A stretch of 64,000 bases of DNA from Comamonadaceae bacterium (lineage in GTDB: Bacteria > Pseudomonadota > Gammaproteobacteria > Burkholderiales > Burkholderiaceae_C), in NCBI GenBank assembly GCA_947373185.1, contig CANBWP010000002.1:124001-188000 (forward strand), in the 5' to 3' direction. This document shows, in pieces, positions 1-64,000 of the stretch. A model generated the notes under the pieces. The model worked only from the letters and a program-made list of their open reading frames with translations, did not search any database and had not been told where the DNA came from. The first letter of the stretch is position 1. Every line of letters begins with the position of its first letter. A program made the position numbers and the translations under genes.

Positions 1-919
1 CCGCGCTGCTGGAAGCCGCGCCATGGCTGAGCGCAAAGACACTGGCCCCTTGTGCATTGGGTGTGAAAAACGCATCGGCATGCACGCTCACAAACAAATC
101 GGCTTGGACTTTGCGGGCTTTTTGGACACGCACATGCAGCGGCACAAAGAAGTCGGCATCGCGTGTGAGGTAGGCCCGCATGGGGCTGCCGTTGACGTTG
201 CTGGCATTGATCCGGTCACGCAGTTTCAATGCAATTTGCAGCACCACATCTTTTTCTTGGGTGCCATTTGGGCCCACCGCGCCCGGGTCTTCTCCGCCAT
301 GGCCGGCGTCAATGGCGACCACGATCAAACGATCGGTGACGCTGGAGGGGGGCAGGGCATTGGCCGGCGGTGCAATTTGCAAAGCTGCTTGGCTGGGCGC
401 ACTGCTGCTGTTCGCGTTGTTGCCCTGCTTGTTCAGCCAGTCATTTAGGGGGTCGTTGCTTTGCGAGCGCTCTGCAATCCAACTCTCGAGCGGATCGACA
501 GGTGTGCTGGGGTACAAGTCCAGCACCAAGCGGTGCTGATAGGCGCCGACCGGTGTGAGTGCAAAAACCTGGGGCTGCACGGGCTGTTTCAAATCAAAGA
601 CCATGCGCACCACACCCGGGCTGTTCTGTGCCACACGCACTCCCGTGATGTTAGGGTCATCGGGTTTGATTTTGCCGACCCATTCTTTGACGGAAGGGTT
701 CAGCGCCAAGCCCTCAATGTCGATGGCCAAACGCGGCGGTGAGGGCACAAAGGTGTACTTGGTTTTGAGTGCCACGTCCGATTCGAGCGTGACACGTGAG
801 TAATCTTTGGCGGGCCAAACCCGCACGGCCATCAGGCTGGCGCCGCGGCTGATGTCTGGCCAGCCCAAAGTCAAGGCCAGGCCAGAAAGTTTCAAGCAAT
901 CACGTCGGTTCAAGGGCAT
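1..919 (-). CDS. amiC: N-acetylmuramoyl-L-alanine amidase AmiC (3' part missing)
   Basis: Periplasmic zinc amidase that cuts the amide bond between MurNAc and the stem peptide when daughter cells separate. The frame is open from the ATG at 919 to the window edge, so it is absent from the ORF track and its C-terminus lies outside. The N-terminus has a twin-arginine signal (NRRDCLKLSGLAL), as in Tat-exported E. coli AmiC. An AMIN-like region follows (about residues 30-140), then a linker rich in Ser, Asn, Ala and Pro. The Amidase_3 domain begins with VVAIDAGHGGEDPGAVG and contains QEKD and SVHADAF, the usual zinc-ligand neighbourhoods. The start overlaps the end of tsaE by 10 bases, so the two are probably co-transcribed. 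Family assignment is firm. Confidence 0.93.
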   Translation of the reverse strand, partial: MPLNRRDCLKLSGLALTLGWPDISRGASLMAVRVWPAKDYSRVTLESDVALKTKYTFVPSPPRLAIDIEGLALNPSVKEWVGKIKPDDPNITGVRVAQNSPGVVRMVFDLKQPVQPQVFALTPVGAYQHRLVLDLYPSTPVDPLESWIAERSQSNDPLNDWLNKQGNNANSSSAPSQAALQIAPPANALPPSSVTDRLIVVAIDAGHGGEDPGAVGPNGTQEKDVVLQIALKLRDRINASNVNGSPMRAYLTRDADFFVPLHVRVQKARKVQADLFVSVHADAFFTPNAQGASVFALSHGAASSSA

Positions 920-1482
920 GGTGGGGCACAAGCGCTGGGCGTGCCTCGCAAAGCGGATTGGAGCCCTTGCAAGATGCGCTGGCCCTTGGCCGTAGACGCC
1001 TTGCAAAAGACTGCGCGCATGTCGTTTTCGCCCACCTCAATGGCAATTTGCAAATCGGCGTCGGGCAACATGCCTTGGGCTTGTTCAGGCCATTCGGCAA
1101 TTTTCAAACCGGGGCTGGCAAAGAGGTCGCGAAAACCGGCTTCTTCAAATTCTTGGGGGTCGTTGAATCGGTAAAAATCAAAATGCCAAATGGCCAGTGG
1201 CGCGTGGCTTGCGGGCGCAAAGCCTTCATGCGGTTCGACCACTGCATAAGTCGGGCTTTTGATACGTCCCGTCACGCCCAGTGCTTGCAACAAATGCCGC
1301 ACCAACGTGGTTTTGCCAGCGCCCAAATTGCCTTGCAGTTCTAGGTAAGCATCCTGAAGCAGCGCTTGTTGCGCCAAGCCCATTGCGAACAGACGCGTTT
1401 GGTTTTCGTCCGCCCATTGCCAACTCGCCGCGCCATGGGGCTCGGGAGTTCCTACAATCTCAGGGTGAACACCACTCATCAT
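910..1482 (-). CDS. tsaE: tRNA threonylcarbamoyladenosine biosynthesis ATPase TsaE
   Basis: TsaE works with TsaB and TsaD to make the t6A modification at position 37 of ANN-decoding tRNAs. The protein is about 190 residues. It shows a P-loop (GNLGAGKTT) and the family motif around HFDFYR. The ORF track extends the frame to 1920, but the extra part has no family similarity and is antisense to queG. I chose the ATG at 1482 (a second ATG is at 1479) because a purine-rich AGAAAGAGA stretch lies directly upstream. Its 5' end overlaps the 5' end of divergent queG by about 18 bases, and its 3' end overlaps amiC. The tsaE-amiC pairing is common in proteobacteria. Confidence 0.92.
   Translation of the reverse strand: MMSGVHPEIVGTPEPHGAASWQWADENQTRLFAMGLAQQALLQDAYLELQGNLGAGKTTLVRHLLQALGVTGRIKSPTYAVVEPHEGFAPASHAPLAIWHFDFYRFNDPQEFEEAGFRDLFASPGLKIAEWPEQAQGMLPDADLQIAIEVGENDMRAVFCKASTAKGQRILQGLQSALRGTPSACAPPCP
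1453..1458 (+). promoter_or_regulatory. TACAAT -10-like element before queG
   Basis: TACAAT ends seven bases before the GTG start of queG, which would place transcription start on or near the start codon (a leaderless message). No convincing -35 box was found at the right spacing, so this is a weak call. It sits inside the 5' end of tsaE on the other strand. Confidence 0.35.
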
Positions 1483-2592
1483 TCTCTTTCTGTGAAGGCC
1501 AACAGGCCTGCTTTGGACGCTTCGCTTGTCGGGTCCGAGTTGCAAAAAGCCGCTCGGGCGTTGGGATTTTCTCAAATTGGCGTGACAGGTGTGAATTTGT
1601 CCGAAGCCGAGCCGGGATTGCAGGCTTGGCTGGCGGCAGGATTTCACGGCAGCATGAACTATATGGCAAGCCATGGCCTGAAACGCGCCCGGCCTGCACA
1701 ATTGGTGCCGGGGACCTTGAGCGTCATCACCGTGCGGATGGATTATCTGCCCGGCAATCAGGCTTTGCTCTCGGCAGAGACGGAAGGCCAGGCTCTGATG
1801 CGGCCGGCCCAAGGCGTTGTGTCGGTTTACGCCAGAGGCCGCGATTACCACAAGGTGTTGCGCAGTCGTTTGCAACAACTTCAAACCCGCATGGCTGAGA
1901 TCTTGGGACCATTTGGTCACCGCGTTTTCACAGACTCGGCGCCAGTCATGGAAGCCGAATTGAGCGTTCGCAGCGGTCAGGGCTGGCGCGGTAAAAACAC
2001 CTTGGTGTTGCAGCGCGACGCGGGTTCATTTTTCTTTTTAGGTGAACTGTTTGTCGACCTCGCACTGCCAAGCACAGAGCCTCTGAGTTCACATTGCGGC
2101 ACTTGCACAGCCTGTCTAGACAAGTGTCCGACACAGGCCATCGTGGCACCCTACCAATTGGATGCACGGCGCTGCATTTCTTACTTAACCATTGAGCATG
2201 CGGGGCCGATTCCCGAGGAATTTCGGCCCCTGATTGGCAACCGAATTTATGGGTGTGACGATTGTCAGTGGGCATGCCCTTGGAACAAATACGCGAAGAA
2301 AAGCCCCTTGCCAGACTTCAATGCGCGCGAGCCGCTGGTGGCGCCGCAACTGGCCGATCTCTTGGCTTGGGATGAGACCCTCTTTCTCAAAATGACCGAG
2401 GGCAGTGCCATTCGGCGCATTGGCCATGCGCGTTGGCTGCGCAATGTGGCGCTGGCCGCTGGCAATGCACTCAAGGCGCCCGCCAAACTTTCAGATGCAG
2501 AGGCAGCGCGCTTGCGGCAATCTTTGAAGAAATGGGCGGAGCACCCTGATCCTGTGGTGCAAGAGCAGGTGGCTTGGTCTTTGAAAATTTAA
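1465..2592 (+). CDS. queG: epoxyqueuosine reductase QueG
   Basis: Cobalamin- and Fe-S-dependent enzyme that reduces epoxyqueuosine to queuosine in tRNA. From the GTG at 1465 the protein is 375 residues, close to the family norm. Two 4Fe-4S sets are visible: CGTCTACLDKCP and CDDCQWACPW, with a further Cys in RRCISYL. The Asp in VFTDSAPVMEAE is the expected catalytic position. The start is uncertain. GTG 1465 gives a natural N-terminus, but an in-frame ATG at 1435 is also possible; the track start at 1366 is too long. No Shine-Dalgarno precedes GTG 1465, and a TACAAT lies 7-12 bases upstream. Its stop overlaps the stop of the convergent AEC permease gene by four bases. Confidence 0.93.
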   Translation: MNTTHHSLSVKANRPALDASLVGSELQKAARALGFSQIGVTGVNLSEAEPGLQAWLAAGFHGSMNYMASHGLKRARPAQLVPGTLSVITVRMDYLPGNQALLSAETEGQALMRPAQGVVSVYARGRDYHKVLRSRLQQLQTRMAEILGPFGHRVFTDSAPVMEAELSVRSGQGWRGKNTLVLQRDAGSFFFLGELFVDLALPSTEPLSSHCGTCTACLDKCPTQAIVAPYQLDARRCISYLTIEHAGPIPEEFRPLIGNRIYGCDDCQWACPWNKYAKKSPLPDFNAREPLVAPQLADLLAWDETLFLKMTEGSAIRRIGHARWLRNVALAAGNALKAPAKLSDAEAARLRQSLKKWAEHPDPVVQEQVAWSLKI

Positions 2593-3521
2593 GCGGCGAA
2601 TCCGCTGAAGCGCAGGCCCCGCAGCACACCCAGTGCAAAGGGCAAACTCAGCATGCCCAGCAAGGTGGACAGCGTGACCAAGCCCGCCACATAAGGCCCG
2701 TTGTAGCCCATTCTGGAGGCCAGCACATAGCAGGTTGAGGCGGTGGGCAGGGCCGAGAAAATAAGCAGCACCGTGGTTTGCAATTCGTTCAGCTGGAAGT
2801 ATTGCGCCAATGCCCAGGCCAAGCAGGGCAACACAAAGTGCTTGATGGACAGCACCATGCTGCCCAGCAACTTGCCGTGGTTCAGCGCTTTCAGCGCCAT
2901 GCCAGCGCCTGCTGACATCAAGCCCAAGGCCAAAGATGCTGCGCCAATGCGCGACAAGGTGGGGTCCAGCCACACCGGCACCCTCAGGCCCAGCAAATTG
3001 AACGCCAAGCCGCCCGTGGTGGCCAAGATAAGGGGGTTGCGAACCAGCTCACGCCAAAAACCGCTCTGGCCATGGCGAGCCATGGGCCACACCGCGGCCA
3101 CATTGAACATGGGCACACAAAAACCAATGAGCACGGAAATCAGCAACAAGCCCGGGGCGCCTGCAATGCGCTCCACCAAAGCCAAGGCAATGAAAGAGTT
3201 GAATCGAAAAGCGGTTTGCGCGCTGGCGGCGTGATCACGCGGGTCAAGCTGTTTGCCAACCCAAGGCCAATAGGGCAGGCTGTAGGTCAGAGCGATGGCC
3301 AACAAGCCCATCGATATGCCTGACATCAAAAAGCTGGAGGTGGCTTGAATGTCAAGCGGGCTTTTCACAATGGAGTGAAACAGCAGTACCGGAAACAAAA
3401 AATAATAGACCAAGGTCTCGGCTTGTTGCCAGACAGGACGGTTCAACCCAGTGAATTGGCACAAAAAGTAGCCACACAAAATGAGTGAAAAGTCGGGGAG
3501 TAGAAGTTGCGCGTAGTTCAC
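2589..3521 (-). CDS. AEC-family (auxin efflux carrier-like) permease
   Basis: A 310-residue, very hydrophobic protein with about ten predicted membrane segments in the AEC/MdcF arrangement: an N-terminal half of five helices, a polar central loop near residues 75-90, and a C-terminal half. Members export or import small organic acids such as malonate or malate; the substrate cannot be read from sequence. The start is GTG (3521), the only start that keeps the first helix (QLLLPDFSLILCGYFLC). The stop codon overlaps that of convergent queG. It stands alone on its strand, so context does not reveal a substrate. The nearby Bug-family binding protein is divergent and not evidently a partner. Confidence 0.85.
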   Translation of the reverse strand: MNYAQLLLPDFSLILCGYFLCQFTGLNRPVWQQAETLVYYFLFPVLLFHSIVKSPLDIQATSSFLMSGISMGLLAIALTYSLPYWPWVGKQLDPRDHAASAQTAFRFNSFIALALVERIAGAPGLLLISVLIGFCVPMFNVAAVWPMARHGQSGFWRELVRNPLILATTGGLAFNLLGLRVPVWLDPTLSRIGAASLALGLMSAGAGMALKALNHGKLLGSMVLSIKHFVLPCLAWALAQYFQLNELQTTVLLIFSALPTASTCYVLASRMGYNGPYVAGLVTLSTLLGMLSLPFALGVLRGLRFSGFAA

Positions 3522-3620
3522 CCCTCAAGCATAACGGCAGTCTTTGCCATTTCTGCCTTCAAAGTTGCCGGCTTATTGCTTATGATGTTGGATGGTTAAT
3601 TTGTGAACAAGGGAATTCGT

Positions 3621-4610
3621 ATGAACCGCCGATTGAGTTTGAATGTCAGTTTGTTGGCCACCGCCACATGGCTTGTGCTGAGCGCAGCCTCAGGTTCTGT
3701 ATGGGCTCAGGGCTATCCCAACAAGGTCATCAAGTTGCAGGTGCCATTTGCACCGGGCGGCACCACGGACATCGTGGCGCGCGTCATTGCTGACCCGCTG
3801 GGCAAAGCACTGGGGCAATCGGTCATTGTGGAAAACAAGGCTGGTGGTGGGGGTGTGGTGGGTGCTTCTGAAACGGTTCGCTCCGCCCCCGATGGCTATT
3901 CCTTGGGCATGGCCACGGTGTCCACGACAGCGGCCAATCCCGCCATCAACCCGAAAAACCCTTACAACCCGATCACCGACTTCACACCCATCATCAACAT
4001 TGCGGCCACCCCCAATGTGATTGCAGTGCACCCCAGTTTTCCGGCCAGAAACTACAAAGAATTTTTGGCTGAACTGAAAAAGAGCCCAGGTAAATACTCT
4101 TACTCTTCCTCAGGCACTGGTGGCATTGGTCACCTGCAAACCGAGTTGTGGAAAAGTTTGGCGGGCGTCTTTATCACCCACATCCCTTACCGCGGCGCAG
4201 GCCCTGCCTTGAACGACACGGTGGCCGGTCAGGTGCCCATCATTTTTGACAATTTGCCCTCTGCACTGCCCTTCATCCAAAGCGGTAAATTGATTGCGAT
4301 TGTGGTGGCAGCCCCGCAGCGTTTGGCCCAGTTGCCCAACGTGCCAACCTTCAAAGAAGTTGGTTTGGAGCCTGTCAATCGAATGGCCTATTACGGTATC
4401 TTGGGCCCCAAAAACATGCCCAAAGAGGTGGTCGACAAAATCAGCAATGGCGTGAAAAAATCCTTGGAAGATCCGGCTGTGCGAAAGCGCATTGAGGACA
4501 CCGGATCACTCATCGTTGCCAACACACCCGAGCAGTTTGCGGCGCAAATCAAGGCCGAATACGAGGTCTATAAAAAGGTTGTGGATTCACAAAACCTGAA
4601 ACTCGATTGA
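3621..4610 (+). CDS. Bug/TctC-family periplasmic substrate-binding protein
   Basis: Tripartite tricarboxylate transporter-type receptor, about 329 residues. It has a Sec signal peptide cleaved after SVWA. The mature start QGYPNKVIKLQVPF, then PGGTTDIVAR and the VENKAGGGG segment, are classic for the family. These proteins bind carboxylates and similar small acids in the periplasm. I prefer the ATG at 3621, preceded by AAGGGA, over the GTG at 3603 in the track. No tctA or tctB membrane genes are nearby, which is typical of the expanded orphan Bug proteins of Burkholderiales. Its stop overlaps the xerD start by one base, implying co-transcription. The ligand is unknown. Confidence 0.88.
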   Translation: MNRRLSLNVSLLATATWLVLSAASGSVWAQGYPNKVIKLQVPFAPGGTTDIVARVIADPLGKALGQSVIVENKAGGGGVVGASETVRSAPDGYSLGMATVSTTAANPAINPKNPYNPITDFTPIINIAATPNVIAVHPSFPARNYKEFLAELKKSPGKYSYSSSGTGGIGHLQTELWKSLAGVFITHIPYRGAGPALNDTVAGQVPIIFDNLPSALPFIQSGKLIAIVVAAPQRLAQLPNVPTFKEVGLEPVNRMAYYGILGPKNMPKEVVDKISNGVKKSLEDPAVRKRIEDTGSLIVANTPEQFAAQIKAEYEVYKKVVDSQNLKLD

Positions 4611-5518
4611 TGACCCCTGAAAGCCAGGCCGCCATCGACCGCTTTGTCGATGCGGTTTGGCTCGAAGATGGTTTGTCGGTCAATACCTTGGCTGCTTATC
4701 GCCGAGACCTTCAAGCCTTGGCCGCATGGCTTCAAGCCCATTCAGGCATTGCACTCGATGCCGCGCAAGAGGCGCATCTGCAAGCCTATTTTGCAGCGCG
4801 GCACAGCCTCTCTAAAGCCACCTCGGCCAACAGACGCCTCACGGTTTTCAAACGTTACTACCGCTGGGCACTTCGAGAGCGCGTGGTTCAAGCAGACCCC
4901 ACACTTCGCATGCTGGCTGCCAAACAAGCCTTGCGGGTGCCCAAAACTTTGTCGGAAGACCAGGTCGATGCCCTGCTCAATGCGCCCGATGGCAATACAG
5001 CCTTGGGTTTGCGAGACAAAGCCATGTTGGAGCTGATGTATGCCAGTGGTTTGCGAGTGTCTGAGTTGGTCAAACTCAAAACCCTGCATGTGTCACAGAA
5101 TGAAGGGGTGCTGCGCATCATGGGCAAGGGCAGCAAAGAACGCCTGGTGCCCTTTGGCGACTTGGCCCGCGACAGCCTTCTGAGCTACATGCAAAATGCG
5201 CGGGGCGCGCTGTTGGGTGCCAAGCAAACGGATGATTTGTTTGTCACGGCCAGTGGCCCCAAAGCGGGAACGGCCATGTCACGCATCATGTTTTGGCAGC
5301 TGATTAAAAAATATGCCGTCTTGGCGGGCATCACGGCGCCCTTGTCGCCACACACCTTGCGGCATGCCTTTGCCACGCACCTCTTGAACCATGGGGCTGA
5401 CCTGCGCTCAGTGCAGGTGCTCTTGGGTCATGCCGACATTTCAACCACCACCATCTACACCCATGTGGCCCGTGAGCGCTTGAAGAGCTTGCACGCGCAA
5501 CATCATCCGAGAGGCTGA
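4610..5518 (+). CDS. xerD: site-specific tyrosine recombinase XerD
   Basis: Resolves chromosome dimers at dif together with XerC; cytoplasmic, acting at the septum with FtsK. The 302-residue protein has a SAM-like N-terminal core-binding domain (residues 5-95) and a catalytic domain. All six catalytic positions are present: R149 (SGLRVSEL), K174 (GKGSKER), H248 and R251 (HTLRHAF), H274 (LLGHADI) and Y283 (TIYTHV). XerD rather than XerC is chosen from overall resemblance, and this is less certain than the family. Translation probably couples to the upstream Bug gene (TGATG overlap). It ends one base before the stop of convergent DUF455. Confidence 0.9.
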   Translation: MTPESQAAIDRFVDAVWLEDGLSVNTLAAYRRDLQALAAWLQAHSGIALDAAQEAHLQAYFAARHSLSKATSANRRLTVFKRYYRWALRERVVQADPTLRMLAAKQALRVPKTLSEDQVDALLNAPDGNTALGLRDKAMLELMYASGLRVSELVKLKTLHVSQNEGVLRIMGKGSKERLVPFGDLARDSLLSYMQNARGALLGAKQTDDLFVTASGPKAGTAMSRIMFWQLIKKYAVLAGITAPLSPHTLRHAFATHLLNHGADLRSVQVLLGHADISTTTIYTHVARERLKSLHAQHHPRG

Positions 5519-5519
5519 T

Positions 5520-6335
5520 TCAAAGCCCGCTCGCAGCCAAGCTTTGAAGTTCCTCTTCGCTGAATCCCGCTAAACGTCTGGCCGCCAGGTTGTAGGGCGA
5601 CTTGAGTTTGGGTGCATCGTAGGCTTGAATCAATTCGCGGTAGGTGAGGATCGGGTCTAGACCTCGCTGTTCGCACAAGTAGCGGTACCAGCGATTGCCC
5701 GCCGCCACATGGCCAATTTCTTCTTCCAAAATGATGTCCAAAATGCGACCCGCCGCCAAGTCGCCGGCACTGATCAATTTATTTTTGACACCTGGCGAAG
5801 CATCCAAGCCGCGCGCCTCCATGGTTCTGGGCACCAAACCAATGCGCGCCAAAATGTCGCCGCGTGTGCGCTCGGCCATGTCCCACAAGGCGTTGTGCGC
5901 CGGAAAGTCGCCGTAGTCAAAACCCATGCTGACCAAATGCGCTTGAAGCAATGAAAAGTGCTTGGCCTCTTCCTTGGCAATTTGCACCCAGTCCGTGTAG
6001 AAGGCGCTGGGCATGCCGCTAAAGCGCCAAACCACATCCAGCGCCAGATCGATGGCATTGAGCTCAATGTGTGCAATGGCGTGCAGCAAAAGGGCTCGCC
6101 CCTCTGGTGTGTTCATGGGTTTGGACTTGAGCGCGGTGTGCGCAACCAGGGCCGGCCGCGCAGGGCGACCTGGAACCAGACCCGGATCGGCAATGACGGC
6201 TAGCGTGTCAATGGGCAAGTCCCTGGGCAGACTGAGGGTCAATTCGGCTTTGCGGACTGCATTTTTTTCGAGCAAAGGTTCTAAGACGGCTTGTCTCAGG
6301 TGTTGGGCTTTAGGAGGAGTCAGAGGGCTGGCCAT
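5520..6335 (-). CDS. DUF455 family ferritin-like protein
   Basis: A 271-residue soluble protein of the DUF455 ferritin-like family. The helical core carries the expected di-iron ligand motifs: an Ile-Glu in AHIELNAID, EEAKHF, and a second ExxH in EEEIGHV. This suggests a di-metal site in a four-helix bundle, as in the MiaE/ferritin superfamily. The physiological reaction is not established. It is a single gene convergent with xerD and divergent from the gamma carbonic anhydrase; the 71-base gap holds the promoters of both. Family call is confident; function is unknown. Confidence 0.85.
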   Translation of the reverse strand: MASPLTPPKAQHLRQAVLEPLLEKNAVRKAELTLSLPRDLPIDTLAVIADPGLVPGRPARPALVAHTALKSKPMNTPEGRALLLHAIAHIELNAIDLALDVVWRFSGMPSAFYTDWVQIAKEEAKHFSLLQAHLVSMGFDYGDFPAHNALWDMAERTRGDILARIGLVPRTMEARGLDASPGVKNKLISAGDLAAGRILDIILEEEIGHVAAGNRWYRYLCEQRGLDPILTYRELIQAYDAPKLKSPYNLAARRLAGFSEEELQSLAASGL

Positions 6336-6406
6336 GCGCTATTTTAGGTTGCCTACAATGTGGGGTTTGGGCTCCAGCATTCTGAGCTTTCACAAGGGAG
6401 ACAAAC

Positions 6407-6931
6407 ATGTCTATTTATGCGTTGGACGACAAACAGCCTGTGGTGGCCGAAGGCGCTTGGGTGGCTGACAGTGCGCAAGTCATTGGCGCTGTGGAATTGG
6501 GCGTCAATGCCAGTGTTTGGTTTGGCACCGTCATTCGCGGTGACACCGAAACCATTCGCATCGGTGAGGGCACCAACATTCAAGACAGCAGTGTGCTGCA
6601 TGCCGACGTGGGCAAACCCCTGACGGTGGGCAAACACGTGACCGTGGGTCACCAAGTGATGTTGCATGGATGTACCATTGGCGATGAGTCCTTGATCGGC
6701 ATCGGCGCGGTGGTTTTGAACGGCGCCAAAATTGGCAAGAACTGTTTGGTGGGCGCTGGCTCTTTGGTCACTGAGGGCAAAGAATTTCCCGATGGTTCCA
6801 TGATCATGGGCTCACCCGCCAAAGTGGTTCGCGAACTGACACCCGAGCAAATCGAGGGTTTGCGCAGATCGGCCAAGCATTACATCCAAAACGCCCATCG
6901 CTTCCAATCAGGTTTGAAAAAAATTGTCTGA
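6407..6931 (+). CDS. gamma carbonic anhydrase-like hexapeptide protein
   Basis: A left-handed beta-helix protein of 174 residues built from repeated hexapeptides, of the YrdA/CaiE/gamma-CA group. Three metal-ligand histidines are present: H65 (VLHADVG), H82 (VGHQVM) and H87 (MLHGCTI). A C-terminal helix ([15 protein letters not shown]) packs on the trimer in relatives. Zinc binding is therefore likely, but many YrdA-type proteins show little carbonic anhydrase activity, so the reaction is uncertain. A good Shine-Dalgarno (AAGGGAGA) precedes the ATG, and a TACAAT -10-like box lies at 6354. The last eight bases overlap the start of hslO. Confidence 0.88.
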
Positions 6932-7913
6932 ACTTCATAAATTTTTATTTGAGGGCTTGCCCGTTCGCGGCGCCATCGTTCGTTTAACCGATGCTTGGCA
7001 AGAGATCTTGCAAAGGCGCGCGGCCAATACACAGACGGGCGCTTACCCTGCGCCAGTCTCCGAGTTGTTGGGTCAGATGTCCGCTGCTGCGGTTTTGATG
7101 CAAGCCAATATCAAATTCAATGGCGCCTTGGTGCTGCAAATATTTGGCGATGGCCCCGTCAAATTGTCGGTGGTCGAAGTGCAACCTGATTTTGGCTTGC
7201 GTGCCACGGCCACCGTCCAAGGCGAGGTCTTGCCACAAGCATCGCTCAGCCACATGGTGAACCAAAACAATGAGGGCCGATGCGCCATCACGCTCGATCC
7301 GCTAGAGCGTTTGCCAGGTCAGCAGCCTTACCAAGGCGTGGTGCCTTTGTTTGGTGATCAAAAAGAAAAAATTGAAAACTTCAGTGAAATCTTAGAACAT
7401 TACATGTTGCAATCCGAGCAGCTGGACACCACCTTGGTCTTGGCCGCCAACGACCAGGTGGCAGCGGGTTTGCTGATTCAGCGATTGCCTTTGGAAGGCA
7501 TGGGCAATTTGGCGGGTCGCTACGATTCGGTGGAACGAGAGTCAGCACTGGGCAAAGATGAAGACTACAACCGCATTTCAATTTTGGCCAAAAGTCTGAA
7601 GGCCGACGAGTTGCTGGGCTTGGACGTTGAAACGGTGTTGCATCGCTTGTTCTGGGAAGAGCCTTTGCTTCGATTTGAACCTTTGGTGGGCGAAACAGGT
7701 CCGCGCTTTCAATGCACCTGCAGCCGTGAGCGAGTGGGTCGCATGATCAAAGGCTTGGGCGTCGAAGAGGCTGAAAGTATTTTGTCAGAGCGCGAGTCTA
7801 TCGAGGTCGGCTGTGAGTTTTGTGGTCAGCAATATCACTTTGACCCCGTCGACGCGGCCAGCCTTTTTACGCAGCCTGAAGCTTCACTGCAAAGCGGACC
7901 TGCTGTTCACTGA
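6924..7913 (+). CDS. hslO: Hsp33 redox-regulated chaperone
   Basis: Cytoplasmic holdase activated by oxidation and unfolding. The 329-residue protein has the Hsp33 N-terminal domain ([17 protein letters not shown] onward) and the C-terminal redox switch. Four zinc-binding cysteines are seen: C264-T-C266 and C297-E-F-C300. The start is TTG at 6924, eight bases inside the upstream gamma carbonic anhydrase gene; it is the only codon that preserves the conserved N-terminus. No clear Shine-Dalgarno is visible, so translation probably depends on coupling. The stop overlaps the stop of the convergent NadR-like gene by seven bases. Identity is firm. Confidence 0.94.
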
Positions 7914-8626
7914 CCGGCTGACTTCAGCAAATCGCTGAACAAGCGGTGTTCGCATTCTGAGTCGCTGCACAGATCGCAGCGCCAAGCTGTTTGACCTTGG
8001 TTCAAACCGTATTGGCTGACCTCGCGTTGTGAATGGGTGCTTTGCAGCGAGGGCAGTGCATTGCGCAGCACGGAGACTTGCGGCAAACCACCCAGGCCTT
8101 CGCTGATGGCCAGCAAGGCCGCATTCAATCTCGCGTCACCTTGACCATAAATCACTTTGAAGGGCAGCATGGCATCTTGCAAGGCTCTTCGGATGAGGCC
8201 GTCTACAGGTTCGCGAACATGCGCGCCGTCTCGTTGCAGGCCATCGGCTACCCAAGCCACATCCAAACCCATGAGCAGTGTCAAATCGAATTGCGCTTGG
8301 TGTGTGAGTGCCGAAGCATACAAGGACCGATCCTTGAAAATGAAGTCGCTGTAAACCGCTGTCATGAGGGGGGTGGTGTCAGCAATGACCCATTCAGAGG
8401 ACTGGAAAAAAATCGCTTGAGCATGCCGTTCGGCAATGTCTGCTTGCTCGTGCGCTTGGGGTGTTCTGCCATGGCCTTCGCACCAATCACGAAGGCTTTC
8501 AGGAACGCAAACTGCGTTCAGGCCTTGACCTGTCAAGACCTTGGCGAGGCCTAAGCTCAGACTGGTTTTGCCCGTACTTTCTGCGCCCAACAAAGCGATG
8601 CGAATGCATTTGGAGGCCGTGCTCAT
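7907..8626 (-). CDS. NadR-like P-loop kinase (putative nicotinamide riboside kinase)
   Basis: A 239-residue protein resembling the ribosylnicotinamide kinase domain of NadR, which phosphorylates nicotinamide riboside to NMN. It shows a P-loop GAESTGKTSLS (residues 14-24) and the SEWVIADTTPLMTAVYS segment. There is no adenylyltransferase or DNA-binding domain. The start ATG at 8626 overlaps the pnuC stop (ATGA), which supports a transport-then-phosphorylate pair with PnuC. Unusually, the C-terminal tail carries a Cys cluster, C217-x2-C220-x4-C225-x-H227, that could bind a metal; I do not recall it from NadR. The track start at 8773 is an over-extension into pnuC. Substrate is inferred from family and context. 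Confidence 0.82.
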   Translation of the reverse strand: MSTASKCIRIALLGAESTGKTSLSLGLAKVLTGQGLNAVCVPESLRDWCEGHGRTPQAHEQADIAERHAQAIFFQSSEWVIADTTPLMTAVYSDFIFKDRSLYASALTHQAQFDLTLLMGLDVAWVADGLQRDGAHVREPVDGLIRRALQDAMLPFKVIYGQGDARLNAALLAISEGLGGLPQVSVLRNALPSLQSTHSQREVSQYGLNQGQTAWRCDLCSDSECEHRLFSDLLKSAGQ

Positions 8627-9234
8627 GGGGATTCGACAAGCAGTTGCTTGCGCCAGGCTTGAAGGCCAATGTAGCTCAGGACCGCGAAGATGACGTACAA
8701 AACAGCGGTGAGCCAAAGGCTTTTTTGGACCATCAAGCCAATGGTGATGGCATTGACCAACAACCACACCCACCAGTTTTCAATTTTCTTGCGGCCCAAT
8801 AAATACTGACCCAGCAAGCTCAAGGCTGTGACCAGTCCATCCCAAAGTGCCACGTCACTGTCTGTGAATCTGTGCAGTAAAAAAGCAAAAAAAGGCCATG
8901 CGACCAAGGTGGCCAGGATGGCAACCGTTTTCTCTGTGCCCACCAAATGGCTGACCAAGCGTGAGCTGACGACTTGGGCACCTGTCGCATCTGAAGCGGC
9001 AGGGCCTTGGTTCGGGCCTGGAACCATTAACCATTGCCGCCAGCCCCAGGCTGCAGCCGCCATGAACATGATTTGCAAACTGGCTTCGCCGTACAGATGG
9101 CTGTTCCAAAAAACCCAGCCGTACAGAGCGGAACTCGCAATGGCCAAGGGCCAGCCCCAATGAATTTCTCGGATGTTGCAATACACCATGGCCAAGGACA
9201 AGAAGAATCCGGCCAACTCGACCGGGTCCATCAT
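8623..9234 (-). CDS. pnuC: PnuC-family nicotinamide riboside/mononucleotide transporter
   Basis: Inner-membrane facilitator of about 203 residues with seven or so helices. The family pattern is clear: an N-terminal stretch NIREIHWGWPLAIASS and the C-terminal WWVWLLVNAITIGLM. PnuC imports nicotinamide riboside, which is trapped by phosphorylation. The next gene is the NadR-like kinase, overlapping by ATGA, so substrate and partner fit. A non-conserved insert of about 25 polar residues (GPNQGPAASDATG region) sits between helices. The start overlaps the ftsB stop by four bases (ATGA), placing this salvage pair at the end of the pyrG-kdsA-eno-ftsB run. Confidence 0.9.
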   Translation of the reverse strand: MMDPVELAGFFLSLAMVYCNIREIHWGWPLAIASSALYGWVFWNSHLYGEASLQIMFMAAAAWGWRQWLMVPGPNQGPAASDATGAQVVSSRLVSHLVGTEKTVAILATLVAWPFFAFLLHRFTDSDVALWDGLVTALSLLGQYLLGRKKIENWWVWLLVNAITIGLMVQKSLWLTAVLYVIFAVLSYIGLQAWRKQLLVESP

Positions 9235-9512
9235 TTGTCGATCTGTACGAAGATTTCGTTGGCTTTGACCATGCCCAACTCGTGCCGGGCACGTTCTTCG
9301 ACGGTGTTCAAACCTTCTTTGAGGTCATTGACTTCAGAGCTGAGTTGACCGTTGATGCGCTTGGCCTTGGCATTCAACTCATTTTGCTCTTGAATTTTGT
9401 GCTCAAGTTCAATGACTGTGGGAACCCCCCCTTTGCCGAGCCAAATTTGGCCTTGCAAGATCAGCAGCAAAGCGATCAAGACGGCAGGCAAGAGGCGGTT
9501 GTCCATGAGCAT
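9231..9512 (-). CDS. ftsB: cell division protein FtsB
   Basis: Small bitopic septum protein of 93 residues that forms the FtsQLB complex controlling septal peptidoglycan synthesis. It has one N-terminal membrane helix (LLPAVLIALLLILQGQIW), then a coiled coil rich in Leu, Asn and Glu (about residues 33-75), then the conserved tail EERARHELGMVKANEIF. The ATG at 9506 (MDNRLLP) is an alternative to the one at 9512. It lies 21 bases after eno, the usual enolase-ftsB arrangement in beta- and gammaproteobacteria, and overlaps pnuC downstream. Confidence 0.93.
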   Translation of the reverse strand: MLMDNRLLPAVLIALLLILQGQIWLGKGGVPTVIELEHKIQEQNELNAKAKRINGQLSSEVNDLKEGLNTVEERARHELGMVKANEIFVQIDK

Positions 9513-9533
9513 TGAAAAGAGCGAAGGGCTGGA

Positions 9534-10835
<1,302 letters not shown>

Positions 10836-10884
10836 CTAAATTAAAAATCGTTACGCGTTCAAAGCGGCTGAATCATGCCGTGAA

Positions 10885-11739
10885 TCACTGGAAGTTATTT
10901 TCTAGGAAGGGGTTCTTTTTGGTGACTGCGTCGAGTTCCAACAAAGTTTCTAACAAGGCCTTCATGTGTTGCAAAGGTACGGCGTTGGGGCCATCCGACA
11001 TGGCCTGCGCAGGGTTGGGGTGGGTTTCCATGAACAGACCTGCCACGCCCACCGCAACGGCTGCACGTGACAACACCGGCACCATTTCGCGCATGCCACC
11101 CGAGCTGGTGCCTTGGCCACCTGGCAATTGAACGGAATGGGTGGCGTCGAACACCACAGGGGCGCCGGTTTCACGCATGATGGCCAAGCTGCGCATGTCG
11201 GACACCAGGTTGTTGTAGCCAAAGCTGGCACCGCGCTCGCAGGCCATGAAGTTGTCTTCGGGCAAGCCGGCATCGCGCGCTGCAGCACGGGCTTTGTCAA
11301 TCACGTTCTTCATGTCGTGAGGGGCCAAGAACTGGCCCTTCTTGATGTTGACCGGTTTACCCGATTGCGCCACAGCGCGAATGAAGTCGGTTTGGCGGCA
11401 CAAGAAGGCTGGCGTTTGCAACACGTCCACGATGGCGGCCACGGTGGGGATGTCGGCTTCGGTGTGCACATCGGTGAGGATGGGCACGTGCAGTTCGCGC
11501 TTGACCTTGGCCAAAATTTCCAAACCTTTTTCCATGCCTGGGCCGCGGAAGGTGCTGCCAGACGAGCGGTTGGCTTTGTCGTAGCTGCTCTTGAAAATGA
11601 ATGGGATGCCCAAGGCCGACGTGATCTCTTTCAAGGTGCCCGCGGTGTCCATTTGCAACTGCTCAGATTCAATGACGCAAGGGCCGGCAATCAAAAAGAA
11701 GCGCTGGTCGAGGCCAACATTAAATCCACACAGTTTCAT
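10885..11739 (-). CDS. kdsA: 3-deoxy-D-manno-octulosonate 8-phosphate synthase
   Basis: Condenses arabinose 5-phosphate with phosphoenolpyruvate to give KDO-8-phosphate for lipopolysaccharide core synthesis. 284 residues from the ATG at 11739. That start was chosen over the TTG at 11754 because AAGGA lies seven bases upstream and MKLCGFNVG is the typical family N-terminus. Conserved segments include [58 protein letters not shown] and the C-terminal [18 protein letters not shown]. Eighteen bases separate it from pyrG, so it is in the same operon. Confidence 0.97.
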
Positions 11740-11757
11740 GGTGTTCCTTGTCAAAAA

Positions 11758-14721
<2,964 letters not shown>

Positions 14722-14734
14722 GTAACGAACTCCT

Positions 14735-15187
14735 ATGATGAATGTAGACGTCAAAATTCTCGATCCTCGCATGGCCGAGCAATTGCCCGCTTATGCCACG
14801 CCTGGCAGTGCCGGCCTGGATTTGCGCGCGTGCCTGGACGCCCCCATCACCTTGCAGCCCAATGCTTGGCAACTCATTCCAACGGGCTTGTCGGTCTACT
14901 TGAAAGACCCAGGGTACGCGGCCATGCTGTTGCCGCGCTCTGGCTTAGGCCACAAGCACGGCATTGTGCTCGGCAATTTGGTGGGCTTGATTGACAGCGA
15001 TTACCAGGGCCCGCTCATGGTCAGTTGCTGGAACCGCAGCCAAGAGGCCTTCACCATCGAACCCATGGAACGCATTGCCCAAATGGTGATCGTGCCGGTG
15101 GTGCAGGCCAAGTTCAACGTGGTCACTGCATTTGACGCTCCCAGCGAACGTGGCGAGGGTGGTTACGGTTCAACGGGAAAACGCTGA
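14735..15187 (+). CDS. dut: dUTP diphosphatase
   Basis: Hydrolyses dUTP to dUMP, keeping uracil out of DNA and feeding thymidylate synthesis; a cytoplasmic homotrimer. The 150-residue protein has all five family motifs: [39 protein letters not shown] and the C-terminal [11 protein letters not shown], which closes on the nucleotide. Two consecutive ATG codons (14735, 14738) could serve as start. It is directly downstream of coaBC, a widespread pairing. Confidence 0.97.
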
Positions 15188-15226
15188 AGTGGCCGTACTG
15201 CAGGCAGCGCGTACTTTGCGTCTATG

Positions 15227-15760
15227 TCAGTGCAACAAGCCGCCAGAAGCATCTGGCGCGTGACCGATTTCAATTTTGAAAAAACCAGTGCCGCAGGTGC
15301 CGGCTTCTTGCTCTTGGTCGGTGGCCAAACGCACGTGGTTGACCTTCAGGCTTAAGCGCAAAGCAATGCCCGCCAGTGGATGATTGCCATCCAAGACCAC
15401 ATGTTCTGGATAGATCTCGGTGATGGTGTAGAGCACATTGCGGGGCGCATCGGGGTTGCTACCTGAAGGCAGTGCGGTGCCTTCAATGGTGAGGCCTTCT
15501 TCAATGTCTTTGGGAAAGAGGGCACGTGGCTCTAAGAACAGCAGGTTTTCATCGAAATCGCCAAAGGCGTCCTCGGGCTCCAGGTGCAAATCGACCTTGG
15601 CGCCTACGCTGTGGCCTTGTAAAGCCTCTTCAATCTTGGGCAGCAAATCATGACCACCCAAGTAGAAAGCCACAGGCTCTTCAAGCTCGTCCAAAACTTC
15701 GCCCAAAGTATCTTTGAGCGTCCAGGTCAGTTCGACCACACATTGAGAAGTAATATCCAT
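15227..15760 (-). CDS. SlyD-like FKBP-type peptidyl-prolyl isomerase
   Basis: A 177-residue protein with the SlyD/FKBP arrangement. An N-terminal FKBP strand set (VVELTWTLKDTLGEVLDEL), the hinge FYLGGHDLLPKIEEALQGHSVGAKV, an inserted insert-in-flap domain (about residues 70-130) and the returning FKBP part with DGNHPLAGIAL are visible. Such proteins act as proline isomerases and folding helpers. The His-rich metal-binding tail of E. coli SlyD is absent, so nickel delivery is not implied. It is convergent with dut and divergent from roxA; the 44-base gap with roxA holds both promoters. Confidence 0.87.
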   Translation of the reverse strand: MDITSQCVVELTWTLKDTLGEVLDELEEPVAFYLGGHDLLPKIEEALQGHSVGAKVDLHLEPEDAFGDFDENLLFLEPRALFPKDIEEGLTIEGTALPSGSNPDAPRNVLYTITEIYPEHVVLDGNHPLAGIALRLSLKVNHVRLATDQEQEAGTCGTGFFKIEIGHAPDASGGLLH

Positions 15761-15804
15761 CCCAGAATTGTCGCAGTTTTGAAAACGTTTTGGACTGAGT
15801 TTTG

Positions 15805-16950
15805 ATGCAAAAAAATAACCCCTTGGCTTTGTTAGGTGGCTTAAGCCCCGCCCAATTCATGAAACGCCACTGGCAGAAAAAGCCCCTGCTGATCCGCCAA
15901 GCTGTGCCAGACATGACCCCGCTGATTGACCGTGCACAGTTGCTTGACATGGTGGAGAGCGAGGAGGTGGAGTCGCGTCTCATTGTGCGCAAGGCAGGCC
16001 AATGGACTTTGAAAAAAGGCCCCATGAGCCGCAAGAGCTTGCCGACTTTTAAGACGCCCGATTGGACCGTGCTGATTCAAGGGGTGGATCTGCACCATGC
16101 AGGGGTGCACGATTTGCTTCAGCAATTTCGGTTTGTGCCTGATGCACGCTTGGACGATTTGATGATCAGTTACGCCACGGAAGGCGGCGGTGTCGGCCCG
16201 CACTTTGACAGCTACGACGTGTTTTTGCTGCAGGCGCATGGTCAACGAACATGGCGCATTGGGCGGCAGAAAAAGTTCGAACTCGAAGCGGGGATGCCCC
16301 TCAAAATTTTGAAAGATTTCCATCCTGAAGCTGAGTTTGTATTGAACCCCGGCGACATGCTTTATTTGCCCCCTGGCTATGCGCATGATGGCATTGCGGT
16401 GGGCGAGTGCATGACCTATTCCATCGGCTTTAGAGTACCCCGCGAAGCTGAGTTGGCCAGTGATTTACTGATGGGCTTGTCTGAGGAAATCGCCCAAGCA
16501 AGTGGCACTGCCAAAGATGCCCTCTACCAAGATCCCACACAAGAGGCCGCAATGTGTGACGCCAGCATTCCCCAAGCCATGCAAAAATTTGCAGCCAATG
16601 CGGTGGCCAAAGCGCTGAAAAATCCGACCCTTCTCAATTGCCTTTTGGGTGAGTCTTTGACCGAACCCAAAGCCAATGTCTGGTTTGACTCACCCGACCA
16701 AGACGCATTGAACACCTTGGTTTGGCCTTGCGACCTGCAGCTCGATCGACGTACCAAAATGCTGTTTGATGCCCAACATGTCTTTATCAACGGTGAAAGT
16801 TTTAGAGCCGCGGGCATGGACGCCAAGGTCTTAAGAAAATTGGCCAATGAGAAACAGCTTTCAGCAGATTGGGCGGCCCGTTTGAGCCCCGATGCCGCTG
16901 AATTGATGCAGGCTTGGTGGGAAGAGGGTTGGTGGTTTGCCTGTGCCTAA
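15805..16950 (+). CDS. roxA: JmjC-type ribosomal protein oxygenase (RoxA/YcfD family)
   Basis: Fe(II)/2-oxoglutarate oxygenase; E. coli YcfD hydroxylates an arginine of ribosomal protein L16. The 381-residue protein has a JmjC cupin core with metal ligands H133 and D135 (GPHFDSYDVF) and H194 (PPGYAHDGIAVG). This is followed by a dimerisation region and a C-terminal winged-helix-like part, matching YcfD length and order. ATG 15805 is used; a TTG immediately before it is the track start. It is a single gene, with slyD-like divergent upstream. The L16 substrate is from family knowledge, not visible here. Confidence 0.9.
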   Translation: MQKNNPLALLGGLSPAQFMKRHWQKKPLLIRQAVPDMTPLIDRAQLLDMVESEEVESRLIVRKAGQWTLKKGPMSRKSLPTFKTPDWTVLIQGVDLHHAGVHDLLQQFRFVPDARLDDLMISYATEGGGVGPHFDSYDVFLLQAHGQRTWRIGRQKKFELEAGMPLKILKDFHPEAEFVLNPGDMLYLPPGYAHDGIAVGECMTYSIGFRVPREAELASDLLMGLSEEIAQASGTAKDALYQDPTQEAAMCDASIPQAMQKFAANAVAKALKNPTLLNCLLGESLTEPKANVWFDSPDQDALNTLVWPCDLQLDRRTKMLFDAQHVFINGESFRAAGMDAKVLRKLANEKQLSADWAARLSPDAAELMQAWWEEGWWFACA

Positions 16951-16981
16951 ATGCTCACAGCAAAGCATTCACCAATAAAGC

Positions 16982-16987
16982 TATAAT
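16982..16987 (+). promoter_or_regulatory. TATAAT -10 element of the small lipoprotein gene
   Basis: A perfect TATAAT about 113 bases upstream of the lipoprotein ATG. A matching -35 box is not evident. It would give a leader of about 105 bases that contains the two hairpins listed next. Confidence 0.5.
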
Positions 16988-16997
16988 TCGAGGCTGG

Positions 16998-17023
16998 ACA
17001 GCAAGAGCTCGAGTGCTTGCTGT
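16998..17023 (+). promoter_or_regulatory. leader hairpin 1
   Basis: Perfect 8-base inverted repeat ACAGCAAG / CTTGCTGT with a 10-base loop, in the predicted 5' leader of the lipoprotein gene. No T-tract follows, so it is a structural element rather than a terminator. Confidence 0.55.
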
Positions 17024-17052
17024 TCTGTCAACGAGGCCTCAACGTCTCGATG

Positions 17053-17076
17053 ACAATTTCCCGGAAATTGTTTTTT
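17053..17076 (+). terminator. leader hairpin 2 with T-tract (possible attenuator)
   Basis: ACAATTT / AAATTGT with a CCCGG loop, running directly into six T. It lies 24 bases before the lipoprotein ATG and just upstream of its AAGGAAAA ribosome binding site. The shape is that of an intrinsic terminator, but the stem is AT-rich, so read-through is likely. It could instead protect the mRNA 5' end. Confidence 0.5.
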
Positions 17077-17099
17077 CACTAACTTTAAGGAAAATAATC

Positions 17100-17312
17100 A
17101 TGAACAAGTCCCTCGTTTTGGCTGCCGTGATCGCTGCTGCTGCTTTGGCTGCTTGCGGTAAAAAAGAAGAAGCCGCTCCTGCACCAGCACCCGCTGCTGC
17201 TGCCCCTGCTGCTGACGCTGCTGCACCTGCAGCCGCTCCTGCTGCTGATGCTAAGCCAGCTGACGCTGCTGCACCTGCAGCTGCTGCTCCTGCAGAAGCT
17301 CCTAAGAAGTAA
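17100..17312 (+). CDS. small Ala/Pro-rich lipoprotein
   Basis: A 70-residue protein missed as a separate ORF by the track (buried in 16914..17312). The N-terminus MNKSLVLAAVIAAAALAAC is a lipoprotein signal with lipobox LAAC, Cys19 being the lipidated residue. The mature part is a charged GKKEE followed by about 45 residues of Ala, Pro and Asp in loose APA/AADA repeats and a KK end. Such low-complexity sequence is expected to be extended and unstructured. A good AAGGAAAA Shine-Dalgarno, a structured leader and three terminator hairpins behind the gene suggest an abundant, tightly bounded transcript. I do not recognise a function; retention in the inner or outer membrane is undecided. Confidence 0.82.
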   Translation: MNKSLVLAAVIAAAALAACGKKEEAAPAPAPAAAAPAADAAAPAAAPAADAKPADAAAPAAAAPAEAPKK

Positions 17313-17333
17313 TTCTTGGCAGTCAAAGAAAAA

Positions 17334-17416
17334 CCCCGCAATGCGGGGTTTTTTTTCATCTGTAGCCCGCAATGCGGGTATTTTTTCATCTGTACCCCGC
17401 AATGCGGGGTTTTTTT
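17334..17416 (+). terminator. three tandem intrinsic terminator hairpins
   Basis: Three copies, 30-31 bases apart, of CCCGCAATGCGGG followed by a T-run. Copy 1 is at 17334-17356 (8 T), copy 2 at 17366-17386 (TA then 6 T, shorter stem) and copy 3 at 17395-17416 (7 T). The spacer TTCATCTGTA recurs between copies, so this is a tandem duplication of one terminator. T-runs lie only on the plus-strand side, so it ends the lipoprotein transcript and not bamC. Confidence 0.88.
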
Positions 17417-17472
17417 CGTCCCCTTTCAGGGCAAAGGAGGGTGCCATATGAAGCTTGGCACCCTTGTGAAAC

Positions 17473-18621
17473 TTACTTGATTTCGTCAGCCAGGAGTTTG
17501 ATGATCTTCTCGGCATTGATCGACGTCTCAGGCAAGCCGTCAGCGGCTTGAACCACCACCGTAGAGACTTCGCCTTTGCTGGTGAGGGCAATGCGGTACT
17601 TGGCCAAAGCGGGTGTTGCCTTTTCACTGCTGAACATCTTGGCAAAGAAGCCTGGCTCTTTATCAGGGCCACCTTGCGGTGCGTAGCGCACAAAGAACAC
17701 GCCTTGTGCGCGGTCTCGGTCTTCCACTGTGAAGCCTGTGCGGTCAATGGCAACACCGACTCGGCGCCATGCACGGTCAAAGCCATCTTTGATCTCGATG
17801 GAAGACAACTTGTCCACTTTGATGACCTTCACGTCAGCGGCCATGCCACTGGCCACTGGGGTTGTTGCACTTGTCATGGGCGTGCTGACAGTTGCACTGG
17901 CATTGATGCTGGTTTGGCCACCCAATTTCAACATCAAACGACGCAAGAATTCAATTTCCAGTTCCGGGTCTGTTGGGCGAGCCGTCCATGCGGTGGTGCT
18001 GTTAAGGGGGCCCGTGTAGACCTCGATCATGCCGCGGTGGGTGATGGTGATTTCCAAACCTTTGGCAGTCCGTTCAACGCGCGTGCGGAACTTGTCGCGC
18101 TCGCCTGTGGAGTAGAAAGTGTCCAAGACTTTGCCCAGTGCTTTGCGCAGCATGTCTTGGGGCAGTTTGGCGCGATTTTCAGCCCAGTCTGTTTCCATGA
18201 TGCCCAAATCTTGTTGGTCCAAGGTGAGCACGAAGCCATTTTCTTTCCAGAATTCTTTGAGCGGTTCCCAAACGGCGTTGGGGCTCATGTTGATGCTCAA
18301 TACACGCTGATTGCCCATGCGATCGATGCGCGCTTCACCCGCTTGGTTGGTGGCCGTGCCCGTGTCGGTGCTGGTCCGAACAGGGCCAGCACTGGCATTG
18401 GCAACAGCCAGTGCACTGGTGGCGCCGCTGATGAAATAACGACTGTCTCTCTTGATTTGTGTCAGATCGGGCGGTACTTCCAGCGTCGGCAAGGGCTTGC
18501 TGGCGCTTTTGTAATTGATTTTTTCTTCCTCCAACGTAGAGCAGCCAGTCAGTTGGCAAACCACGGTGGTCGCGAGGGCCAATGCAGTCAAATGGCGAAG
18601 GTGAGGCGCAAATCGATTCAC
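17473..18621 (-). CDS. bamC: outer membrane assembly lipoprotein BamC
   Basis: Lipoprotein of the BAM complex that inserts beta-barrel proteins into the outer membrane. From the GTG at 18621 it is 382 residues. AGGA seven bases upstream supports this start, and the 491-residue track ORF is over-extended into dapA. A lipobox LTGC gives lipidated Cys27. An unstructured N-terminal stretch with KPLPTLEVPPDLT, as in BamC, is followed by two helix-grip domains (about residues 100-215 and 275-380), linked by a Ser/Thr/Ala-rich segment. It lies 38 bases downstream of dapA, the classic dapA-bamC order. Confidence 0.9.
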   Translation of the reverse strand: MNRFAPHLRHLTALALATTVVCQLTGCSTLEEEKINYKSASKPLPTLEVPPDLTQIKRDSRYFISGATSALAVANASAGPVRTSTDTGTATNQAGEARIDRMGNQRVLSINMSPNAVWEPLKEFWKENGFVLTLDQQDLGIMETDWAENRAKLPQDMLRKALGKVLDTFYSTGERDKFRTRVERTAKGLEITITHRGMIEVYTGPLNSTTAWTARPTDPELEIEFLRRLMLKLGGQTSINASATVSTPMTSATTPVASGMAADVKVIKVDKLSSIEIKDGFDRAWRRVGVAIDRTGFTVEDRDRAQGVFFVRYAPQGGPDKEPGFFAKMFSSEKATPALAKYRIALTSKGEVSTVVVQAADGLPETSINAEKIIKLLADEIK

Positions 18622-18659
18622 GTTGTTATCCTGAAGTGAAGGGGCTAAGAGGTGGTCGT

Positions 18660-19556
18660 TCAAATCAGACCACTGGCGCGCAACGCGGTTTCCACCACGG
18701 CATGCTGAGATGTCGACAATTCGGTCATGGGCAAGCGCAAGGTGCCGCCGCACAAACCCATGCGGGCCATGGCCCATTTCACGGGAATGGGATTGGCCTC
18801 GACAAACAGGTTCTTGTGGATGGGCATCAATTTGAATTGAATTTCCATGGCTCTTTGAACATTGCCGGCCATGGCCGCGACACACAGTTCGTGCATCAAG
18901 CGAGGTGCAATGTTGGCAGACACACTGACGTTGCCTTTGCCACCGCACAACATCAGCGCCACGGCAGTGGGGTCATCGCCGGAATAGACAGCAAAGTTTT
19001 TGGGCAAGTCACGAATGAGCCACTGGGCGCGCTCAATGTTGCCTGTGGCTTCTTTGATGCCAACGATACCCGGCACTTGGGCCAAGCGCAGTACGGTGTC
19101 GTGTTGCATATCGGCCACCGTGCGACCGGGCACGTTGTACAAAATGATGGGCAAATCTGGCACGGCTTCGGCGATGGCCTTGAAGTGCTGGTAGATGCCT
19201 TCTTGCGTGGGCTTGTTGTAATAGGGGACAACTTGCAACTGGCAATCAGCGCCCACATTTTTGGCAAATTTGGCCAGCTCAATGGCTTCTGCGGTGGAGT
19301 TGGCACCGCAGCCGGCCATGATAGGCACGCGTCCTTTGGCTTGCTCAACCGACACGCGAATGATCTCGCGGTGTTCTTCGACATTGACTGTGGGAGACTC
19401 ACCGGTGGTGCCCACGACGCCAATGCAATCAGTGCCTTCGGCAATGTGCCAATCGATCAATTTTCGCAGGCTGCCGTAATCGACAGAGCCATCCTCCAAC
19501 ATCGGAGTGACCAAAGCGGGAATGCTGCCAGTAATGGGTTGAAAAGTTTTCGTCAT
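18660..19556 (-). CDS. dapA: 4-hydroxy-tetrahydrodipicolinate synthase
   Basis: Condenses pyruvate with aspartate semialdehyde in lysine and meso-diaminopimelate synthesis. 298 residues from the ATG at 19556. Motifs: GTTGESPTV (pyruvate-binding Thr pair), ILYNVPGRT (catalytic Tyr) and [12 protein letters not shown] (Schiff-base Lys). The family N-terminus [10 protein letters not shown] is present. No clear Shine-Dalgarno precedes the ATG; a TTG seven codons earlier (19577) is the track start. Transcribed with bamC downstream and possibly the methyltransferase gene upstream (30-base gap). Confidence 0.97.
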
Positions 19557-19586
19557 GGCGAATGAAATGATCGACAAATGTGCATT

Positions 19587-20177
19587 CTAACGACTGCCAA
19601 GGCAAAACGGACGCGCCAAGTCATTGACTTGGTTCACGGCCACCATTCGCTGTACAAATTTGGCAGGCTGCTCGCAGTACCCGTCCTCGTAGGCAATGAC
19701 TCGGAGCGGTTCAAAGCAACGCAGCAACTCGCCGGGTTTGAGTAAAAAGTCGGGGCGTGAAGGCTTGCCAATCTTTTCGTGGCCCAGCGCGAAGGTCTCG
19801 TAAATCAAAAGCCCTTGTGGCGCCAGGCTTACCAAAATGCGAGGCATGAGGGGGCGCCACAGGTAATTGGTGACCACCACGAGGTCAAAGGTCTGTCCGC
19901 TTAAAGGCCAAGGGCCGCCTTCAAGGTCTGCGGCCAGGGTCTGGCCAAAGGACGCAGCTTCGGCCAATGCTTCGGCCGAGCGGTCCACGCCAATGCAATG
20001 ATGACCCAAGCCCTGCAAGTACTTCATGTGTCTGCCGGCGCCACAGGCCAGGTCCAACACTTGGCTTTGGGGTGGGGCCAAGTGTGCCCATCGCTGAACC
20101 CAAGGTGATGGGGATTCTGTGCCGTGCATCTGTACTCCTGATGAATCTTCTGCGCTGGAACGCGCTGAGGCCTGCAT
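19587..20177 (-). CDS. class I SAM-dependent methyltransferase
   Basis: A 196-residue Rossmann-fold methyltransferase. Motif I is VLDLACGAGRHMKYL, with the acidic residue of motif II in CIGVDRSAEAL and motif IV in FDLVVVTNYLWRPL. It is related to the TehB/UbiE-like small methyltransferases. The substrate cannot be told from sequence. It is divergent from parE, and 30 bases upstream of dapA on the same strand, so it may lead that operon. No dedicated partner is visible. Confidence 0.82.
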   Translation of the reverse strand: MQASARSSAEDSSGVQMHGTESPSPWVQRWAHLAPPQSQVLDLACGAGRHMKYLQGLGHHCIGVDRSAEALAEAASFGQTLAADLEGGPWPLSGQTFDLVVVTNYLWRPLMPRILVSLAPQGLLIYETFALGHEKIGKPSRPDFLLKPGELLRCFEPLRVIAYEDGYCEQPAKFVQRMVAVNQVNDLARPFCLGSR

Positions 20178-20231
20178 GATGCCCGATTGTGGGGGCTGTA
20201 AATTTATCCAGTGGTTTGTTTGAATTCACAC

Positions 20232-20237
20232 TACAAT
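20232..20237 (+). promoter_or_regulatory. TACAAT -10-like element before parE
   Basis: TACAAT ends eight bases before the parE ATG, with no Shine-Dalgarno in between (CGGCGCCC). It suggests a leaderless or nearly leaderless parE message. No convincing -35 box was found. Confidence 0.35.
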
Positions 20238-20245
20238 CGGCGCCC

Positions 20246-22228
20246 ATGGCTACTACTACCTCTGCAAACTCATCTCCCGAATATGGCGAAGGCTCGATTC
20301 GAGTCCTGAAAGGCTTAGAGCCCGTCAAACAACGCCCGGGCATGTACACCCGCACCGACAACCCCTTGCACGTGATTCAAGAGGTGCTTGACAACGCGGC
20401 AGACGAAGCGCTGGCGGGCCACGGTAAAAAGATCAAAGTCGCTTTGCATGCCGATGGCTCGGTCAGCATTGAAGACGATGGTCGCGGCATTCCCTTTGGC
20501 TTGCACCCAGAAGAAAAAGCACCCGTGATTGAATTGGTCTTCACGCGTTTGCATGCTGGCGGCAAGTTTGACAAGGGCAAGGGCGGCGCCTACAGTTTCT
20601 CAGGGGGCTTGCATGGCGTGGGTGTGAGTGTCACCAATGCCTTGGCCAAACGCCTTGAGGCAAGCAGCTACCGAGAGGGCCAAGTGGCCACGCTGGCGTT
20701 TTCAGGTGGCGATGTGGTCGAAGCTTTGGTCACGCGCAAAGCGGGCGAAGGCGATCGCAAACAAGGCACCACAGTGCGGGTCTGGCCTGATGCCAAATAT
20801 TTTGAATCCAGTGCCTTGCCCATGGCCGAGCTCACGCACTTGCTGCGCAGCAAAGCGGTGCTCATGCCAGGCGTCACGGTTACTTTGTTCAACGAAAAAA
20901 CCAAAGACACTCAAACCTGGCAATACAAAGCGGGCTTGCGTGACTACCTCATGCAAACCTTGAATGGTGACCCCGTCATTCCCTTGTTTGAAGGTGAAGG
21001 ATTTGCCGATGGCAACAACGACAGCTTTGCTGAAGGCGAAGGTGCAAGTTGGGCGGTGGCTTTCACGGAAGACGGTCAGCCTGTGCGCGAGAGCTATGTC
21101 AACCTCATTCCCACCAGCGCTGGCGGCACGCACGACAGCGGCTTACGCGATGGCTTGTTCACTGCTGTGAAAAGTTTCATTGAACTGCACAGTTTGTTGC
21201 CCAAGGGCGTCAAGCTCATGCCAGAAGACGTGTTTGCGCGCGCCAGTTTTGTGTTGTCGGCCAAAGTGCTCGACCCCCAATTCCAAGGGCAAATCAAAGA
21301 GCGCTTGAACTCCCGCGATGCTGTTCGATTGGTGTCCAGTTTTGTGCGTCCCAGCTTAGAGTTGTGGCTCAACGAACACGTCGAGTACGGCAAGAAATTG
21401 GCCGAGCTGGCCATCAAGGCCGCACAGCATCGTCAAAAGGCAGGTCAAAAAGTTGAGAAGCGAAAGAGCTCGGGCGTGGCTGTGCTGCCAGGCAAACTGA
21501 CCGATTGCGAAAGCAAAGACATTGCGCACAACGAAGTGTTTCTGGTCGAGGGCGATTCGGCGGGCGGTAGCGCCAAGATGGGCCGTAACAAAGAGTGCCA
21601 GGCCATTCTGCCGCTGCGTGGCAAGGTTTTGAACACTTGGGAAGTCGATCGCGATCGTTTGTTTGCCAACAACGAAATTCACGACATTTCGGTGGCGATT
21701 GGTGTCGATCCGCACGGCCCCAACGACACGCCCGATTTGACAGGTTTGCGCTACGGCAAGATTTGCATTCTGAGCGACGCCGACGTGGACGGCTCGCACA
21801 TTCAAGTCTTGCTGCTCACTTTGTTTTTCCGTCACTTTCCCAAGCTGATTGAAACCGGGAACGTGTTTGTCGCGCGCCCCCCGTTGTTCCGTGTGGATGC
21901 ACCGGCGCGTGGCAAAAAACCAGCGGCCAAAATGTACGCCCTCGATGAGGGTGAATTGCAAAGTATTTTGGACAAGCTGCGCAAAGATGGCGTGCGCGAA
22001 GGTGCATGGAGCATCAGCCGCTTCAAAGGCTTGGGCGAGATGAGTGCTGAGCAGTTGTGGGAAACCACCCTCAATCCTGACACCCGCCGTTTGTTGCCCG
22101 TACAACTGGGGACTTTGGATTTTGCACAAACTGAAAGTTTGATCACGCAGTTGATGGGCAAAGGTGAAGCCGCTGCCCGCCGCGAGCTCATGGAGTTGCA
22201 CGGCGATGACATCGAAGTGGACATTTAA
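20246..22228 (+). CDS. parE: DNA topoisomerase IV subunit B
   Basis: ATPase subunit of topoisomerase IV, which decatenates replicated chromosomes. 660 residues from the ATG at 20246. GHKL ATPase motifs: [21 protein letters not shown] and [14 protein letters not shown], with the transducer QTK-like Lys region after. The TOPRIM domain has [23 protein letters not shown] and the metal-binding DADVDGSHI. The C-terminal [18 protein letters not shown] binds ParC. Two bases separate it from parC. ParE rather than GyrB is inferred from the adjacent parC and the short (about 660 residue) form lacking the GyrB insert. Confidence 0.95.
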
Positions 22229-22230
22229 TC

Positions 22231-24600
22231 ATGAACGACCAACCCACCTTAGACCTTCAAAACAGCGAGTCTGATGACTCGCTGAATTTGGCCACCTATG
22301 CCCAGCGCGCCTACCTTGAATATGCCTTGAGCGTGGTCAAAGGCCGTGCACTGCCCGATGTGTGCGATGGTCAAAAACCAGTGCAGCGCCGCATTTTGTA
22401 TTCCATGTCCCGAATGGGCTTGGGCTTCTCGGGTGCCACGGGTGCCAAGCCCGTTAAAAGCGCTCGCGTGGTGGGCGATGTGTTGGGCCGTTTTCACCCC
22501 CACGGCGACCAAGCGGCCTACGACGCACTGGTGCGCATGGCGCAAGACTTTAGCCAGCGCTACCCCCTGATTGATGGCCAAGGCAACTTTGGCAGTCGTG
22601 ACGGCGATGGTGCCGCGGCCATGCGATATACAGAGGCGCGCCTCTCCAAAATCACCACCTTGTTGTTGGACGAAATTGACCAAGGTACAGTGGATTTCAT
22701 TCCCAACTACGATGGCTCCACAGAAGAGCCGCGTCAGCTGCCCGCCCGTTTGCCTTTTGTGTTGATGAACGGTGCCAGCGGCATTGCCGTGGGTTTGGCC
22801 ACTGAAATTCCAAGCCACAATTTGCGCGAAGTGGCCGATGCGTGTGTGGCCCTCCTCAAATCCCCCAAGCTCACTGACGAGGAATTGTTCGCACTCATTC
22901 CGGGGCCCGACTATCCTGGCGGTGGTCAGATCATCAGCCCGGCCTCCGACATCGCTGATGCGTATCGGACAGGCCGTGGCTCACTGAAGGTGCGCGCACG
23001 TTGGAAAATTGAAGAACTGGCGCGCGGTCAGTGGCAATTGGTGGTCACAGAACTGCCCATTGGCGTCAGCTCCCAAAAAGTCTTGGAAGAAATTGAAGAG
23101 CTCACCAATCCCAAAGTGAAGGCCGGCAAGAAGGCCCTGAGTGCAGACCAAATGCAACTCAAGGCCAGCATCTTGTCGGTGCTCGATGTGGTGCGCGATG
23201 AGTCCAGCAAAGACGCGGCAGTGCGCTTGGTGTTTGAGCCGAAAACCAGCCGCATTGAACAGCAAGAACTCATCACCGCCTTGTTGGCGCACACCAGCTT
23301 GGAAACTTCCTCGCCCATCAACATGACGTCGGTGGGCATCGAGGGCAAGCCCGTGCAAAAGTCATTGCGTCAAATGATTTTCGAGTGGATTACCTTCCGC
23401 CAACAAACCATTGTTCGCAGGTCCGAGCACCGCTTGAGCAAGGTGATGGACCGCATTCACATTTTGGAAGGCCGTCAGTTGGTGTTGCTCAACATCGACG
23501 AGGTGATTGCCATCATTCGCCAAAGCGACGAGCCCAAGCAGGCTTTGATGGCGCGCTTCAAACTCAGCGAGCGTCAAGCCGAAGACATTCTTGAAATTCG
23601 TCTGCGTCAATTGGCCCGTTTAGAGGGTATCAAGATTGAGCAGGAGCTCAAAGAGTTGCGCACAGAGCAAACCCAACTTGAAGAAATTTTGGCCAACCCT
23701 GCATCGCTCAAACGCTTGATGGTCAAAGAGATTGAGCAAGACGCCAAAACATTTGCCGACCCACGCCGCACACTCATTCAAGAGGAAAAGAAGGCTGTGG
23801 CCGAAGTGAAGGTGGTCGACGAGCCCGTGACGGTGGTGGTGTCACAAAAAGGTTGGGTGCGTGCGCGTCAAGGCCATGGCCACGATGCCAGCAGCTTTGC
23901 ATTCAAAGCTGGCGATGGTTTGTATGGCACCTTTGAATGCCGCACCGTGGACACCTTGTTGGCGTTTGGCACCGCGCAAAAGGGCAGCGGCCGGGTCTAC
24001 TCGGTGCCCGTGGCCGCATTGCCAGGCGCGCGCGGTGATGGTCAACCCATCACCACTTTGATTGAGTTAGAAACGGGTACGCAAGTCGCTCATTTCTTTG
24101 CGGGACCTGCCCATGCCACTTTGCTGCTGTCGAGTTCAGGCGGCTATGGCTTCATGGCAACCGTAGAGAGCATGGTGTCTCGTCAAAAAGGCGGCAAGTC
24201 GTTCCTCACCGTGGGGGAGGGCGAATCTGTGTGTGCGCCATCGCATGTGTCGGGCTCGAATGCCACACCGCCTGCCGGTGGCGTGGCCATGTTGCCGGCA
24301 ACCCATGTGGCCTGTGCATCGACTGGTGGCCGTATTCTCACATTTGAAATCAGCGAACTGAAGCTGATGGAAAAGGGCGGACGCGGCTTGATGCTGCTGG
24401 ATCTGGAAGCCAAGGACACATTGGCTGGTGCAGCGGCCTACACCCGCAGCGTGAAGCTGGTGGGCATTGGCCGTGGTGGCAAAGACCGCGAAGAAACTTT
24501 GGAAATTCGGAGCTTGAACAATGCCCGCGCAGCCCGCGCTCGCAAAGGCAAAGCGGCCGATCTGGGTTTCAAGCCGACCCACATTAGCCGTGTCGAGTAA
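22231..24600 (+). CDS. parC: DNA topoisomerase IV subunit A
   Basis: Breakage-rejoining subunit of topoisomerase IV, 789 residues. Catalytic Tyr133 lies in [12 protein letters not shown]. The winged-helix and tower regions and a coiled-coil dimerisation arm (about residues 385-500) follow. The C-terminal beta-pinwheel domain (from about residue 530) shows degenerate blades, as expected for ParC rather than GyrA. At the position of E. coli ParC Ser80 there is Gln94 ([10 protein letters not shown]), with Asp98 at the Glu84 position. It follows parE by two bases and ends before a stable hairpin. Confidence 0.95.
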
Positions 24601-24601
24601 G

Positions 24602-24634
24602 GTCTGCTCAGGCAACAGGTGTTGCCTGGCAGAC
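24602..24634. terminator. 3' hairpin between parC and the response regulator gene
   Basis: GTCTGC / GCAGAC outer stem enclosing AGGCAAC / GTTGCCT inner stem and a four-base loop, two bases after the parC stop. There is no T-run on either side, so it is more likely a 3'-end stabilising structure, or a helper of Rho-dependent ending, than an intrinsic terminator. It lies between convergent genes and could serve both. Confidence 0.55.
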
Positions 24635-24665
24635 ATTCAAGGCCGCAGCCACTCAAGGCAGGGCC

Positions 24666-25355
24666 TCAGTGTTTCGGGGCAAAGTGCATGCGCGGCACAA
24701 ACTGATAGGTTGAGCGCCAGCAAGTGGCCAGCAACTCCTCAGGGCCGTGTCGGTGCGTCAATTTTTTGCGCAAGCGCGACACGCAGACCTGCAATCGTTT
24801 GTTGTTGTAAAAATCGGAGAGGCCCCAGATGGCCATCTCTAAGGCGTCACTTCGAAGCGCTTGTTCGGGCGCCATCGCCAATTGAGTGAGCAGTACCGTT
24901 TCCATGGCGGTTAAGCCAATGGCGTTGTTGGCCGGCCCAGTCAGCAATGCCCTGACAGGATCGATGGTCCAAGCCGATTGAAGTGTTCTGGGGAGCCTGG
25001 CTGCCAGGCGCTGAATGATGGCAATCAATTCGGTGGGGTGAAATGGTTTGCTGATACAGACATCGGCGCCGGCTGCGATGGCGGCAATCCGCTCCTGGGG
25101 TTCTGCCGCAGGTGAAATCATGACCACCCGCAGTTCGGGGTGCTTGGCCAACTGACCGGCCATGGTCAGGCATTGCTCGCCCAAGGTGGCCGCATCCAAG
25201 ATCACGACGTCAAACGCGGTTTGTTTGTTCTGCGCGGTGAGGTCTTCTGGATGCTCGCAATGATGGGCCTGTATGCCTGCGCTGTGGAGGTGCGAGAGCA
25301 AATGCTCCGCCAATTGTGGGTCTTGTTCAACAAAGCTGACGCAAAGTGGTTTCAT
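24666..25355 (-). CDS. OmpR/PhoB-like response regulator (orphan)
   Basis: A 229-residue two-domain regulator. The receiver domain (1-120) keeps the acidic pair (E10, D12), the phosphorylation site D54 (DVVILDAA), S81 and K103 (CISKPFHP), so it should be phosphorylatable. The C-terminal domain (about 130-220) looks like an OmpR winged helix (LTAMETVLLTQLAM, VCVSRLRKKL). The segment before it is atypical. No histidine kinase gene lies within the window. Upstream is the most AT-rich gap of the window, with an inverted repeat that may be its own operator. Target genes unknown. Confidence 0.85.
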   Translation of the reverse strand: MKPLCVSFVEQDPQLAEHLLSHLHSAGIQAHHCEHPEDLTAQNKQTAFDVVILDAATLGEQCLTMAGQLAKHPELRVVMISPAAEPQERIAAIAAGADVCISKPFHPTELIAIIQRLAARLPRTLQSAWTIDPVRALLTGPANNAIGLTAMETVLLTQLAMAPEQALRSDALEMAIWGLSDFYNNKRLQVCVSRLRKKLTHRHGPEELLATCWRSTYQFVPRMHFAPKH

Positions 25356-25409
25356 GGCGGATGTCCCTGTTTAATGTTAACTTAAGAATTCATCCTAATT
25401 CTTTTTGTA

Positions 25410-25424
25410 TACATTAATGATGTA
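25410..25424. promoter_or_regulatory. short inverted repeat upstream of the response regulator
   Basis: TACAT-taatg-ATGTA, 55 bases upstream of the regulator ATG, in an AT-rich stretch that also contains TATACA on the minus strand. It is a candidate autoregulatory or promoter-proximal site. The 245-base gap 25356-25600 holds no ORF or RNA gene that I can recognise. Confidence 0.35.
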
Positions 25425-25559
25425 CTTGTAACTAATAATTCCACAAAAAAGCACACTTTTTCAACTTTTAACTGATATTTCTCCTCTGAAAAGACTGTTT
25501 TTTGCATTGCCTTGCCACGGACTTGCAAAACAATCCAATGTGGCAAATTTGATGAAATT

Positions 25560-25581
25560 GGAATGAAATTGTATTCATTCC
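25560..25581 (-). terminator. inverted repeat after the ridA-like gene
   Basis: Perfect 8-base arms GGAATGAA / TTCATTCC with a six-base loop, 20 bases past the ridA-like stop. The stem is AT-rich and only AATTTCATC follows on the minus strand, so termination is a weak inference. It could equally be an operator. Confidence 0.4.
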
Positions 25582-25600
25582 TGCTGGATCTGAGGCTGCG

Positions 25601-26062
25601 TCAGCCGATTTCTGCGATGAGTTCGATCTCAACACAAGCCCCCATGGGCAATTGCGCCACACCAAAGGCGCTGCGGGCATGAACCCCTTTGTCGCCCAGC
25701 ACTTGGCCCAAAAGTTCACTGCAACCATTGGTCACAAGGTGTTGATCGGTGAAGCTGGATGTGGAGTTCACCAGGCTCATCACTTTGACAATGCGTGTGA
25801 CCTTGTTCAGATCGCCCACGGCGGCATGCAAAGTGCCCAACAAATCAATCGCGACTGCGCGCGCCGCGGCTTGTGCTTCTGTGACGTCCATGTTGAGGCC
25901 CAACTGTCCGACCCAAACTTTGCCATCTTTTTTGGCGATGTGGCCGCTGAGGAAGACCAAGTTGCCCGTTTTGACAAAGGGCACATAGGCGGCAGCAGGT
26001 GTGGCCACAGGGGGCAAGGTGATTTGGAGAGCTTCAAGGCGTTGGTAGATGGACATGGTCAT
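25601..26062 (-). CDS. RidA-family (YjgF/YER057c/UK114) protein
   Basis: A protein of about 153 residues in the RidA superfamily. Classical RidA hydrolyses reactive enamine/imine intermediates, but many subgroups have unknown roles. Visible features are the N-terminal strand region (YVPFVKTGNLVFLSGHIAKK), NMDVTEAQAAARAVAIDLLG and the C-terminal RSAFGVAQLPMGACVEIELIA. The arginine that binds the substrate carboxylate is present in HARSAFGVAQL. Start may be 26062 or 26056 (MTM or MSI); the 26110 track start would overlap the transglutaminase gene. It lies 25 bases downstream of that gene on the same strand, so it is the last gene of the ATP-grasp/transglutaminase run. Confidence 0.85.
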   Translation of the reverse strand: MTMSIYQRLEALQITLPPVATPAAAYVPFVKTGNLVFLSGHIAKKDGKVWVGQLGLNMDVTEAQAAARAVAIDLLGTLHAAVGDLNKVTRIVKVMSLVNSTSSFTDQHLVTNGCSELLGQVLGDKGVHARSAFGVAQLPMGACVEIELIAEIG

Positions 26063-26087
26063 GGCTCGGTTGATTGATTGGAACTGT

Positions 26088-27044
26088 TCAAAGGGGTTCG
26101 ACAGTGACATTCACTTCGAGGGTGTGATGTGTGCCGCCTTGCAGCACGCCTCTTAAAGGTGAGACATCTGCAAAATCGCGTCCCACCGCCAAGCGCACGT
26201 AGTCGGGTCCTGGGCTGGACCAGCCATCACGGTTGTTGGTGGGATCGAAATCGTACCAATATTCTGGTGGTGTGGACGCAGCCGCAGAAGCGGTTGGGTT
26301 TACAGCAGAGGTCAACGCATGGGGTATTTTGAGAGACACCCATGCATGTGATGCGTCGCTGCCAATCAAGCGTGCTTGGCCAGGTGGCGGTTCAGTCAGC
26401 AAATAGCCACTGACATAGCGAGCCGCCAAACCCAAGCTTCTCAAACAAGCCAACATGACATGCGCAAAATCTTGGCAGACGCCCTTTTTGTCCCCCAACA
26501 CTTTGAGCGCTGGCGTGCTGATGTCCGTGCTGAAAGATTCGTAGGTGAAATCGGCGTGAATGCGTTGCATCAAATGCCGAGCAGCTTCGATCAAATTTCT
26601 GCCCGGTGTGAAACTGCTTTGCGCGTAAAGGGCAAATGCCAAGTCAATCGGTGCATGGTGCGAGCCGTAGGCAAAGCCTGTCGCTTCATCGCTGGCTTGC
26701 CCTGCACGGTATTGGTAGGCCGTTTTGGCATGTTCCCAACTGATGTCTTGCGCCCATTGATTCCGTTGCAGCAAGGTCCGCGCTTCAAGCGCATAGGTGG
26801 ACACTTCGCTTTGTGCACGCACTGTCAAGGTGTTGTGTGGTGAGCTGAGTGACCAATAAGCGCGGTGATTGCCGTAGGCGTCGATGTTCAGACTGATTTT
26901 GGAGGCCTCTGGGTCGGTGCTGAAGGTATGCCGCTCGCAGCTTTGGCAGGGTGTGTCAGGGGGCATCAAATGCGCCACATGCTGTGCTGTTTCAACCGTC
27001 GGGGTGTAACGGTAAAGGGTCTCGTGGGTGATGCGCAGTTTCAT
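26088..27044 (-). CDS. transglutaminase-like protein (short form)
   Basis: A 318-residue protein with an N-terminal bacterial transglutaminase-like domain (MKLRITHETLYRYTPTVE) and a papain-like core. The catalytic triad is visible: C190 (GVCQDFAH), the His in SHAWVSL and the Asp in WYDFDPTNN. Such proteins act as proteases or amide-bond hydrolases/transferases and commonly neighbour circularly permuted ATP-grasp and alpha-E genes. The start at 27044 was chosen for the family N-terminus; the longer ORF overlaps the fusion gene. It lies 10 bases downstream of the ATP-grasp/alpha-E fusion. The physiological substrate is unknown. Confidence 0.87.
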   Translation of the reverse strand: MKLRITHETLYRYTPTVETAQHVAHLMPPDTPCQSCERHTFSTDPEASKISLNIDAYGNHRAYWSLSSPHNTLTVRAQSEVSTYALEARTLLQRNQWAQDISWEHAKTAYQYRAGQASDEATGFAYGSHHAPIDLAFALYAQSSFTPGRNLIEAARHLMQRIHADFTYESFSTDISTPALKVLGDKKGVCQDFAHVMLACLRSLGLAARYVSGYLLTEPPPGQARLIGSDASHAWVSLKIPHALTSAVNPTASAAASTPPEYWYDFDPTNNRDGWSSPGPDYVRLAVGRDFADVSPLRGVLQGGTHHTLEVNVTVEPL

Positions 27045-27054
27045 GCTCAAGTCC

Positions 27055-29730
27055 TCAGGAGGCGCCCACGCTTTGCTGCGACTCGCCGCTGTGCGAGAAG
27101 AACAAGCCGTTGAGTTGGTCAGACACTGAGCGCGCCGTGCGACGGCAGTCACCCAACAATTGAATGAGTGCTTGCGAGTGTTGCATGCCGTCTGGCGACA
27201 GCGTGGCCAAGTCCAAAGCGGAAAGCACAGGGACTTGTTCAGACAGTGATTGAGTGGCGCCGTTGGCCAAATGACCCATGCGGGCCAATCGACCTCTCAA
27301 TGTTTGCGCCACCCAACCGAGTGCGCGAGGGTTGTCGGTGTGCGTCAGCAAGAGTTCTAGAAGCGCTCCCAAGGTTCTGCTTTGTTGGTATTGCGCATGA
27401 AACGAAATGGTGCTGTCAAACAAAGCCAGCACGGCATCAAAGCCTGCTTGGGTGTGAAGGCACTGCGACTCAAGAGCGCACGTGAGTGCATGTGCCAAAA
27501 AATCTAGCCGCTCAATGTGTCGTCCAATGGACAGCAAACGCCAGCCATCGTCGCGTGTCATGCGGTCCGTTTGTGCGCCCGTCAGGGCCGCCATCAATTG
27601 GCTGGTTCGTTTCAACAGTTGTTGTGCCCACACGCTGCTGGCCACCGGGGCATCGTTTTGTGCCGGTTGAAAGAATGCGTTTTCTGTTTGCTCAATGAGT
27701 GACCAGTGTTCCGGCGAGAGTCGCTCGCGCACAGCGGCGGCAGCCAGCTTGATGGCGCGCAAGTTGTAGCCAACACCCGTGGTGTGTTGGGTGTCCCAAA
27801 AACCGGCAATCAGGGAGCGCTCAAAAACGCGCCGCGATTGCTGTGCTTGTGGCACGCCGGGTGCCACCAAACCATGGCTGACACACAGGGTGCTGAGCCA
27901 CGTCATCAAGGGCAAACTGTGCTGTGCTTCGCTGTTCAAGCTCTCTAAAGTCAAGCGCGACAAGCGCAAGGTATTTTCTGTGCGCTCTGAATAGCGGCCC
28001 ATCCAAAATAAATTCTCTGCTGCACGGCTGGTGACCATGCGATGACGCTGCGGACTGGCCACGAACACGGCTTCTGGTGTGACCGTCTTTGTTTGAGCCG
28101 GACTGGGCTGTCCGATCACCCAGACATCGGCACTGCTGCCACCTTGCTGCATCGAAGCAATGCCCTTGCTGGTGCCCAATCGCGCCAAGCCACCCGGCAA
28201 GACTTGCCAGCCACCAGATTCGTTGGCCAACACAAAGACACGCAAGATGACCGGGCGTACGGGCATGTCCTTGAGGTTGGCAAATGTGGGGGTGTGCGAA
28301 AGGGGTAAAAAGCCTTGCACTGTGTGTGCTTCAGGATCACTCTGAATCCGTGCACGCCATTCATCCAAACCGCGCCAATCTAGGGTGTGGCCCATGATGG
28401 GTTCAAAGCTGCGACGGCCAGGGGTGTAGGGATAAGTGGGTTTGATAACGCAATCTTGCAAGCGCGGCAAGGCATCATGCATGGCGGCGGGCTCGCCACA
28501 CCACCAACTTGGTATGGCGGGCAAGAGCAACTCTTCTTTCAAAAGCGCTTGCGATAAATTGGGCAAGAAACCCAACAAGGCATTGGACTCCAGAAAACCA
28601 GAGCCGGGTGTGTTGGCCACCAACACATTGCCAGCGCGAACCGCTTGCAACAAACCTGGTACACCCAGTGTGGATTCAGCCCGCAACTCTAAGGGGTCCA
28701 GCCAATCGTCGTCTACGCGCTTGAGCAAACCATGCACCGGTTTCAAGCCTTCCAAGGTTTTGAGGTACAGCTTTTCATCGCGAACCAACAAGTCATTGCC
28801 TTGCACCAGGGACAAGCCCAAATAGCGGGCCAAATAGGCTTGCTCAAAATAAGTTTCGTTGTAGGGGCCAGGCGTCAAGAGCGCGATGTGCGCCTGCATG
28901 CCGGCTGAAGTGCGCAGTTTGAGGGCATTGACAAACGAACGGTAAGACTCTGCCAAGCCTCTGACAGGCATGGCTTCAAAGGCCCGAGAGAATTGGTTGG
29001 AAATGATTTGCCGGTTTTCCAGCAAATAGCCTAAGCCGGATGGCGCTTGGGTTCTCTGCGACAACAGCCACCAACAGCCATCAGGGCCTTTGACCAGATC
29101 GAAGGCGGCCAAATTCAGATGTCGGCCGCCCACGGGTGTACTGCCTTGCATGGCTTGCAAATAGCCCGCATGACCTTGCACCAAGGCATAGGGCAGGGCA
29201 CCTTGCTGCAGCAAGTGCTGCATGCCGTACACATCGGACATGATGCCTTCCAGCAAGCGCATGCGCTGAATCACACCGACTTCAATTTGTTGCCAATCTT
29301 GCGTGGACAAGATCACAGGCAGCAGGTCCAAGGCCCATGGTCGTTGGGGTTGATCGGCATTGGCATAGACGTTGTACGTCATGCCGTTGTCGCGAACTTG
29401 GCGCACCATGGCCTCGTGCCTGGCAGGCAAACTTTGCATACCCTGTTTGCCCAAGTGCGCTAAAAATTCAGCCCAGTGCGGTGTCACTTGCGTGGCTTGG
29501 CTCACCGCACCAAAAATCGAATCGGTGCTTTCGCCTGGCGTGGCAGAGACACCACCGCGCATTTCATCCCAATGGCCTTTCGGCGCAAATTCGACCGTGC
29601 GCAAAATGGCGCGCACAGCGTCTGCTGAGTCTGACTTGTTGGCGTCGTTCAGCGCGTTAGGCAAGCCAGGCTCAGTGCGGGTCTGCGACTGAAATTGCGA
29701 CTGCGACGAAGAGGTGTTGTTAATTTCCAC
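27055..29730 (-). CDS. circularly permuted ATP-grasp / alpha-E fusion protein
   Basis: An 891-residue fusion. Residues about 80-560 are a circularly permuted ATP-grasp domain (type 2; DUF404/DUF407 region), with GPYNETYFEQAYLARYLG, LVQGNDLLVRD and KRVDDDWLDPLEL. Residues about 565-880 are an alpha-E helical domain (ENLFWMGRYSERTENTLRL). Iyer and colleagues (2009, amidoligase survey) predicted that these proteins ligate amino acids or peptides. The two parts are homologous to the separate genes at 35874 and 37336. The start codon appears to be GTG, and the first 57 residues look non-conserved, so the start is uncertain. It follows the large transglutaminase gene by 18 bases. Confidence 0.88.
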   Translation of the reverse strand: MEINNTSSSQSQFQSQTRTEPGLPNALNDANKSDSADAVRAILRTVEFAPKGHWDEMRGGVSATPGESTDSIFGAVSQATQVTPHWAEFLAHLGKQGMQSLPARHEAMVRQVRDNGMTYNVYANADQPQRPWALDLLPVILSTQDWQQIEVGVIQRMRLLEGIMSDVYGMQHLLQQGALPYALVQGHAGYLQAMQGSTPVGGRHLNLAAFDLVKGPDGCWWLLSQRTQAPSGLGYLLENRQIISNQFSRAFEAMPVRGLAESYRSFVNALKLRTSAGMQAHIALLTPGPYNETYFEQAYLARYLGLSLVQGNDLLVRDEKLYLKTLEGLKPVHGLLKRVDDDWLDPLELRAESTLGVPGLLQAVRAGNVLVANTPGSGFLESNALLGFLPNLSQALLKEELLLPAIPSWWCGEPAAMHDALPRLQDCVIKPTYPYTPGRRSFEPIMGHTLDWRGLDEWRARIQSDPEAHTVQGFLPLSHTPTFANLKDMPVRPVILRVFVLANESGGWQVLPGGLARLGTSKGIASMQQGGSSADVWVIGQPSPAQTKTVTPEAVFVASPQRHRMVTSRAAENLFWMGRYSERTENTLRLSRLTLESLNSEAQHSLPLMTWLSTLCVSHGLVAPGVPQAQQSRRVFERSLIAGFWDTQHTTGVGYNLRAIKLAAAAVRERLSPEHWSLIEQTENAFFQPAQNDAPVASSVWAQQLLKRTSQLMAALTGAQTDRMTRDDGWRLLSIGRHIERLDFLAHALTCALESQCLHTQAGFDAVLALFDSTISFHAQYQQSRTLGALLELLLTHTDNPRALGWVAQTLRGRLARMGHLANGATQSLSEQVPVLSALDLATLSPDGMQHSQALIQLLGDCRRTARSVSDQLNGLFFSHSGESQQSVGAS

Positions 29731-29748
29731 AATGCATGAATTGTCGCC

Positions 29749-32700
29749 TCATCTTGGCTTGCGCAGGTCCAATGTCCAAGGAAATTCTGGACTGGCTGCC
29801 AATTCAACGTTGGCCGGTGGCATGGCCATTCGTCCTGGGGTGTGGCCCATGCGGAAGAAACGGGCAAGTCGCCGACTTTCTGCTTCATACGCATTGACGG
29901 GCAAGGTGTCATAGTTGCGCCCGCCAGGATGCGCCACATGGTACTGGGCACCGCCAAGGGAGCGCTTCATCCAAGTGTCCAGCACATCGATCGTGAGGGG
30001 TGCATGAACGCCGATGCTGGGGTGCAAGGACGAAGGGGGGTTCCACGCCTTGTAGCGAACACTGGCCACATATTCACCGGCGGTTCCTGTGGGTTGCAGG
30101 GGCAGGGCTTGACCATTGACCGTGACGGTGTAGCGACTGGGATTGAGCCCTGTCACATGCACTTCGAGTCGCTCCAAAGAAGAGTCCACATACCGCGCTG
30201 TGCCACTGGAGGTGCTCTCTTCGCCCATGACGTGCCAAGGCTCAAGCGCATTGCGCAGGGTGACCTGAATGGCATCGACGCAGAACTCACCCACACGAGG
30301 GAATCTGAATTCAAAGTGCGGCGCAAACCATGCGGGGTCGAAGTGGAAACCGGCATCGCCCAGTTCGGTGAGCACATCGTCAAAATCCATTTTGACAAAA
30401 CTGGGCAACATGAAGCGGTCGTGCAAACTGGTTCCCCAACGCGTGACCGGTGCTGTGTAGTGTTCTTCCCAAAAGCGCGCCACCAATGCGCGCAACAGCA
30501 ACTGCTGCACCACACTCATGCGTGCATGGGGCGGCATTTCAAAAGCCCGCAATTCAAGCAGGCCCAAGCGGCCGGTGGCCGAGTCGGGTGAATACATTTT
30601 GTCGATGCAAAACTCACTGCGGTGGGTATTGCCCGTCATGTCCACCAGAATGTTGCGCAAACTGCGGTCCACCAACCAAGGTGGCATGCTTTGGCCATGG
30701 CGCTGTCGGTTGCGTTCAATTTCTCTCAGTGCAATTTCTAACTCATAGACCTGATCGTTGCGCGCCTCGTCCACGCGTGGCGCCTGGCTGGTGGGGCCAA
30801 TGAACATGCCGCTGAACAAGTAACTCAAACTGGGGTGGTTGTGCCAATACAAGAGCAAGCTGGCCAAGACCTCGGGCCTGCGCAAAAATGGGCTGTCTTC
30901 GGGCGTGGCACCCCCCATGACCACGTGATTGCCACCGCCAGTTCCGGTGTGGCGCCCATCGGTCATGAATTTTTCGGCACTCAAGCGGGTTTCAAAAGCG
31001 GCTTGGTACAAAAACTCTGTGTGCTCAACAACTTCTTTCCAGCTGCTGGCAGGATGGATATTGACTTCAATGACCCCTGGGTCTGGTGTGACTTGAAGCA
31101 GCTTCAAGCGCGGATCGCGTGGGGGTGGATAACCCTCCAACACAATTTTGACTTGAAGTTTTTGTGCGGTCGCTTCGACGGCTTCTAGAAGATTCAAATA
31201 ATCTTCTAATCGGGCCAAGGGCGGCATGAAGACATACATCACGCCTTGAACGCGGTGGTCGTTTTGGGCGTCCTTCAAAGGCACTGGCCCATTGGCCCGG
31301 CGTGGGTCTCGAATTTCCACACAAAGCGCAGTGCGTACGGTGGTGGTATCGGAGGCAAAGCGTTTGGGTGCTGGTGCGTTGACGCTTACCCTCGATTGCA
31401 TGACGGGAGCCGATGCGAATTTGGCGGCGGGCTGAGTGGTCGACAGCGGGACTCTGGGCGAATAGGGGTCTTGGTCAACCAAGACTGTTCTGTCGGTCGG
31501 TGCTGACCAAGGCAAAGAGTCCAGGGGCAAGCGCCATCCCATGGCGGAGTCTCCGGGCATCAGGTACAAACGCTCGTCGCGAACAAACCATGAGCCGCTG
31601 TGCCAAGTGGTGGCGGGATGGCTGGTGTCACCCGATTCAACTGCTTCTAGTGGCAACAAGTAACCGACTTCCTGATCGAGCCCTTGTGAGAACACGCGAT
31701 GCAATCGGGCACGTTCCAGCTCATCTTCCAAACGTGAATCAAAGGGGTCGACATTGACGGGTAAACGACGTTCGCGCCACAGGTAGTACCAAGTGTCTTC
31801 ATAGCCCGGCAATATGTTTTGGGGCTTGACACCCAGGCTGTTGGCCAGCGTCGACAAAAACAATTGCGCATCTTGCGGGGTATAGTGCTGAGAGACATTT
31901 TCGTCAGCAAACAAGCCAGGGTCTTGCCAACAAGCTTGTCCATCGGTGCGCCAGTAAATGCTCAACGCCCAGCGTGGCAGTTGCTCGCCAGGGTACCATT
32001 TGCCTTGACCAAAATGCAGAAAACCGCCTTGGCCATATTCATCACGAAGTTTGTGAACCAGTTCGGTCGCCAGACCGCGTTTGGTGGGCCCCAAGGCATC
32101 GGTGTTCCACTCAGGGGCATCCCGGTTTTCGGTCGCTACAAAGGTGGGCTCACCGCCCATGGTCAAACGCACATCGCCTTCGATGAGCTGTGCATCGACC
32201 TGCTCACCCAGTTGTAAAACTTCGGCCCATTGTTCTTCGGTGTAGGGCTTGGTCACGCGCGGCGATTCGTAGATCCGCGTGATGGCCATTTCGTGGCTGA
32301 ACTCAACTTCGGCTTCGTCCATCAAACCTTCGATGGGTGCCGCGCCAGAGGGTTGCGGCGTGCAAGCCAATGGAATGTGCCCCTCACCAGCCAGCAAGCC
32401 TGAGGTGGGATCAAGCCCCACCCAGCCTGCGCCGGGCAGATACACCTCGCACCAGGCATGCAGATCGGTAAAGTCAACCTCGGTGCCGCTGGGACCATCG
32501 AGTGACTTCACATCGGGTGTGAGCTGTATCAGATAGCCCGACACAAATCGGGCGGCCAATCCCATGTGGCGCATGAGTTGCACCAAGAGCCAAGCAGAGT
32601 CTCGGCAAGAGCCACTTTTCAGCGTCAAGGTTTGCTCAGGCGTTTGAACGCCGGGCTCCATTCGAATCAGGTAGCTGATGTCTTTGTAGACGCGTTGGTT

Positions 32701-33144
32701 AATTTGCACCAAAAAGTCGATGGTGCGTTGACGCTTGCGATCGAGCGAGCTGAGGTATTTTTTGAACAAAGGGGTGCGCGGCAATTTGTCCAAATACGCC
32801 AGCAACTCTTCTTTCAGTTCTGGAGAATAGGTGAGGGGTACTTCTTCAGCACTGGGCTCTAAGAAAAAATCAAAGGGGTTGAAGACGGCCATCTCGGTCA
32901 CCAAGTCCACCGTCACTTTGAACTCGGTGGTTTTGCTTGGGAACACCAGTCGCGCTTGGTAGTTGGAAAACGGGTCTTGCTGCCAATTGATGAAGTGCGC
33001 GGCAGGTTCGATGCGCAGGCTGTAAGACAGGATGCGGCTTCGGCTGTGAGGCGCGGGACGCAAGCGAATGACTTGGGGGCCGAGTTGAACCGGCCGGTCA
33101 TACCGGTAGTGCGTAACGTGGTGCAGTGCGACGTGGATGGACAT
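29749..33144 (-). CDS. large transglutaminase-like protein with DUF2126
   Basis: A 1131-residue protein. The N-terminal half is a transglutaminase-like module (MSIHVALHHVTHYRYDRPVQ) with C180 (GSCRDSAWL), H229 (DLHAWCEV) and the Asp in GLDPTSG. The C-terminal part from about residue 330 is DUF2126 (TMGGEPTFV, then GGGNHVVMGG), which resembles a ligase-type domain in amidoligase clusters. It is first in the minus-strand run large transglutaminase - ATP-grasp/alpha-E - small transglutaminase - RidA. ATG 33144 was chosen because the family N-terminus begins there. It is divergent from comEC with a 99-base gap. The product is soluble with no signal peptide. The biological product of the cluster is unknown. 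Confidence 0.88.
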   Translation of the reverse strand: MSIHVALHHVTHYRYDRPVQLGPQVIRLRPAPHSRSRILSYSLRIEPAAHFINWQQDPFSNYQARLVFPSKTTEFKVTVDLVTEMAVFNPFDFFLEPSAEEVPLTYSPELKEELLAYLDKLPRTPLFKKYLSSLDRKRQRTIDFLVQINQRVYKDISYLIRMEPGVQTPEQTLTLKSGSCRDSAWLLVQLMRHMGLAARFVSGYLIQLTPDVKSLDGPSGTEVDFTDLHAWCEVYLPGAGWVGLDPTSGLLAGEGHIPLACTPQPSGAAPIEGLMDEAEVEFSHEMAITRIYESPRVTKPYTEEQWAEVLQLGEQVDAQLIEGDVRLTMGGEPTFVATENRDAPEWNTDALGPTKRGLATELVHKLRDEYGQGGFLHFGQGKWYPGEQLPRWALSIYWRTDGQACWQDPGLFADENVSQHYTPQDAQLFLSTLANSLGVKPQNILPGYEDTWYYLWRERRLPVNVDPFDSRLEDELERARLHRVFSQGLDQEVGYLLPLEAVESGDTSHPATTWHSGSWFVRDERLYLMPGDSAMGWRLPLDSLPWSAPTDRTVLVDQDPYSPRVPLSTTQPAAKFASAPVMQSRVSVNAPAPKRFASDTTTVRTALCVEIRDPRRANGPVPLKDAQNDHRVQGVMYVFMPPLARLEDYLNLLEAVEATAQKLQVKIVLEGYPPPRDPRLKLLQVTPDPGVIEVNIHPASSWKEVVEHTEFLYQAAFETRLSAEKFMTDGRHTGTGGGNHVVMGGATPEDSPFLRRPEVLASLLLYWHNHPSLSYLFSGMFIGPTSQAPRVDEARNDQVYELEIALREIERNRQRHGQSMPPWLVDRSLRNILVDMTGNTHRSEFCIDKMYSPDSATGRLGLLELRAFEMPPHARMSVVQQLLLRALVARFWEEHYTAPVTRWGTSLHDRFMLPSFVKMDFDDVLTELGDAGFHFDPAWFAPHFEFRFPRVGEFCVDAIQVTLRNALEPWHVMGEESTSSGTARYVDSSLERLEVHVTGLNPSRYTVTVNGQALPLQPTGTAGEYVASVRYKAWNPPSSLHPSIGVHAPLTIDVLDTWMKRSLGGAQYHVAHPGGRNYDTLPVNAYEAESRRLARFFRMGHTPGRMAMPPANVELAASPEFPWTLDLRKPR

Positions 33145-33243
33145 AAATGCAAGTAAGCGCAACAGCGGCTGCATCGAAAGAGCAGCTCGGGCTCCCTAAA
33201 CTAGCAAAAGCCGCGCCATGGTGGCCAGGCGGAAAGGCTCTAG

Positions 33244-35799
33244 ATGCTGAAGTGGGCGCCCTGGTGGATCGGCGGTTGGCTTTTGGGCACAGCCATTCAG
33301 TTGCAGCAGGCGCAGTTTTGGCCGGCGTCATGGGTTGGCTTGTCTGCTGGTTTGGCTTGTGGCTTATGGGGTCTGGTTCGATTTGCGGGGCGTGGGTGGG
33401 GCGTCCAGTCAATGGGGTTGCAAGGGTTTCAGGCGCTGGGGTATGGGCTTTGCGCTGTGTGTCTGTCGCTGGCCTTTGTCAATGCGCGCTGCAATCTCCA
33501 GGCTCTGGAGGCACTCGACTCTGCACTTGAGGGTCAGGATTTGCAGGTCTTGGGTGTGGTGGCTTCGCTGCCGCAAACGGGACCAACAGGTGTGCGATTT
33601 CGACTGCAGGTTGAAAAAGCTTCGAGGGCAGACACCTTGGCTGCCGTCAAGGTGCCTGAGTGGATTGAACTTTCTTGGTACGACCGTGATGCTGCCAATC
33701 CCATTGACGATCGCGCGTGGGACGACCTGAAAGCAGGCGATCAATGGCAATTTCAGGTGCGTTTGAAAGCACCGCATGGCAACCTCAATCCACAAGGCTT
33801 TGATTACGAACTTTGGCTGTGGGAGCAAGGTGTGATGGCCACTGGCACCGTGCGAGCAGGCAAGCGAAATGCCGCGCCTCGCAAGCTCAGTGGGTCTTGG
33901 CGCTATGCCATCACCCAGGCGCGGCAACTTGTGCGAGCGCGCATTGCACAAAGCAGCATGGGTTGGACCTTGCCAGCATTGCAGGGGCAAGCGACTGACT
34001 TGAGCGGTGTCATTGCAGCTTTGGTGATGGGCGATCAAGCCGCCATATCGCCCGCTGCATGGGACATCTTCAGGGCCACAGGTGTGGCGCATCTGATGAG
34101 CATTTCAGGCTTGCACATCACCTTGTTTGCCTGGCTCATGGCCAAGCTCATTGGTGCTTTGTGGCGAGGGTCCGCGCGGCAGGGCCAGCGCTGGTGTTTG
34201 TGGGTGCCTGCGCCTTACGCGGCCGCTGTGGGGGGTGCGGCCTTGGCCACTTTGTATGCCTTGTTCAGTGGTTGGGGCTTGCCTGCACAGCGGACGGTGA
34301 TCATGTTGCTGGTGGCCAGTCTCATGAAAAGTGCTGGCTTGCAGTGGCCTCAGTTTTGGGTTCTGGGCGTGGCTTTGGGTGTTGTGGTGCTCTGGGATCC
34401 GTGGGCCTTGCTGCAGTCTGGATTTTGGTTGAGCTTCATGGCGGTCGCTGTTTTGATGTGGATGGACCCATCAACCCCTTTTGAGCGCACCAAGATGGCG
34501 AATGAAGGCGCTGAAACGGTGCGTGGTGCACCGCTTGAAAAATGGCATCTGTCTGTTTTGAAGCGGCTACGCCAATCGCTGCTGTCGCTCTTGAAGGAAC
34601 AATGGGTGCTGAGTCTGGCCCTCACGCCGCTGTCCGTTCTGTTTTTTGGACAAATCTCAGGAATCGGTTTTTTGGCCAATTTGGTCGCCATCCCATGGGT
34701 CACTTGGGTGGTCACACCCTTGGCCATGTTGGGGGTCTTGTGGTCACCTTTTTGGGGCTTGGCTGCTTGCGCAATGCAACCCCTGATGTCGCTGCTGTCG
34801 TGGATGAGTCAGCTTTCGTGGGCTGTGTGGACTTTGCCGGTGCCTCCGACGGGCATGCTCTTGATGGCTGTAGTGGGCGGCTGTGTTCTCCTACAAACTT
34901 GGCCATGGCCGATTCGTGCTTGGGGGCTAATGTTCATGCTGCCCAGCTTCTTGTGGCAGGCGCCGCAGCCTGCCTGGGGCGAGTTTGACTTGTGGTTTGT
35001 CGATGTGGGGCAGGGCAATGCCGTGCTCTTAAGAACAGCGCACCATGCGCTGCTTTATGACACGGGGCCCCTTTATTCAGAAACCACGGACGCTGGCCAA
35101 CGGGTGCTGGTGCCGCTGTTGTCGCGATGGGGTGTTCAACTGGATCGCTTGATGTTGAGCCATCGCGATGCAGACCACACCGGAGGCGCTGCCGCCGTAT
35201 TGAAGTCGCAGCCCCAAGCAGACTTGTTGACGTCCATCGAAAAGACGCATCCACTGTCTGCCCTTCGTGACATTCAGCATTGCCAAGCAGGGCAGCGTTG
35301 GGTCTGGGATGGCGTGCAATTTGAAATTTTGCACCCTCTTGAAAGCAACTACTTGCCTGCAGCCACCTCCAATTCTTTGAGCTGCGTGCTTCGAGTTGAT
35401 GCAAGTCAAGGCGCAAATTCGGTGCTTCGGCATGATGGCGTGGCGGGCAGTGCACTGTTGGTGGGCGATATTGAAGCGTCTCAAGAAATGCGTTTGCTGC
35501 AGCGTCAAGTTCTTCAGCCTGTTGATGTGTTGTTGGTTCCACACCATGGCAGTCAAACGTCGTCGACGGAAGACTTCATTGGGGCATTGGCGCCAAAGTG
35601 GGCGGTGGTGCAGGCGGGCTATCGAAACCGTTATGGCCATCCAGCCCCTCGCATTTTGCAGCGGTATGCTGCGCAAGGGGTCCCTTTGGTCGCATCACCT
35701 GCCTGTGGCGCAGCCCATTGGCAAAGCCAGTTGCCCGCAGACATGCGCTGTGAGCGCCAGGTGCATCGCCGTTATTGGCAACACCAGGCTGGCTCATGA
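33244..35799 (+). CDS. comEC: DNA uptake channel protein ComEC/Rec2
   Basis: Inner-membrane protein that carries single-stranded DNA into the cytoplasm in natural transformation. 851 residues: two or three N-terminal helices, an OB-like DUF4131 region (about 95-190), the competence domain with many helices (about 240-560; HLMSISGLHITLFAWL is typical) and a C-terminal metallo-beta-lactamase domain (from about 590). The latter has FVDVGQGNAVLL and the metal motif SHRDADHTGG near residue 640. AAAGG seven bases before the ATG supports the start. It is the only competence gene in the window and is embedded between two amidoligase-like sets. It may be co-transcribed with the ATP-grasp gene 74 bases downstream. 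Confidence 0.93.
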   Translation: MLKWAPWWIGGWLLGTAIQLQQAQFWPASWVGLSAGLACGLWGLVRFAGRGWGVQSMGLQGFQALGYGLCAVCLSLAFVNARCNLQALEALDSALEGQDLQVLGVVASLPQTGPTGVRFRLQVEKASRADTLAAVKVPEWIELSWYDRDAANPIDDRAWDDLKAGDQWQFQVRLKAPHGNLNPQGFDYELWLWEQGVMATGTVRAGKRNAAPRKLSGSWRYAITQARQLVRARIAQSSMGWTLPALQGQATDLSGVIAALVMGDQAAISPAAWDIFRATGVAHLMSISGLHITLFAWLMAKLIGALWRGSARQGQRWCLWVPAPYAAAVGGAALATLYALFSGWGLPAQRTVIMLLVASLMKSAGLQWPQFWVLGVALGVVVLWDPWALLQSGFWLSFMAVAVLMWMDPSTPFERTKMANEGAETVRGAPLEKWHLSVLKRLRQSLLSLLKEQWVLSLALTPLSVLFFGQISGIGFLANLVAIPWVTWVVTPLAMLGVLWSPFWGLAACAMQPLMSLLSWMSQLSWAVWTLPVPPTGMLLMAVVGGCVLLQTWPWPIRAWGLMFMLPSFLWQAPQPAWGEFDLWFVDVGQGNAVLLRTAHHALLYDTGPLYSETTDAGQRVLVPLLSRWGVQLDRLMLSHRDADHTGGAAAVLKSQPQADLLTSIEKTHPLSALRDIQHCQAGQRWVWDGVQFEILHPLESNYLPAATSNSLSCVLRVDASQGANSVLRHDGVAGSALLVGDIEASQEMRLLQRQVLQPVDVLLVPHHGSQTSSTEDFIGALAPKWAVVQAGYRNRYGHPAPRILQRYAAQGVPLVASPACGAAHWQSQLPADMRCERQVHRRYWQHQAGS

Positions 35800-35873
35800 A
35801 GGATCAGGTTATGCTGGAAGCGTTGAGGGTGCGGGTATGCATCTTGCTTTTAAACCGACAGGAGTGAAGTCAG

Positions 35874-37325
35874 ATGCAGCAATTTGATGAAATGTACAGT
35901 GAGGCCGCAGCCACCCAGGCGGGCAGCCCCGTTCGGCCGCACTACAAGGCGTATGCCGATTGGTTGGCCAGTCAAAGCGAAGCCGTGATGCTGGCCCGCC
36001 GCGAAGAAGCGGAAATGATTTTTCGCCGAGTGGGCATCACGTTTGCCGTCTATGGCGACAAAGATGAAAGCGGCTCTGGCACCGAACGCTTGATTCCATT
36101 CGACTTGATTCCCCGCATCATTCCGGCCCATGAGTGGCAAAGCATGGAAAAGGGCCTGGTGCAACGCGTGACCGCGCTGAACCGTTTTATCCATGACGTT
36201 TACCACGATCAGGAAATCATCAAAGCGGGCCTCATTCCAGAGGATCAGATTCTCAGAAATGCACAGTTCCGTCCCGAAATGATGGGCGTGGATGTGCCGC
36301 ACCAAATTTACTCACACATCAGCGGCATTGACATCGTGCGCGCGCCCAATGCACAAGGTGAGGGTGAGTACTACGTGTTGGAAGACAATTTGCGGGTGCC
36401 CAGTGGCGTGAGTTACATGCTGGAAGACCGCAAGATGATGATGCGTTTGTTTCCAGAACTGTTCAGCCGGCACCGTGTCGCGCCTGTGGCACATTACCCC
36501 GACTTGTTGCTGGAAACTTTAAGGGCCTCCAGCCCCGCATCTTCTGCTGAGCCTACGGTGGTGGTGCTCACCCCTGGCATGTACAACAGTGCTTATTTTG
36601 AGCACGCCTTCTTGGCCCAGCAAATGGGCGTGGAATTGGTTGAAGGCCAAGACTTGTTTGTCAAAGACCAATTTGTTTACATGCGAACCACGCGCGGCCC
36701 TAAGCGTGTGGATGTGATTTACCGACGTGTGGACGATGACTTCTTAGATCCCAAAGTCTTCAGGCCCACTTCCACTTTGGGTTGTGCTGGTTTGATGGAT
36801 GCTTACCGTGCGGGCAATGTGGCCATCTGCAATGCCGTCGGCACGGGCGTGGCTGATGACAAGTCCATTTACCCCTACGTGCCGCAAATGATTGAGTTTT
36901 ATTTGGGCGAGAAACCGATTTTGAAAAATGTGCCCACCTTCATGTGCCGCAAGCCCGATGACTTGGCCTATACCTTGGCCAACTTGAAAGACTTGGTGGT
37001 CAAAGAAGTGCACGGTGCGGGCGGTTACGGCATGTTGGTGGGGCCAGCTTCTACCAAAGTAGAAATTGAAAATTTCCGTGCAGCGCTCTTGGCCAATCCT
37101 TCGGGCTATATCGCCCAACCCACCTTGAGTTTGTCCAGTTGTCCCACCTATGTAGAGAGCGGTGTCGCACCGCGTCACATTGACTTGCGGCCTTTTGTGT
37201 TGAGTGGCCGCACGGTGCAAATGGTGCCGGGGGGCCTTACGCGCGTGGCTTTGAAAGAGGGCTCTTTGGTGGTCAATTCGTCGCAGGGCGGTGGTACCAA
37301 AGACACATGGATTTTGCAATCTTGA
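35874..37325 (+). CDS. circularly permuted ATP-grasp protein (stand-alone)
   Basis: A 483-residue protein of the circularly permuted type 2 ATP-grasp family, homologous to the first part of the fusion at 27055. Shared elements: IPAHEWQSMEKGLVQRVTAL, VLTPGMYNSAYFEHAFLAQQMG, VEGQDLFVKD and YRRVDDDFLDP. The nucleotide-binding part includes LKDLVVKEVHGAGGYGMLVG and DLRPFVLSG. Predicted amide-bond ligase of unknown substrate. AGGAG lies nine bases upstream of the ATG. Eleven bases after its stop comes the alpha-E gene, so these two are the split version of the fusion. Confidence 0.9.
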   Translation: MQQFDEMYSEAAATQAGSPVRPHYKAYADWLASQSEAVMLARREEAEMIFRRVGITFAVYGDKDESGSGTERLIPFDLIPRIIPAHEWQSMEKGLVQRVTALNRFIHDVYHDQEIIKAGLIPEDQILRNAQFRPEMMGVDVPHQIYSHISGIDIVRAPNAQGEGEYYVLEDNLRVPSGVSYMLEDRKMMMRLFPELFSRHRVAPVAHYPDLLLETLRASSPASSAEPTVVVLTPGMYNSAYFEHAFLAQQMGVELVEGQDLFVKDQFVYMRTTRGPKRVDVIYRRVDDDFLDPKVFRPTSTLGCAGLMDAYRAGNVAICNAVGTGVADDKSIYPYVPQMIEFYLGEKPILKNVPTFMCRKPDDLAYTLANLKDLVVKEVHGAGGYGMLVGPASTKVEIENFRAALLANPSGYIAQPTLSLSSCPTYVESGVAPRHIDLRPFVLSGRTVQMVPGGLTRVALKEGSLVVNSSQGGGTKDTWILQS

Positions 37326-37335
37326 AAGACGTTTC

Positions 37336-38355
37336 ATGCTAAGCCGAACTGCTGATCACTTGTTTTGGATGTCGCGTTACACCGAGCGCGCAGAAAACAC
37401 CGCCCGCATGTTGAATGTGAGTTACGAGACCTCTTTGTTGCCACAATCTAGCGCCACTGTGCAATCGGGTTGGGAAGGCTTGCTCTCCATCAGTGAGTTG
37501 CTGCCCGCTTACACCAAGCTGCATGGCGAGGTCACTGCGCACCACGTGATGCAGTTCATGGTGATGGACCCCAACAATCCTTCCTCCATTATTTCTTGCT
37601 TGCGTGCCGCCCGAGAAAACGCACGGGCTGTCCGTGGTGCGCTCACCACTGAAGTCTGGGAAACACAAAACCAGACTTGGCTCGAAGTCAACCGCATGAT
37701 TCGCTCAGGCGAATTTGAAACCGATCCGGGTAAGTTTTTTGAATGGGTCAAGTTCAGGTCGCACTTATCCCGCGGTGTGACGGTTGGAACGATGCTGATG
37801 GACGAGTCTTTGCACTTCATGCGTTTGGGCACATTTCTAGAGCGTGCCGACAACACCGCGCGTTTGGTGGATGTGAAGTTTCATGCCGTCCAAAACGACC
37901 GTTTTGGCGCCGTGCCATTGGCACCGGCCATGGTTCAGCAAATGCAGGCGCAATCGATGATGCCCGAGGCAACTTTAGACGGCACACAAGAATTTGATTT
38001 CTACCACTGGAGCGCCATCTTGCGCAGCGTCAGCGGCTTTGAAATTTACCGCAAGGTCTATCGCGATGTGATTCGTCCTGACCGTGTCGCCGAGCTGCTG
38101 ATTTTGCGTCCCGACATGCCTCGATCATTGCATGCCAGTTTGAATGAAGTGGTGAACAATCTCGAGGCGGTCACCGACAACACGCAAAGCGAAACCCTGC
38201 GCCACGCCGGCAAACTGCGCGCCGATTTGGCCTATGGCCGTATCGATGAAATCTTGGCCACGGGACTGCATGCTTACCTCACCCAATTCTTGGAGCGGGT
38301 GAATGTGTTGGGCGGTCGAATCAGCCGTGAGTTTTTGATGCCACAGGTCGGTTGA
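37336..38355 (+). CDS. alpha-E domain protein
   Basis: A 339-residue all-helical protein of the alpha-E (DUF403) family, beginning MLSRTADHLFWMSRYTERAEN, which matches the second half of the fusion protein. Conserved ERADNTARLVDVKFH and ETLRHAGKLRADL helices follow. Alpha-E proteins always accompany circularly permuted ATP-grasp proteins and are predicted to help in peptide ligation; no activity is proven. ATG 37336 was chosen over the track start 37291, which lies inside the ATP-grasp gene. No transglutaminase accompanies this split pair. Confidence 0.9.
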   Translation: MLSRTADHLFWMSRYTERAENTARMLNVSYETSLLPQSSATVQSGWEGLLSISELLPAYTKLHGEVTAHHVMQFMVMDPNNPSSIISCLRAARENARAVRGALTTEVWETQNQTWLEVNRMIRSGEFETDPGKFFEWVKFRSHLSRGVTVGTMLMDESLHFMRLGTFLERADNTARLVDVKFHAVQNDRFGAVPLAPAMVQQMQAQSMMPEATLDGTQEFDFYHWSAILRSVSGFEIYRKVYRDVIRPDRVAELLILRPDMPRSLHASLNEVVNNLEAVTDNTQSETLRHAGKLRADLAYGRIDEILATGLHAYLTQFLERVNVLGGRISREFLMPQVG

Positions 38356-38404
38356 CACGCGTCCTGTTTGCTGAAACGGCCAACGGGCTTGGTAACATCG
38401 ACCC

Positions 38405-38974
38405 ATGCCTGTTCAAAAGATCCTCTCTACATCGCCCATTGTTCTGTCGGACTTAGAAGGCCTGCATGTTCTCGCAGGTTTGAATGCGGTTGTCGGCGAA
38501 GAAGGTAGCGGTAAAACCAGGTTGCTGCGTCTTTTGTGTGAGATGCAAAACGATGCACTGTGGCTTGATTTGCGCTTGCCAGCGCACGATGCGTTGACAC
38601 CCGAGGAAGTCTGGGCAACTCTGCAAAGCCAATACCCCCGATGGAATGAAAAATTGTGCCGTGCTTTGTGCGAAGCCTTGGGCCTGGCCGAACATTTGGG
38701 CAAACAACTCTTCATGCTGTCGACTGGAAGTCGCCGCAAGGTCGGCTTGATTGCTTTGTTGGCCAGCGGCGCTAAGTTCACGTGCTTAGATCAGCCCTTT
38801 GCGGCCCTGGATCAAGCTTCGATTGGCGTGCTTTGCAAAGTCTTGAACGACATGGCCCGCGAGACGTCGCGCGCTTGGCTGGTGGCAGATTATGAAGCGG
38901 ACACGCGCTTGCATTGGGACCATGTGATTTCGTTGGACCCGGCTTCGCTGGCTTTGAGTGGTCGGACATGGTAG
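38405..38974 (+). CDS. degenerate ABC-type ATPase (orphan)
   Basis: A 189-residue single NBD-like protein. Walker A is intact (GEEGSGKT, 31-38), and the signature loop is LSTGSRR (105-111). Walker B reads FTCLDQP: the catalytic Glu is replaced by Gln130. The switch His is also missing (LVADYEAD). The Q-loop is not recognisable, and the protein is shorter than usual. It resembles CcmA-type subunits in outline, but no permease gene is near. It lies 49 bases downstream of the alpha-E gene, so co-expression is possible. Binding without hydrolysis is a reasonable inference; function unknown. Confidence 0.75.
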   Translation: MPVQKILSTSPIVLSDLEGLHVLAGLNAVVGEEGSGKTRLLRLLCEMQNDALWLDLRLPAHDALTPEEVWATLQSQYPRWNEKLCRALCEALGLAEHLGKQLFMLSTGSRRKVGLIALLASGAKFTCLDQPFAALDQASIGVLCKVLNDMARETSRAWLVADYEADTRLHWDHVISLDPASLALSGRTW

Positions 38975-39093
38975 CTTGTGTGAATCATCAATGAGCTCAG
39001 AAATTCCGGATCGTTTTTTGATTTCAAAACCAACTTTTTGGCGGACAGTGCCAACACGGCACAAGCAGAGTTGCATGCGCCGATGACTTCATT

Positions 39094-40170
39094 TCACGGT
39101 TTCACGCGTTCTGCCACAGCCTGCCCTAACTCAATCACCGCCATCGCGTAATAGCTGCTCCAGTTGTAGCGCGTGATGGCATAGAAGTTGTCAGTGCCGG
39201 CCACATAGCTGGGAGGGTCATCGCCATTGAGTAACTCAATCAAAGCCAAAGGGCCCGTGTGCGCCAATGCTTCAAGGTCCAACACAGCGCCTTTGGCCAC
39301 AAAGCTGCCCACGCTGAACGTCGGCAAGATGTCCGGCGCCATCAGCGCATCCATGTCGAGTTGTTCTCGATTGAAAGTAACAGGGAAGTGGGTGGGCATG
39401 CCGGACTTCCACTGGAAGGCCTTGAAGTAGTTGGCCACCGAGCCAATGACATCGGCGGTGTTGTTGAACAAGTCGATGTGCTGGTCGCCATCAAAGTCCA
39501 CCGCAAACTTGGCCCAGCTAGACGGCATGAACTGAGGCAAACCCAAGGCGCCTGCATAGCTGCCTTTGATGTTGGCCGGTTTGATTTTTTCTTGGTGGGA
39601 CAGTACCAAAAACTGCGCCAATTCTTTGGAGAAAAAGGCTTGCCTTTCTGAGGCTCTCGGATGTTCTTTGGGGAAATCGAAGGTGAGGGTGCTGAGCGCA
39701 TCCAGGGTCCGAAAATTGCCCGTGTGTTGACCATAGAAAGTTTCGACGCCAATGATGCCAACGACCAGCCAAGCTGGCACGCCATAAGTTTGCTCGGCTT
39801 TCTCCAGGGTGACCCGATTGGTTCTCCAAAATTCAACACCAGCCTGAATGCGCTTGGGTTCAATGAACCTTGCTTGGTAAGCTGCCCAGTTTTTCTTGTT
39901 CACTTGGGTGGGGGGCAGAATCAGTTTGGAAATGCTGGGAATCAAGCGTGCCTGCGCCAATTGGGCTTTGACCCATTTGACGTCGAGCTGATTGTCTTTC
40001 GCCATTTGTTCGGCCCAGAGCGCCACATCTTTGCGCTTGGCATAGGAAGGTCCGGGCGAGGTGCTGGGTGCACTGATTTTGGATTTGTGCTTGTTCTTGC
40101 CCTCGGCCGCATGAAGACCCGCAGAAAAAGCGATGCAAAAACAAGTCAGAATCAAAGGCAAAATGCGCAT
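39094..40170 (-). CDS. mltB: lytic murein transglycosylase B
   Basis: Cleaves the MurNAc-GlcNAc bond of peptidoglycan, producing anhydro-MurNAc ends. 358 residues with an N-terminal signal peptide (LILTCFCIAFSAGLHA); no lipobox is clear, so it may be a soluble periplasmic form. Catalytic Glu143 lies in GIIGVETFYGQ, and the substrate groove segment SYAGALGLPQFMPSSW and the EF-hand-like DFDGDQHIDLFN are present. The C-terminal YNWSSYYAMAVIELG is typical. Divergent from the HDAC-like gene; convergent with the orphan ATPase. Confidence 0.93.
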   Translation of the reverse strand: MRILPLILTCFCIAFSAGLHAAEGKNKHKSKISAPSTSPGPSYAKRKDVALWAEQMAKDNQLDVKWVKAQLAQARLIPSISKLILPPTQVNKKNWAAYQARFIEPKRIQAGVEFWRTNRVTLEKAEQTYGVPAWLVVGIIGVETFYGQHTGNFRTLDALSTLTFDFPKEHPRASERQAFFSKELAQFLVLSHQEKIKPANIKGSYAGALGLPQFMPSSWAKFAVDFDGDQHIDLFNNTADVIGSVANYFKAFQWKSGMPTHFPVTFNREQLDMDALMAPDILPTFSVGSFVAKGAVLDLEALAHTGPLALIELLNGDDPPSYVAGTDNFYAITRYNWSSYYAMAVIELGQAVAERVKP

Positions 40171-40258
40171 GCCTTGAGTTTAGCCGTGGAATGCTGACAG
40201 GGTGTCGTGATAAGCTGGAATCCTTGAACGTTTGATTTGACCTTTTACAAAGTTATCC

Positions 40259-41212
40259 ATGGGCGCCACAGGCTATTTCACACATTCGGATTGTCGCCTT
40301 CATGAAATGGGCGAGGGCCACCCAGAGTGTCCGCAGCGGCTAGATGCCATCGAAGATCGCTTGCTCATCACGGGTCTCGACCACGCTTTAGACCGCCGCG
40401 AGCCAGCGCCTGCCTCCTTGGCTGACATTGAGTTGGCGCATGGCCGCATGTACGTGGCCTCACTGCGGGGGTTGAGCGACGCCTTGGTGGAAGACATGCA
40501 AGCCGGTGGCCCCTCTCACTCTGCCTTGGACCCTGATACCTCGATCAACTCGCACACATGGAAGGCTGCCCTGCGTTCTGTGGGGGCAGCATTAGAGGCG
40601 ACCGATGCGGTCATGGCCGGCGAATTGGAAAACGCTTTTTGTGCCATTCGGCCGCCAGGGCATCACGCTGGCCATGACAAGGCCATGGGCTTTTGCTTTT
40701 TCAACAACGTGGCCATTGCGGCCAAGTACGCTCTGGAGCGGCACGGCTTGCAGAGAGTGGCCATCGTTGACTTTGATGTGCACCATGGCAACGGCACTGA
40801 AGACATCGTGGCGGGAGACGAGCGCATTTTGATGGTGAGCTTTTACCAACACCCGTTTTACCCAGAGGGCGGTGCTTTAAAACACGACGCCAACCTGGTC
40901 AATTTGCCAGTGCCGGCCTACACCCGCGGCATGGACATTCGGGAACTGATTGACATGATGTGGATGCCTCGTCTGGAAGCCCATCGCCCAGAGTTGATTT
41001 TCATCAGCGCCGGTTTTGATGCGCACCGCGAGGACGACATGGGGCAGCTGGGCTTGGTCGAGCAAGACTATGTGTGGATCACCCAACGCATCAAGGATGT
41101 GGCGCTCAAATACGCCAAGGGCCGCATCGTGAGCTGCCTAGAAGGTGGTTACAACCTCAGCGCTTTGTCGCGCAGTGTTGAAGCACACATCCGTGTGTTG
41201 GCCGACGTTTGA
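40259..41212 (+). CDS. histone deacetylase-like amidohydrolase
   Basis: A 317-residue zinc amidohydrolase of the bacterial HDAC/acetylpolyamine amidohydrolase/AcuC family. Motifs: GHPECPQRL, IRPPGHHAGHDKAMGFCFFNN (catalytic His pair), VDFDVHHGNGTEDI and SAGFDAHRED (zinc ligands) and the C-terminal EGGYN. Likely substrates are acetylated polyamines, lysines or other small amides; which one cannot be told. Divergent from mltB. The MscS gene follows 35 bases later on the same strand, with no evident functional link. Confidence 0.92.
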   Translation: MGATGYFTHSDCRLHEMGEGHPECPQRLDAIEDRLLITGLDHALDRREPAPASLADIELAHGRMYVASLRGLSDALVEDMQAGGPSHSALDPDTSINSHTWKAALRSVGAALEATDAVMAGELENAFCAIRPPGHHAGHDKAMGFCFFNNVAIAAKYALERHGLQRVAIVDFDVHHGNGTEDIVAGDERILMVSFYQHPFYPEGGALKHDANLVNLPVPAYTRGMDIRELIDMMWMPRLEAHRPELIFISAGFDAHREDDMGQLGLVEQDYVWITQRIKDVALKYAKGRIVSCLEGGYNLSALSRSVEAHIRVLADV

Positions 41213-41247
41213 GACCCCTCTCAAGATTGACTGAATGAGGCCCTGAA

Positions 41248-42516
41248 TTGATCAAAGTTCCCAACATGATGAACGACCCTGCCGTGTGGTGGGACAGTTT
41301 GAATTCACAGGAGGCCATTCAAGAGGTGCTGCTGTTTGCCGCCTGCATTGCAGTGGCCGGTGTCTTGGTTTGGTTGGTCAGACGATCTACAAGGGCTTGG
41401 ACGCTGTCTGTGTTGCTGGGTCGCAATTTGGTCGATGGTGTTTTGTTCCCCACGCTCTTACTTGGTCTGGTGTTTGGCACGCGAGCCGTTTGGGGGCGAG
41501 GTCATCCGCTTTGGATTTTTGATTTTTTGGTGCCGGTGTGCGTGTCTTTGGCCGGCATTCGTTTGGGGGTCAAAGTATTGCAAGCCACCTTCAAAAATTC
41601 TGATTGGATCAGACCTGTCGAACGAAGCTTGTCTTGGCTGGCTTGGGGCGCCGTGGTGCTCTGGCTCACAGGACTTCTGCCCATGATTTTGGAGGAGCTC
41701 GATCAAATTCATTGGACAGTAGGCACGTCGCATCTGTCGGTTCGCACACTGATTGAAGGAGGCTTGACGGCTGGCGTGGTCATGCTGCTCACCCTTTGGA
41801 TGTCGTCGGCAATTGAAGCGCGTTTGCTTAAATCTTCTTCGGGCAGTGAGTTGTCTTTGCGCAAAGCCGTGAGCAACGCTGTGACTTCTTTGTTGATGTT
41901 CGTGGGCTTGATGTTGTCCTTGTCCGCAGTGGGCATTGACCTGACGGCGCTTTCGGTGCTGGGCGGGGCTGTGGGTGTGGGCATTGGCTTTGGTTTGCAA
42001 AAACTGGCGGCCAATTACGTCAGCGGTTTTGTCATCTTGGCTGAGCGCAGCATGCGCATTGGCGACAGTGTCAAGGTCGATGGCTTTGAGGGGCGCATCA
42101 CCGACATCAAGGCACGATACACCGTCATTCGTGCGCCCAATGGCCGGGAGTCCATCGTGCCCAATGAGATGCTGATCAACAGCCGCGTTGAAAATTTGTC
42201 ATTGGCAGATTCACGCGTCCTTCAAAGCACCAGCGTGTCGGTGGCCTATGGCAGCGATGTCCCCTTGGTGATGGGTTTGCTCAAACAAGCTTGTGAAGCA
42301 CAAGCGCGGGTGCTAGCGGAGCCTGCGCCATTTGTGACCTTGACCAATTTTGGTGCTGATGGCTTGGAATTTGGTGTGCACTATTGGATGGACGAGCAAC
42401 ACGCAGGGGTGCTGACCTTGCGGTCTGACATCAACGTGGACATCTTGAAGGTCCTGCAAGCCAACGGCATTGAAATTCCGTTTCCGCAACGCGTGGTTCA
42501 CACGCGTCCCAGTTAA
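41248..42516 (+). CDS. MscS-family mechanosensitive channel
   Basis: A 422-residue membrane protein with about five to six N-terminal helices (residues 25-215) and a MscS core. The pore helix is Gly/Ala-rich (LGGAVGVGIGFGLQKLAANYVSGF), followed by the beta domain (ERSMRIGDSVKVDGFEG) and the vestibule region (NEMLINSRVENLSL). Longer than E. coli MscS because of extra helices, as in YbdG/YnaI-type relatives. TTG at 41248 has GAGG eight bases upstream; ATG 41266 or 41269 are alternatives without a site. Role: pressure release on hypo-osmotic shock. Confidence 0.88.
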   Translation: MIKVPNMMNDPAVWWDSLNSQEAIQEVLLFAACIAVAGVLVWLVRRSTRAWTLSVLLGRNLVDGVLFPTLLLGLVFGTRAVWGRGHPLWIFDFLVPVCVSLAGIRLGVKVLQATFKNSDWIRPVERSLSWLAWGAVVLWLTGLLPMILEELDQIHWTVGTSHLSVRTLIEGGLTAGVVMLLTLWMSSAIEARLLKSSSGSELSLRKAVSNAVTSLLMFVGLMLSLSAVGIDLTALSVLGGAVGVGIGFGLQKLAANYVSGFVILAERSMRIGDSVKVDGFEGRITDIKARYTVIRAPNGRESIVPNEMLINSRVENLSLADSRVLQSTSVSVAYGSDVPLVMGLLKQACEAQARVLAEPAPFVTLTNFGADGLEFGVHYWMDEQHAGVLTLRSDINVDILKVLQANGIEIPFPQRVVHTRPS

Positions 42517-42563
42517 GTGGCCAGAATGGGGACAGGCCCGACCGAAGGCCAGTGCCATGGGCT

Positions 42564-43514
42564 TCATGCCGCTGAGGCGCCATGCAGTTTGGCGCGCAAG
42601 ACTTGCGCGCAGAGGCTGACAGCCATGTTGGCTTCGTCGATGACGCGGCCCATGGTGATGAAACCATGAATCTGCCGCTCAAAACACACATACTGCGCCG
42701 GCACACCAGCCGTTGACAAAGCATCGGCATACATCAGGCCTTCATCACGCAGCGGGTCAAAGCCCGCGGTCATGATGAATGCGGGGGGCAAATTGGCGTG
42801 GCTTTCAGCCAATTGCGGTGCGGCACGCCAATCGTTGGCGTCCTCGCGGTGACGCAAGTAGTTTTCTGTGTAGTACGCAATCGAGTCTTGCGTGAGCATG
42901 TAGCCCTTGCCATTGGCATGGAAGGACGGCGTATCGGGCCACATCAGGGTGGCGGGGTAGATGAGCAACTGAAACGCAGGTTGAATGGCCTGACTGCGAA
43001 GTCCGAGACAGGCCGCGGCCGACAAGTTGCCACCGGCGCTGTCACCGCCAATGGCAATCCGCTTGGCATCAATGCCCAGGTCGGCAGCGTGCTGTGCAGT
43101 CCATTCAAATGCAGCCACGGTGTCCTCGTAGGCTGCTGGAAATTTGTGTTCAGGGCCCATGCGGTAGTCAACAGACACCACCACCACATCGGCTTGCAGG
43201 CACAAGCTTCGGCACAGCACATCATGGGTGTCCAAGTCGCCAATTGTCCAACCGCCGCCGTGAACATAGACCAATGCGGGCACAATTTTTTGTGTTTGTG
43301 CAGAAAACGGGTGGTACACCCGCACTGGCACCTTCACGCCTTGGTGAGACACCTCATGGTCTTGTACTTTGTAGACTTCTGGGGCATCGGGTTGGGTGAA
43401 TGAGCGGCGCGCCCGATAGGATTCGCGAGCCTCCACAGGGGTGAGGGTGTTAACTGGCGGCACACCTTTGTCTGCCATCAGTTGCATCAGGGCTTTCGCT
43501 TGGGGATCTAGCAT
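42564..43514 (-). CDS. alpha/beta hydrolase, hormone-sensitive lipase family
   Basis: A 316-residue esterase. The oxyanion motif is HGGGW (VYVHGGGWTIGD), the nucleophile elbow is GGDSAGGNLS, and the acid and His are in TAGFDPLRDEG and RQIHGFITM. Cytoplasmic, no signal peptide. Such enzymes hydrolyse short-chain esters. It is 31 bases downstream of the TRAP permease gene dctM on the same strand, so it may process what that transporter imports. The substrate is unknown. Confidence 0.9.
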   Translation of the reverse strand: MLDPQAKALMQLMADKGVPPVNTLTPVEARESYRARRSFTQPDAPEVYKVQDHEVSHQGVKVPVRVYHPFSAQTQKIVPALVYVHGGGWTIGDLDTHDVLCRSLCLQADVVVVSVDYRMGPEHKFPAAYEDTVAAFEWTAQHAADLGIDAKRIAIGGDSAGGNLSAAACLGLRSQAIQPAFQLLIYPATLMWPDTPSFHANGKGYMLTQDSIAYYTENYLRHREDANDWRAAPQLAESHANLPPAFIMTAGFDPLRDEGLMYADALSTAGVPAQYVCFERQIHGFITMGRVIDEANMAVSLCAQVLRAKLHGASAA

Positions 43515-43545
43515 GGCACGGCTTTCTGTGGGTTGGTCAGGATGT

Positions 43546-44841
43546 TTAAGAAGTCATCAAGGAAGGCAGGTACAAGCTGAGCGATGGAAACAACAGCAAG
43601 ATACCCAAGGTGATGATTTGCATGCCTACAAACGGCCAGCAACCGCGAAAGATGGTGCCCAAGCCAACCCTGGGCAACAAGGTGTTGAGCACAAACAAGT
43701 TCATGCCCACGGGCGGTGAGATCAACCCAATTTGAATGACCATCACGATCAGCACGCCAAACCAAACAGGATCAAAGCCGAGTTGAACCACAATGGGGAA
43801 AAACAGGGGAATGGTCAACAAAACCATGGTCAACTCTTCCATGACCGTGCCCAAGATGATGTAGATCAGCATCATGGCGCCCACCACCATGATGGGCGAC
43901 AGTCCCAGGTGCGTGATCCATTCTTTCAAGTCGCCAGGCATGGTGGTGAAGTTCACAAAGTTGGCAAAGATGGTGGCTGCAATCAGCAGCGTGAACAGCA
44001 TGCCGGTGGTGCGTGCAGACTCTACCAAGATGTCAATGAGTGATTCCCAGCTTAGGGCGCTGCGTGCCCATGCAAACAAGAAGGCGCCAGCTGCGCCCAT
44101 GCCCGCACCTTCCGTGGCTGTGAAAATGCCGCCATAAATGCCGCCTAGCACCACAATGACCAAAAGCAGAACCCCCCAGATGCCGCGCAGTGCCGCCATG
44201 CGTTGGCCCCATGTGAATTTTTCACCGGCGGGTGCGTGCTCAGGATCGCGGGAGGTCATGATGACCACGGCCACCATGAGCAGGATGGCTGTCAAGATGC
44301 CAGGAATGACGCCGGCTGCAAAAAGTTTGCCGATGTGTGTCTCGGTCACGATGCCGTAAATCACCATGATGGTGGAGGGTGGAATCATGATGCCCAAAGT
44401 GCCGCCCGCCGCAATGACACCGGTCGACAAGGCGTCGCTGTAACCCAGTTTTTTCATGGAGGGGTAAGCCACTTTGCTCATGGTAGCTGCTGTCGCAATG
44501 GACGAGCCACAAATGGCACCAAAGCCAGCGCAAGCTGCGATGGTGGCGTGTGCCAAACCGCCACGACGATGACCAATGAAGGTGTAGGCTGCGTGGAAAA
44601 GTTCATGGGCCAAGCCAGCGCGGGCCACAAAATTGCCCATCAAAATGAACAAGGGGATGACGGAGAGGGTGTAGGCAAATCCGGTTTCTTGCACCACTTG
44701 TGCGGTGCTGGCCAAAGCAGGCAGCCAGCCTCGCGTCAGGCCAATGCCCACGATGCCAACCAAACCCATCGAAAAAGCCAAGGGCATGCGCAACAGGGCC
44801 AATCCAAAGATGGCAATGAAGCCAATGAGGGCTTCCGTCAC
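43546..44841 (-). CDS. dctM: TRAP transporter large permease subunit (DctM)
   Basis: The 12-helix membrane subunit of a Na+-driven tripartite ATP-independent periplasmic transporter. 431 residues from the GTG at 44841, which overlaps the dctQ stop as GTGA. The longer track start at 44922 is inside dctQ. Family segments: FILMGNFVARAGLAHELF, FGAICGSSIATAATMSKVA, GGTLGIMIPPSTIMVIYGI and GLISPPVGMNLFVLN. Partner of the adjacent dctQ and dctP products. Substrate is probably an organic acid; it is not readable from sequence. Confidence 0.94.
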   Translation of the reverse strand: MTEALIGFIAIFGLALLRMPLAFSMGLVGIVGIGLTRGWLPALASTAQVVQETGFAYTLSVIPLFILMGNFVARAGLAHELFHAAYTFIGHRRGGLAHATIAACAGFGAICGSSIATAATMSKVAYPSMKKLGYSDALSTGVIAAGGTLGIMIPPSTIMVIYGIVTETHIGKLFAAGVIPGILTAILLMVAVVIMTSRDPEHAPAGEKFTWGQRMAALRGIWGVLLLVIVVLGGIYGGIFTATEGAGMGAAGAFLFAWARSALSWESLIDILVESARTTGMLFTLLIAATIFANFVNFTTMPGDLKEWITHLGLSPIMVVGAMMLIYIILGTVMEELTMVLLTIPLFFPIVVQLGFDPVWFGVLIVMVIQIGLISPPVGMNLFVLNTLLPRVGLGTIFRGCWPFVGMQIITLGILLLFPSLSLYLPSLMTS

Positions 44842-45323
44842 AGCACGCCCCCTTCGGATTCTTCCTCGGCCAAAAGGGGCTGGAAGACCAAAATCAAATG
44901 CACGATGCCAGCCAATGCACACATGAAGCCCATGCCCATGATGAAGGGCGCTTTGGCAATTTTGAGTTGGGCGGTGGTCTCGCCAAACGAGGCGAAATCA
45001 ATGCCCGTTGACATCATCAGCCACCCTAAAGCCAACAAGGCCAGACTGCAAAATAAGTTGACCAGTGCTTTTTGGAATTTGACGAAGTGAACGGGCCAAA
45101 AACTGTCCAGAGAATCGAATACGACGTGTTCGCCTTTGCGCGATACCAGGGGCAGGGCGCCAAAAATCACGACGACCATGAGCAATTCCGTGAGCTCCAA
45201 AGAGCCCGTGATGGAGTGGTCTAAAAGTTTTCGACCGGTGACGTCAAAAAAGGTCAGCACCATGATGGCGAACAGTGCCAGCCCTGAAATCAGGCTGCAA
45301 AGTCGGTCAAGAAATTTGTTCAC
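44838..45323 (-). CDS. dctQ: TRAP transporter small permease subunit (DctQ)
   Basis: A 161-residue, four-helix membrane protein of the DctQ family. Typical features are the first helix (LISGLALFAIMVLTFFDVTGRKLL) and the segment LELTELLMVVVIFGALPLVSRKGEHV. The start is GTG (45323), with GGA about nine bases upstream. Separated from dctP by 91 bases that contain an intrinsic terminator, and overlapping dctM at its end. Confidence 0.92.
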   Translation of the reverse strand: MNKFLDRLCSLISGLALFAIMVLTFFDVTGRKLLDHSITGSLELTELLMVVVIFGALPLVSRKGEHVVFDSLDSFWPVHFVKFQKALVNLFCSLALLALGWLMMSTGIDFASFGETTAQLKIAKAPFIMGMGFMCALAGIVHLILVFQPLLAEEESEGGVL

Positions 45324-45345
45324 GCGATCAATTCCAATAGGTCAC

Positions 45346-45374
45346 AAAAAACGGTACCAGTTTGACAGGTACCG
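45346..45374 (-). terminator. intercistronic terminator between dctP and dctQ
   Basis: Read on the minus strand: CGGTACC, nine-base loop, GGTACCG, then TTTTTT. A perfect 7-base stem with a U-run, 41 bases after the dctP stop and about 23 bases before the dctQ start. It should let only a fraction of transcripts continue into dctQM, giving excess binding protein. Confidence 0.85.
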
Positions 45375-45414
45375 CTTTCACTTGAATGACAAACGCAATG
45401 AGTGTCAGATGCCA

Positions 45415-46431
45415 TCACTTTTCAAATTTGGCAATTTCTGCGCGGAACTCAGCCAAGACTTTGGCGGGATCTTTCAAGCCTTTGGCCTTGGATGCTGCCA
45501 CCCAGTTTTGTTCCAAAGCTTGTGTCTTGGCTTTCACATCTGTCACAAACTTGGCATCCGCTTTGGTGATCACCACATTGTTGACTTGCATGAGGGCAAA
45601 TGCGCGGCGGTCCACTTTGTCCCAGCCACGTCCAAAAATACGGGCCGCTGTTTCGCCAGAGATGTCGTCCACAGCTTTTTTGTCTTCAGCCGACATCTTG
45701 TCGTACTTGGCTGGGTTCATCATGAACACAAAGCTGGTGTTGTACAGACCGCCTGGAAAGGTGGTTGCGTGCTTGATGATCTTGTCAATCTTGAAGGACT
45801 CGGTGGACTCGGCAGGGAACAAGGTGCCGTCCATGACGCCTGAAGAGAGCAGTTCGTAGGAGTCGGGTGCGGGTTTGAGCGTCGCGTTCATGTTCAAGGC
45901 TTTTGACATGTCGTTCACCATGCCGCCACCAACGCGGAACTTCAAACCGGACAAATCTTCGACCTTGGCGATGGGGCGCTTGACGTTAAAAACAATGCCT
46001 GGGCCGTGCGAGAAAAGGGCGAGCACTTTGACGCCTTGGTGTTCTGCTGCGAATTCTGGATATTTGCTGGTGACGCGACTCAAAGCAACAGAAATGGATT
46101 CAGCGCTGTTCCCCAAAAATGGCAATTCGGTCATTTGAGTGTGCACAAAACGACCTGGGGTGTATCCATGCACGGTGAATGACAAATCAGCCAAGCCATT
46201 TTTGACCGCATCGTAAGTGCCGGGCGCAGGCGTCACGCCGCGGGGCAAGATGTTGCACTTGATGCGGCCTTTGGTATTGTTCTCGAGCAGATCGCACCAT
46301 TCTTTTTGGGCCATGGAGGTCGTGTGGGTGGGGGGCAACCAACTGGAGACGGTCAGAACCGTTTGAGCTTGAGTTTGAGACGCCCATGTGGCCAGCGCAA
46401 GGACGGCAACGGATAAATGTGACTTTTTCAT
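45415..46431 (-). CDS. dctP: TRAP transporter substrate-binding protein (DctP)
   Basis: A 338-residue periplasmic receptor with a Sec signal cleaved after SQTQA. The mature protein starts QTVLTVSSWLPPTH. Family landmarks are LPRGVTPAPGTYDAVKNGLADLSF, VEDLSGLKFRVGGG with the arginine that usually contacts the ligand carboxylate, and LLSSGVMDGTLFP. Ligand: a carboxylate is expected, identity unknown. First gene of dctP-dctQ-dctM-esterase. Divergent from etfB across a 298-base gap with two palindromes. Confidence 0.93.
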   Translation of the reverse strand: MKKSHLSVAVLALATWASQTQAQTVLTVSSWLPPTHTTSMAQKEWCDLLENNTKGRIKCNILPRGVTPAPGTYDAVKNGLADLSFTVHGYTPGRFVHTQMTELPFLGNSAESISVALSRVTSKYPEFAAEHQGVKVLALFSHGPGIVFNVKRPIAKVEDLSGLKFRVGGGMVNDMSKALNMNATLKPAPDSYELLSSGVMDGTLFPAESTESFKIDKIIKHATTFPGGLYNTSFVFMMNPAKYDKMSAEDKKAVDDISGETAARIFGRGWDKVDRRAFALMQVNNVVITKADAKFVTDVKAKTQALEQNWVAASKAKGLKDPAKVLAEFRAEIAKFEK

Positions 46432-46533
46432 ACCAAGGTTCCGTTCATTGAATGTGAGGTGCAGCCAGCCTGCGTCTATCTTCAGGGCAGGCGCTTAATG
46501 CCCTGCCACTCTCATCCTATCTTCAATTAGCCA

Positions 46534-46547
46534 ACCGATTGGTCGGT
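46534..46547. promoter_or_regulatory. ACCGA-ttgg-TCGGT palindrome
   Basis: A 14-base inverted repeat with 5-base arms, nested with CCAACCGATTGG, about 103 bases upstream of dctP and 24 bases upstream of the predicted etfB -35 box. The form resembles TetR-family operators. It could act on dctP, etfBA or both. Confidence 0.5.
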
Positions 46548-46570
46548 GAATTCCCGAGGTTTTCTGGATT

Positions 46571-46599
46571 TTTACAAACTGTGCACCGGCTCCTATAAA
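46571..46599 (+). promoter_or_regulatory. sigma70-type promoter for etfBA
   Basis: TTTACA, 17-base spacer, TATAAA. Transcription would start near 46606, giving a leader of about 124 bases that includes the 22-base palindrome at 46660. Confidence 0.65.
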
Positions 46600-46659
46600 A
46601 TCTGAACGATCGTGCTTTTTTGTGCTGAGGGCTTGAGAAAATCACTTTATGAGGCAAAA

Positions 46660-46681
46660 TTGACGTTTACGTTAACGTCAA
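46660..46681. promoter_or_regulatory. TTGACGTT...AACGTCAA palindrome in the etfB leader
   Basis: A 22-base near-perfect palindrome: 8-base arms TTGACGTT / AACGTCAA around TACGTT, with one mismatched pair. It resembles, from memory and unverified, the MerR-type LiuR operators of proteobacterial branched-chain and fatty acid catabolism genes. Regulation of etfBA-acyl-CoA dehydrogenase by such a factor would make sense. No regulator gene is in the window. Confidence 0.6.
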
Positions 46682-46729
46682 TCATGTGCAAGCCGTTAGC
46701 CAGCCGTTTTTTTTCTTGGAGATTAGGCA

Positions 46730-47479
46730 ATGAAAATTCTTGTTCCCGTGAAGCGGGTTGTCGACTACAACGTGAAAGTGCGCGTCAAATCAGATGGCAC
46801 GGGCGTTGATATAGCAAACGTGAAAATGAGCATGAACCCGTTTGACGAAATTGCGGTTGAAGAAGCGGTTCGCTTGAAAGAGAAGGGCATTGCCACGGAA
46901 GTGATTGCCGTCTCTTGTGGCGTGACACAGTGCCAAGAAACTTTGCGCACTGCCATGGCCATTGGTGCCGATCGCGGTATCTTGGTGGAAACCACTGAAG
47001 AATTGCAGCCTTTGGCCGTGGCCAAATTGCTCAAGGCCTTGGTCGACAAAGAGCAACCTGGTTTGATCATCTTGGGCAAGCAAGCCATTGACGATGATTG
47101 CAACCAAACCGGTCAAATGTTGGCGGCCTTGGCCGACTTGCCACAAGCCACTTTCGCCTCCAAAGTGGAAGTGCTTGACGGCAAAGCGCAAGTGACACGC
47201 GAAGTGGATGGCGGCTTGGAAGTCTTGTCTTTGTCCATGCCAGCAGTCATCACCACCGACTTGCGTTTGAACGAGCCGCGCTATGTGACGCTGCCCAACA
47301 TCATGAAGGCGAAGAAAAAACAACTCGACATTTTCAAGCCTGAAGATTTGGGTGTGCATGTTGCGCCTCGCATCGCAACCCTCAAAGTGTCTGAGCCACC
47401 TAAGCGCTCTGCCGGTATCAAGGTGCCCGATGTGGCGACATTGGTGGATAAGTTGAAGAACGTTTCGAAGGTTATCTAA
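46730..47479 (+). CDS. etfB: electron transfer flavoprotein beta subunit
   Basis: Half of the ETF heterodimer that takes electrons from acyl-CoA dehydrogenases and passes them to ETF-quinone oxidoreductase. 249 residues: [43 protein letters not shown] and the AMP-binding signature [25 protein letters not shown] region are family hallmarks. A GGAG site lies about ten bases upstream. etfA follows after 68 bases, and an acyl-CoA dehydrogenase gene comes after that, so electron donor and carrier are co-located. Confidence 0.97.
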
Positions 47480-47547
47480 TAACTTTGCGGGACAGACCAA
47501 GATTTGCGTCGCAATTTGCTCTGTCCTCAACTGATTAAGGAAATATC

Positions 47548-48480
47548 ATGGCTTCATTGGTTATTGCAGAACACGACAACGCATCCATCAAGGGTGCAAC
47601 TTTGAACACCGTCACCGCCGCTGTGGCTTGTGGCGGTGAGGTTCACGTTTTGGTGGCGGGCCACCATGCAGGCGCTGCAGCTCAAGCGGCGGCGCAAATT
47701 GCAGGTGTTTCCAAAGTCATTCACGCCGACTCCGAAGCTCTCGGACATGCCTTGGCAGAAAACGTGGCAGCTCAGGTGTTGGCTATCGCCAGCAACTACA
47801 CCCATATCTTGTTCCCCGCTACAGCAGGCGGCAAAAACGTGGCGCCCCGCGTGGCAGCCAAGTTGGATGTGGCGCAATTGAGCGATGTCACCTTGGTGGT
47901 GTCTGCTGATACTTTCGAGCGTCCCATTTATGCAGGTAACGCCATTGCCACGGTACAAAGCAAAGATGCTGTCAAAGTGTTGACCATTCGCACCACGGGG
48001 TTTGATGCGGCCGCTGCCACCGGTGGTTCTGCCAGCGTTGAATCAGCCGCAGCAACAACCGACAGCGGCAAGAGCGCGTTCAAGGGCAGCGAAATTGCCA
48101 AGAACGATCGCCCTGAACTCACAGCCGCCAAGATCATCGTGTCGGGTGGCCGTGCCTTGGGCAGCGCAGAAAAGTTTGCCGAAGTGATGACGCCTTTGGC
48201 CGACAAGCTGGGTGCCGCCATGGGTGCCAGCCGCGCAGCAGTGGATGCAGGTTATGCCCCCAACGACTGGCAAGTCGGTCAGACCGGCAAAATTGTGGCG
48301 CCCCAGCTGTATGTGGCCTGCGGTATTTCAGGTGCCATTCAGCACTTGGCCGGCATGAAAGACAGCAAGGTCATTGTGGCCATCAACAAAGATCCTGAAG
48401 CACCGATTTTCAGCGTGGCTGATTACGGTTTGGAAGCCGATTTGTTTGTGGCGGTGCCTGAATTGGTCAATGCGCTTTGA
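47548..48480 (+). CDS. etfA: electron transfer flavoprotein alpha subunit
   Basis: FAD-binding half of ETF, 310 residues. The N-terminal domain (1-190) begins MASLVIAEHDNASIKGATLN. The FAD domain has ASRAAVDAGYAPNDWQVGQTG, YVACGISGAIQHLAGM and INKDPEAPIFSVADYG. AAGGAAA precedes the ATG. Forms a complex with EtfB. A terminator hairpin follows 30 bases after the stop. Confidence 0.97.
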   Translation: MASLVIAEHDNASIKGATLNTVTAAVACGGEVHVLVAGHHAGAAAQAAAQIAGVSKVIHADSEALGHALAENVAAQVLAIASNYTHILFPATAGGKNVAPRVAAKLDVAQLSDVTLVVSADTFERPIYAGNAIATVQSKDAVKVLTIRTTGFDAAAATGGSASVESAAATTDSGKSAFKGSEIAKNDRPELTAAKIIVSGGRALGSAEKFAEVMTPLADKLGAAMGASRAAVDAGYAPNDWQVGQTGKIVAPQLYVACGISGAIQHLAGMKDSKVIVAINKDPEAPIFSVADYGLEADLFVAVPELVNAL

Positions 48481-48510
48481 AGCGAGTGATCTGAATTAGA
48501 CAGTCTGTGT

Positions 48511-48540
48511 GAAAGGCATCCTTTGAGGTGCCTTTCTTTT
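48511..48540 (+). terminator. intrinsic terminator between etfA and the acyl-CoA dehydrogenase gene
   Basis: GAAAGGCA / TGCCTTTC, a perfect 8-base stem with a 10-base loop, followed by TTTTCTTT. It ends just before the GGAG site of the dehydrogenase gene, so it can lower read-through and may also affect ribosome access. Confidence 0.75.
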
Positions 48541-48554
48541 CTTTGGAGATAGAG

Positions 48555-50345
48555 ATGAGTTACGTTGCCCCCCTGAAAGACATGCTTTTCAACATGGAAC
48601 ACTTGGCCCAACTTGAGCAAGTGTCACAGTTGCCTGGCTTTGAAGACGCGGGTATGGAAACCGCACAAGCCGTCTTAGAAGAGTGCGCAAAGTTGAACGA
48701 AGGTGTGATCGCGCCTTTGAATTGGGAGGGTGATCAAAACCCATCCGCTTTTGCCAATGGTGAAGTCAAGACAACGCCAGGATTCAAGGAGGCCTTCAAG
48801 CAATATGCAGAAGGCGGCTGGCAAGGCTTGCAGCACCCTGTTGAATATGGCGGCCAAGGTTTGCCCAAGACCATCGGTGCAGCCTGCGGTGAAATCATCA
48901 ACTCAGCCAACATGAGTTTTGCACTGTGCCCCATGTTGACCGATGGCGCGATTGAGGCCTTGTTGACAGCCAGCTCCGATGAATTGAAAAACATTTATTT
49001 GGAAAAACTCATTGCGGGCCAGTGGACCGGCACCATGAATTTGACCGAACCTCAAGCGGGTTCTGATTTGTCCCTGGTGCGCACCCGCGCCGAGCCATTG
49101 CCCGATGGCACCTTCAAAGTTTTTGGCACCAAAATTTACATCACCTATGGCGAGCATGACATGGCCGAAAATATCGTCCATTTGGTGCTGGCCCGTGTGA
49201 AGGGCGCACCTGAGGGTGTGAAGGGCATCAGCTTGTTTGTGGTGCCCAAATTCATGGTCAATGCCGATGGCAGTTTGGGTGCGCGCAACGATGTGCATTG
49301 CGTCAGCATCGAACACAAGATGGGCATCAAAGCCAGCCCCACAGCCGTTTTGCAATACGGTGACAACGGCGGTGCCATTGGGTTTTTGGTGGGCGAAGAA
49401 AACCGTGGCCTCGAGTACATGTTCATCATGATGAATGCCGCGCGCTATGCCGTGGGCGTTCAAGGCATTGCCATTGCAGAGCGTGCCTACCAAAAGGCGG
49501 TGCAATACGCCAAAGACCGTGTGCAAAGCCGTCCAGTAGATGGCAGCATGAACACGTCGGCACCCATCATCCATCACCCCGATGTCAAGCGCATGCTCAT
49601 GACCATGCGTGCCAGCACCGAAGGCTGCCGTGCTTTGGCCACCGTGGCGGCCGCGGCCTACGATGCCGCGCACCATCACCCCGATGGCGAAGTTCGAAAA
49701 CAAAACGCCCTGTTCTATGAATTCATGGTGCCACTGGTCAAGGGTTACAGCACAGAGATGAGTTTGGAAGTGACTTCCTTGGGCGTGCAAGTGCACGGCG
49801 GCATGGGCTTCATTGAAGAGACCGGTGCCGCGCAGTATTATCGCGACGCCAAAATTTTGACCATCTACGAAGGCACCACGGCCATTCAAGCCAACGATCT
49901 GGTGGGCCGCAAAACGGCCCGCGATGGCGGCCAAACAGCCAAAGCTTTGGCAGGCCAAGTTGAGCAAACAGAAAACGAGCTGTTGGCCCATGCCCATGCC
50001 GACGCCCAAGCTGTGGGTCGTCGTTTGAAAGCCGCTCGTTTGGCCTTCATAGACGTTGTGAATTTTGTGGCGGGTCACACCAAAGCCAATCCCAACGATG
50101 TCTTTGCAGGCAGCGTTCCCTACCTCATGTTGACGGGTAACTTGATGGCGGGTTGGCAAATGGGCCGGGCCTTGTTGGTGGCTTTGGCGCAAAGTGCAAA
50201 GGGCCAGGACAAAGCCTTCATGGCTGCCAAGGTCACCACGGCCCGTTTCTATGCAGACCACTTGCTCAGCCGTGCGCCGGGCGTGCGCGACAGCATTGTG
50301 GATGGTGCAAAGTGCGTGACAGAGCTATCATTGGAGGCTTTTTAA
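48555..50345 (+). CDS. acyl-CoA dehydrogenase, DmdC-like long form
   Basis: A 596-residue flavoprotein, longer than classical acyl-CoA dehydrogenases (about 385) because of N- and C-terminal extensions typical of the DmdC/AcdA-like group. Motifs: MNLTEPQAGSDLS (FAD/substrate), IYITYGEHDM, QVHGGMGFIEETGAAQYYRDA and IYEGTTAIQ, which holds the likely catalytic Glu. The start at 48555 has GGAGATAGAG upstream. The preceding etfBA genes supply its electron acceptor. The acyl-CoA substrate (fatty, aromatic or methylthio) is undecided. Confidence 0.92.
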   Translation: MSYVAPLKDMLFNMEHLAQLEQVSQLPGFEDAGMETAQAVLEECAKLNEGVIAPLNWEGDQNPSAFANGEVKTTPGFKEAFKQYAEGGWQGLQHPVEYGGQGLPKTIGAACGEIINSANMSFALCPMLTDGAIEALLTASSDELKNIYLEKLIAGQWTGTMNLTEPQAGSDLSLVRTRAEPLPDGTFKVFGTKIYITYGEHDMAENIVHLVLARVKGAPEGVKGISLFVVPKFMVNADGSLGARNDVHCVSIEHKMGIKASPTAVLQYGDNGGAIGFLVGEENRGLEYMFIMMNAARYAVGVQGIAIAERAYQKAVQYAKDRVQSRPVDGSMNTSAPIIHHPDVKRMLMTMRASTEGCRALATVAAAAYDAAHHHPDGEVRKQNALFYEFMVPLVKGYSTEMSLEVTSLGVQVHGGMGFIEETGAAQYYRDAKILTIYEGTTAIQANDLVGRKTARDGGQTAKALAGQVEQTENELLAHAHADAQAVGRRLKAARLAFIDVVNFVAGHTKANPNDVFAGSVPYLMLTGNLMAGWQMGRALLVALAQSAKGQDKAFMAAKVTTARFYADHLLSRAPGVRDSIVDGAKCVTELSLEAF

Positions 50346-50398
50346 AATAGCCAAACCCCTTCCCTCAGAGAGGGGCTGTCACAAATCCTGGAGTCTGC

Positions 50399-51352
50399 AT
50401 GTCTAAACTGCCCGCTGTCTTGGCAAACTTGCCCTTTCCTGTCATCGCCTCGCCCTTGTTCATCATCAGCAATCCCAAGTTGGTGATTGAGCAATGCAAG
50501 GCCGGTGTGGTGGGCTCGATGCCAGCGCTCAATGCGCGGCCCGCAGAACAATTAGAAGCGTGGTTGATTGAAATCACGGAAACCCTGGCTGCATACAACA
50601 AGGCCAACCCAGACAAACCCGCTGCGCCCTTTGCGATCAATCAAATTGTTCATAAAAGCAATGACCGGCTAGCGCATGACATGGCACTGTGCGTGAAGTA
50701 CAAGGTGCCGATCATCATCACCTCGCTGGGGGCGCGTGAAGACATCAATCAAGCAGCGCACAGTTATGGCGGTGTGGTGTTGCACGACATCATCAACAAC
50801 AAGTTTGCGCACAAAGCCATTGAAAAGGGCGCCGATGGCCTGATCGCCGTGGCAGCAGGGGCCGGTGGCCACGCTGGAGAAAAAAGTCCTTTCGCCTTGA
50901 TTCAAGAAATTCGCCAGTGGTTTGATGGCCCCGTTGCTTTGTCTGGCGCGATTGCCAGTGGCGATGCCATTTTGGCAGCGCAGGCCATGGGCGCTGACTT
51001 TGCCTACATTGGTTCCGCTTTCATTGCCACGCACGAAGCGCGTGCTGCAGATGCCTACAAACAAGCTGTGGTTGACTGCAACTCCGACGACATTGTCTAC
51101 AGCAATTTGTTTACGGGGGTGCACGGCAATTACTTGGCGCCTTCCATCAAGGCGGCGGGTTTGGATCCTGCGCACCTGCCCGAGTCGGACCCTTCTGCCA
51201 TGAACTTTGGTGGCGACGCCAAAAAAGCTTGGAAAGACATTTGGGGTTGGGGCCAAGGCATTGGTGCCATTCATGCTGTGGTCAGCACCGCAGAACGCGT
51301 TGCCATCCTCAAGCAAGAATACGCCGCCGCCCGCGCTCGTTTGGCGCTCTGA
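50399..51352 (+). CDS. nitronate monooxygenase-family flavoprotein
   Basis: A 317-residue FMN TIM-barrel protein (NMO/2-nitropropane dioxygenase family). Features: FPVIASPLFIISNPKLVIEQCKAG, PFAINQIVHKSNDR, VAAGAGGHAGEKSPFAL with the active-site His, ALSGAIASGDAILAAQAMGADFAYIGSAF with phosphate-binding glycines. Oxidises nitronates such as propionate 3-nitronate, or acts as an enoyl reductase-like enzyme in some relatives. It lies 53 bases downstream of the acyl-CoA dehydrogenase gene on the same strand, often seen in Burkholderiales. A small CCCTC-AGA-GAGGG hairpin lies in the gap. Confidence 0.9.
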   Translation: MSKLPAVLANLPFPVIASPLFIISNPKLVIEQCKAGVVGSMPALNARPAEQLEAWLIEITETLAAYNKANPDKPAAPFAINQIVHKSNDRLAHDMALCVKYKVPIIITSLGAREDINQAAHSYGGVVLHDIINNKFAHKAIEKGADGLIAVAAGAGGHAGEKSPFALIQEIRQWFDGPVALSGAIASGDAILAAQAMGADFAYIGSAFIATHEARAADAYKQAVVDCNSDDIVYSNLFTGVHGNYLAPSIKAAGLDPAHLPESDPSAMNFGGDAKKAWKDIWGWGQGIGAIHAVVSTAERVAILKQEYAAARARLAL

Positions 51353-51382
51353 TTGCTTGCTTGCGTTGGTGAGAATTAAGTT

Positions 51383-52498
51383 TTGAAGTCAGATCGTTCT
51401 GAGGTGATTGACCTCTTCAAGGCCAGTGCCTGCGTGTTGATTATTTGGCATCACTTGGCTTTGTATGGGCCGATGTCGGAAGTGGTGTCCGAATGGGCCG
51501 GTGGTTTTGTCAGCTTTTTGTTAGAGCATGGCTTGTTGGCGGTTCAAGTCTTTTTAGTGATTGGTGGTTACTTGAACGCCAAATCATGGACACGCGCGCT
51601 GTCTCAGGCCAAGTTTGATTTCCTCTCACGCTTGATCGGACGCTACCAACGCTTGGTCATTCCGCTGTTGGCAGCGCTTTCTTTCGCAGTCGCGGTCACC
51701 GCACTGGTGCGTCCAAATTTTGATCACACCTCATTGTCCGCGGCACCCATGCCGTTTCAGGTACTGGCGCATGTGTTCTTGCTTCAGGACGTGCTTTACC
51801 TGGAGGCGTTCTCTGCGGGTGTTTGGTATGTGGCCATCGATTTTCAGTTGTTTGCCATGGCCCTGGTTTGCGCAGGTCTGGCCCATCGCTGGCAGTCAAA
51901 AACTCAACGTGGATCTGTGATTCGCAAAGCATTGGGTTTTTGGTTGGCACTGACCATGGGCTCTATTTTTATTTGGAACCTCAATCCCTTGGGTGAAATT
52001 TGGGGCACCTACTTTTTCAGTGCCTATGGGTTGGGTTTGTGTGTGGGTGCTTGGCGATATGCAGGTCTCAAGGTCAATCACCGTCAATTGGGTTTTCTGA
52101 TTTTGATGTTGGGCGCGTTGGGGGCGGCCTACCAACCGCGCATTCGATTTGCAGTTGCCACACTGACGGCTGCCTTTCTGGCATTCTATGAGGCAACTGG
52201 TTGCCGGCCTGTACCGCTGTTGAAGCGGACTTGGATTCGAGAATTGTCCAATGCTTCTTACGCCATTTTCTTGATTCACTTTGGCGTGAGTTTGTTGGTC
52301 AGCGCCACCGTGTTCAATTTTTGGTCAGAGAATATTCCCGCCAATGCGCTGGGCATGCTGACTTCGTTCAGTTTGTCAGTTTGGTTGGGCAGACAGTTGC
52401 ACCTTCGGGTGGAAAGACAAGCGGCCAGTTGGTTGCGCTGGGCGCAGTGGACTGCAACATTTGTTGCAACCTGCACGTCCGTGATGTGGCTTAGCTGA
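51383..52498 (+). CDS. acyltransferase 3 family membrane protein
   Basis: A 371-residue membrane protein with about ten helices of the AT3 (OafA/YrhL) family. The catalytic-type His is in the first helix (LIIWHHLALYG), and VQVFLVIGGYL follows. Such enzymes move acyl groups onto periplasmic sugars or peptides; the acceptor is unknown. The start is TTG (51383), in a GAGAATTAAG context. It follows the nitronate monooxygenase gene by 30 bases, but its stop overlaps the stop of cphA1 by eight bases, so a link to cyanophycin is only positional. Confidence 0.85.
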   Translation: MKSDRSEVIDLFKASACVLIIWHHLALYGPMSEVVSEWAGGFVSFLLEHGLLAVQVFLVIGGYLNAKSWTRALSQAKFDFLSRLIGRYQRLVIPLLAALSFAVAVTALVRPNFDHTSLSAAPMPFQVLAHVFLLQDVLYLEAFSAGVWYVAIDFQLFAMALVCAGLAHRWQSKTQRGSVIRKALGFWLALTMGSIFIWNLNPLGEIWGTYFFSAYGLGLCVGAWRYAGLKVNHRQLGFLILMLGALGAAYQPRIRFAVATLTAAFLAFYEATGCRPVPLLKRTWIRELSNASYAIFLIHFGVSLLVSATVFNFWSENIPANALGMLTSFSLSVWLGRQLHLRVERQAASWLRWAQWTATFVATCTSVMWLS

Positions 52499-55076
52499 CT
52501 GTTTGTTGTTGACTGTCTTTGACCTTGCCTTGAATGTAGGCGAGGGCGGCTTCAACCTGATCAATCAAAATCAGACACAAATCACCCGGTGACAAACGCG
52601 CCAGTGCGGTGTCGATGGCATTGAACTCACCTTGGATGTCTTGGACATGGTTGGTCCGCGTGGCGCCGCTCAATCCTTCTCGCAGCAATTGAATGACCTC
52701 GCCATCGCTGCGACCCCGTTGACACGCATCTTGGTACAAGATGACTTCGTCGAAGGCTGTGCCCAAAATTTGAGTTTGATCGCGAATGTCCTGATCACGG
52801 CGATCGCCTGCGCCACTGATGACCACGACGCGTTTTTGGGCGGGCATGTTGTCAACGGCTTGGACCAAGGCTTGAATGGCGTCAGGGTTGTGACCGTAGT
52901 CGGCAATCAGCGTGGCGCCTTTGTAGTCAAAGACATTGAAGCGACCCGGGACGCCCTGAATGTCGCTGATGAAGGTGGACAGGCCTTGTGCAATGGTGTC
53001 CCATGGCACGTCGACAGCCCATGCCGCGGCCACTGCCGCCATGACGTTTTCGGTTTGAAAACCAATTTGGCCTTGACGAGTCAGGGGCACTTCGCTGAGT
53101 GAAATACGGAATGATTTCTTACCTTGCTGGGCAACGATGTGACCATTTTCGGTATAGACCACACGCTTGCCTTGTGCTCGGTGTGTGGCCAAAACGGGAT
53201 GGTGCGAGTCGAGTGCAAAAAAGGTGACGTCGCCTGGGCACATGTTGGCCATGGTGGCAACTTGGGGGTCGGCTGCATTCAGAACGGCCATGCCATTGGG
53301 TGCAACGTTCAAGACGATGACGCGTTTTAAAACGGTCAAGTCTTCCAGGGTGGTGATGTAGTTCAGACCCAGGTGGTCGCCAGAGCCCATGTTGGTCACA
53401 ATGGCCACTTGGCAACGATCGAAGGCCAAGCCTTCACGCAACAAACCGCCACGCGCAGTTTCAAACACTGCGGCATCGACATCGGGGTGCATCAACACAT
53501 TGCGCGCGCTGCGAGGACCACTGCAATCGCCATCGTCAATTTGGCGCCCATTGACATACACGCCATCGGTGTTGGTCATGCCCACGCGCAATTTGTTGGC
53601 TTTGAGCAAGTGGGCGGTTAGGCGCACTGTCGTGGTTTTGCCATTGGTGCCCGTGACGGCGATGACCGGAATGCGGCCATCTTCGCCTTTGGGGAACATG
53701 TGGTTGATGACGGCTTTGCCCACGTTGCGGCCTTTGCCAAACGAAGGGCTGATGTGCATGCGCAGACCCGGCGCGGCATTGACTTCAACGATGCCGCCGT
53801 TTTGTTCTTCCAGCGGTTTGAGCACCGATTCGCACACCACGTCGACGCCGCAAATGTCAACACCCACCATTTGGGCTGCCGCCACGGCGCGGGCCGCCAC
53901 TTCTGCATGCACGTCATCGGTCACGTCGGTGGCTGTCCCACCGGTCGACAAATTGGCGTTGTTGCGCAAAATAACGCGGCGGCCTTTTTCGGGCACAGAG
54001 TTGGGCTCGAGGTCTTGCAGCTTCAGACGACCAATGGCGATGTCGTCAAATTTGATTTTGGTCAGGGAGGTGGAATGGCCATCGCCACGGCGAGGGTCCA
54101 GATTGACTTTGTCGACCAACTGTTTGACGGTGAGCACGCCATCGCCCACGACCAAGGGCGGTTCGCGGCGTGCAGCGGCCACCAACTTGTTGCCAACGAC
54201 CAGCAAGCGATAGTCGCTGCCTGGTAAAAACTTTTCGACCAAGACTTCGCCGTAGCGCGCAGCCGTGTCGTAGGCTTGGTTGAAATTTTCACGTTCGGTG
54301 ATGTTGACCGAAACACCTTTGCCTTGGTTGCCATCCAAAGGCTTAACCACCACCGGCAGCCCAATGTTTTGGGCAATTTGCCAGGCAACTTCTACATCTT
54401 TGGCAGGACGGCCAATGGGCACAGGCACGCCAGCGGCCAACAGCAAAGATTTGGTGAGGTCTTTGTCTTGGGCAATGGCCTCTGCAATGGCACTGGTGGT
54501 GTCAGTCTCGGCGGCTTGGATACGGCGTTGTTTCGAGCCCCAGCCAAACTGCACCATGCTGCCTTCAGTGAGACGGCGGTAGGGGATGCCTTTCAACACA
54601 GCGGCATCAACAATAGAGCCTGTTGAGGGACCTAAGCGCACGTCTTCATCGAGGTCTCGCAGTTCTGCCAGCGCTTGGTTTAAGTCGAAAGCGGTGTGTG
54701 TTTGAACGGCAAGACACAGTTTTTCAGCCCAGCTCAGGGCCAGTCGCCCGACGGCCTCTTCGGTGTACTGAACCACCACTTGAAACACGCCTTCTTCTTG
54801 CGTGGCTGTGGTGCGGCTGAACGTGACTGGGCAGCCTGCTTGGTTTTGCAAGCTCAGGGTGATTTTTTCAAGGGCATGCGCCATGCTGGCGGGTTGACCG
54901 GGGCGTGTGCCTTCGAGGGGGCCGACGGCTGGGAAGATTCTGCGGAGCTGTTTCTCAAATTCGTTGCCTGGCAACATGTCCCGTTCTGGGGGTTCGCAGC
55001 TGACGATGGCCTCTATGCTGGTTTGGCGGCTCCACAGATTGGGGCCCCGCAAAGCTCGAATTCTTGAAACTTCCAT
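52491..55076 (-). CDS. cphA: cyanophycin synthetase CphA1
   Basis: Makes cyanophycin, a poly-aspartate backbone with arginine side chains, using ATP. The 861-residue enzyme has the full three-domain plan. The N-terminal domain is residues 1-160. The ATP-grasp domain (about 165-470) has VVVKPLDGNQGKGVSV and EVNAAPGLRMH. The Mur ligase-like domain has an intact P-loop GTNGKTTT (476-483), and its C-terminal lobe has ADYGHNPDAI. It lies 66 bases downstream of cphA2 on the same strand. No cyanophycinase (cphB) gene is in the window. Insoluble granules for nitrogen storage are expected from family knowledge. Confidence 0.96.
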   Translation of the reverse strand: MEVSRIRALRGPNLWSRQTSIEAIVSCEPPERDMLPGNEFEKQLRRIFPAVGPLEGTRPGQPASMAHALEKITLSLQNQAGCPVTFSRTTATQEEGVFQVVVQYTEEAVGRLALSWAEKLCLAVQTHTAFDLNQALAELRDLDEDVRLGPSTGSIVDAAVLKGIPYRRLTEGSMVQFGWGSKQRRIQAAETDTTSAIAEAIAQDKDLTKSLLLAAGVPVPIGRPAKDVEVAWQIAQNIGLPVVVKPLDGNQGKGVSVNITERENFNQAYDTAARYGEVLVEKFLPGSDYRLLVVGNKLVAAARREPPLVVGDGVLTVKQLVDKVNLDPRRGDGHSTSLTKIKFDDIAIGRLKLQDLEPNSVPEKGRRVILRNNANLSTGGTATDVTDDVHAEVAARAVAAAQMVGVDICGVDVVCESVLKPLEEQNGGIVEVNAAPGLRMHISPSFGKGRNVGKAVINHMFPKGEDGRIPVIAVTGTNGKTTTVRLTAHLLKANKLRVGMTNTDGVYVNGRQIDDGDCSGPRSARNVLMHPDVDAAVFETARGGLLREGLAFDRCQVAIVTNMGSGDHLGLNYITTLEDLTVLKRVIVLNVAPNGMAVLNAADPQVATMANMCPGDVTFFALDSHHPVLATHRAQGKRVVYTENGHIVAQQGKKSFRISLSEVPLTRQGQIGFQTENVMAAVAAAWAVDVPWDTIAQGLSTFISDIQGVPGRFNVFDYKGATLIADYGHNPDAIQALVQAVDNMPAQKRVVVISGAGDRRDQDIRDQTQILGTAFDEVILYQDACQRGRSDGEVIQLLREGLSGATRTNHVQDIQGEFNAIDTALARLSPGDLCLILIDQVEAALAYIQGKVKDSQQQTVS

Positions 55077-55142
55077 GAAATGGTTTTCCTGGTTGAGGCG
55101 CGTCGTGCAGTGTTGTTGATTGATGAGGCGAAGTCTCTGAGC

Positions 55143-57320
55143 TCAGTGTGAGCCAGGGCTTTGGCCAAAACTTTTGATGCCAGCGCGAATGAGGTCGGTG
55201 TTGATACCCAAAGCCCATGCCGCAGCGCACGCTGCGAGCACTTCCATGCATTTGAGGTGTTGGTTCTTGAACAATTTGTCGATGGCTGGCAATTGGCGGT
55301 TCAACGCGTCAATTTCTTGATCGCCTTGTGCCAAGACCAAATGGTTCTTGCGCCAAAACACCACGCGACCATTTTCGCTGCGGTGTTTCACGATGAGAGG
55401 GTGTTCTTCAGAACTTGCGAAGTAAATGACCTCGCCGTCGCAATACTGCGCCAGATTGGCGACCGCATCGTCCTCGGCGTTGAGCACAGCCATGCCGTGA
55501 GGCAGCACCACATCCATTTGGGTGCGGATCACATTGGGCATTTGCGCGTCGCTTTGAATGTACAAGTCTTGCAGGCCTTGCGCCTTAGGCATGGTCGTGA
55601 TGATGCCAACTTGGCAGCGGTCATAGGGCAAGCCTTCGGACAACAGGTGTCTGGCCGTGGTTTCAAACACGGCGGCCTGAACCGAGCGATTGATCAAAAG
55701 ACGCTGAGCAGAATCCCACTCCATGCCGTTTTGGGTTTGCAAACAACGTTGACCGAGGAACAAACCTTTGGCAGAAGCCAGGCCTGTTTGCAAACCTTGC
55801 AAATGCAAGAGCCAAGCGATGAGGTGGCTGGTGCCGGTGGTGTGATCTTGGCCAATGACGCCCACAACAGGCACGCGGGGTTCTGAATCTTCGGCAAACA
55901 AATGGGCGGCAATGGCCTGGCCCACAGGCCGAGCAGAACCAGTGGCGGGTTTCAAATGCATGAGCAAACCAGGGCCAGCATTGACTTCGACAATGGCAGC
56001 ACCCTGCGCCTTCATGGGTTTAGAGATGTCTTGGGCCACCAAGTCAACGCCCGCAATGTCCAGACCCACAATGCGCGCAGCCAGTGCTGCCAGCTCAGCC
56101 ACATCGGGGTGCACCAGGTCGGTCACGTCCATGGCCATATTGCCTGTGCGCATGACCATCACACTGCGACCTTTATCAGGCACGCTGTCGCCCGTCAGGC
56201 CTTGGCGTTTGAGCTCAAGCACCGCGGTGGTGTGGTCTTTGAGTCGGATTGTGTCGAGTGGGAAGTCTTCTTCTTCACCGCGACGGGGGTCTGAGTTGAT
56301 TTGGCTTTCGATGAGTTGCTCAACGGTGTGAACGCCATCGCCCACAATGCTGGCCACTTCGCCTTTGTTGGCGGCAACCACTTTGCCGCCGACCACCAGC
56401 AAGCGGTGCTCGTCGCCCAAAATGTGGCGTTCGACCAGCACGTCGCTGCCTTCGGCTTCTGCCAAGTGATAGGCCGCTTCAACTTCGGCTTGGGTGCGCA
56501 ACTCGAGTGACACACCACGGGCGTGATTGCCGTCAACGGGCTTGACACACACGGGCAGACCAATGTCTTGCGCGGCTTCCCAGGCTTCGGCGGGGGAGGA
56601 CACGTTGCGGCCCTCGGGCACAGGCACACCGCAATTGGCCAACAAGCTTTTTGTGAGGTCTTTGTCTTTGGACACGCCTTCTGCAATGGCGCTGGTTTGG
56701 TCTGTCTCAGCCGTCCATATCCGGCGCTGGTTGGCGCCGTAGCCCAGCTGAACCAAGTTGCCATCGTTCAGGCGAATGGCTGGGATGTTGCGCTCGGCAG
56801 CCGCATCGACGATGCAAGCGGTGCTGGGGCCAATGCACAGGCGGTCCACCATTTGGGTGAGGTCGGCAATGACTTGTTTGACGGGGAAAGGTCGGTTTTC
56901 GATGGCAGCCATGACCAAGTCACGGGCGGCTTGGAGGGCGGCACGGCTGACCGTCTCGTTGCGTGTCCGAATGACCACCTTGTAAATGCCGCGGGGGCCA
57001 GCTTCGCGGGCCTTGCCAAAACCAGTTTGCATGCCAGCACGGTTTTGCAATTCCAAGGCCACGTGTTCCATGATGTGACCGGGCCAAGTGCCGTCGGCCA
57101 AGCGTTTTAGAAAACCGCCGCGTTCACCCACGCTGCAGCGATGTTCGATGAGGCCCGGCAGCATCTCTTGCAGGCGTTCGTTGAAACCGGGCAGGGTGTT
57201 GGAGGGGCAGTCTTCTAAGTCGCCGATGTCTATCCAAGCTTCCAAGACAGGGCGGTAAGTCCAGATGTTGGGACCCTTTAAGTGGGTCATCCGGATAAAT
57301 TTGATTTCTTTAGAACTCAT
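55143..57320 (-). CDS. cphA2: CphA2-type cyanophycin synthetase with degenerate Mur domain
   Basis: A 725-residue paralog of CphA1, first in the minus-strand pair. N-terminal domain (to about 165) and ATP-grasp domain (VCVKPVDGNHARGVSL, EVNAGPGLLMH) are intact. In the Mur-like domain the P-loop is lost (GVIGQDHTTGTS where CphA1 has GTNGKTTT), and the C-terminal lobe of about 135 residues is missing. This matches CphA2 (CphA' in betaproteobacteria); cyanobacterial CphA2 polymerises beta-Asp-Arg dipeptides with only one ATP site. Start ATG 57320 (MSSKEIKF) is chosen; 57290 is possible. The 814-residue track ORF is over-extended. Confidence 0.93.
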   Translation of the reverse strand: MSSKEIKFIRMTHLKGPNIWTYRPVLEAWIDIGDLEDCPSNTLPGFNERLQEMLPGLIEHRCSVGERGGFLKRLADGTWPGHIMEHVALELQNRAGMQTGFGKAREAGPRGIYKVVIRTRNETVSRAALQAARDLVMAAIENRPFPVKQVIADLTQMVDRLCIGPSTACIVDAAAERNIPAIRLNDGNLVQLGYGANQRRIWTAETDQTSAIAEGVSKDKDLTKSLLANCGVPVPEGRNVSSPAEAWEAAQDIGLPVCVKPVDGNHARGVSLELRTQAEVEAAYHLAEAEGSDVLVERHILGDEHRLLVVGGKVVAANKGEVASIVGDGVHTVEQLIESQINSDPRRGEEEDFPLDTIRLKDHTTAVLELKRQGLTGDSVPDKGRSVMVMRTGNMAMDVTDLVHPDVAELAALAARIVGLDIAGVDLVAQDISKPMKAQGAAIVEVNAGPGLLMHLKPATGSARPVGQAIAAHLFAEDSEPRVPVVGVIGQDHTTGTSHLIAWLLHLQGLQTGLASAKGLFLGQRCLQTQNGMEWDSAQRLLINRSVQAAVFETTARHLLSEGLPYDRCQVGIITTMPKAQGLQDLYIQSDAQMPNVIRTQMDVVLPHGMAVLNAEDDAVANLAQYCDGEVIYFASSEEHPLIVKHRSENGRVVFWRKNHLVLAQGDQEIDALNRQLPAIDKLFKNQHLKCMEVLAACAAAWALGINTDLIRAGIKSFGQSPGSH

Positions 57321-57385
57321 TTTCGTGCTTTTCACAATTCTGAGCGAAGGCACGGGGCGATTCGTGTCCGGAGATACAATGACCG

Positions 57386-57403
57386 GCCAGTTGCAGCACT
57401 GGC
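57386..57403. promoter_or_regulatory. GCCAGT-tgcagc-ACTGGC inverted repeat between cphA2 and the ABC gene
   Basis: A 6-base-arm inverted repeat in the 186-base divergent gap, 66 bases from the cphA2 start. A TACAAT lies just before it on the plus strand. It is a candidate operator shared by both transcripts. No clear paired -35/-10 promoter could be assigned on either strand. Confidence 0.4.
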
Positions 57404-57506
57404 AATGATCGTCTGATAAACAAGGTGCATGGGCTGTGTCCTGGCCGCTTCTTTTGCTGTTTTTGTTTGCCGCCAACACATGTTGACTCTTGCTGTTTGA
57501 ATACTT

Positions 57507-59843
57507 ATGAACGCCAAAACCCATCCTCCCATCGATTTGCTGGGATTGCCTTTTTTCTGGCAGAAGGGCGTGTTGTCTCAAGTTCACCTTGGTGAAAACG
57601 TCCTAGCCTGGCTGGAGGTTGACCTCAATGGTGAATTAAGTTTCAAAAAAACCCTTGTTATTTTGACCGATCAAAGGGTCATCTCTACCGACGAGGGTCA
57701 AAATAGTTGGAATATTTGGCCCGTCAGCCCTGATTTGTCCTTGCGGGTGACAGACCACGCAGGGGTGGGCACCTTGGCATTGCATCAGGGCGGTCTGCGT
57801 TTAGCCGCTTGGCGCTTCACCTTGGGCCTCGAAGCGGCGGTTCTTCGCTGGAAGCTACGCTTTGAAAATCAGTTGTCTGGCGGGGCTGCCAAGTCGACGT
57901 TTCTGGGGCAGTCTTTTCAAGCTCAAGCCGGCGCTGATGTCACTTGGACAGAGCCTGGCGTGGGTCAGATGCGCCACGTTTTATGTCCGGTCTGCCAAAA
58001 CGTGATTGCCGCCGCCGATGAAGAGTGTGCGGTTTGCTTAGAAAAAGAACAGACACCGCCTTCGAGTTGGACCCTCTTCAAATTGTGGCGCTTTGCCCGA
58101 CCTTATCAGTGGCAATTGTTGATGGGCTTTGTCTTGACCTTGGCCTCCACAGCGGCCACCTTGGTGCCGCCTTACCTGACCATGCCCTTGATGGACGATG
58201 TGTTGATTCCGTACCAAAACGGCAAGCCGATTGATCCGGTCACGGTTTCTTGGTACTTGCTGGGTTTACTGGGTTCGGCTTTGGTCGCCTGGAGTTTGGG
58301 TTGGATCAAAACTTATATCTTGGCGCTGGTGTCCGAGCGCATTGGTGCTGATTTGCGAACCACCACTTACCAGCATTTGCTGAAGCTCTCCTTGGAGTAT
58401 TTTGGCGGGCGCAGAACGGGCGATTTGATTGCCCGCATTGGCAGCGAGACCGATCGCATCAATGTGTTTTTGTCGCTGCACTTGCTCGACTTTGCCACCG
58501 ATGTGCTGATGATCATGATGACCGCGATCATCTTGTTTTCCATCAACCCCACCTTGGCCTTGGTCACCTTGTTGCCCTTGCCCTTCATCGGTTGGTTGAT
58601 TCATGTGGTGCGTGAAAAACTGCGCACAGGATTTGAAAAAATTGACCGTGTCTGGTCTGAAGTGACCAATGTCTTGGCCGACACCATTCCAGGCATTCGG
58701 GTGGTCAAAGCTTTTGCTCAAGAAGAGCGCGAAGCGCAACGTTTTATCGAGGCCAACAAGCACAACCTGGCCGTCAACGATCGCTTGAACCGGGTCTGGT
58801 CGGTGTTCTCGCCGACGGTGACGCTGATGACCGAAGTGGGCTTGTTGGTGGTGTGGGGTTTTGGCATTTGGTTGGTTTCCAAGAACCAAATCACGGTCGG
58901 TGTGCTTACCGCTTTTTTGGCCTACATCGGCCGTTTCTATACACGCCTTGATTCGATGAGCCGCATTGTTTCGACCACCCAAAAAGCGGCATCGGGTGCC
59001 AAGCGAATTTTTGAAATCTTGGACCATGTCTCTAGCGTGCCAGAACCTGCACATCCCGTGGCCCTCTCCAATGTGACAGGCCGCATTACCTTGAGCGATG
59101 CCAGCTTTCGATATGGCAACCGTGCGGTCATCAAGCAATTGAACTTGGACATTCAACCTGGCGAGATGATCGGCCTGGTCGGCCACAGCGGCTCGGGTAA
59201 AAGTACCTTGGTCAATTTGATGTGCCGTTTCTACGATTTGTCAGAGGGCAGCATTGCCTTGGATGGTGTCGACATCAAACAGCTCAAGGTGGCCGACTAC
59301 AGAAGACACATTGGTCTGGTCTTGCAAGAACCCTTCTTGTTCTTTGGCACCATCGCCGACAACATCGCCTATGGCCTGCCCGACGCTTCACGCGAAGACA
59401 TTGTGGCGGCAGCCCGTGCGGCGCACGCGCATGAGTTCATCTTGCGCATGCCCCAAGGCTATGACTCCTTGGTGGGTGAGCGGGGCCAAGGCTTGTCGGG
59501 CGGCGAGCGTCAGCGCATTTCGATTGCGCGCGCCTTGTTGATCAATCCGCGCATTTTGATTCTGGACGAAGCCACTTCTGCGGTGGACACAGAAACAGAA
59601 AAGGAAATTCAAAATGCCTTGGACAATTTGGTTCGAGGCAGAACCACCATTGCCATTGCGCACCGCTTGTCAACGCTTCGCAAAGCCGATCGCTTGGTGG
59701 TCATGGACAAGGGCCTGATTGTGGAAGAGGGTACGCATGACGTGCTGATCGAACGCAAAGGCGCTTACTGGCGTTTGTACGAAGCACAACAAAGACAGGC
59801 TGAATCTGAAGGTGCTGTTTTGAGAGAGTCGAGCGCATCATGA
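57507..59843 (+). CDS. cyanophycin-associated ABC transporter (fused permease-ATPase)
   Basis: A 778-residue half-transporter. Residues 1-155 form a soluble beta-rich region with VILTDQRVIS, reminiscent of bacterial PH-like domains. C160-x2-C163-x10-C174-x2-C177 follows, a zinc-ribbon-like knuckle. Six membrane helices of exporter type (about 195-490) come next. The ATPase is complete: Walker A GHSGSGKST, Q-loop VLQEP, signature LSGGERQR, Walker B ILILDEATSAVD and H-loop IAHRLST. From memory, NCBI names this family a cyanophycin metabolism-associated ABC transporter. It is divergent from cphA2-cphA1 and overlaps the DUF1854 gene (ATGA). Substrate and direction are unknown; export or signalling of cyanophycin fragments is speculation. 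Confidence 0.88.
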   Translation: MNAKTHPPIDLLGLPFFWQKGVLSQVHLGENVLAWLEVDLNGELSFKKTLVILTDQRVISTDEGQNSWNIWPVSPDLSLRVTDHAGVGTLALHQGGLRLAAWRFTLGLEAAVLRWKLRFENQLSGGAAKSTFLGQSFQAQAGADVTWTEPGVGQMRHVLCPVCQNVIAAADEECAVCLEKEQTPPSSWTLFKLWRFARPYQWQLLMGFVLTLASTAATLVPPYLTMPLMDDVLIPYQNGKPIDPVTVSWYLLGLLGSALVAWSLGWIKTYILALVSERIGADLRTTTYQHLLKLSLEYFGGRRTGDLIARIGSETDRINVFLSLHLLDFATDVLMIMMTAIILFSINPTLALVTLLPLPFIGWLIHVVREKLRTGFEKIDRVWSEVTNVLADTIPGIRVVKAFAQEEREAQRFIEANKHNLAVNDRLNRVWSVFSPTVTLMTEVGLLVVWGFGIWLVSKNQITVGVLTAFLAYIGRFYTRLDSMSRIVSTTQKAASGAKRIFEILDHVSSVPEPAHPVALSNVTGRITLSDASFRYGNRAVIKQLNLDIQPGEMIGLVGHSGSGKSTLVNLMCRFYDLSEGSIALDGVDIKQLKVADYRRHIGLVLQEPFLFFGTIADNIAYGLPDASREDIVAAARAAHAHEFILRMPQGYDSLVGERGQGLSGGERQRISIARALLINPRILILDEATSAVDTETEKEIQNALDNLVRGRTTIAIAHRLSTLRKADRLVVMDKGLIVEEGTHDVLIERKGAYWRLYEAQQRQAESEGAVLRESSAS

Positions 59844-60316
59844 GCACAGATTGGATGAACATTCAATTCGGTCAAGGCCCTTCGGGTCGTTGGTACTTTG
59901 TCAGCGTCGATGGCACGCAGCACGACAATGTCACCGCGGTTCGCTCCTTTCCGGTCGCCTCACCCGATGAAGGCATTGCGCTGGTCGATGTCGACGGCAA
60001 AGAACTCTTGTGGATTGCGCACTTGAACCAAATTGCTGAACCTGCACGCAGCCAAATTTTGACCGCCATCACGCAGCGTGAATTCATGCCGCGAATTTTG
60101 AAATTACATGGGGTCAGCAGTTTTGTCACGCCCAGCACTTGGGACATTGACACCGACCGGGGCCGCACCAGTTTATTGCTCAAGGGCGAGGAAGACATTC
60201 GGCGCTTGTCAGGCACTGTGTTGCTGGTGACCGATGGTCACGGCGTGCAGTTTTTGATTCGCGATCTGGCACAGATGGATCGCCACTCTCGCAAACTGCT
60301 CGACCGTTTCTTATAA
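59840..60316 (+). CDS. DUF1854 family protein, cyanophycin-associated
   Basis: A 158-residue soluble protein of the DUF1854 family, which, from memory, is recorded mainly beside cyanophycin synthetase genes. The sequence is mixed alpha/beta with no signal or membrane segment. Recognisable parts are VRSFPVASPDEGIALVDVDG, ITQREFMPRI and TSTWD-like WDIDTDRGRT, with a C-terminal RLSGTVLLVTDGHGVQFLIRD. It overlaps the ABC gene start-to-stop (ATGA), so the pair is translationally coupled and its product probably assists that transporter. Its stop overlaps that of convergent eptA by six bases. Biochemical role unknown. Confidence 0.85.
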   Translation: MSTDWMNIQFGQGPSGRWYFVSVDGTQHDNVTAVRSFPVASPDEGIALVDVDGKELLWIAHLNQIAEPARSQILTAITQREFMPRILKLHGVSSFVTPSTWDIDTDRGRTSLLLKGEEDIRRLSGTVLLVTDGHGVQFLIRDLAQMDRHSRKLLDRFL

Positions 60317-61972
60317 CTTGCTGCGGCAGTCCGCATGCACATCCAGCTTGGGCTGATACACCGAGGTGCTGACATTCAGCAAGCCCAGGACCGAGTGAAA
60401 ATAGTTGTCGTGAGTGAGGGCGGCATCGGCTTTGTTTTTCAGGCAAGTGCGAGACAGGCCTGATTGCTTTTCAAATCGAGGTGACCACCAGGTGATCCAT
60501 GGCACCCGTTTTTGAACATCAGGTGCTACCCGGTAGGGCAAGCCGTGCAAATACAAATTGTTTTCGCCCAAAGACTCGCCATGGTCAGACACATAGAGCA
60601 AAGCCGGCGCAGCTTGCGCTTCTGATTTTTTCAGCCATTGAATGGCTTGGCCCAAAAAGTGGTCGGTGTAGAGGATGGTGTTGTCAAACGAATTGACCAC
60701 TTGCTCGCGCGAGCACTCTTGCAAGGCATTGCTGGTGCATTCTGGTTTGAATTTTTTGAAAGTGTCGGGCACACGTTTGTAGTAGGCCGGGCCATGACTG
60801 CCCATCTGGTGCATCACCACCACCACGCCTTTGGCGCGTTGATCGGCAGGGAGCGCTTGAATGCGCTCATCCAATTGTTGCAACATGATTTCGTCAAAAC
60901 ACTCGCCGTCTTGGCACAAGGTGGGGTGCTTGAGCTCCTTGGTCAGGGCTTGAGGCACGCGCTCGCACACGCCTTTGCAACCCGATTGATTGTCGATCCA
61001 CAGCACTGCCAGGCCTGCGTGGTGCAGGACATCAATCAGACTTTCGAAGTTGTTTTTGCGGGCTTCAAATTCTTCTTTGCCCAAATGCGAAAACATGCAG
61101 GGCACCGAGGTGGCTGTGCTGGTGCCGCAAGACATCACGCCTTTGAGGCTGATCACATTTTCTTGGGCCAACGCAGGGGTGGTGTTGCGCTCGTAGCCGT
61201 TGATGCCAAAGTTGCCCATGCGTGCGGTTTCACCCAAAACCAACAAAAGCAGAGGCGGTTTCTCTGTGGCTTTCAGGGCGCCCGTGTGGGCATCTTCACC
61301 GACCGGCAGCAAGAGCTTGTTGTCACGTTGAAAGGGCTTGGCCGCCACCATGCCGATGGCATAAAAGCTGTTGAGGGGGTTGACCAAATAGCGCAGTTGG
61401 GTGTGATTGCGCATGATCGAGGAGAAGTCTTGAAACACTGCGAGCAAAGCCGCCACGATGACGACCATCGAGACCACCGCCATGCTGGCATTTCGAAGGG
61501 CTTGTTGACCCAGTCGAAAAGTTTGAAGCGGCGTTTTCCAAAGCACCCAGCAAGGCAAGATGCCCAACAACAGCAGGCTGATGAGCATGCGCCAATTCAA
61601 CAAGTCCAAGGCTTCTTTCGTATCGGTCTGAATCACGTTGGTGATCATGGTGCTGTCGATGACGATGCCGTAACTCATCATGAAATAAGCGCCACTGGCG
61701 GCACTCAGAAAGAAAACAGTCAGCACAGGTTTGAGCCATGCGCGCCAGTTGAAAAAACTCAAAATGGCCGTGAGGACAGCGGTGATGATGACACCAAAGC
61801 CCAGTGCAAAGGCCAAGCCACGCATGCCGTTGACTTCGGGCAATTGGTGAATTTGCAGCCAGAGTGCAATGTTGCCGACGCTGGCCAACCACACACTGCT
61901 GAGCAAGGCCACCCAATTGGGATGCCATGCTTGGCGAGAGGACGCAGATGAACGTTGATTTTTTGAAGTCAT
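60311..61972 (-). CDS. eptA: lipid A phosphoethanolamine transferase (EptA family)
   Basis: Inner-membrane enzyme of the sulfatase/alkaline phosphatase superfamily that adds phosphoethanolamine to lipid A, lowering its negative charge. 553 residues: five N-terminal helices (about 20-180), then a periplasmic catalytic domain. Active-site features: E248 (GETAR), T286 in CGTSTATSVPCMF as acceptor Thr, H393 (GSHGPAYY), D463-H464 (SDHGESLGE) and H476 (YLHGLPY). Several Cys pairs suggest disulfides. Single gene; no two-component regulator adjacent. Distinguishing EptA from EptB-like specificities is not possible here. Confidence 0.92.
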   Translation of the reverse strand: MTSKNQRSSASSRQAWHPNWVALLSSVWLASVGNIALWLQIHQLPEVNGMRGLAFALGFGVIITAVLTAILSFFNWRAWLKPVLTVFFLSAASGAYFMMSYGIVIDSTMITNVIQTDTKEALDLLNWRMLISLLLLGILPCWVLWKTPLQTFRLGQQALRNASMAVVSMVVIVAALLAVFQDFSSIMRNHTQLRYLVNPLNSFYAIGMVAAKPFQRDNKLLLPVGEDAHTGALKATEKPPLLLLVLGETARMGNFGINGYERNTTPALAQENVISLKGVMSCGTSTATSVPCMFSHLGKEEFEARKNNFESLIDVLHHAGLAVLWIDNQSGCKGVCERVPQALTKELKHPTLCQDGECFDEIMLQQLDERIQALPADQRAKGVVVVMHQMGSHGPAYYKRVPDTFKKFKPECTSNALQECSREQVVNSFDNTILYTDHFLGQAIQWLKKSEAQAAPALLYVSDHGESLGENNLYLHGLPYRVAPDVQKRVPWITWWSPRFEKQSGLSRTCLKNKADAALTHDNYFHSVLGLLNVSTSVYQPKLDVHADCRSKL

Positions 61973-62045
61973 ACGGCAATGTTAAAGACGTGCCGCATTT
62001 TCGCAGACTTCCTATGCAACACGAAAGTGGGCCTGTCAGGGGATT

Positions 62046-63410
62046 TCAGCCTGGCCAAATCGACGCATGTTCAGGCACCACTGCGCGCATTTGAAGTTCT
62101 CGCTCGATGCGTTGGCGCAGCGCATCTGAGGCCTCTCGCTCGCCATGCACGACATACACCTGGGCAGGCGGCTGTGGCATTGTTTGGAGCCATGCCAAGA
62201 GCTGATGGCCATCCGCATGGGCCGAGGCTGAGCTGAGTTGCACAATTTCTGCGGCCACAGGCAAGTCTTTGCCATGCAAACGAATGGTGGCAGCACCACT
62301 GGCCAAGGTGGCGCCGCGGGTACCTGGCGATTGAAAGCCAGTCAGGATCACCATGTTGCGGTGGTGGCCCACATAATTGGCCAAGTGATGCAAAACACGG
62401 CCGCCGGTGGCCATGCCGCTGGCTGCCAAAATGACCATGGGGCCATGCCGCTTGATCAGGGCTTTGGATTGTTCTGGCGTTTCAATCATGGTGGCCACAT
62501 GGTCCATGGCTTGAACTTCTTGCGCACTCAAGCGGTGTTCACCCATGTGCCTTTTAAAGAGGGCCGTGGTGTGAACCGCCATGGGGCTGTCCAAAAATAT
62601 GGGCAAGCCGTGAGGAATTTCGCCGCTGTCTTTGAGCTGTGCAATGCTGTGCAAAATGGCTTGCGCTCGGCCCACCGCAAACACTGGCACCACAGCAACG
62701 CCGCCACGGGCAGAAACTTTTTTCAAGGCGGCGCCCAATTCGGCATTGACGTTTTCAAGGGGGTGAATGCGATTGCCATAGGTGGACTCAATGAGAACGG
62801 TATCGGCTTGTGGCGGTGCGTCTGGCGGGTTCATCAAGCTGTCGTCGGGGCGACCCAGATCGCCAGAGAACAAAATGCGTTTGCCCGCCACTTCCAGCAG
62901 CAAACTGCTGGCACCCAAGATGTGGCCGGCGGTGCTGAACTTGGCATTCCAGCCCTGGATCGGTTGAAACCATTCGTTGAGTTTTTCGACATGAAACTGT
63001 TGCATGCAGTACTTGGCATCTTGCTGGGTGTAAAGCGGCAATGCGGGGCTGTGTTTAGAGAAACCATGGCGATTGGCAAAGTAGGCGTCTTCTTCTTGAA
63101 TGTGACCACTGTCGGGCAACAAAATGGCGCACAAATCTCGCGTGCCTGACGTGCTGTGTACCTTGCCTTTGAAGCCTTCCCGGGCCAGTAGGGGCAGGTA
63201 GCCACTGTGATCGAGGTGGGCATGGGTCAGGATGACGGCGTCGACCTCGCTGGGCGGAATGGGGCAGGCGTCCCAGTTGCGCAGGCGCAGCTGTTTGTAG
63301 CCTTGAAACAAACCGCAATCGACCAACAGCTTGTGGCCATCGTGTTCTACGCAGTATTTGGAGCCGGTCACCGTGTCGGCGCCGCCTAAGAATCGAATGT
63401 TGAGTGTCAT
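62046..63410 (-). CDS. beta-CASP metallo-hydrolase (RNA-processing type)
   Basis: A 454-residue MBL-fold protein with the beta-CASP insertion. Metal motif HAHLDHSG, then TAGHILGASS, SGDLGRPDDSL, the beta-CASP part with DSPMAV and ILAASGMATGGRVLHHL, and the terminal VHGE. This matches the YSH1/CPSF73-like bacterial group of predicted RNA-specific exonucleases; activity on this subgroup is little studied. It lies about 120 bases downstream of dnaJ with a terminator between, and 73 bases upstream of eptA, all on the minus strand. Confidence 0.9.
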   Translation of the reverse strand: MTLNIRFLGGADTVTGSKYCVEHDGHKLLVDCGLFQGYKQLRLRNWDACPIPPSEVDAVILTHAHLDHSGYLPLLAREGFKGKVHSTSGTRDLCAILLPDSGHIQEEDAYFANRHGFSKHSPALPLYTQQDAKYCMQQFHVEKLNEWFQPIQGWNAKFSTAGHILGASSLLLEVAGKRILFSGDLGRPDDSLMNPPDAPPQADTVLIESTYGNRIHPLENVNAELGAALKKVSARGGVAVVPVFAVGRAQAILHSIAQLKDSGEIPHGLPIFLDSPMAVHTTALFKRHMGEHRLSAQEVQAMDHVATMIETPEQSKALIKRHGPMVILAASGMATGGRVLHHLANYVGHHRNMVILTGFQSPGTRGATLASGAATIRLHGKDLPVAAEIVQLSSASAHADGHQLLAWLQTMPQPPAQVYVVHGEREASDALRQRIERELQMRAVVPEHASIWPG

Positions 63411-63481
63411 GTGGCCATGTTAGGCCCAAGTGAATTGAATTGCACGTGGATTTTCTTGACGTGAATCAAGTCGCCAAGAAA

Positions 63482-63504
63482 GAAGGCGCCACACGGGCGC
63501 CTTC
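63482..63504 (-). terminator. intrinsic terminator of dnaJ
   Basis: On the minus strand GAAGGCGCC, five-base loop, GGCGCCTTC, then TTTCTTGG. A perfect 9-base GC-rich stem with a U-rich tail, 27 bases after the dnaJ stop. Confidence 0.85.
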
Positions 63505-63531
63505 AAATGGATCGTTGGTAACGCTGATGCC

Positions 63532-64000
63532 TTAAGCGCCGAAAAAGCCCTTCAACTTGTCTGTCCAACCGTTGCCCGTGGGCATGTGTTTGGCGCCCCC
63601 TTTTTGCAAGGACTCGTCAAATTCTTTGAGCAGTTTGCGTTGGTGCTCCGTGAGTTTGACAGGCGTCTCCACGGTGATGTGACAGTACAAGTCGCCAGGG
63701 TAGCTGGCGCGAACGCCCTTGATGCCTTTGCCGCGCAAACGGAATTGCTTGCCAGTTTGGGTGCCTTCCGGAATGTCGATGGCCGCTTTGCCATTGAGTG
63801 TAGGCACATCAATTTCACCGCCCAAGGCTGCTTTGCTAAAGCTGATGGGCACGGCGCAATGCAAGTCGTCGCCATCGCGCTCAAAGATCTCGTGCTTCTT
63901 GAGGCGAATCTCAATGTACAAGTCGCCGGGAGGCCCACCATTGGTCCCTGGCTCGCCATTGCCGGTGCTGCGAATGCGCATGCCGTCGTCAATGCCCGCA
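63532..64000 (-). CDS. dnaJ: chaperone protein DnaJ (C-terminal part)
   Basis: Co-chaperone of DnaK; the 5' two thirds lie outside the window. The visible ~155 residues are the end of C-terminal domain I and all of domain [63 protein letters not shown] and RLRGKGIKG, then the dimerisation end HQRKLLKEF. The frame stays open to base 64000. A strong terminator follows. The dnaK gene is presumably just beyond the window. Confidence 0.96.

Follow-up and report, generated by a model that had tools for sequence, protein, structure and literature searches.

Tandem tripling of a predicted terminator between a small lipoprotein gene and convergent bamC in a Comamonadaceae genome, and a conserved leader RNA on the same transcript

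The analysed window, a stretch of 64,000 nucleotides from the draft genome of a Comamonadaceae bacterium, shows three near-identical hairpins in series between a gene encoding a 70-residue lipoprotein and the convergent bamC gene (stop codon 17473). This array is very probably a conserved bidirectional terminator tripled by tandem duplication, which would act as a serial fail-safe lowering antisense transcription into bamC. It shows how one conserved terminator can give rise to a tandem one, more than 50 relatives documenting the ancestral state; the change is rare but of an ordinary kind. The features of this region are the following:

17100-17312, + strand: gene encoding a 70-residue Ala/Pro-rich lipoprotein (MNKSLVLAAVIAAAALAACGKKEE...), an open reading frame with lipobox LAAC; an orthologue is present at the genus loci whose start could be read
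17325-17356, + strand: predicted terminator copy 1, with an A-tract, CCCCGC-AAT-GCGGGG and T8; its left flank matches the orthologues, and it is also a predicted - strand terminator
17365-17386, + strand: predicted terminator copy 2 (weakened), GCCCGC-AAT-GCGGGT, then A and T6
17394-17416, + strand: predicted terminator copy 3, ACCCCGC-AAT-GCGGGGT and a T-run, with the ancestral right flank CGTCCCC retained (compare L004, the nearest relative read)
17473-18600, - strand: bamC, the convergent neighbour (PF06804, E 8.6e-36), with orthologues in 58 of 60 genus genomes; its start codon is not fixed

The array (17334-17416) contains three exact CCCGCAATGCGGG matches at 17335-17347, 17366-17378 and 17396-17408, each followed by a T-run and separated by periods of 31 and then 30. 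Tandem Repeats Finder reports 17333-17416 with a period of 30, 88% matches and a score of 147, the top score in the window. The spacer TTTTTTCATCTGTA is present twice (17351-17364 and 17381-17394), and after the third hairpin TTTTTTTCGTCCCC is found in its place; both internal spacers have CATCTGTA at their end and the third copy runs into CGTCCCC. An earlier reading, made from the sequence only, had described three near-identical hairpins with T-runs behind the lipoprotein gene, recurring every 30-31 bases with the same spacer: the exact matches and Tandem Repeats Finder bear out the hairpins, with the corrections that the period is 31 first and 30 second and that the shared spacer applies only to the two internal ones. 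Between the array and the bamC stop codon, at 17436-17468 of the window, there is also a long hairpin, GGGTGCC...GGCACCC, with no T-run; it is absent from the nearest relative, which has a different hairpin at that place.

In those 58 genomes bamC served to locate the orthologous place, and the intergenic sequence was read wherever the contig permitted. The conserved terminator is never present more than once in the 54 other orthologous tails of the genus that were scanned. By automatic count, 50 of 55 tails show exactly one terminator-like hairpin; the remaining ones are the window's own, with three hairpins, three tails with one extra, unrelated hairpin, and one whose longer-loop terminator was missed by the count and in which a single terminator is visible. 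Tandem CCCGC hairpins are found in one of 90 genus genomes, the window's own.

Close relatives show one terminator, AGTCAAAGAAAAA-CCCCGC-NNN-GCGGGG-TTTTTTTT-CGTC, flanked by AGTCAAAGAAAAA...TTTTTTTTCGTC and with a loop that differs between species. Since the ancestral left flank survives ahead of copy 1 in the window and the right one behind copy 3 (CGTCCCCTTTCAGGG, versus TGTCCCTTCAATGGG in L004), one conserved terminator was expanded by tandem duplication, and since the species-variable loop is AAT in all three copies, these are younger than the loop change. The spacer letters CATCTGTA match neither ancestral flank well. Most relatives show CCCCGC/GCGGGG, whereas copy 2 has no outer G-C pair and shows TA at the start of its T-run; it appears to have lost the pair and gained the A after the expansion. 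The array is not ancient and represents a lineage-specific tandem expansion of an ordinary terminator, and the local pattern together with the single-terminator orthologues excludes a chance resemblance. The array is not taken for a mobile or dispersed repeat, since the genome has the hairpin pair at a single place, and of the spacer-like matches (at most two mismatches) elsewhere in the same genome the three examined are not terminator arrays.

Each of the three copies shows the GC-rich hairpin, short loop and T-run of an intrinsic terminator, copy 2 marginally since an A interrupts before T6, and they lie in series on one strand, as in a tandem terminator array. Folding gives forward hairpin energies of -18.7 kcal/mol for copy 1, -10.0 kcal/mol for copy 2 and -12.5 kcal/mol for copy 3; the low stability of copy 2, its lost outer pair and the TA agree with its earlier description as decayed. 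A global fold pairs copies 1 and 3 (-48.2 kcal/mol, versus -41.6 kcal/mol for the local hairpins), but in co-transcriptional folding the local hairpins should be favoured. T-runs on both strands are found at copy 1 only: its A-tract pairs with its own T-run, so that it would be able to serve both genes, and on the reverse strand it reads GCGGGGTTTTTC (-16.3 kcal/mol, T5). Copies 2 and 3 show neither an A-tract nor an opposite-strand T-run, and would therefore help to stop only those transcripts that run from the lipoprotein gene toward bamC.

The array combines traits of two known kinds of terminator. Tandem or clustered terminators, of which rrnB T1-T2 is one example and Mycobacterium smegmatis gyrA another, share with it successive hairpins that act in series behind a gene; the array differs from them in that its copies are a recent duplication of one element and not unrelated hairpins. 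At M. smegmatis gyrA, a tandem pair of hairpins is cited as terminating more efficiently than each hairpin by itself (PMC8355165). Bidirectional intrinsic terminators between convergent genes, which are marked by A-tracts (PMC12207403), resemble the array in the GC-rich stem, the 3-nt loop, the T-run and the A-tract upstream of copy 1, whereas the array shows three near-identical head-to-tail copies, of which copies 2 and 3 lack an A-tract and are one-way.

The lipoprotein has no Pfam or NCBIfam match over the cut-off, and its orthologues in the family have roughly 57-130 residues. Its gene is apparently very highly expressed, to judge from codon usage: the codon adaptation index (CAI), calculated with eight ribosomal genes of the same genome as reference and taken here from 70 codons of which over half encode alanine, is 0.86, versus 0.70-0.80 for all eight reference genes. 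Among 46 ORFs of the window the median is 0.60 and the highest value 0.77, and 5000 synonymous redraws from window usage reach at most 0.80, all below the lipoprotein gene. The bias is extreme, with GCT representing 70% of the alanine codons versus 16% in the window. These values lend indirect support to the very strong transcription that had been read from the redundancy of the hairpins, but relatives with the same gene have only one terminator behind it. Likewise, the suggestion that the array keeps transcription out of bamC gains from the added copies being directed only that way, although the single terminator of the relatives indicates that redundancy is not required.

The proposed sequence of events would start from a single bidirectional intrinsic terminator between the highly expressed lipoprotein gene and convergent bamC, expanded to three copies, probably when replication slipped on a unit of about 31 bp that forms a hairpin. 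RNA polymerases coming out of the lipoprotein gene would first encounter copy 1, the strongest, and the few that read through it would then reach copies 2 and 3, so that the array as a serial fail-safe would reduce antisense transcription into bamC. For transcription the other way, with a T-run at copy 1 only, bamC would still have one terminator. This model takes it that each hairpin terminates, which is predicted in vivo for all the copies, that the lipoprotein gene is highly expressed and that read-through has consequences. That selection maintains the extra copies is rather doubtful. A mild benefit is supported by the direction of the added copies, which act one way only, by the codon bias and by a Ramlibacter triplet that follows an OmpA gene; however, copy 1 alone should be strong and relatives manage with one terminator, so the gain is possibly tiny, and the decay of copy 2 suggests weak constraint.

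The alternative in which the hairpin unit was duplicated twice by near-neutral slippage, copies 2 and 3 having no measurable effect and the array being due to decay or vanish, is an evenly balanced prospect. It shares the structural claims of the fail-safe model, termination included, and differs from it on selection only. The restriction of the array to one species, with a single copy elsewhere, and the already weakened copy 2 fit this alternative; against it, two intact copies persist and the added copies face only toward bamC. Among 84,980 species genomes, a scan in which the stem CCCGC and a loop length of 3 were fixed, which undercounts tandem terminators generally, and which possibly omitted the window's own genome records, two other places show the tandem stem with two hairpins, each with a T-run. 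One is in Ramlibacter rhizophilus (L069 86-168, - strand), where three copies, repeated with a period of about 31-32, immediately follow an OmpA-type gene. This triplet is independent of the window's array and lies likewise behind an outer-membrane protein gene, which counts against near-neutrality, but two cases prove nothing. The other, in a Bacteroidetes MAG (L070 4464-4760), consists of six or more CCCCGC terminator-like hairpins that are degenerating, and shows that such units can expand further, as near-neutral slippage would have it. No tandem form of the commoner GCCACC terminator of the family is found in 401 family genomes, and a literature search on duplicated terminators and Burkholderiales leader RNAs found nothing closer. 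Removal of copies would allow a direct test here of whether selection or neutrality accounts for additional terminators behind strongly expressed genes.

An artefact of the draft assembly is very unlikely: the genome is in 73 contigs and the array is found in one genome only, but its 84 bp are shorter than a sequencing read, it lies well inside its contig (C2:141334-141416) and the copies are not identical. Also very unlikely is that the array gives rise to short RNAs derived from terminators, as the sequence-only reading had also offered, or acts as an RNA sponge. Hfq or ProQ could bind the three identical hairpin loops and their U-runs, but the region shows no promoter-like site, the array is not conserved and is missing from all relatives, termination at copy 1 would leave little RNA from copies 2 and 3, and the Rfam leader-type matches at the array reflect generic terminator hairpins, none reaching its gathering threshold (at most 38.7 versus 50 for Leu_leader, 21.2 versus 55 for Thr_leader and 27.9 versus 47 for rimP).

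The same transcript would begin with a conserved leader RNA, which, as a candidate for new biology, ranks above the terminator. Its features are the following:

16982-16987, + strand: -10 element TATAAT of the lipoprotein gene; 55 leaders of the genus have TATAAT or TACAAT ahead of them
16988-17099, + strand: structured 5' leader RNA, indicated by covariation and a covariance-model match of 8.4e-22, with no matching Rfam family
16992-17029, + strand: helix P1 of the leader, with an invariant UCGAGU in its apical loop
17032-17049, + strand: helix P2 of the leader
17052-17072, + strand: helix P3 of the leader (CAAUUUCCCGGAAAUUG)
17087-17091, + strand: Shine-Dalgarno sequence AAGGA

Promoter scoring found no consensus -35 element and no consensus promoter for the lipoprotein gene. 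Throughout the genus the leader is conserved, and its fold comprises three helices (window z-score -3.2), with the compensatory base changes across relatives expected of a structured cis-acting leader. In the genus alignment of 55 sequences, 14 of 28 pairs are changed on both sides, with 193 such cells versus 66 in shuffles, and sliding the pairing partners abolishes this signal. The family-wide alignment of 50 sequences, which had been fitted to the structure, shows 17 of 28 pairs changed on both sides (189 cells versus 58 in shuffles). The hairpin CAAUUUCCGGAAAUUG is nearly invariant and P3 consequently shows little covariation in the family. Transcription attenuation at P3 is unlikely, since the U-run is not conserved in the family (for instance TTGTTCACC in L092), and is also disfavoured by the weak stem of -5 to -6 kcal/mol; a switch between P3 and the Shine-Dalgarno sequence, drawn by eye, is unsupported beyond about four pairs outside the genus.

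P1 begins about five bases after the -10 box and is therefore expected right at the 5' terminus of the mRNA. Protection of stable mRNAs by 5'-terminal stem-loops has been reviewed (PMC7509114), and the leader resembles the E. coli ompA-type stabilisers in that P1 starts about at the expected transcription start of an apparently abundant envelope-protein mRNA; its invariant loop and P3 sequences, however, exceed the needs of simple stabilisation, and this conservation suggests an additional binding partner. That an undescribed structured leader RNA before small lipoprotein genes sets gene output or mRNA stability, the tripled terminator being a lineage-specific add-on to a high-output unit, is a real possibility, somewhat short of an even one. 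The covariance model finds the leader in 60 of 301 family genomes, and a wider model finds it in 51 of 201 genomes and in 40 of 141 family genera, nearly always once per genome. At the family loci outside the genus whose downstream gene was read, it precedes the same kind of small Ala-rich lipoprotein gene. Outside the family, matches come from one genus of the order only, in which CAATTACCGGTAATTG, a compensated form of P3, stands ahead of the lipoprotein orthologue (L103 1380-1640, - strand), so that the unit formed by leader and lipoprotein gene is probably older than the family.

Follow-up and report, generated by a model that had tools for sequence, protein, structure and literature searches.

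A four-gene locus with two cphA homologues

The window analysed here is a stretch of 64,000 nucleotides from a Comamonadaceae bacterium (contig CANBWP010000002.1, positions 124,001 to 188,000). It encodes an ABC half-transporter and a DUF1854 protein, whose genes overlap by ATGA at the junction catcATGAgcac and run divergently from two genes for homologues of the cyanophycin synthetase CphA (Table 1). The sequence-only reading had described this layout, and the open reading frames and the sequence bear out the two genes, their overlap and their divergence from both cphA homologues. Its label "cphA2" for the truncated homologue had to be dropped: the protein keeps the N-domain active site and falls outside the CphA2 definition, and we call it CphA' here. 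The four genes together are referred to as the quartet.

The ABC protein belongs to family NF052233 (CphA_assoc_ABC; 1366 bits, cut-off 880), and the DUF1854 protein to NF052234 (CphA_assoc_prot; 203.8 bits, cut-off 150) and PF08909 (151.8 bits, cut-off 26.8). NCBIfam names both families "cyanophycin metabolism-associated", the former as an ABC transporter and the latter as a DUF1854 family protein. An EptA-like gene lies convergent with the DUF1854 gene, the two stop codons overlapping by 6 bases; it is not kept next to the quartet at other loci.

Table 1. Features of the locus, in positions of the window
Feature	Position	Strand	Description and basis
cphA	52491..55076	-	861 aa CphA homologue; Asp-binding (G) and Mur-ligase (M) sites intact
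cphA'	55143..57320	-	725 aa CphA homologue; N-domain peptidase site intact
Divergent intergenic/promoter region, cphA' vs ABC gene	57321..57506		Sequence
ABC half-transporter gene	57507..59843	+	778 aa ORF; exporter type, family NF052233
PH-like domain of ABC protein	57600..57893	+	Residues 32-129; AlphaFold model and Foldseek
CxxC...CxxC motif of ABC protein	57984..58037	+	Residues 160-177; probable zinc ribbon
DUF1854 gene (PF08909 / NF052234)	59840..60316	+	158 aa ORF; profile scores
Phosphoethanolamine-lipid A transferase (EptA-like) gene	60311..61972	-	

The ABC-DUF1854 pair co-occurs with CphA

We found the quartet at 36 Burkholderiales loci and at the 80 top-ranked loci from a scan of the GTDB genome collection, a recurrence that sets it apart from a chance arrangement. 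The scan was queried with the ABC transmembrane region, since DUF1854 offers no sufficiently conserved stretch, and some loci are MAG contigs. In most cases cphA-cphA' stands divergent from ABC-DUF1854, and sometimes all four genes point in the same direction. Three Cupriavidus loci carry the quartet (L100, L101 and L128). Loci with a quartet gene missing lie at contig ends, with one exception: on a 4462-base contig of a Dechloromonas MAG (L096), 1.5 kb upstream of the ABC gene is without CphA', making this the sole locus among the best 80 with no visible CphA neighbour.

Across 48 loci with 10-kb flanks, no conserved partner was found beyond the quartet itself. Genuine neighbouring genes, dnaK and dnaJ for example, turn up at no more than 8 of the 48, and the remaining recurrent open reading frames appear to be the quartet genes read in another frame or on the opposite strand. 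Nitrogen control through the divergent region was considered and rejected, as neither sigma-54 motifs nor simple NAC- or LysR-like motifs were meaningfully enriched across 103 homologous regions. Spread by plasmids was likewise rejected, with 0 DUF1854 matches in 72,556 plasmid records.

DUF1854 (NF052234) is present in 68 of 200 Burkholderiales genomes, all 68 of which also encode CphA (Fisher p=3e-42), and among 219 genomes sampled across the phylum CphA accompanies it in 13 of 13 cases (Fisher p=2e-18), with some genomes falling in both samples and with p values that ignore kinship among genomes that are not independent. Over the 419 genome searches in these two overlapping samples, we saw no case of DUF1854 without CphA. 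Eleven Burkholderiales genomes have CphA and no DUF1854: six encode a single-type, high-scoring CphA1 together with a cyanophycinase (G041, G086, G113, G127, G165, G199), one carries an ABC gene truncated where its contig stops (G122), one is 79% complete (G136), and three have weak CphA matches (G010, G016, G053). NF052233 was found in 0 of 9 genomes with a single-type, high-scoring CphA1, three of the nine lying outside Burkholderiales. Within each of three genera (g9, g19 and g33) some genomes have both CphA and the pair and others have neither, which points to several independent gains or losses. Two genomes retain both pairs at distant sites (G146, G183), and in two more the pairs lie about 8-15 kb apart (G034, G115).

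That the genes are mere neighbours, brought together by chance or by common regulation and not coupled in function, is extremely improbable given the retention of both pairs when unlinked, the strict presence or absence across genera and the want of any other conserved neighbour. The same observations, together with DUF1854 never occurring without CphA, uphold the functional link with CphA drawn by the sequence-only reading, which had named a pair equally common in genomes without cphA as the result that would tell against it; the 419 genome searches gave the opposite picture.

The two CphA paralogues divide the active sites between them

Residues tested in PMC9262961 and PMC9427784 were mapped onto SuCphA1 for 108 CphA' and 101 CphA sequences. 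CphA' keeps the N-domain peptidase site (H57, C59, H79, E82, H83) in 108 of 108. In its G domain the S396 loop is absent from all 108, R323 has become G in 107 and R458 has become L in 104; in its M domain K499 is kept in 29 of 108 and the Mur lid residues are absent in about 100, with about 8 of the 108, all full-length, retaining lid-like sequence. CphA has lost C59 in 101 of 101 and H83 in nearly all, and keeps R309, R323, N394, S396, R458, K499, D585 and H586 in every sequence. Judged by these residues, the two proteins are complementary: the Cx19HxxEH motif, the Asp site and the Mur-ligase site, which CphA1 holds in a single chain, are split between CphA' (N) and CphA (G and M). The N motif is also missing from 17% of CphA1 sequences (PMC9262961). 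CphA and CphA' form sister clades in the tree, indicating one duplication followed by complementary loss. CphA' has lost the P-loop and the lid as CphA2 has, but all 108 sequences keep the N motif that CphA2 by definition lacks (PMC9262961), so by its residues CphA' is not a CphA2.

The N domain of SuCphA1 is a proven primer-making endo-cyanophycinase that cuts cyanophycin to units of about four dipeptides, and SuCphA1 heterodimers whose functional N site is carried by the partner protomer are active when primer is supplied (PMC9262961). By analogy, we infer that CphA would need CphA' for its primers. The complementary loss of sites thus makes a clear biochemical prediction, namely that primer-free activity of CphA requires CphA'.

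CphA itself also carries changes at H267, at E215 and in the Mur lid. Position 267 is Q in 100 of 101 sequences in place of H267, which is essential in SuCphA1, and backbone synthesis may be altered as a result, a point against the reading favoured below. E215, which in TeCphA1 contacts the C-terminal Arg side chain (PMC9427784), is S, A or T in nearly all, and the lid DDDKRGR reads D-A/Q-C-Q-R-G-R, with D803 replaced by C (88 of 99 sequences) or A (11 of 99). These three changes would suit a product that is not Asp-Arg cyanophycin but a different isopeptide polymer or peptide, which the ABC protein would export as in peptide natural-product pathways. Yet the Asp-binding residues R323, N394, S396 and R458 are fully retained, some single-type CphA1 proteins (L165, L070) likewise differ at E215 and at the acidic lid positions, and sequence is an unsafe guide to side-chain specificity.

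Two further CphA loci were observed. At L164 (G312:C9, 1-11782), from a genome of another class, ABC-DUF1854 adjoins one CphA gene only, which is unsplit; its protein keeps the N, G and M residues, has Q267 and branches near the base of the CphA' clade. This locus, from a MAG with 8% contamination and on a contig that ends within the gene, suggests that the ABC pair can do without the CphA split, which counts against the reading favoured below. One quartet-bearing genome has a second, separate locus (L069; G056:C1:5334000-5350000) where two full-length CphA genes, each encoding Q267, stand in divergent orientation next to a cyanophycinase and without ABC-DUF1854; one of the two CphA proteins is without the N-domain site and in the other that site is partly changed.

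The ABC half-transporter and the DUF1854 protein

From its N terminus, the ABC protein consists of a PH-like domain, a Zn-ribbon-like CxxC..CxxC motif, a six-helix transmembrane domain and a nucleotide-binding domain. It has the ABC_membrane and ABC_tran domains and the complete ATPase motifs of a type IV ABC exporter (Walker A GHSGSGKST, Q-loop LQEPFLF, signature LSGGERQ, Walker B LILDEATS, H-loop AHRLS), and its next-best NCBIfam match after NF052233 is the lipid flippase MsbA. ABC proteins with an exporter fold can also act as importers or flippases, which together with the MsbA match weighs against export. In the AlphaFold model the PH-like domain (mean pLDDT 82.8, about 95-97 across most of the domain) folds as seven strands and a C-terminal helix, and Foldseek places PH domains, the bacterial DUF1696 structure 3dcx among them, at the top of its matches (E 2e-3, probability 1.00). 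The CxxC..CxxC motif, between this domain and the first transmembrane helix, is probably a zinc ribbon; it occurs in 29 of 35 ABC homologues, and model confidence around it is low.

Median identity over all pairs between genomes reaches 80% in the nucleotide-binding domain of the ABC protein and 76% in its transmembrane domain, and is 38% in its PH-like domain; CphA stands at 66%, CphA' at 57% and DUF1854 at 51%. A transmembrane domain more conserved than CphA and CphA' is what a fixed substrate would lead one to expect.

The PH-like domain, and an accessory DUF1854 protein without a confident structural match, would also suit a pair that does not export the polymer: a platform or sensor in the membrane to which the synthetase is anchored or by which it is regulated, or a transporter that keeps synthesis in balance by moving arginine or some other metabolite. 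The cluster holds no outer-membrane or periplasmic partner, which agrees with such a role and counts against export. However, the ATPase motifs are intact, the transmembrane domain is the most constrained part after the nucleotide-binding domain, far above the PH-like domain, and classical CphA systems manage without ABC-DUF1854. We regard this alternative as unlikely.

The model of the DUF1854 protein, which is of high confidence (pLDDT 90.8), shows mixed strands and two helices and has no match in the PDB at E<=1e-3. The idea that this protein duplicates the PH-like domain of the ABC protein was rejected (0.4% probability by profile comparison), as were apparent natural ABC-DUF1854 fusions, the long open frames (921 aa in G187) being other-frame readings. 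No mention of DUF1854 was found in the literature searched. In Sulfolobus acidocaldarius, used as an archaeal control genome, PF08909 scored above cut-off and the CphA search was empty.

Quartet genomes mostly lack cyanophycinase

A PF03575 search for peptidase family S51, to which the known cyanophycinases CphB, CphE and CphI belong, gave no match in the window genome, which is 99.9% complete. The genome also has no IaaA-type Asparaginase_2 protein (PF01112) and no IadA above cut-off (TIGR01975, best 22.5 bits against 331), so that, leaving CphZ-type enzymes aside, both the cyanophycinase and the isoaspartyl dipeptidase of a storage-and-use pathway are missing. S51 proteins of any kind are absent from 58 of the 68 quartet genomes, this one included. 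In the order sample, a TIGR02069 cyanophycinase scores above cut-off in 4 of 68 quartet genomes vs 6 of 6 genomes with single-type CphA1 (p=1e-6). Betaproteobacterial genomes without cyanophycinase were noted in 2016 (PMC5178258). Ordinary cyanophycin storage with an added transporter, as the sequence-only reading had framed the locus, does not fit: classical genomes with CphA1 and cyanophycinase are without the pair, and quartets mostly lack cyanophycinase and have complementary CphA sites.

A passage of a review citing Adames 2013 (PMC11362209) states that wild-type R. eutropha, although it has two synthetase homologues, was not observed to make cyanophycin. That statement, and the missing S51, Asparaginase_2 and IadA proteins of the window genome, add to the case for a non-Asp-Arg product; weighed with the retained Asp-binding residues, we consider that alternative possible but doubtful. 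Cyanophycin has been reported in Bordetella species, according to the review PMC8560796, and Bordetella may carry the quartet module, a point against export.

Long S51 proteins resembling secreted CphE occur in a few quartet genomes (G021, G068, G102). They would suit a transporter that feeds CphA and CphA' with dipeptides or cyanophycin oligomers taken up from outside the cell. Most quartet genomes have no S51 enzyme, however, CphA' has lost the residues that bind incoming Asp, and the cluster has no binding-protein gene, and import is therefore very improbable. Both import and a regulatory or anchoring role are weaker readings than export or a non-Asp-Arg product.

A possible export module for a cyanophycin-family product

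We favour, at somewhat less than an even chance, a module whose product, a polymer or oligomer of the cyanophycin family, leaves the cytoplasm through the ABC transporter acting with DUF1854. The four genes would form one module, in which CphA and CphA', derived by duplication of one synthetase, probably act in a mixed complex. CphA would extend the Asp backbone and add the side-chain amino acid. CphA', with the N-domain zinc endopeptidase as its one surviving catalytic centre, would cut the chain to short primers or oligomers and could thereby supply transportable pieces. The exporter-type ABC protein would work as a homodimer, with its PH-like domain on the cytoplasmic side and DUF1854 as its partner, and would carry out of the cytoplasm either the polymer or, more likely, short oligomers from CphA'. 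The complex, the direction of transport, the cargo and the part given to DUF1854 are what we infer from the genes.

As the pump and its helper always accompany the two-part synthetase and the degrading enzyme is usually missing, the product probably leaves the cell interior rather than simply being stored, in many freshwater and soil betaproteobacteria. More tentatively still, the locus may represent a widespread betaproteobacterial system in which a two-subunit synthetase, one subunit polymerising and one cutting, feeds an ABC exporter with DUF1854 to give a secreted or surface cyanophycin-family product. If true, cyanophycin-type chemistry has an extracellular purpose beyond nitrogen storage. 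This would explain together the adjacent cphA pairs of betaproteobacteria, the missing cyanophycinase and the Ralstonia eutropha observation. It would also give the DUF1854 and ABC families a testable role, and nitrogen-storage annotations based on cphA in abundant freshwater, soil and wastewater bacteria would be wrong or incomplete.

Comparison with known systems

The gene association is not new: it is catalogued by NCBIfam and was noted in part in PMC10687191, while its role is undescribed. The window proteins exceed both curated cut-offs and the association is named identically, but NF052233 and NF052234 are annotation models without a described function, which agrees with the undescribed step that the sequence-only reading had seen in the pair; here the partner is a split CphA'/CphA without cyanophycinase. 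The Group 1 cphA cluster from activated sludge (PMC10687191, 2023) has two cphA copies and an ABC gene and lacks cphB, as does the window locus. That study proposed a composite transposon with flanking insertion sequences, whereas here the flanks vary and DUF1854 is absent from the 72,556 plasmid records. Our analysis adds DUF1854, the active sites and the genome-wide co-occurrence.

The ABC protein shares the fold, half-transporter layout and ATPase motifs of MsbA and other type IV (B-type) exporters, and differs from them in its extra PH-like domain and zinc ribbon, its separate family and its obligate partner genes. Classical CphA1 with CphB has N, G and M domains homologous to those of CphA and CphA'; unlike the quartet, it holds all sites in one polypeptide, is accompanied by cyanophycinase in the order sample and is without ABC-DUF1854. 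Cyanobacterial CphA2, whose defining activity is the polymerisation of beta-Asp-Arg dipeptides, has lost the Mur-ligase lid and P-loop, as has CphA'; it lacks the Cx19HxxEH N motif, whereas CphA' has lost the Asp-binding residues of the G domain and retains that motif throughout.
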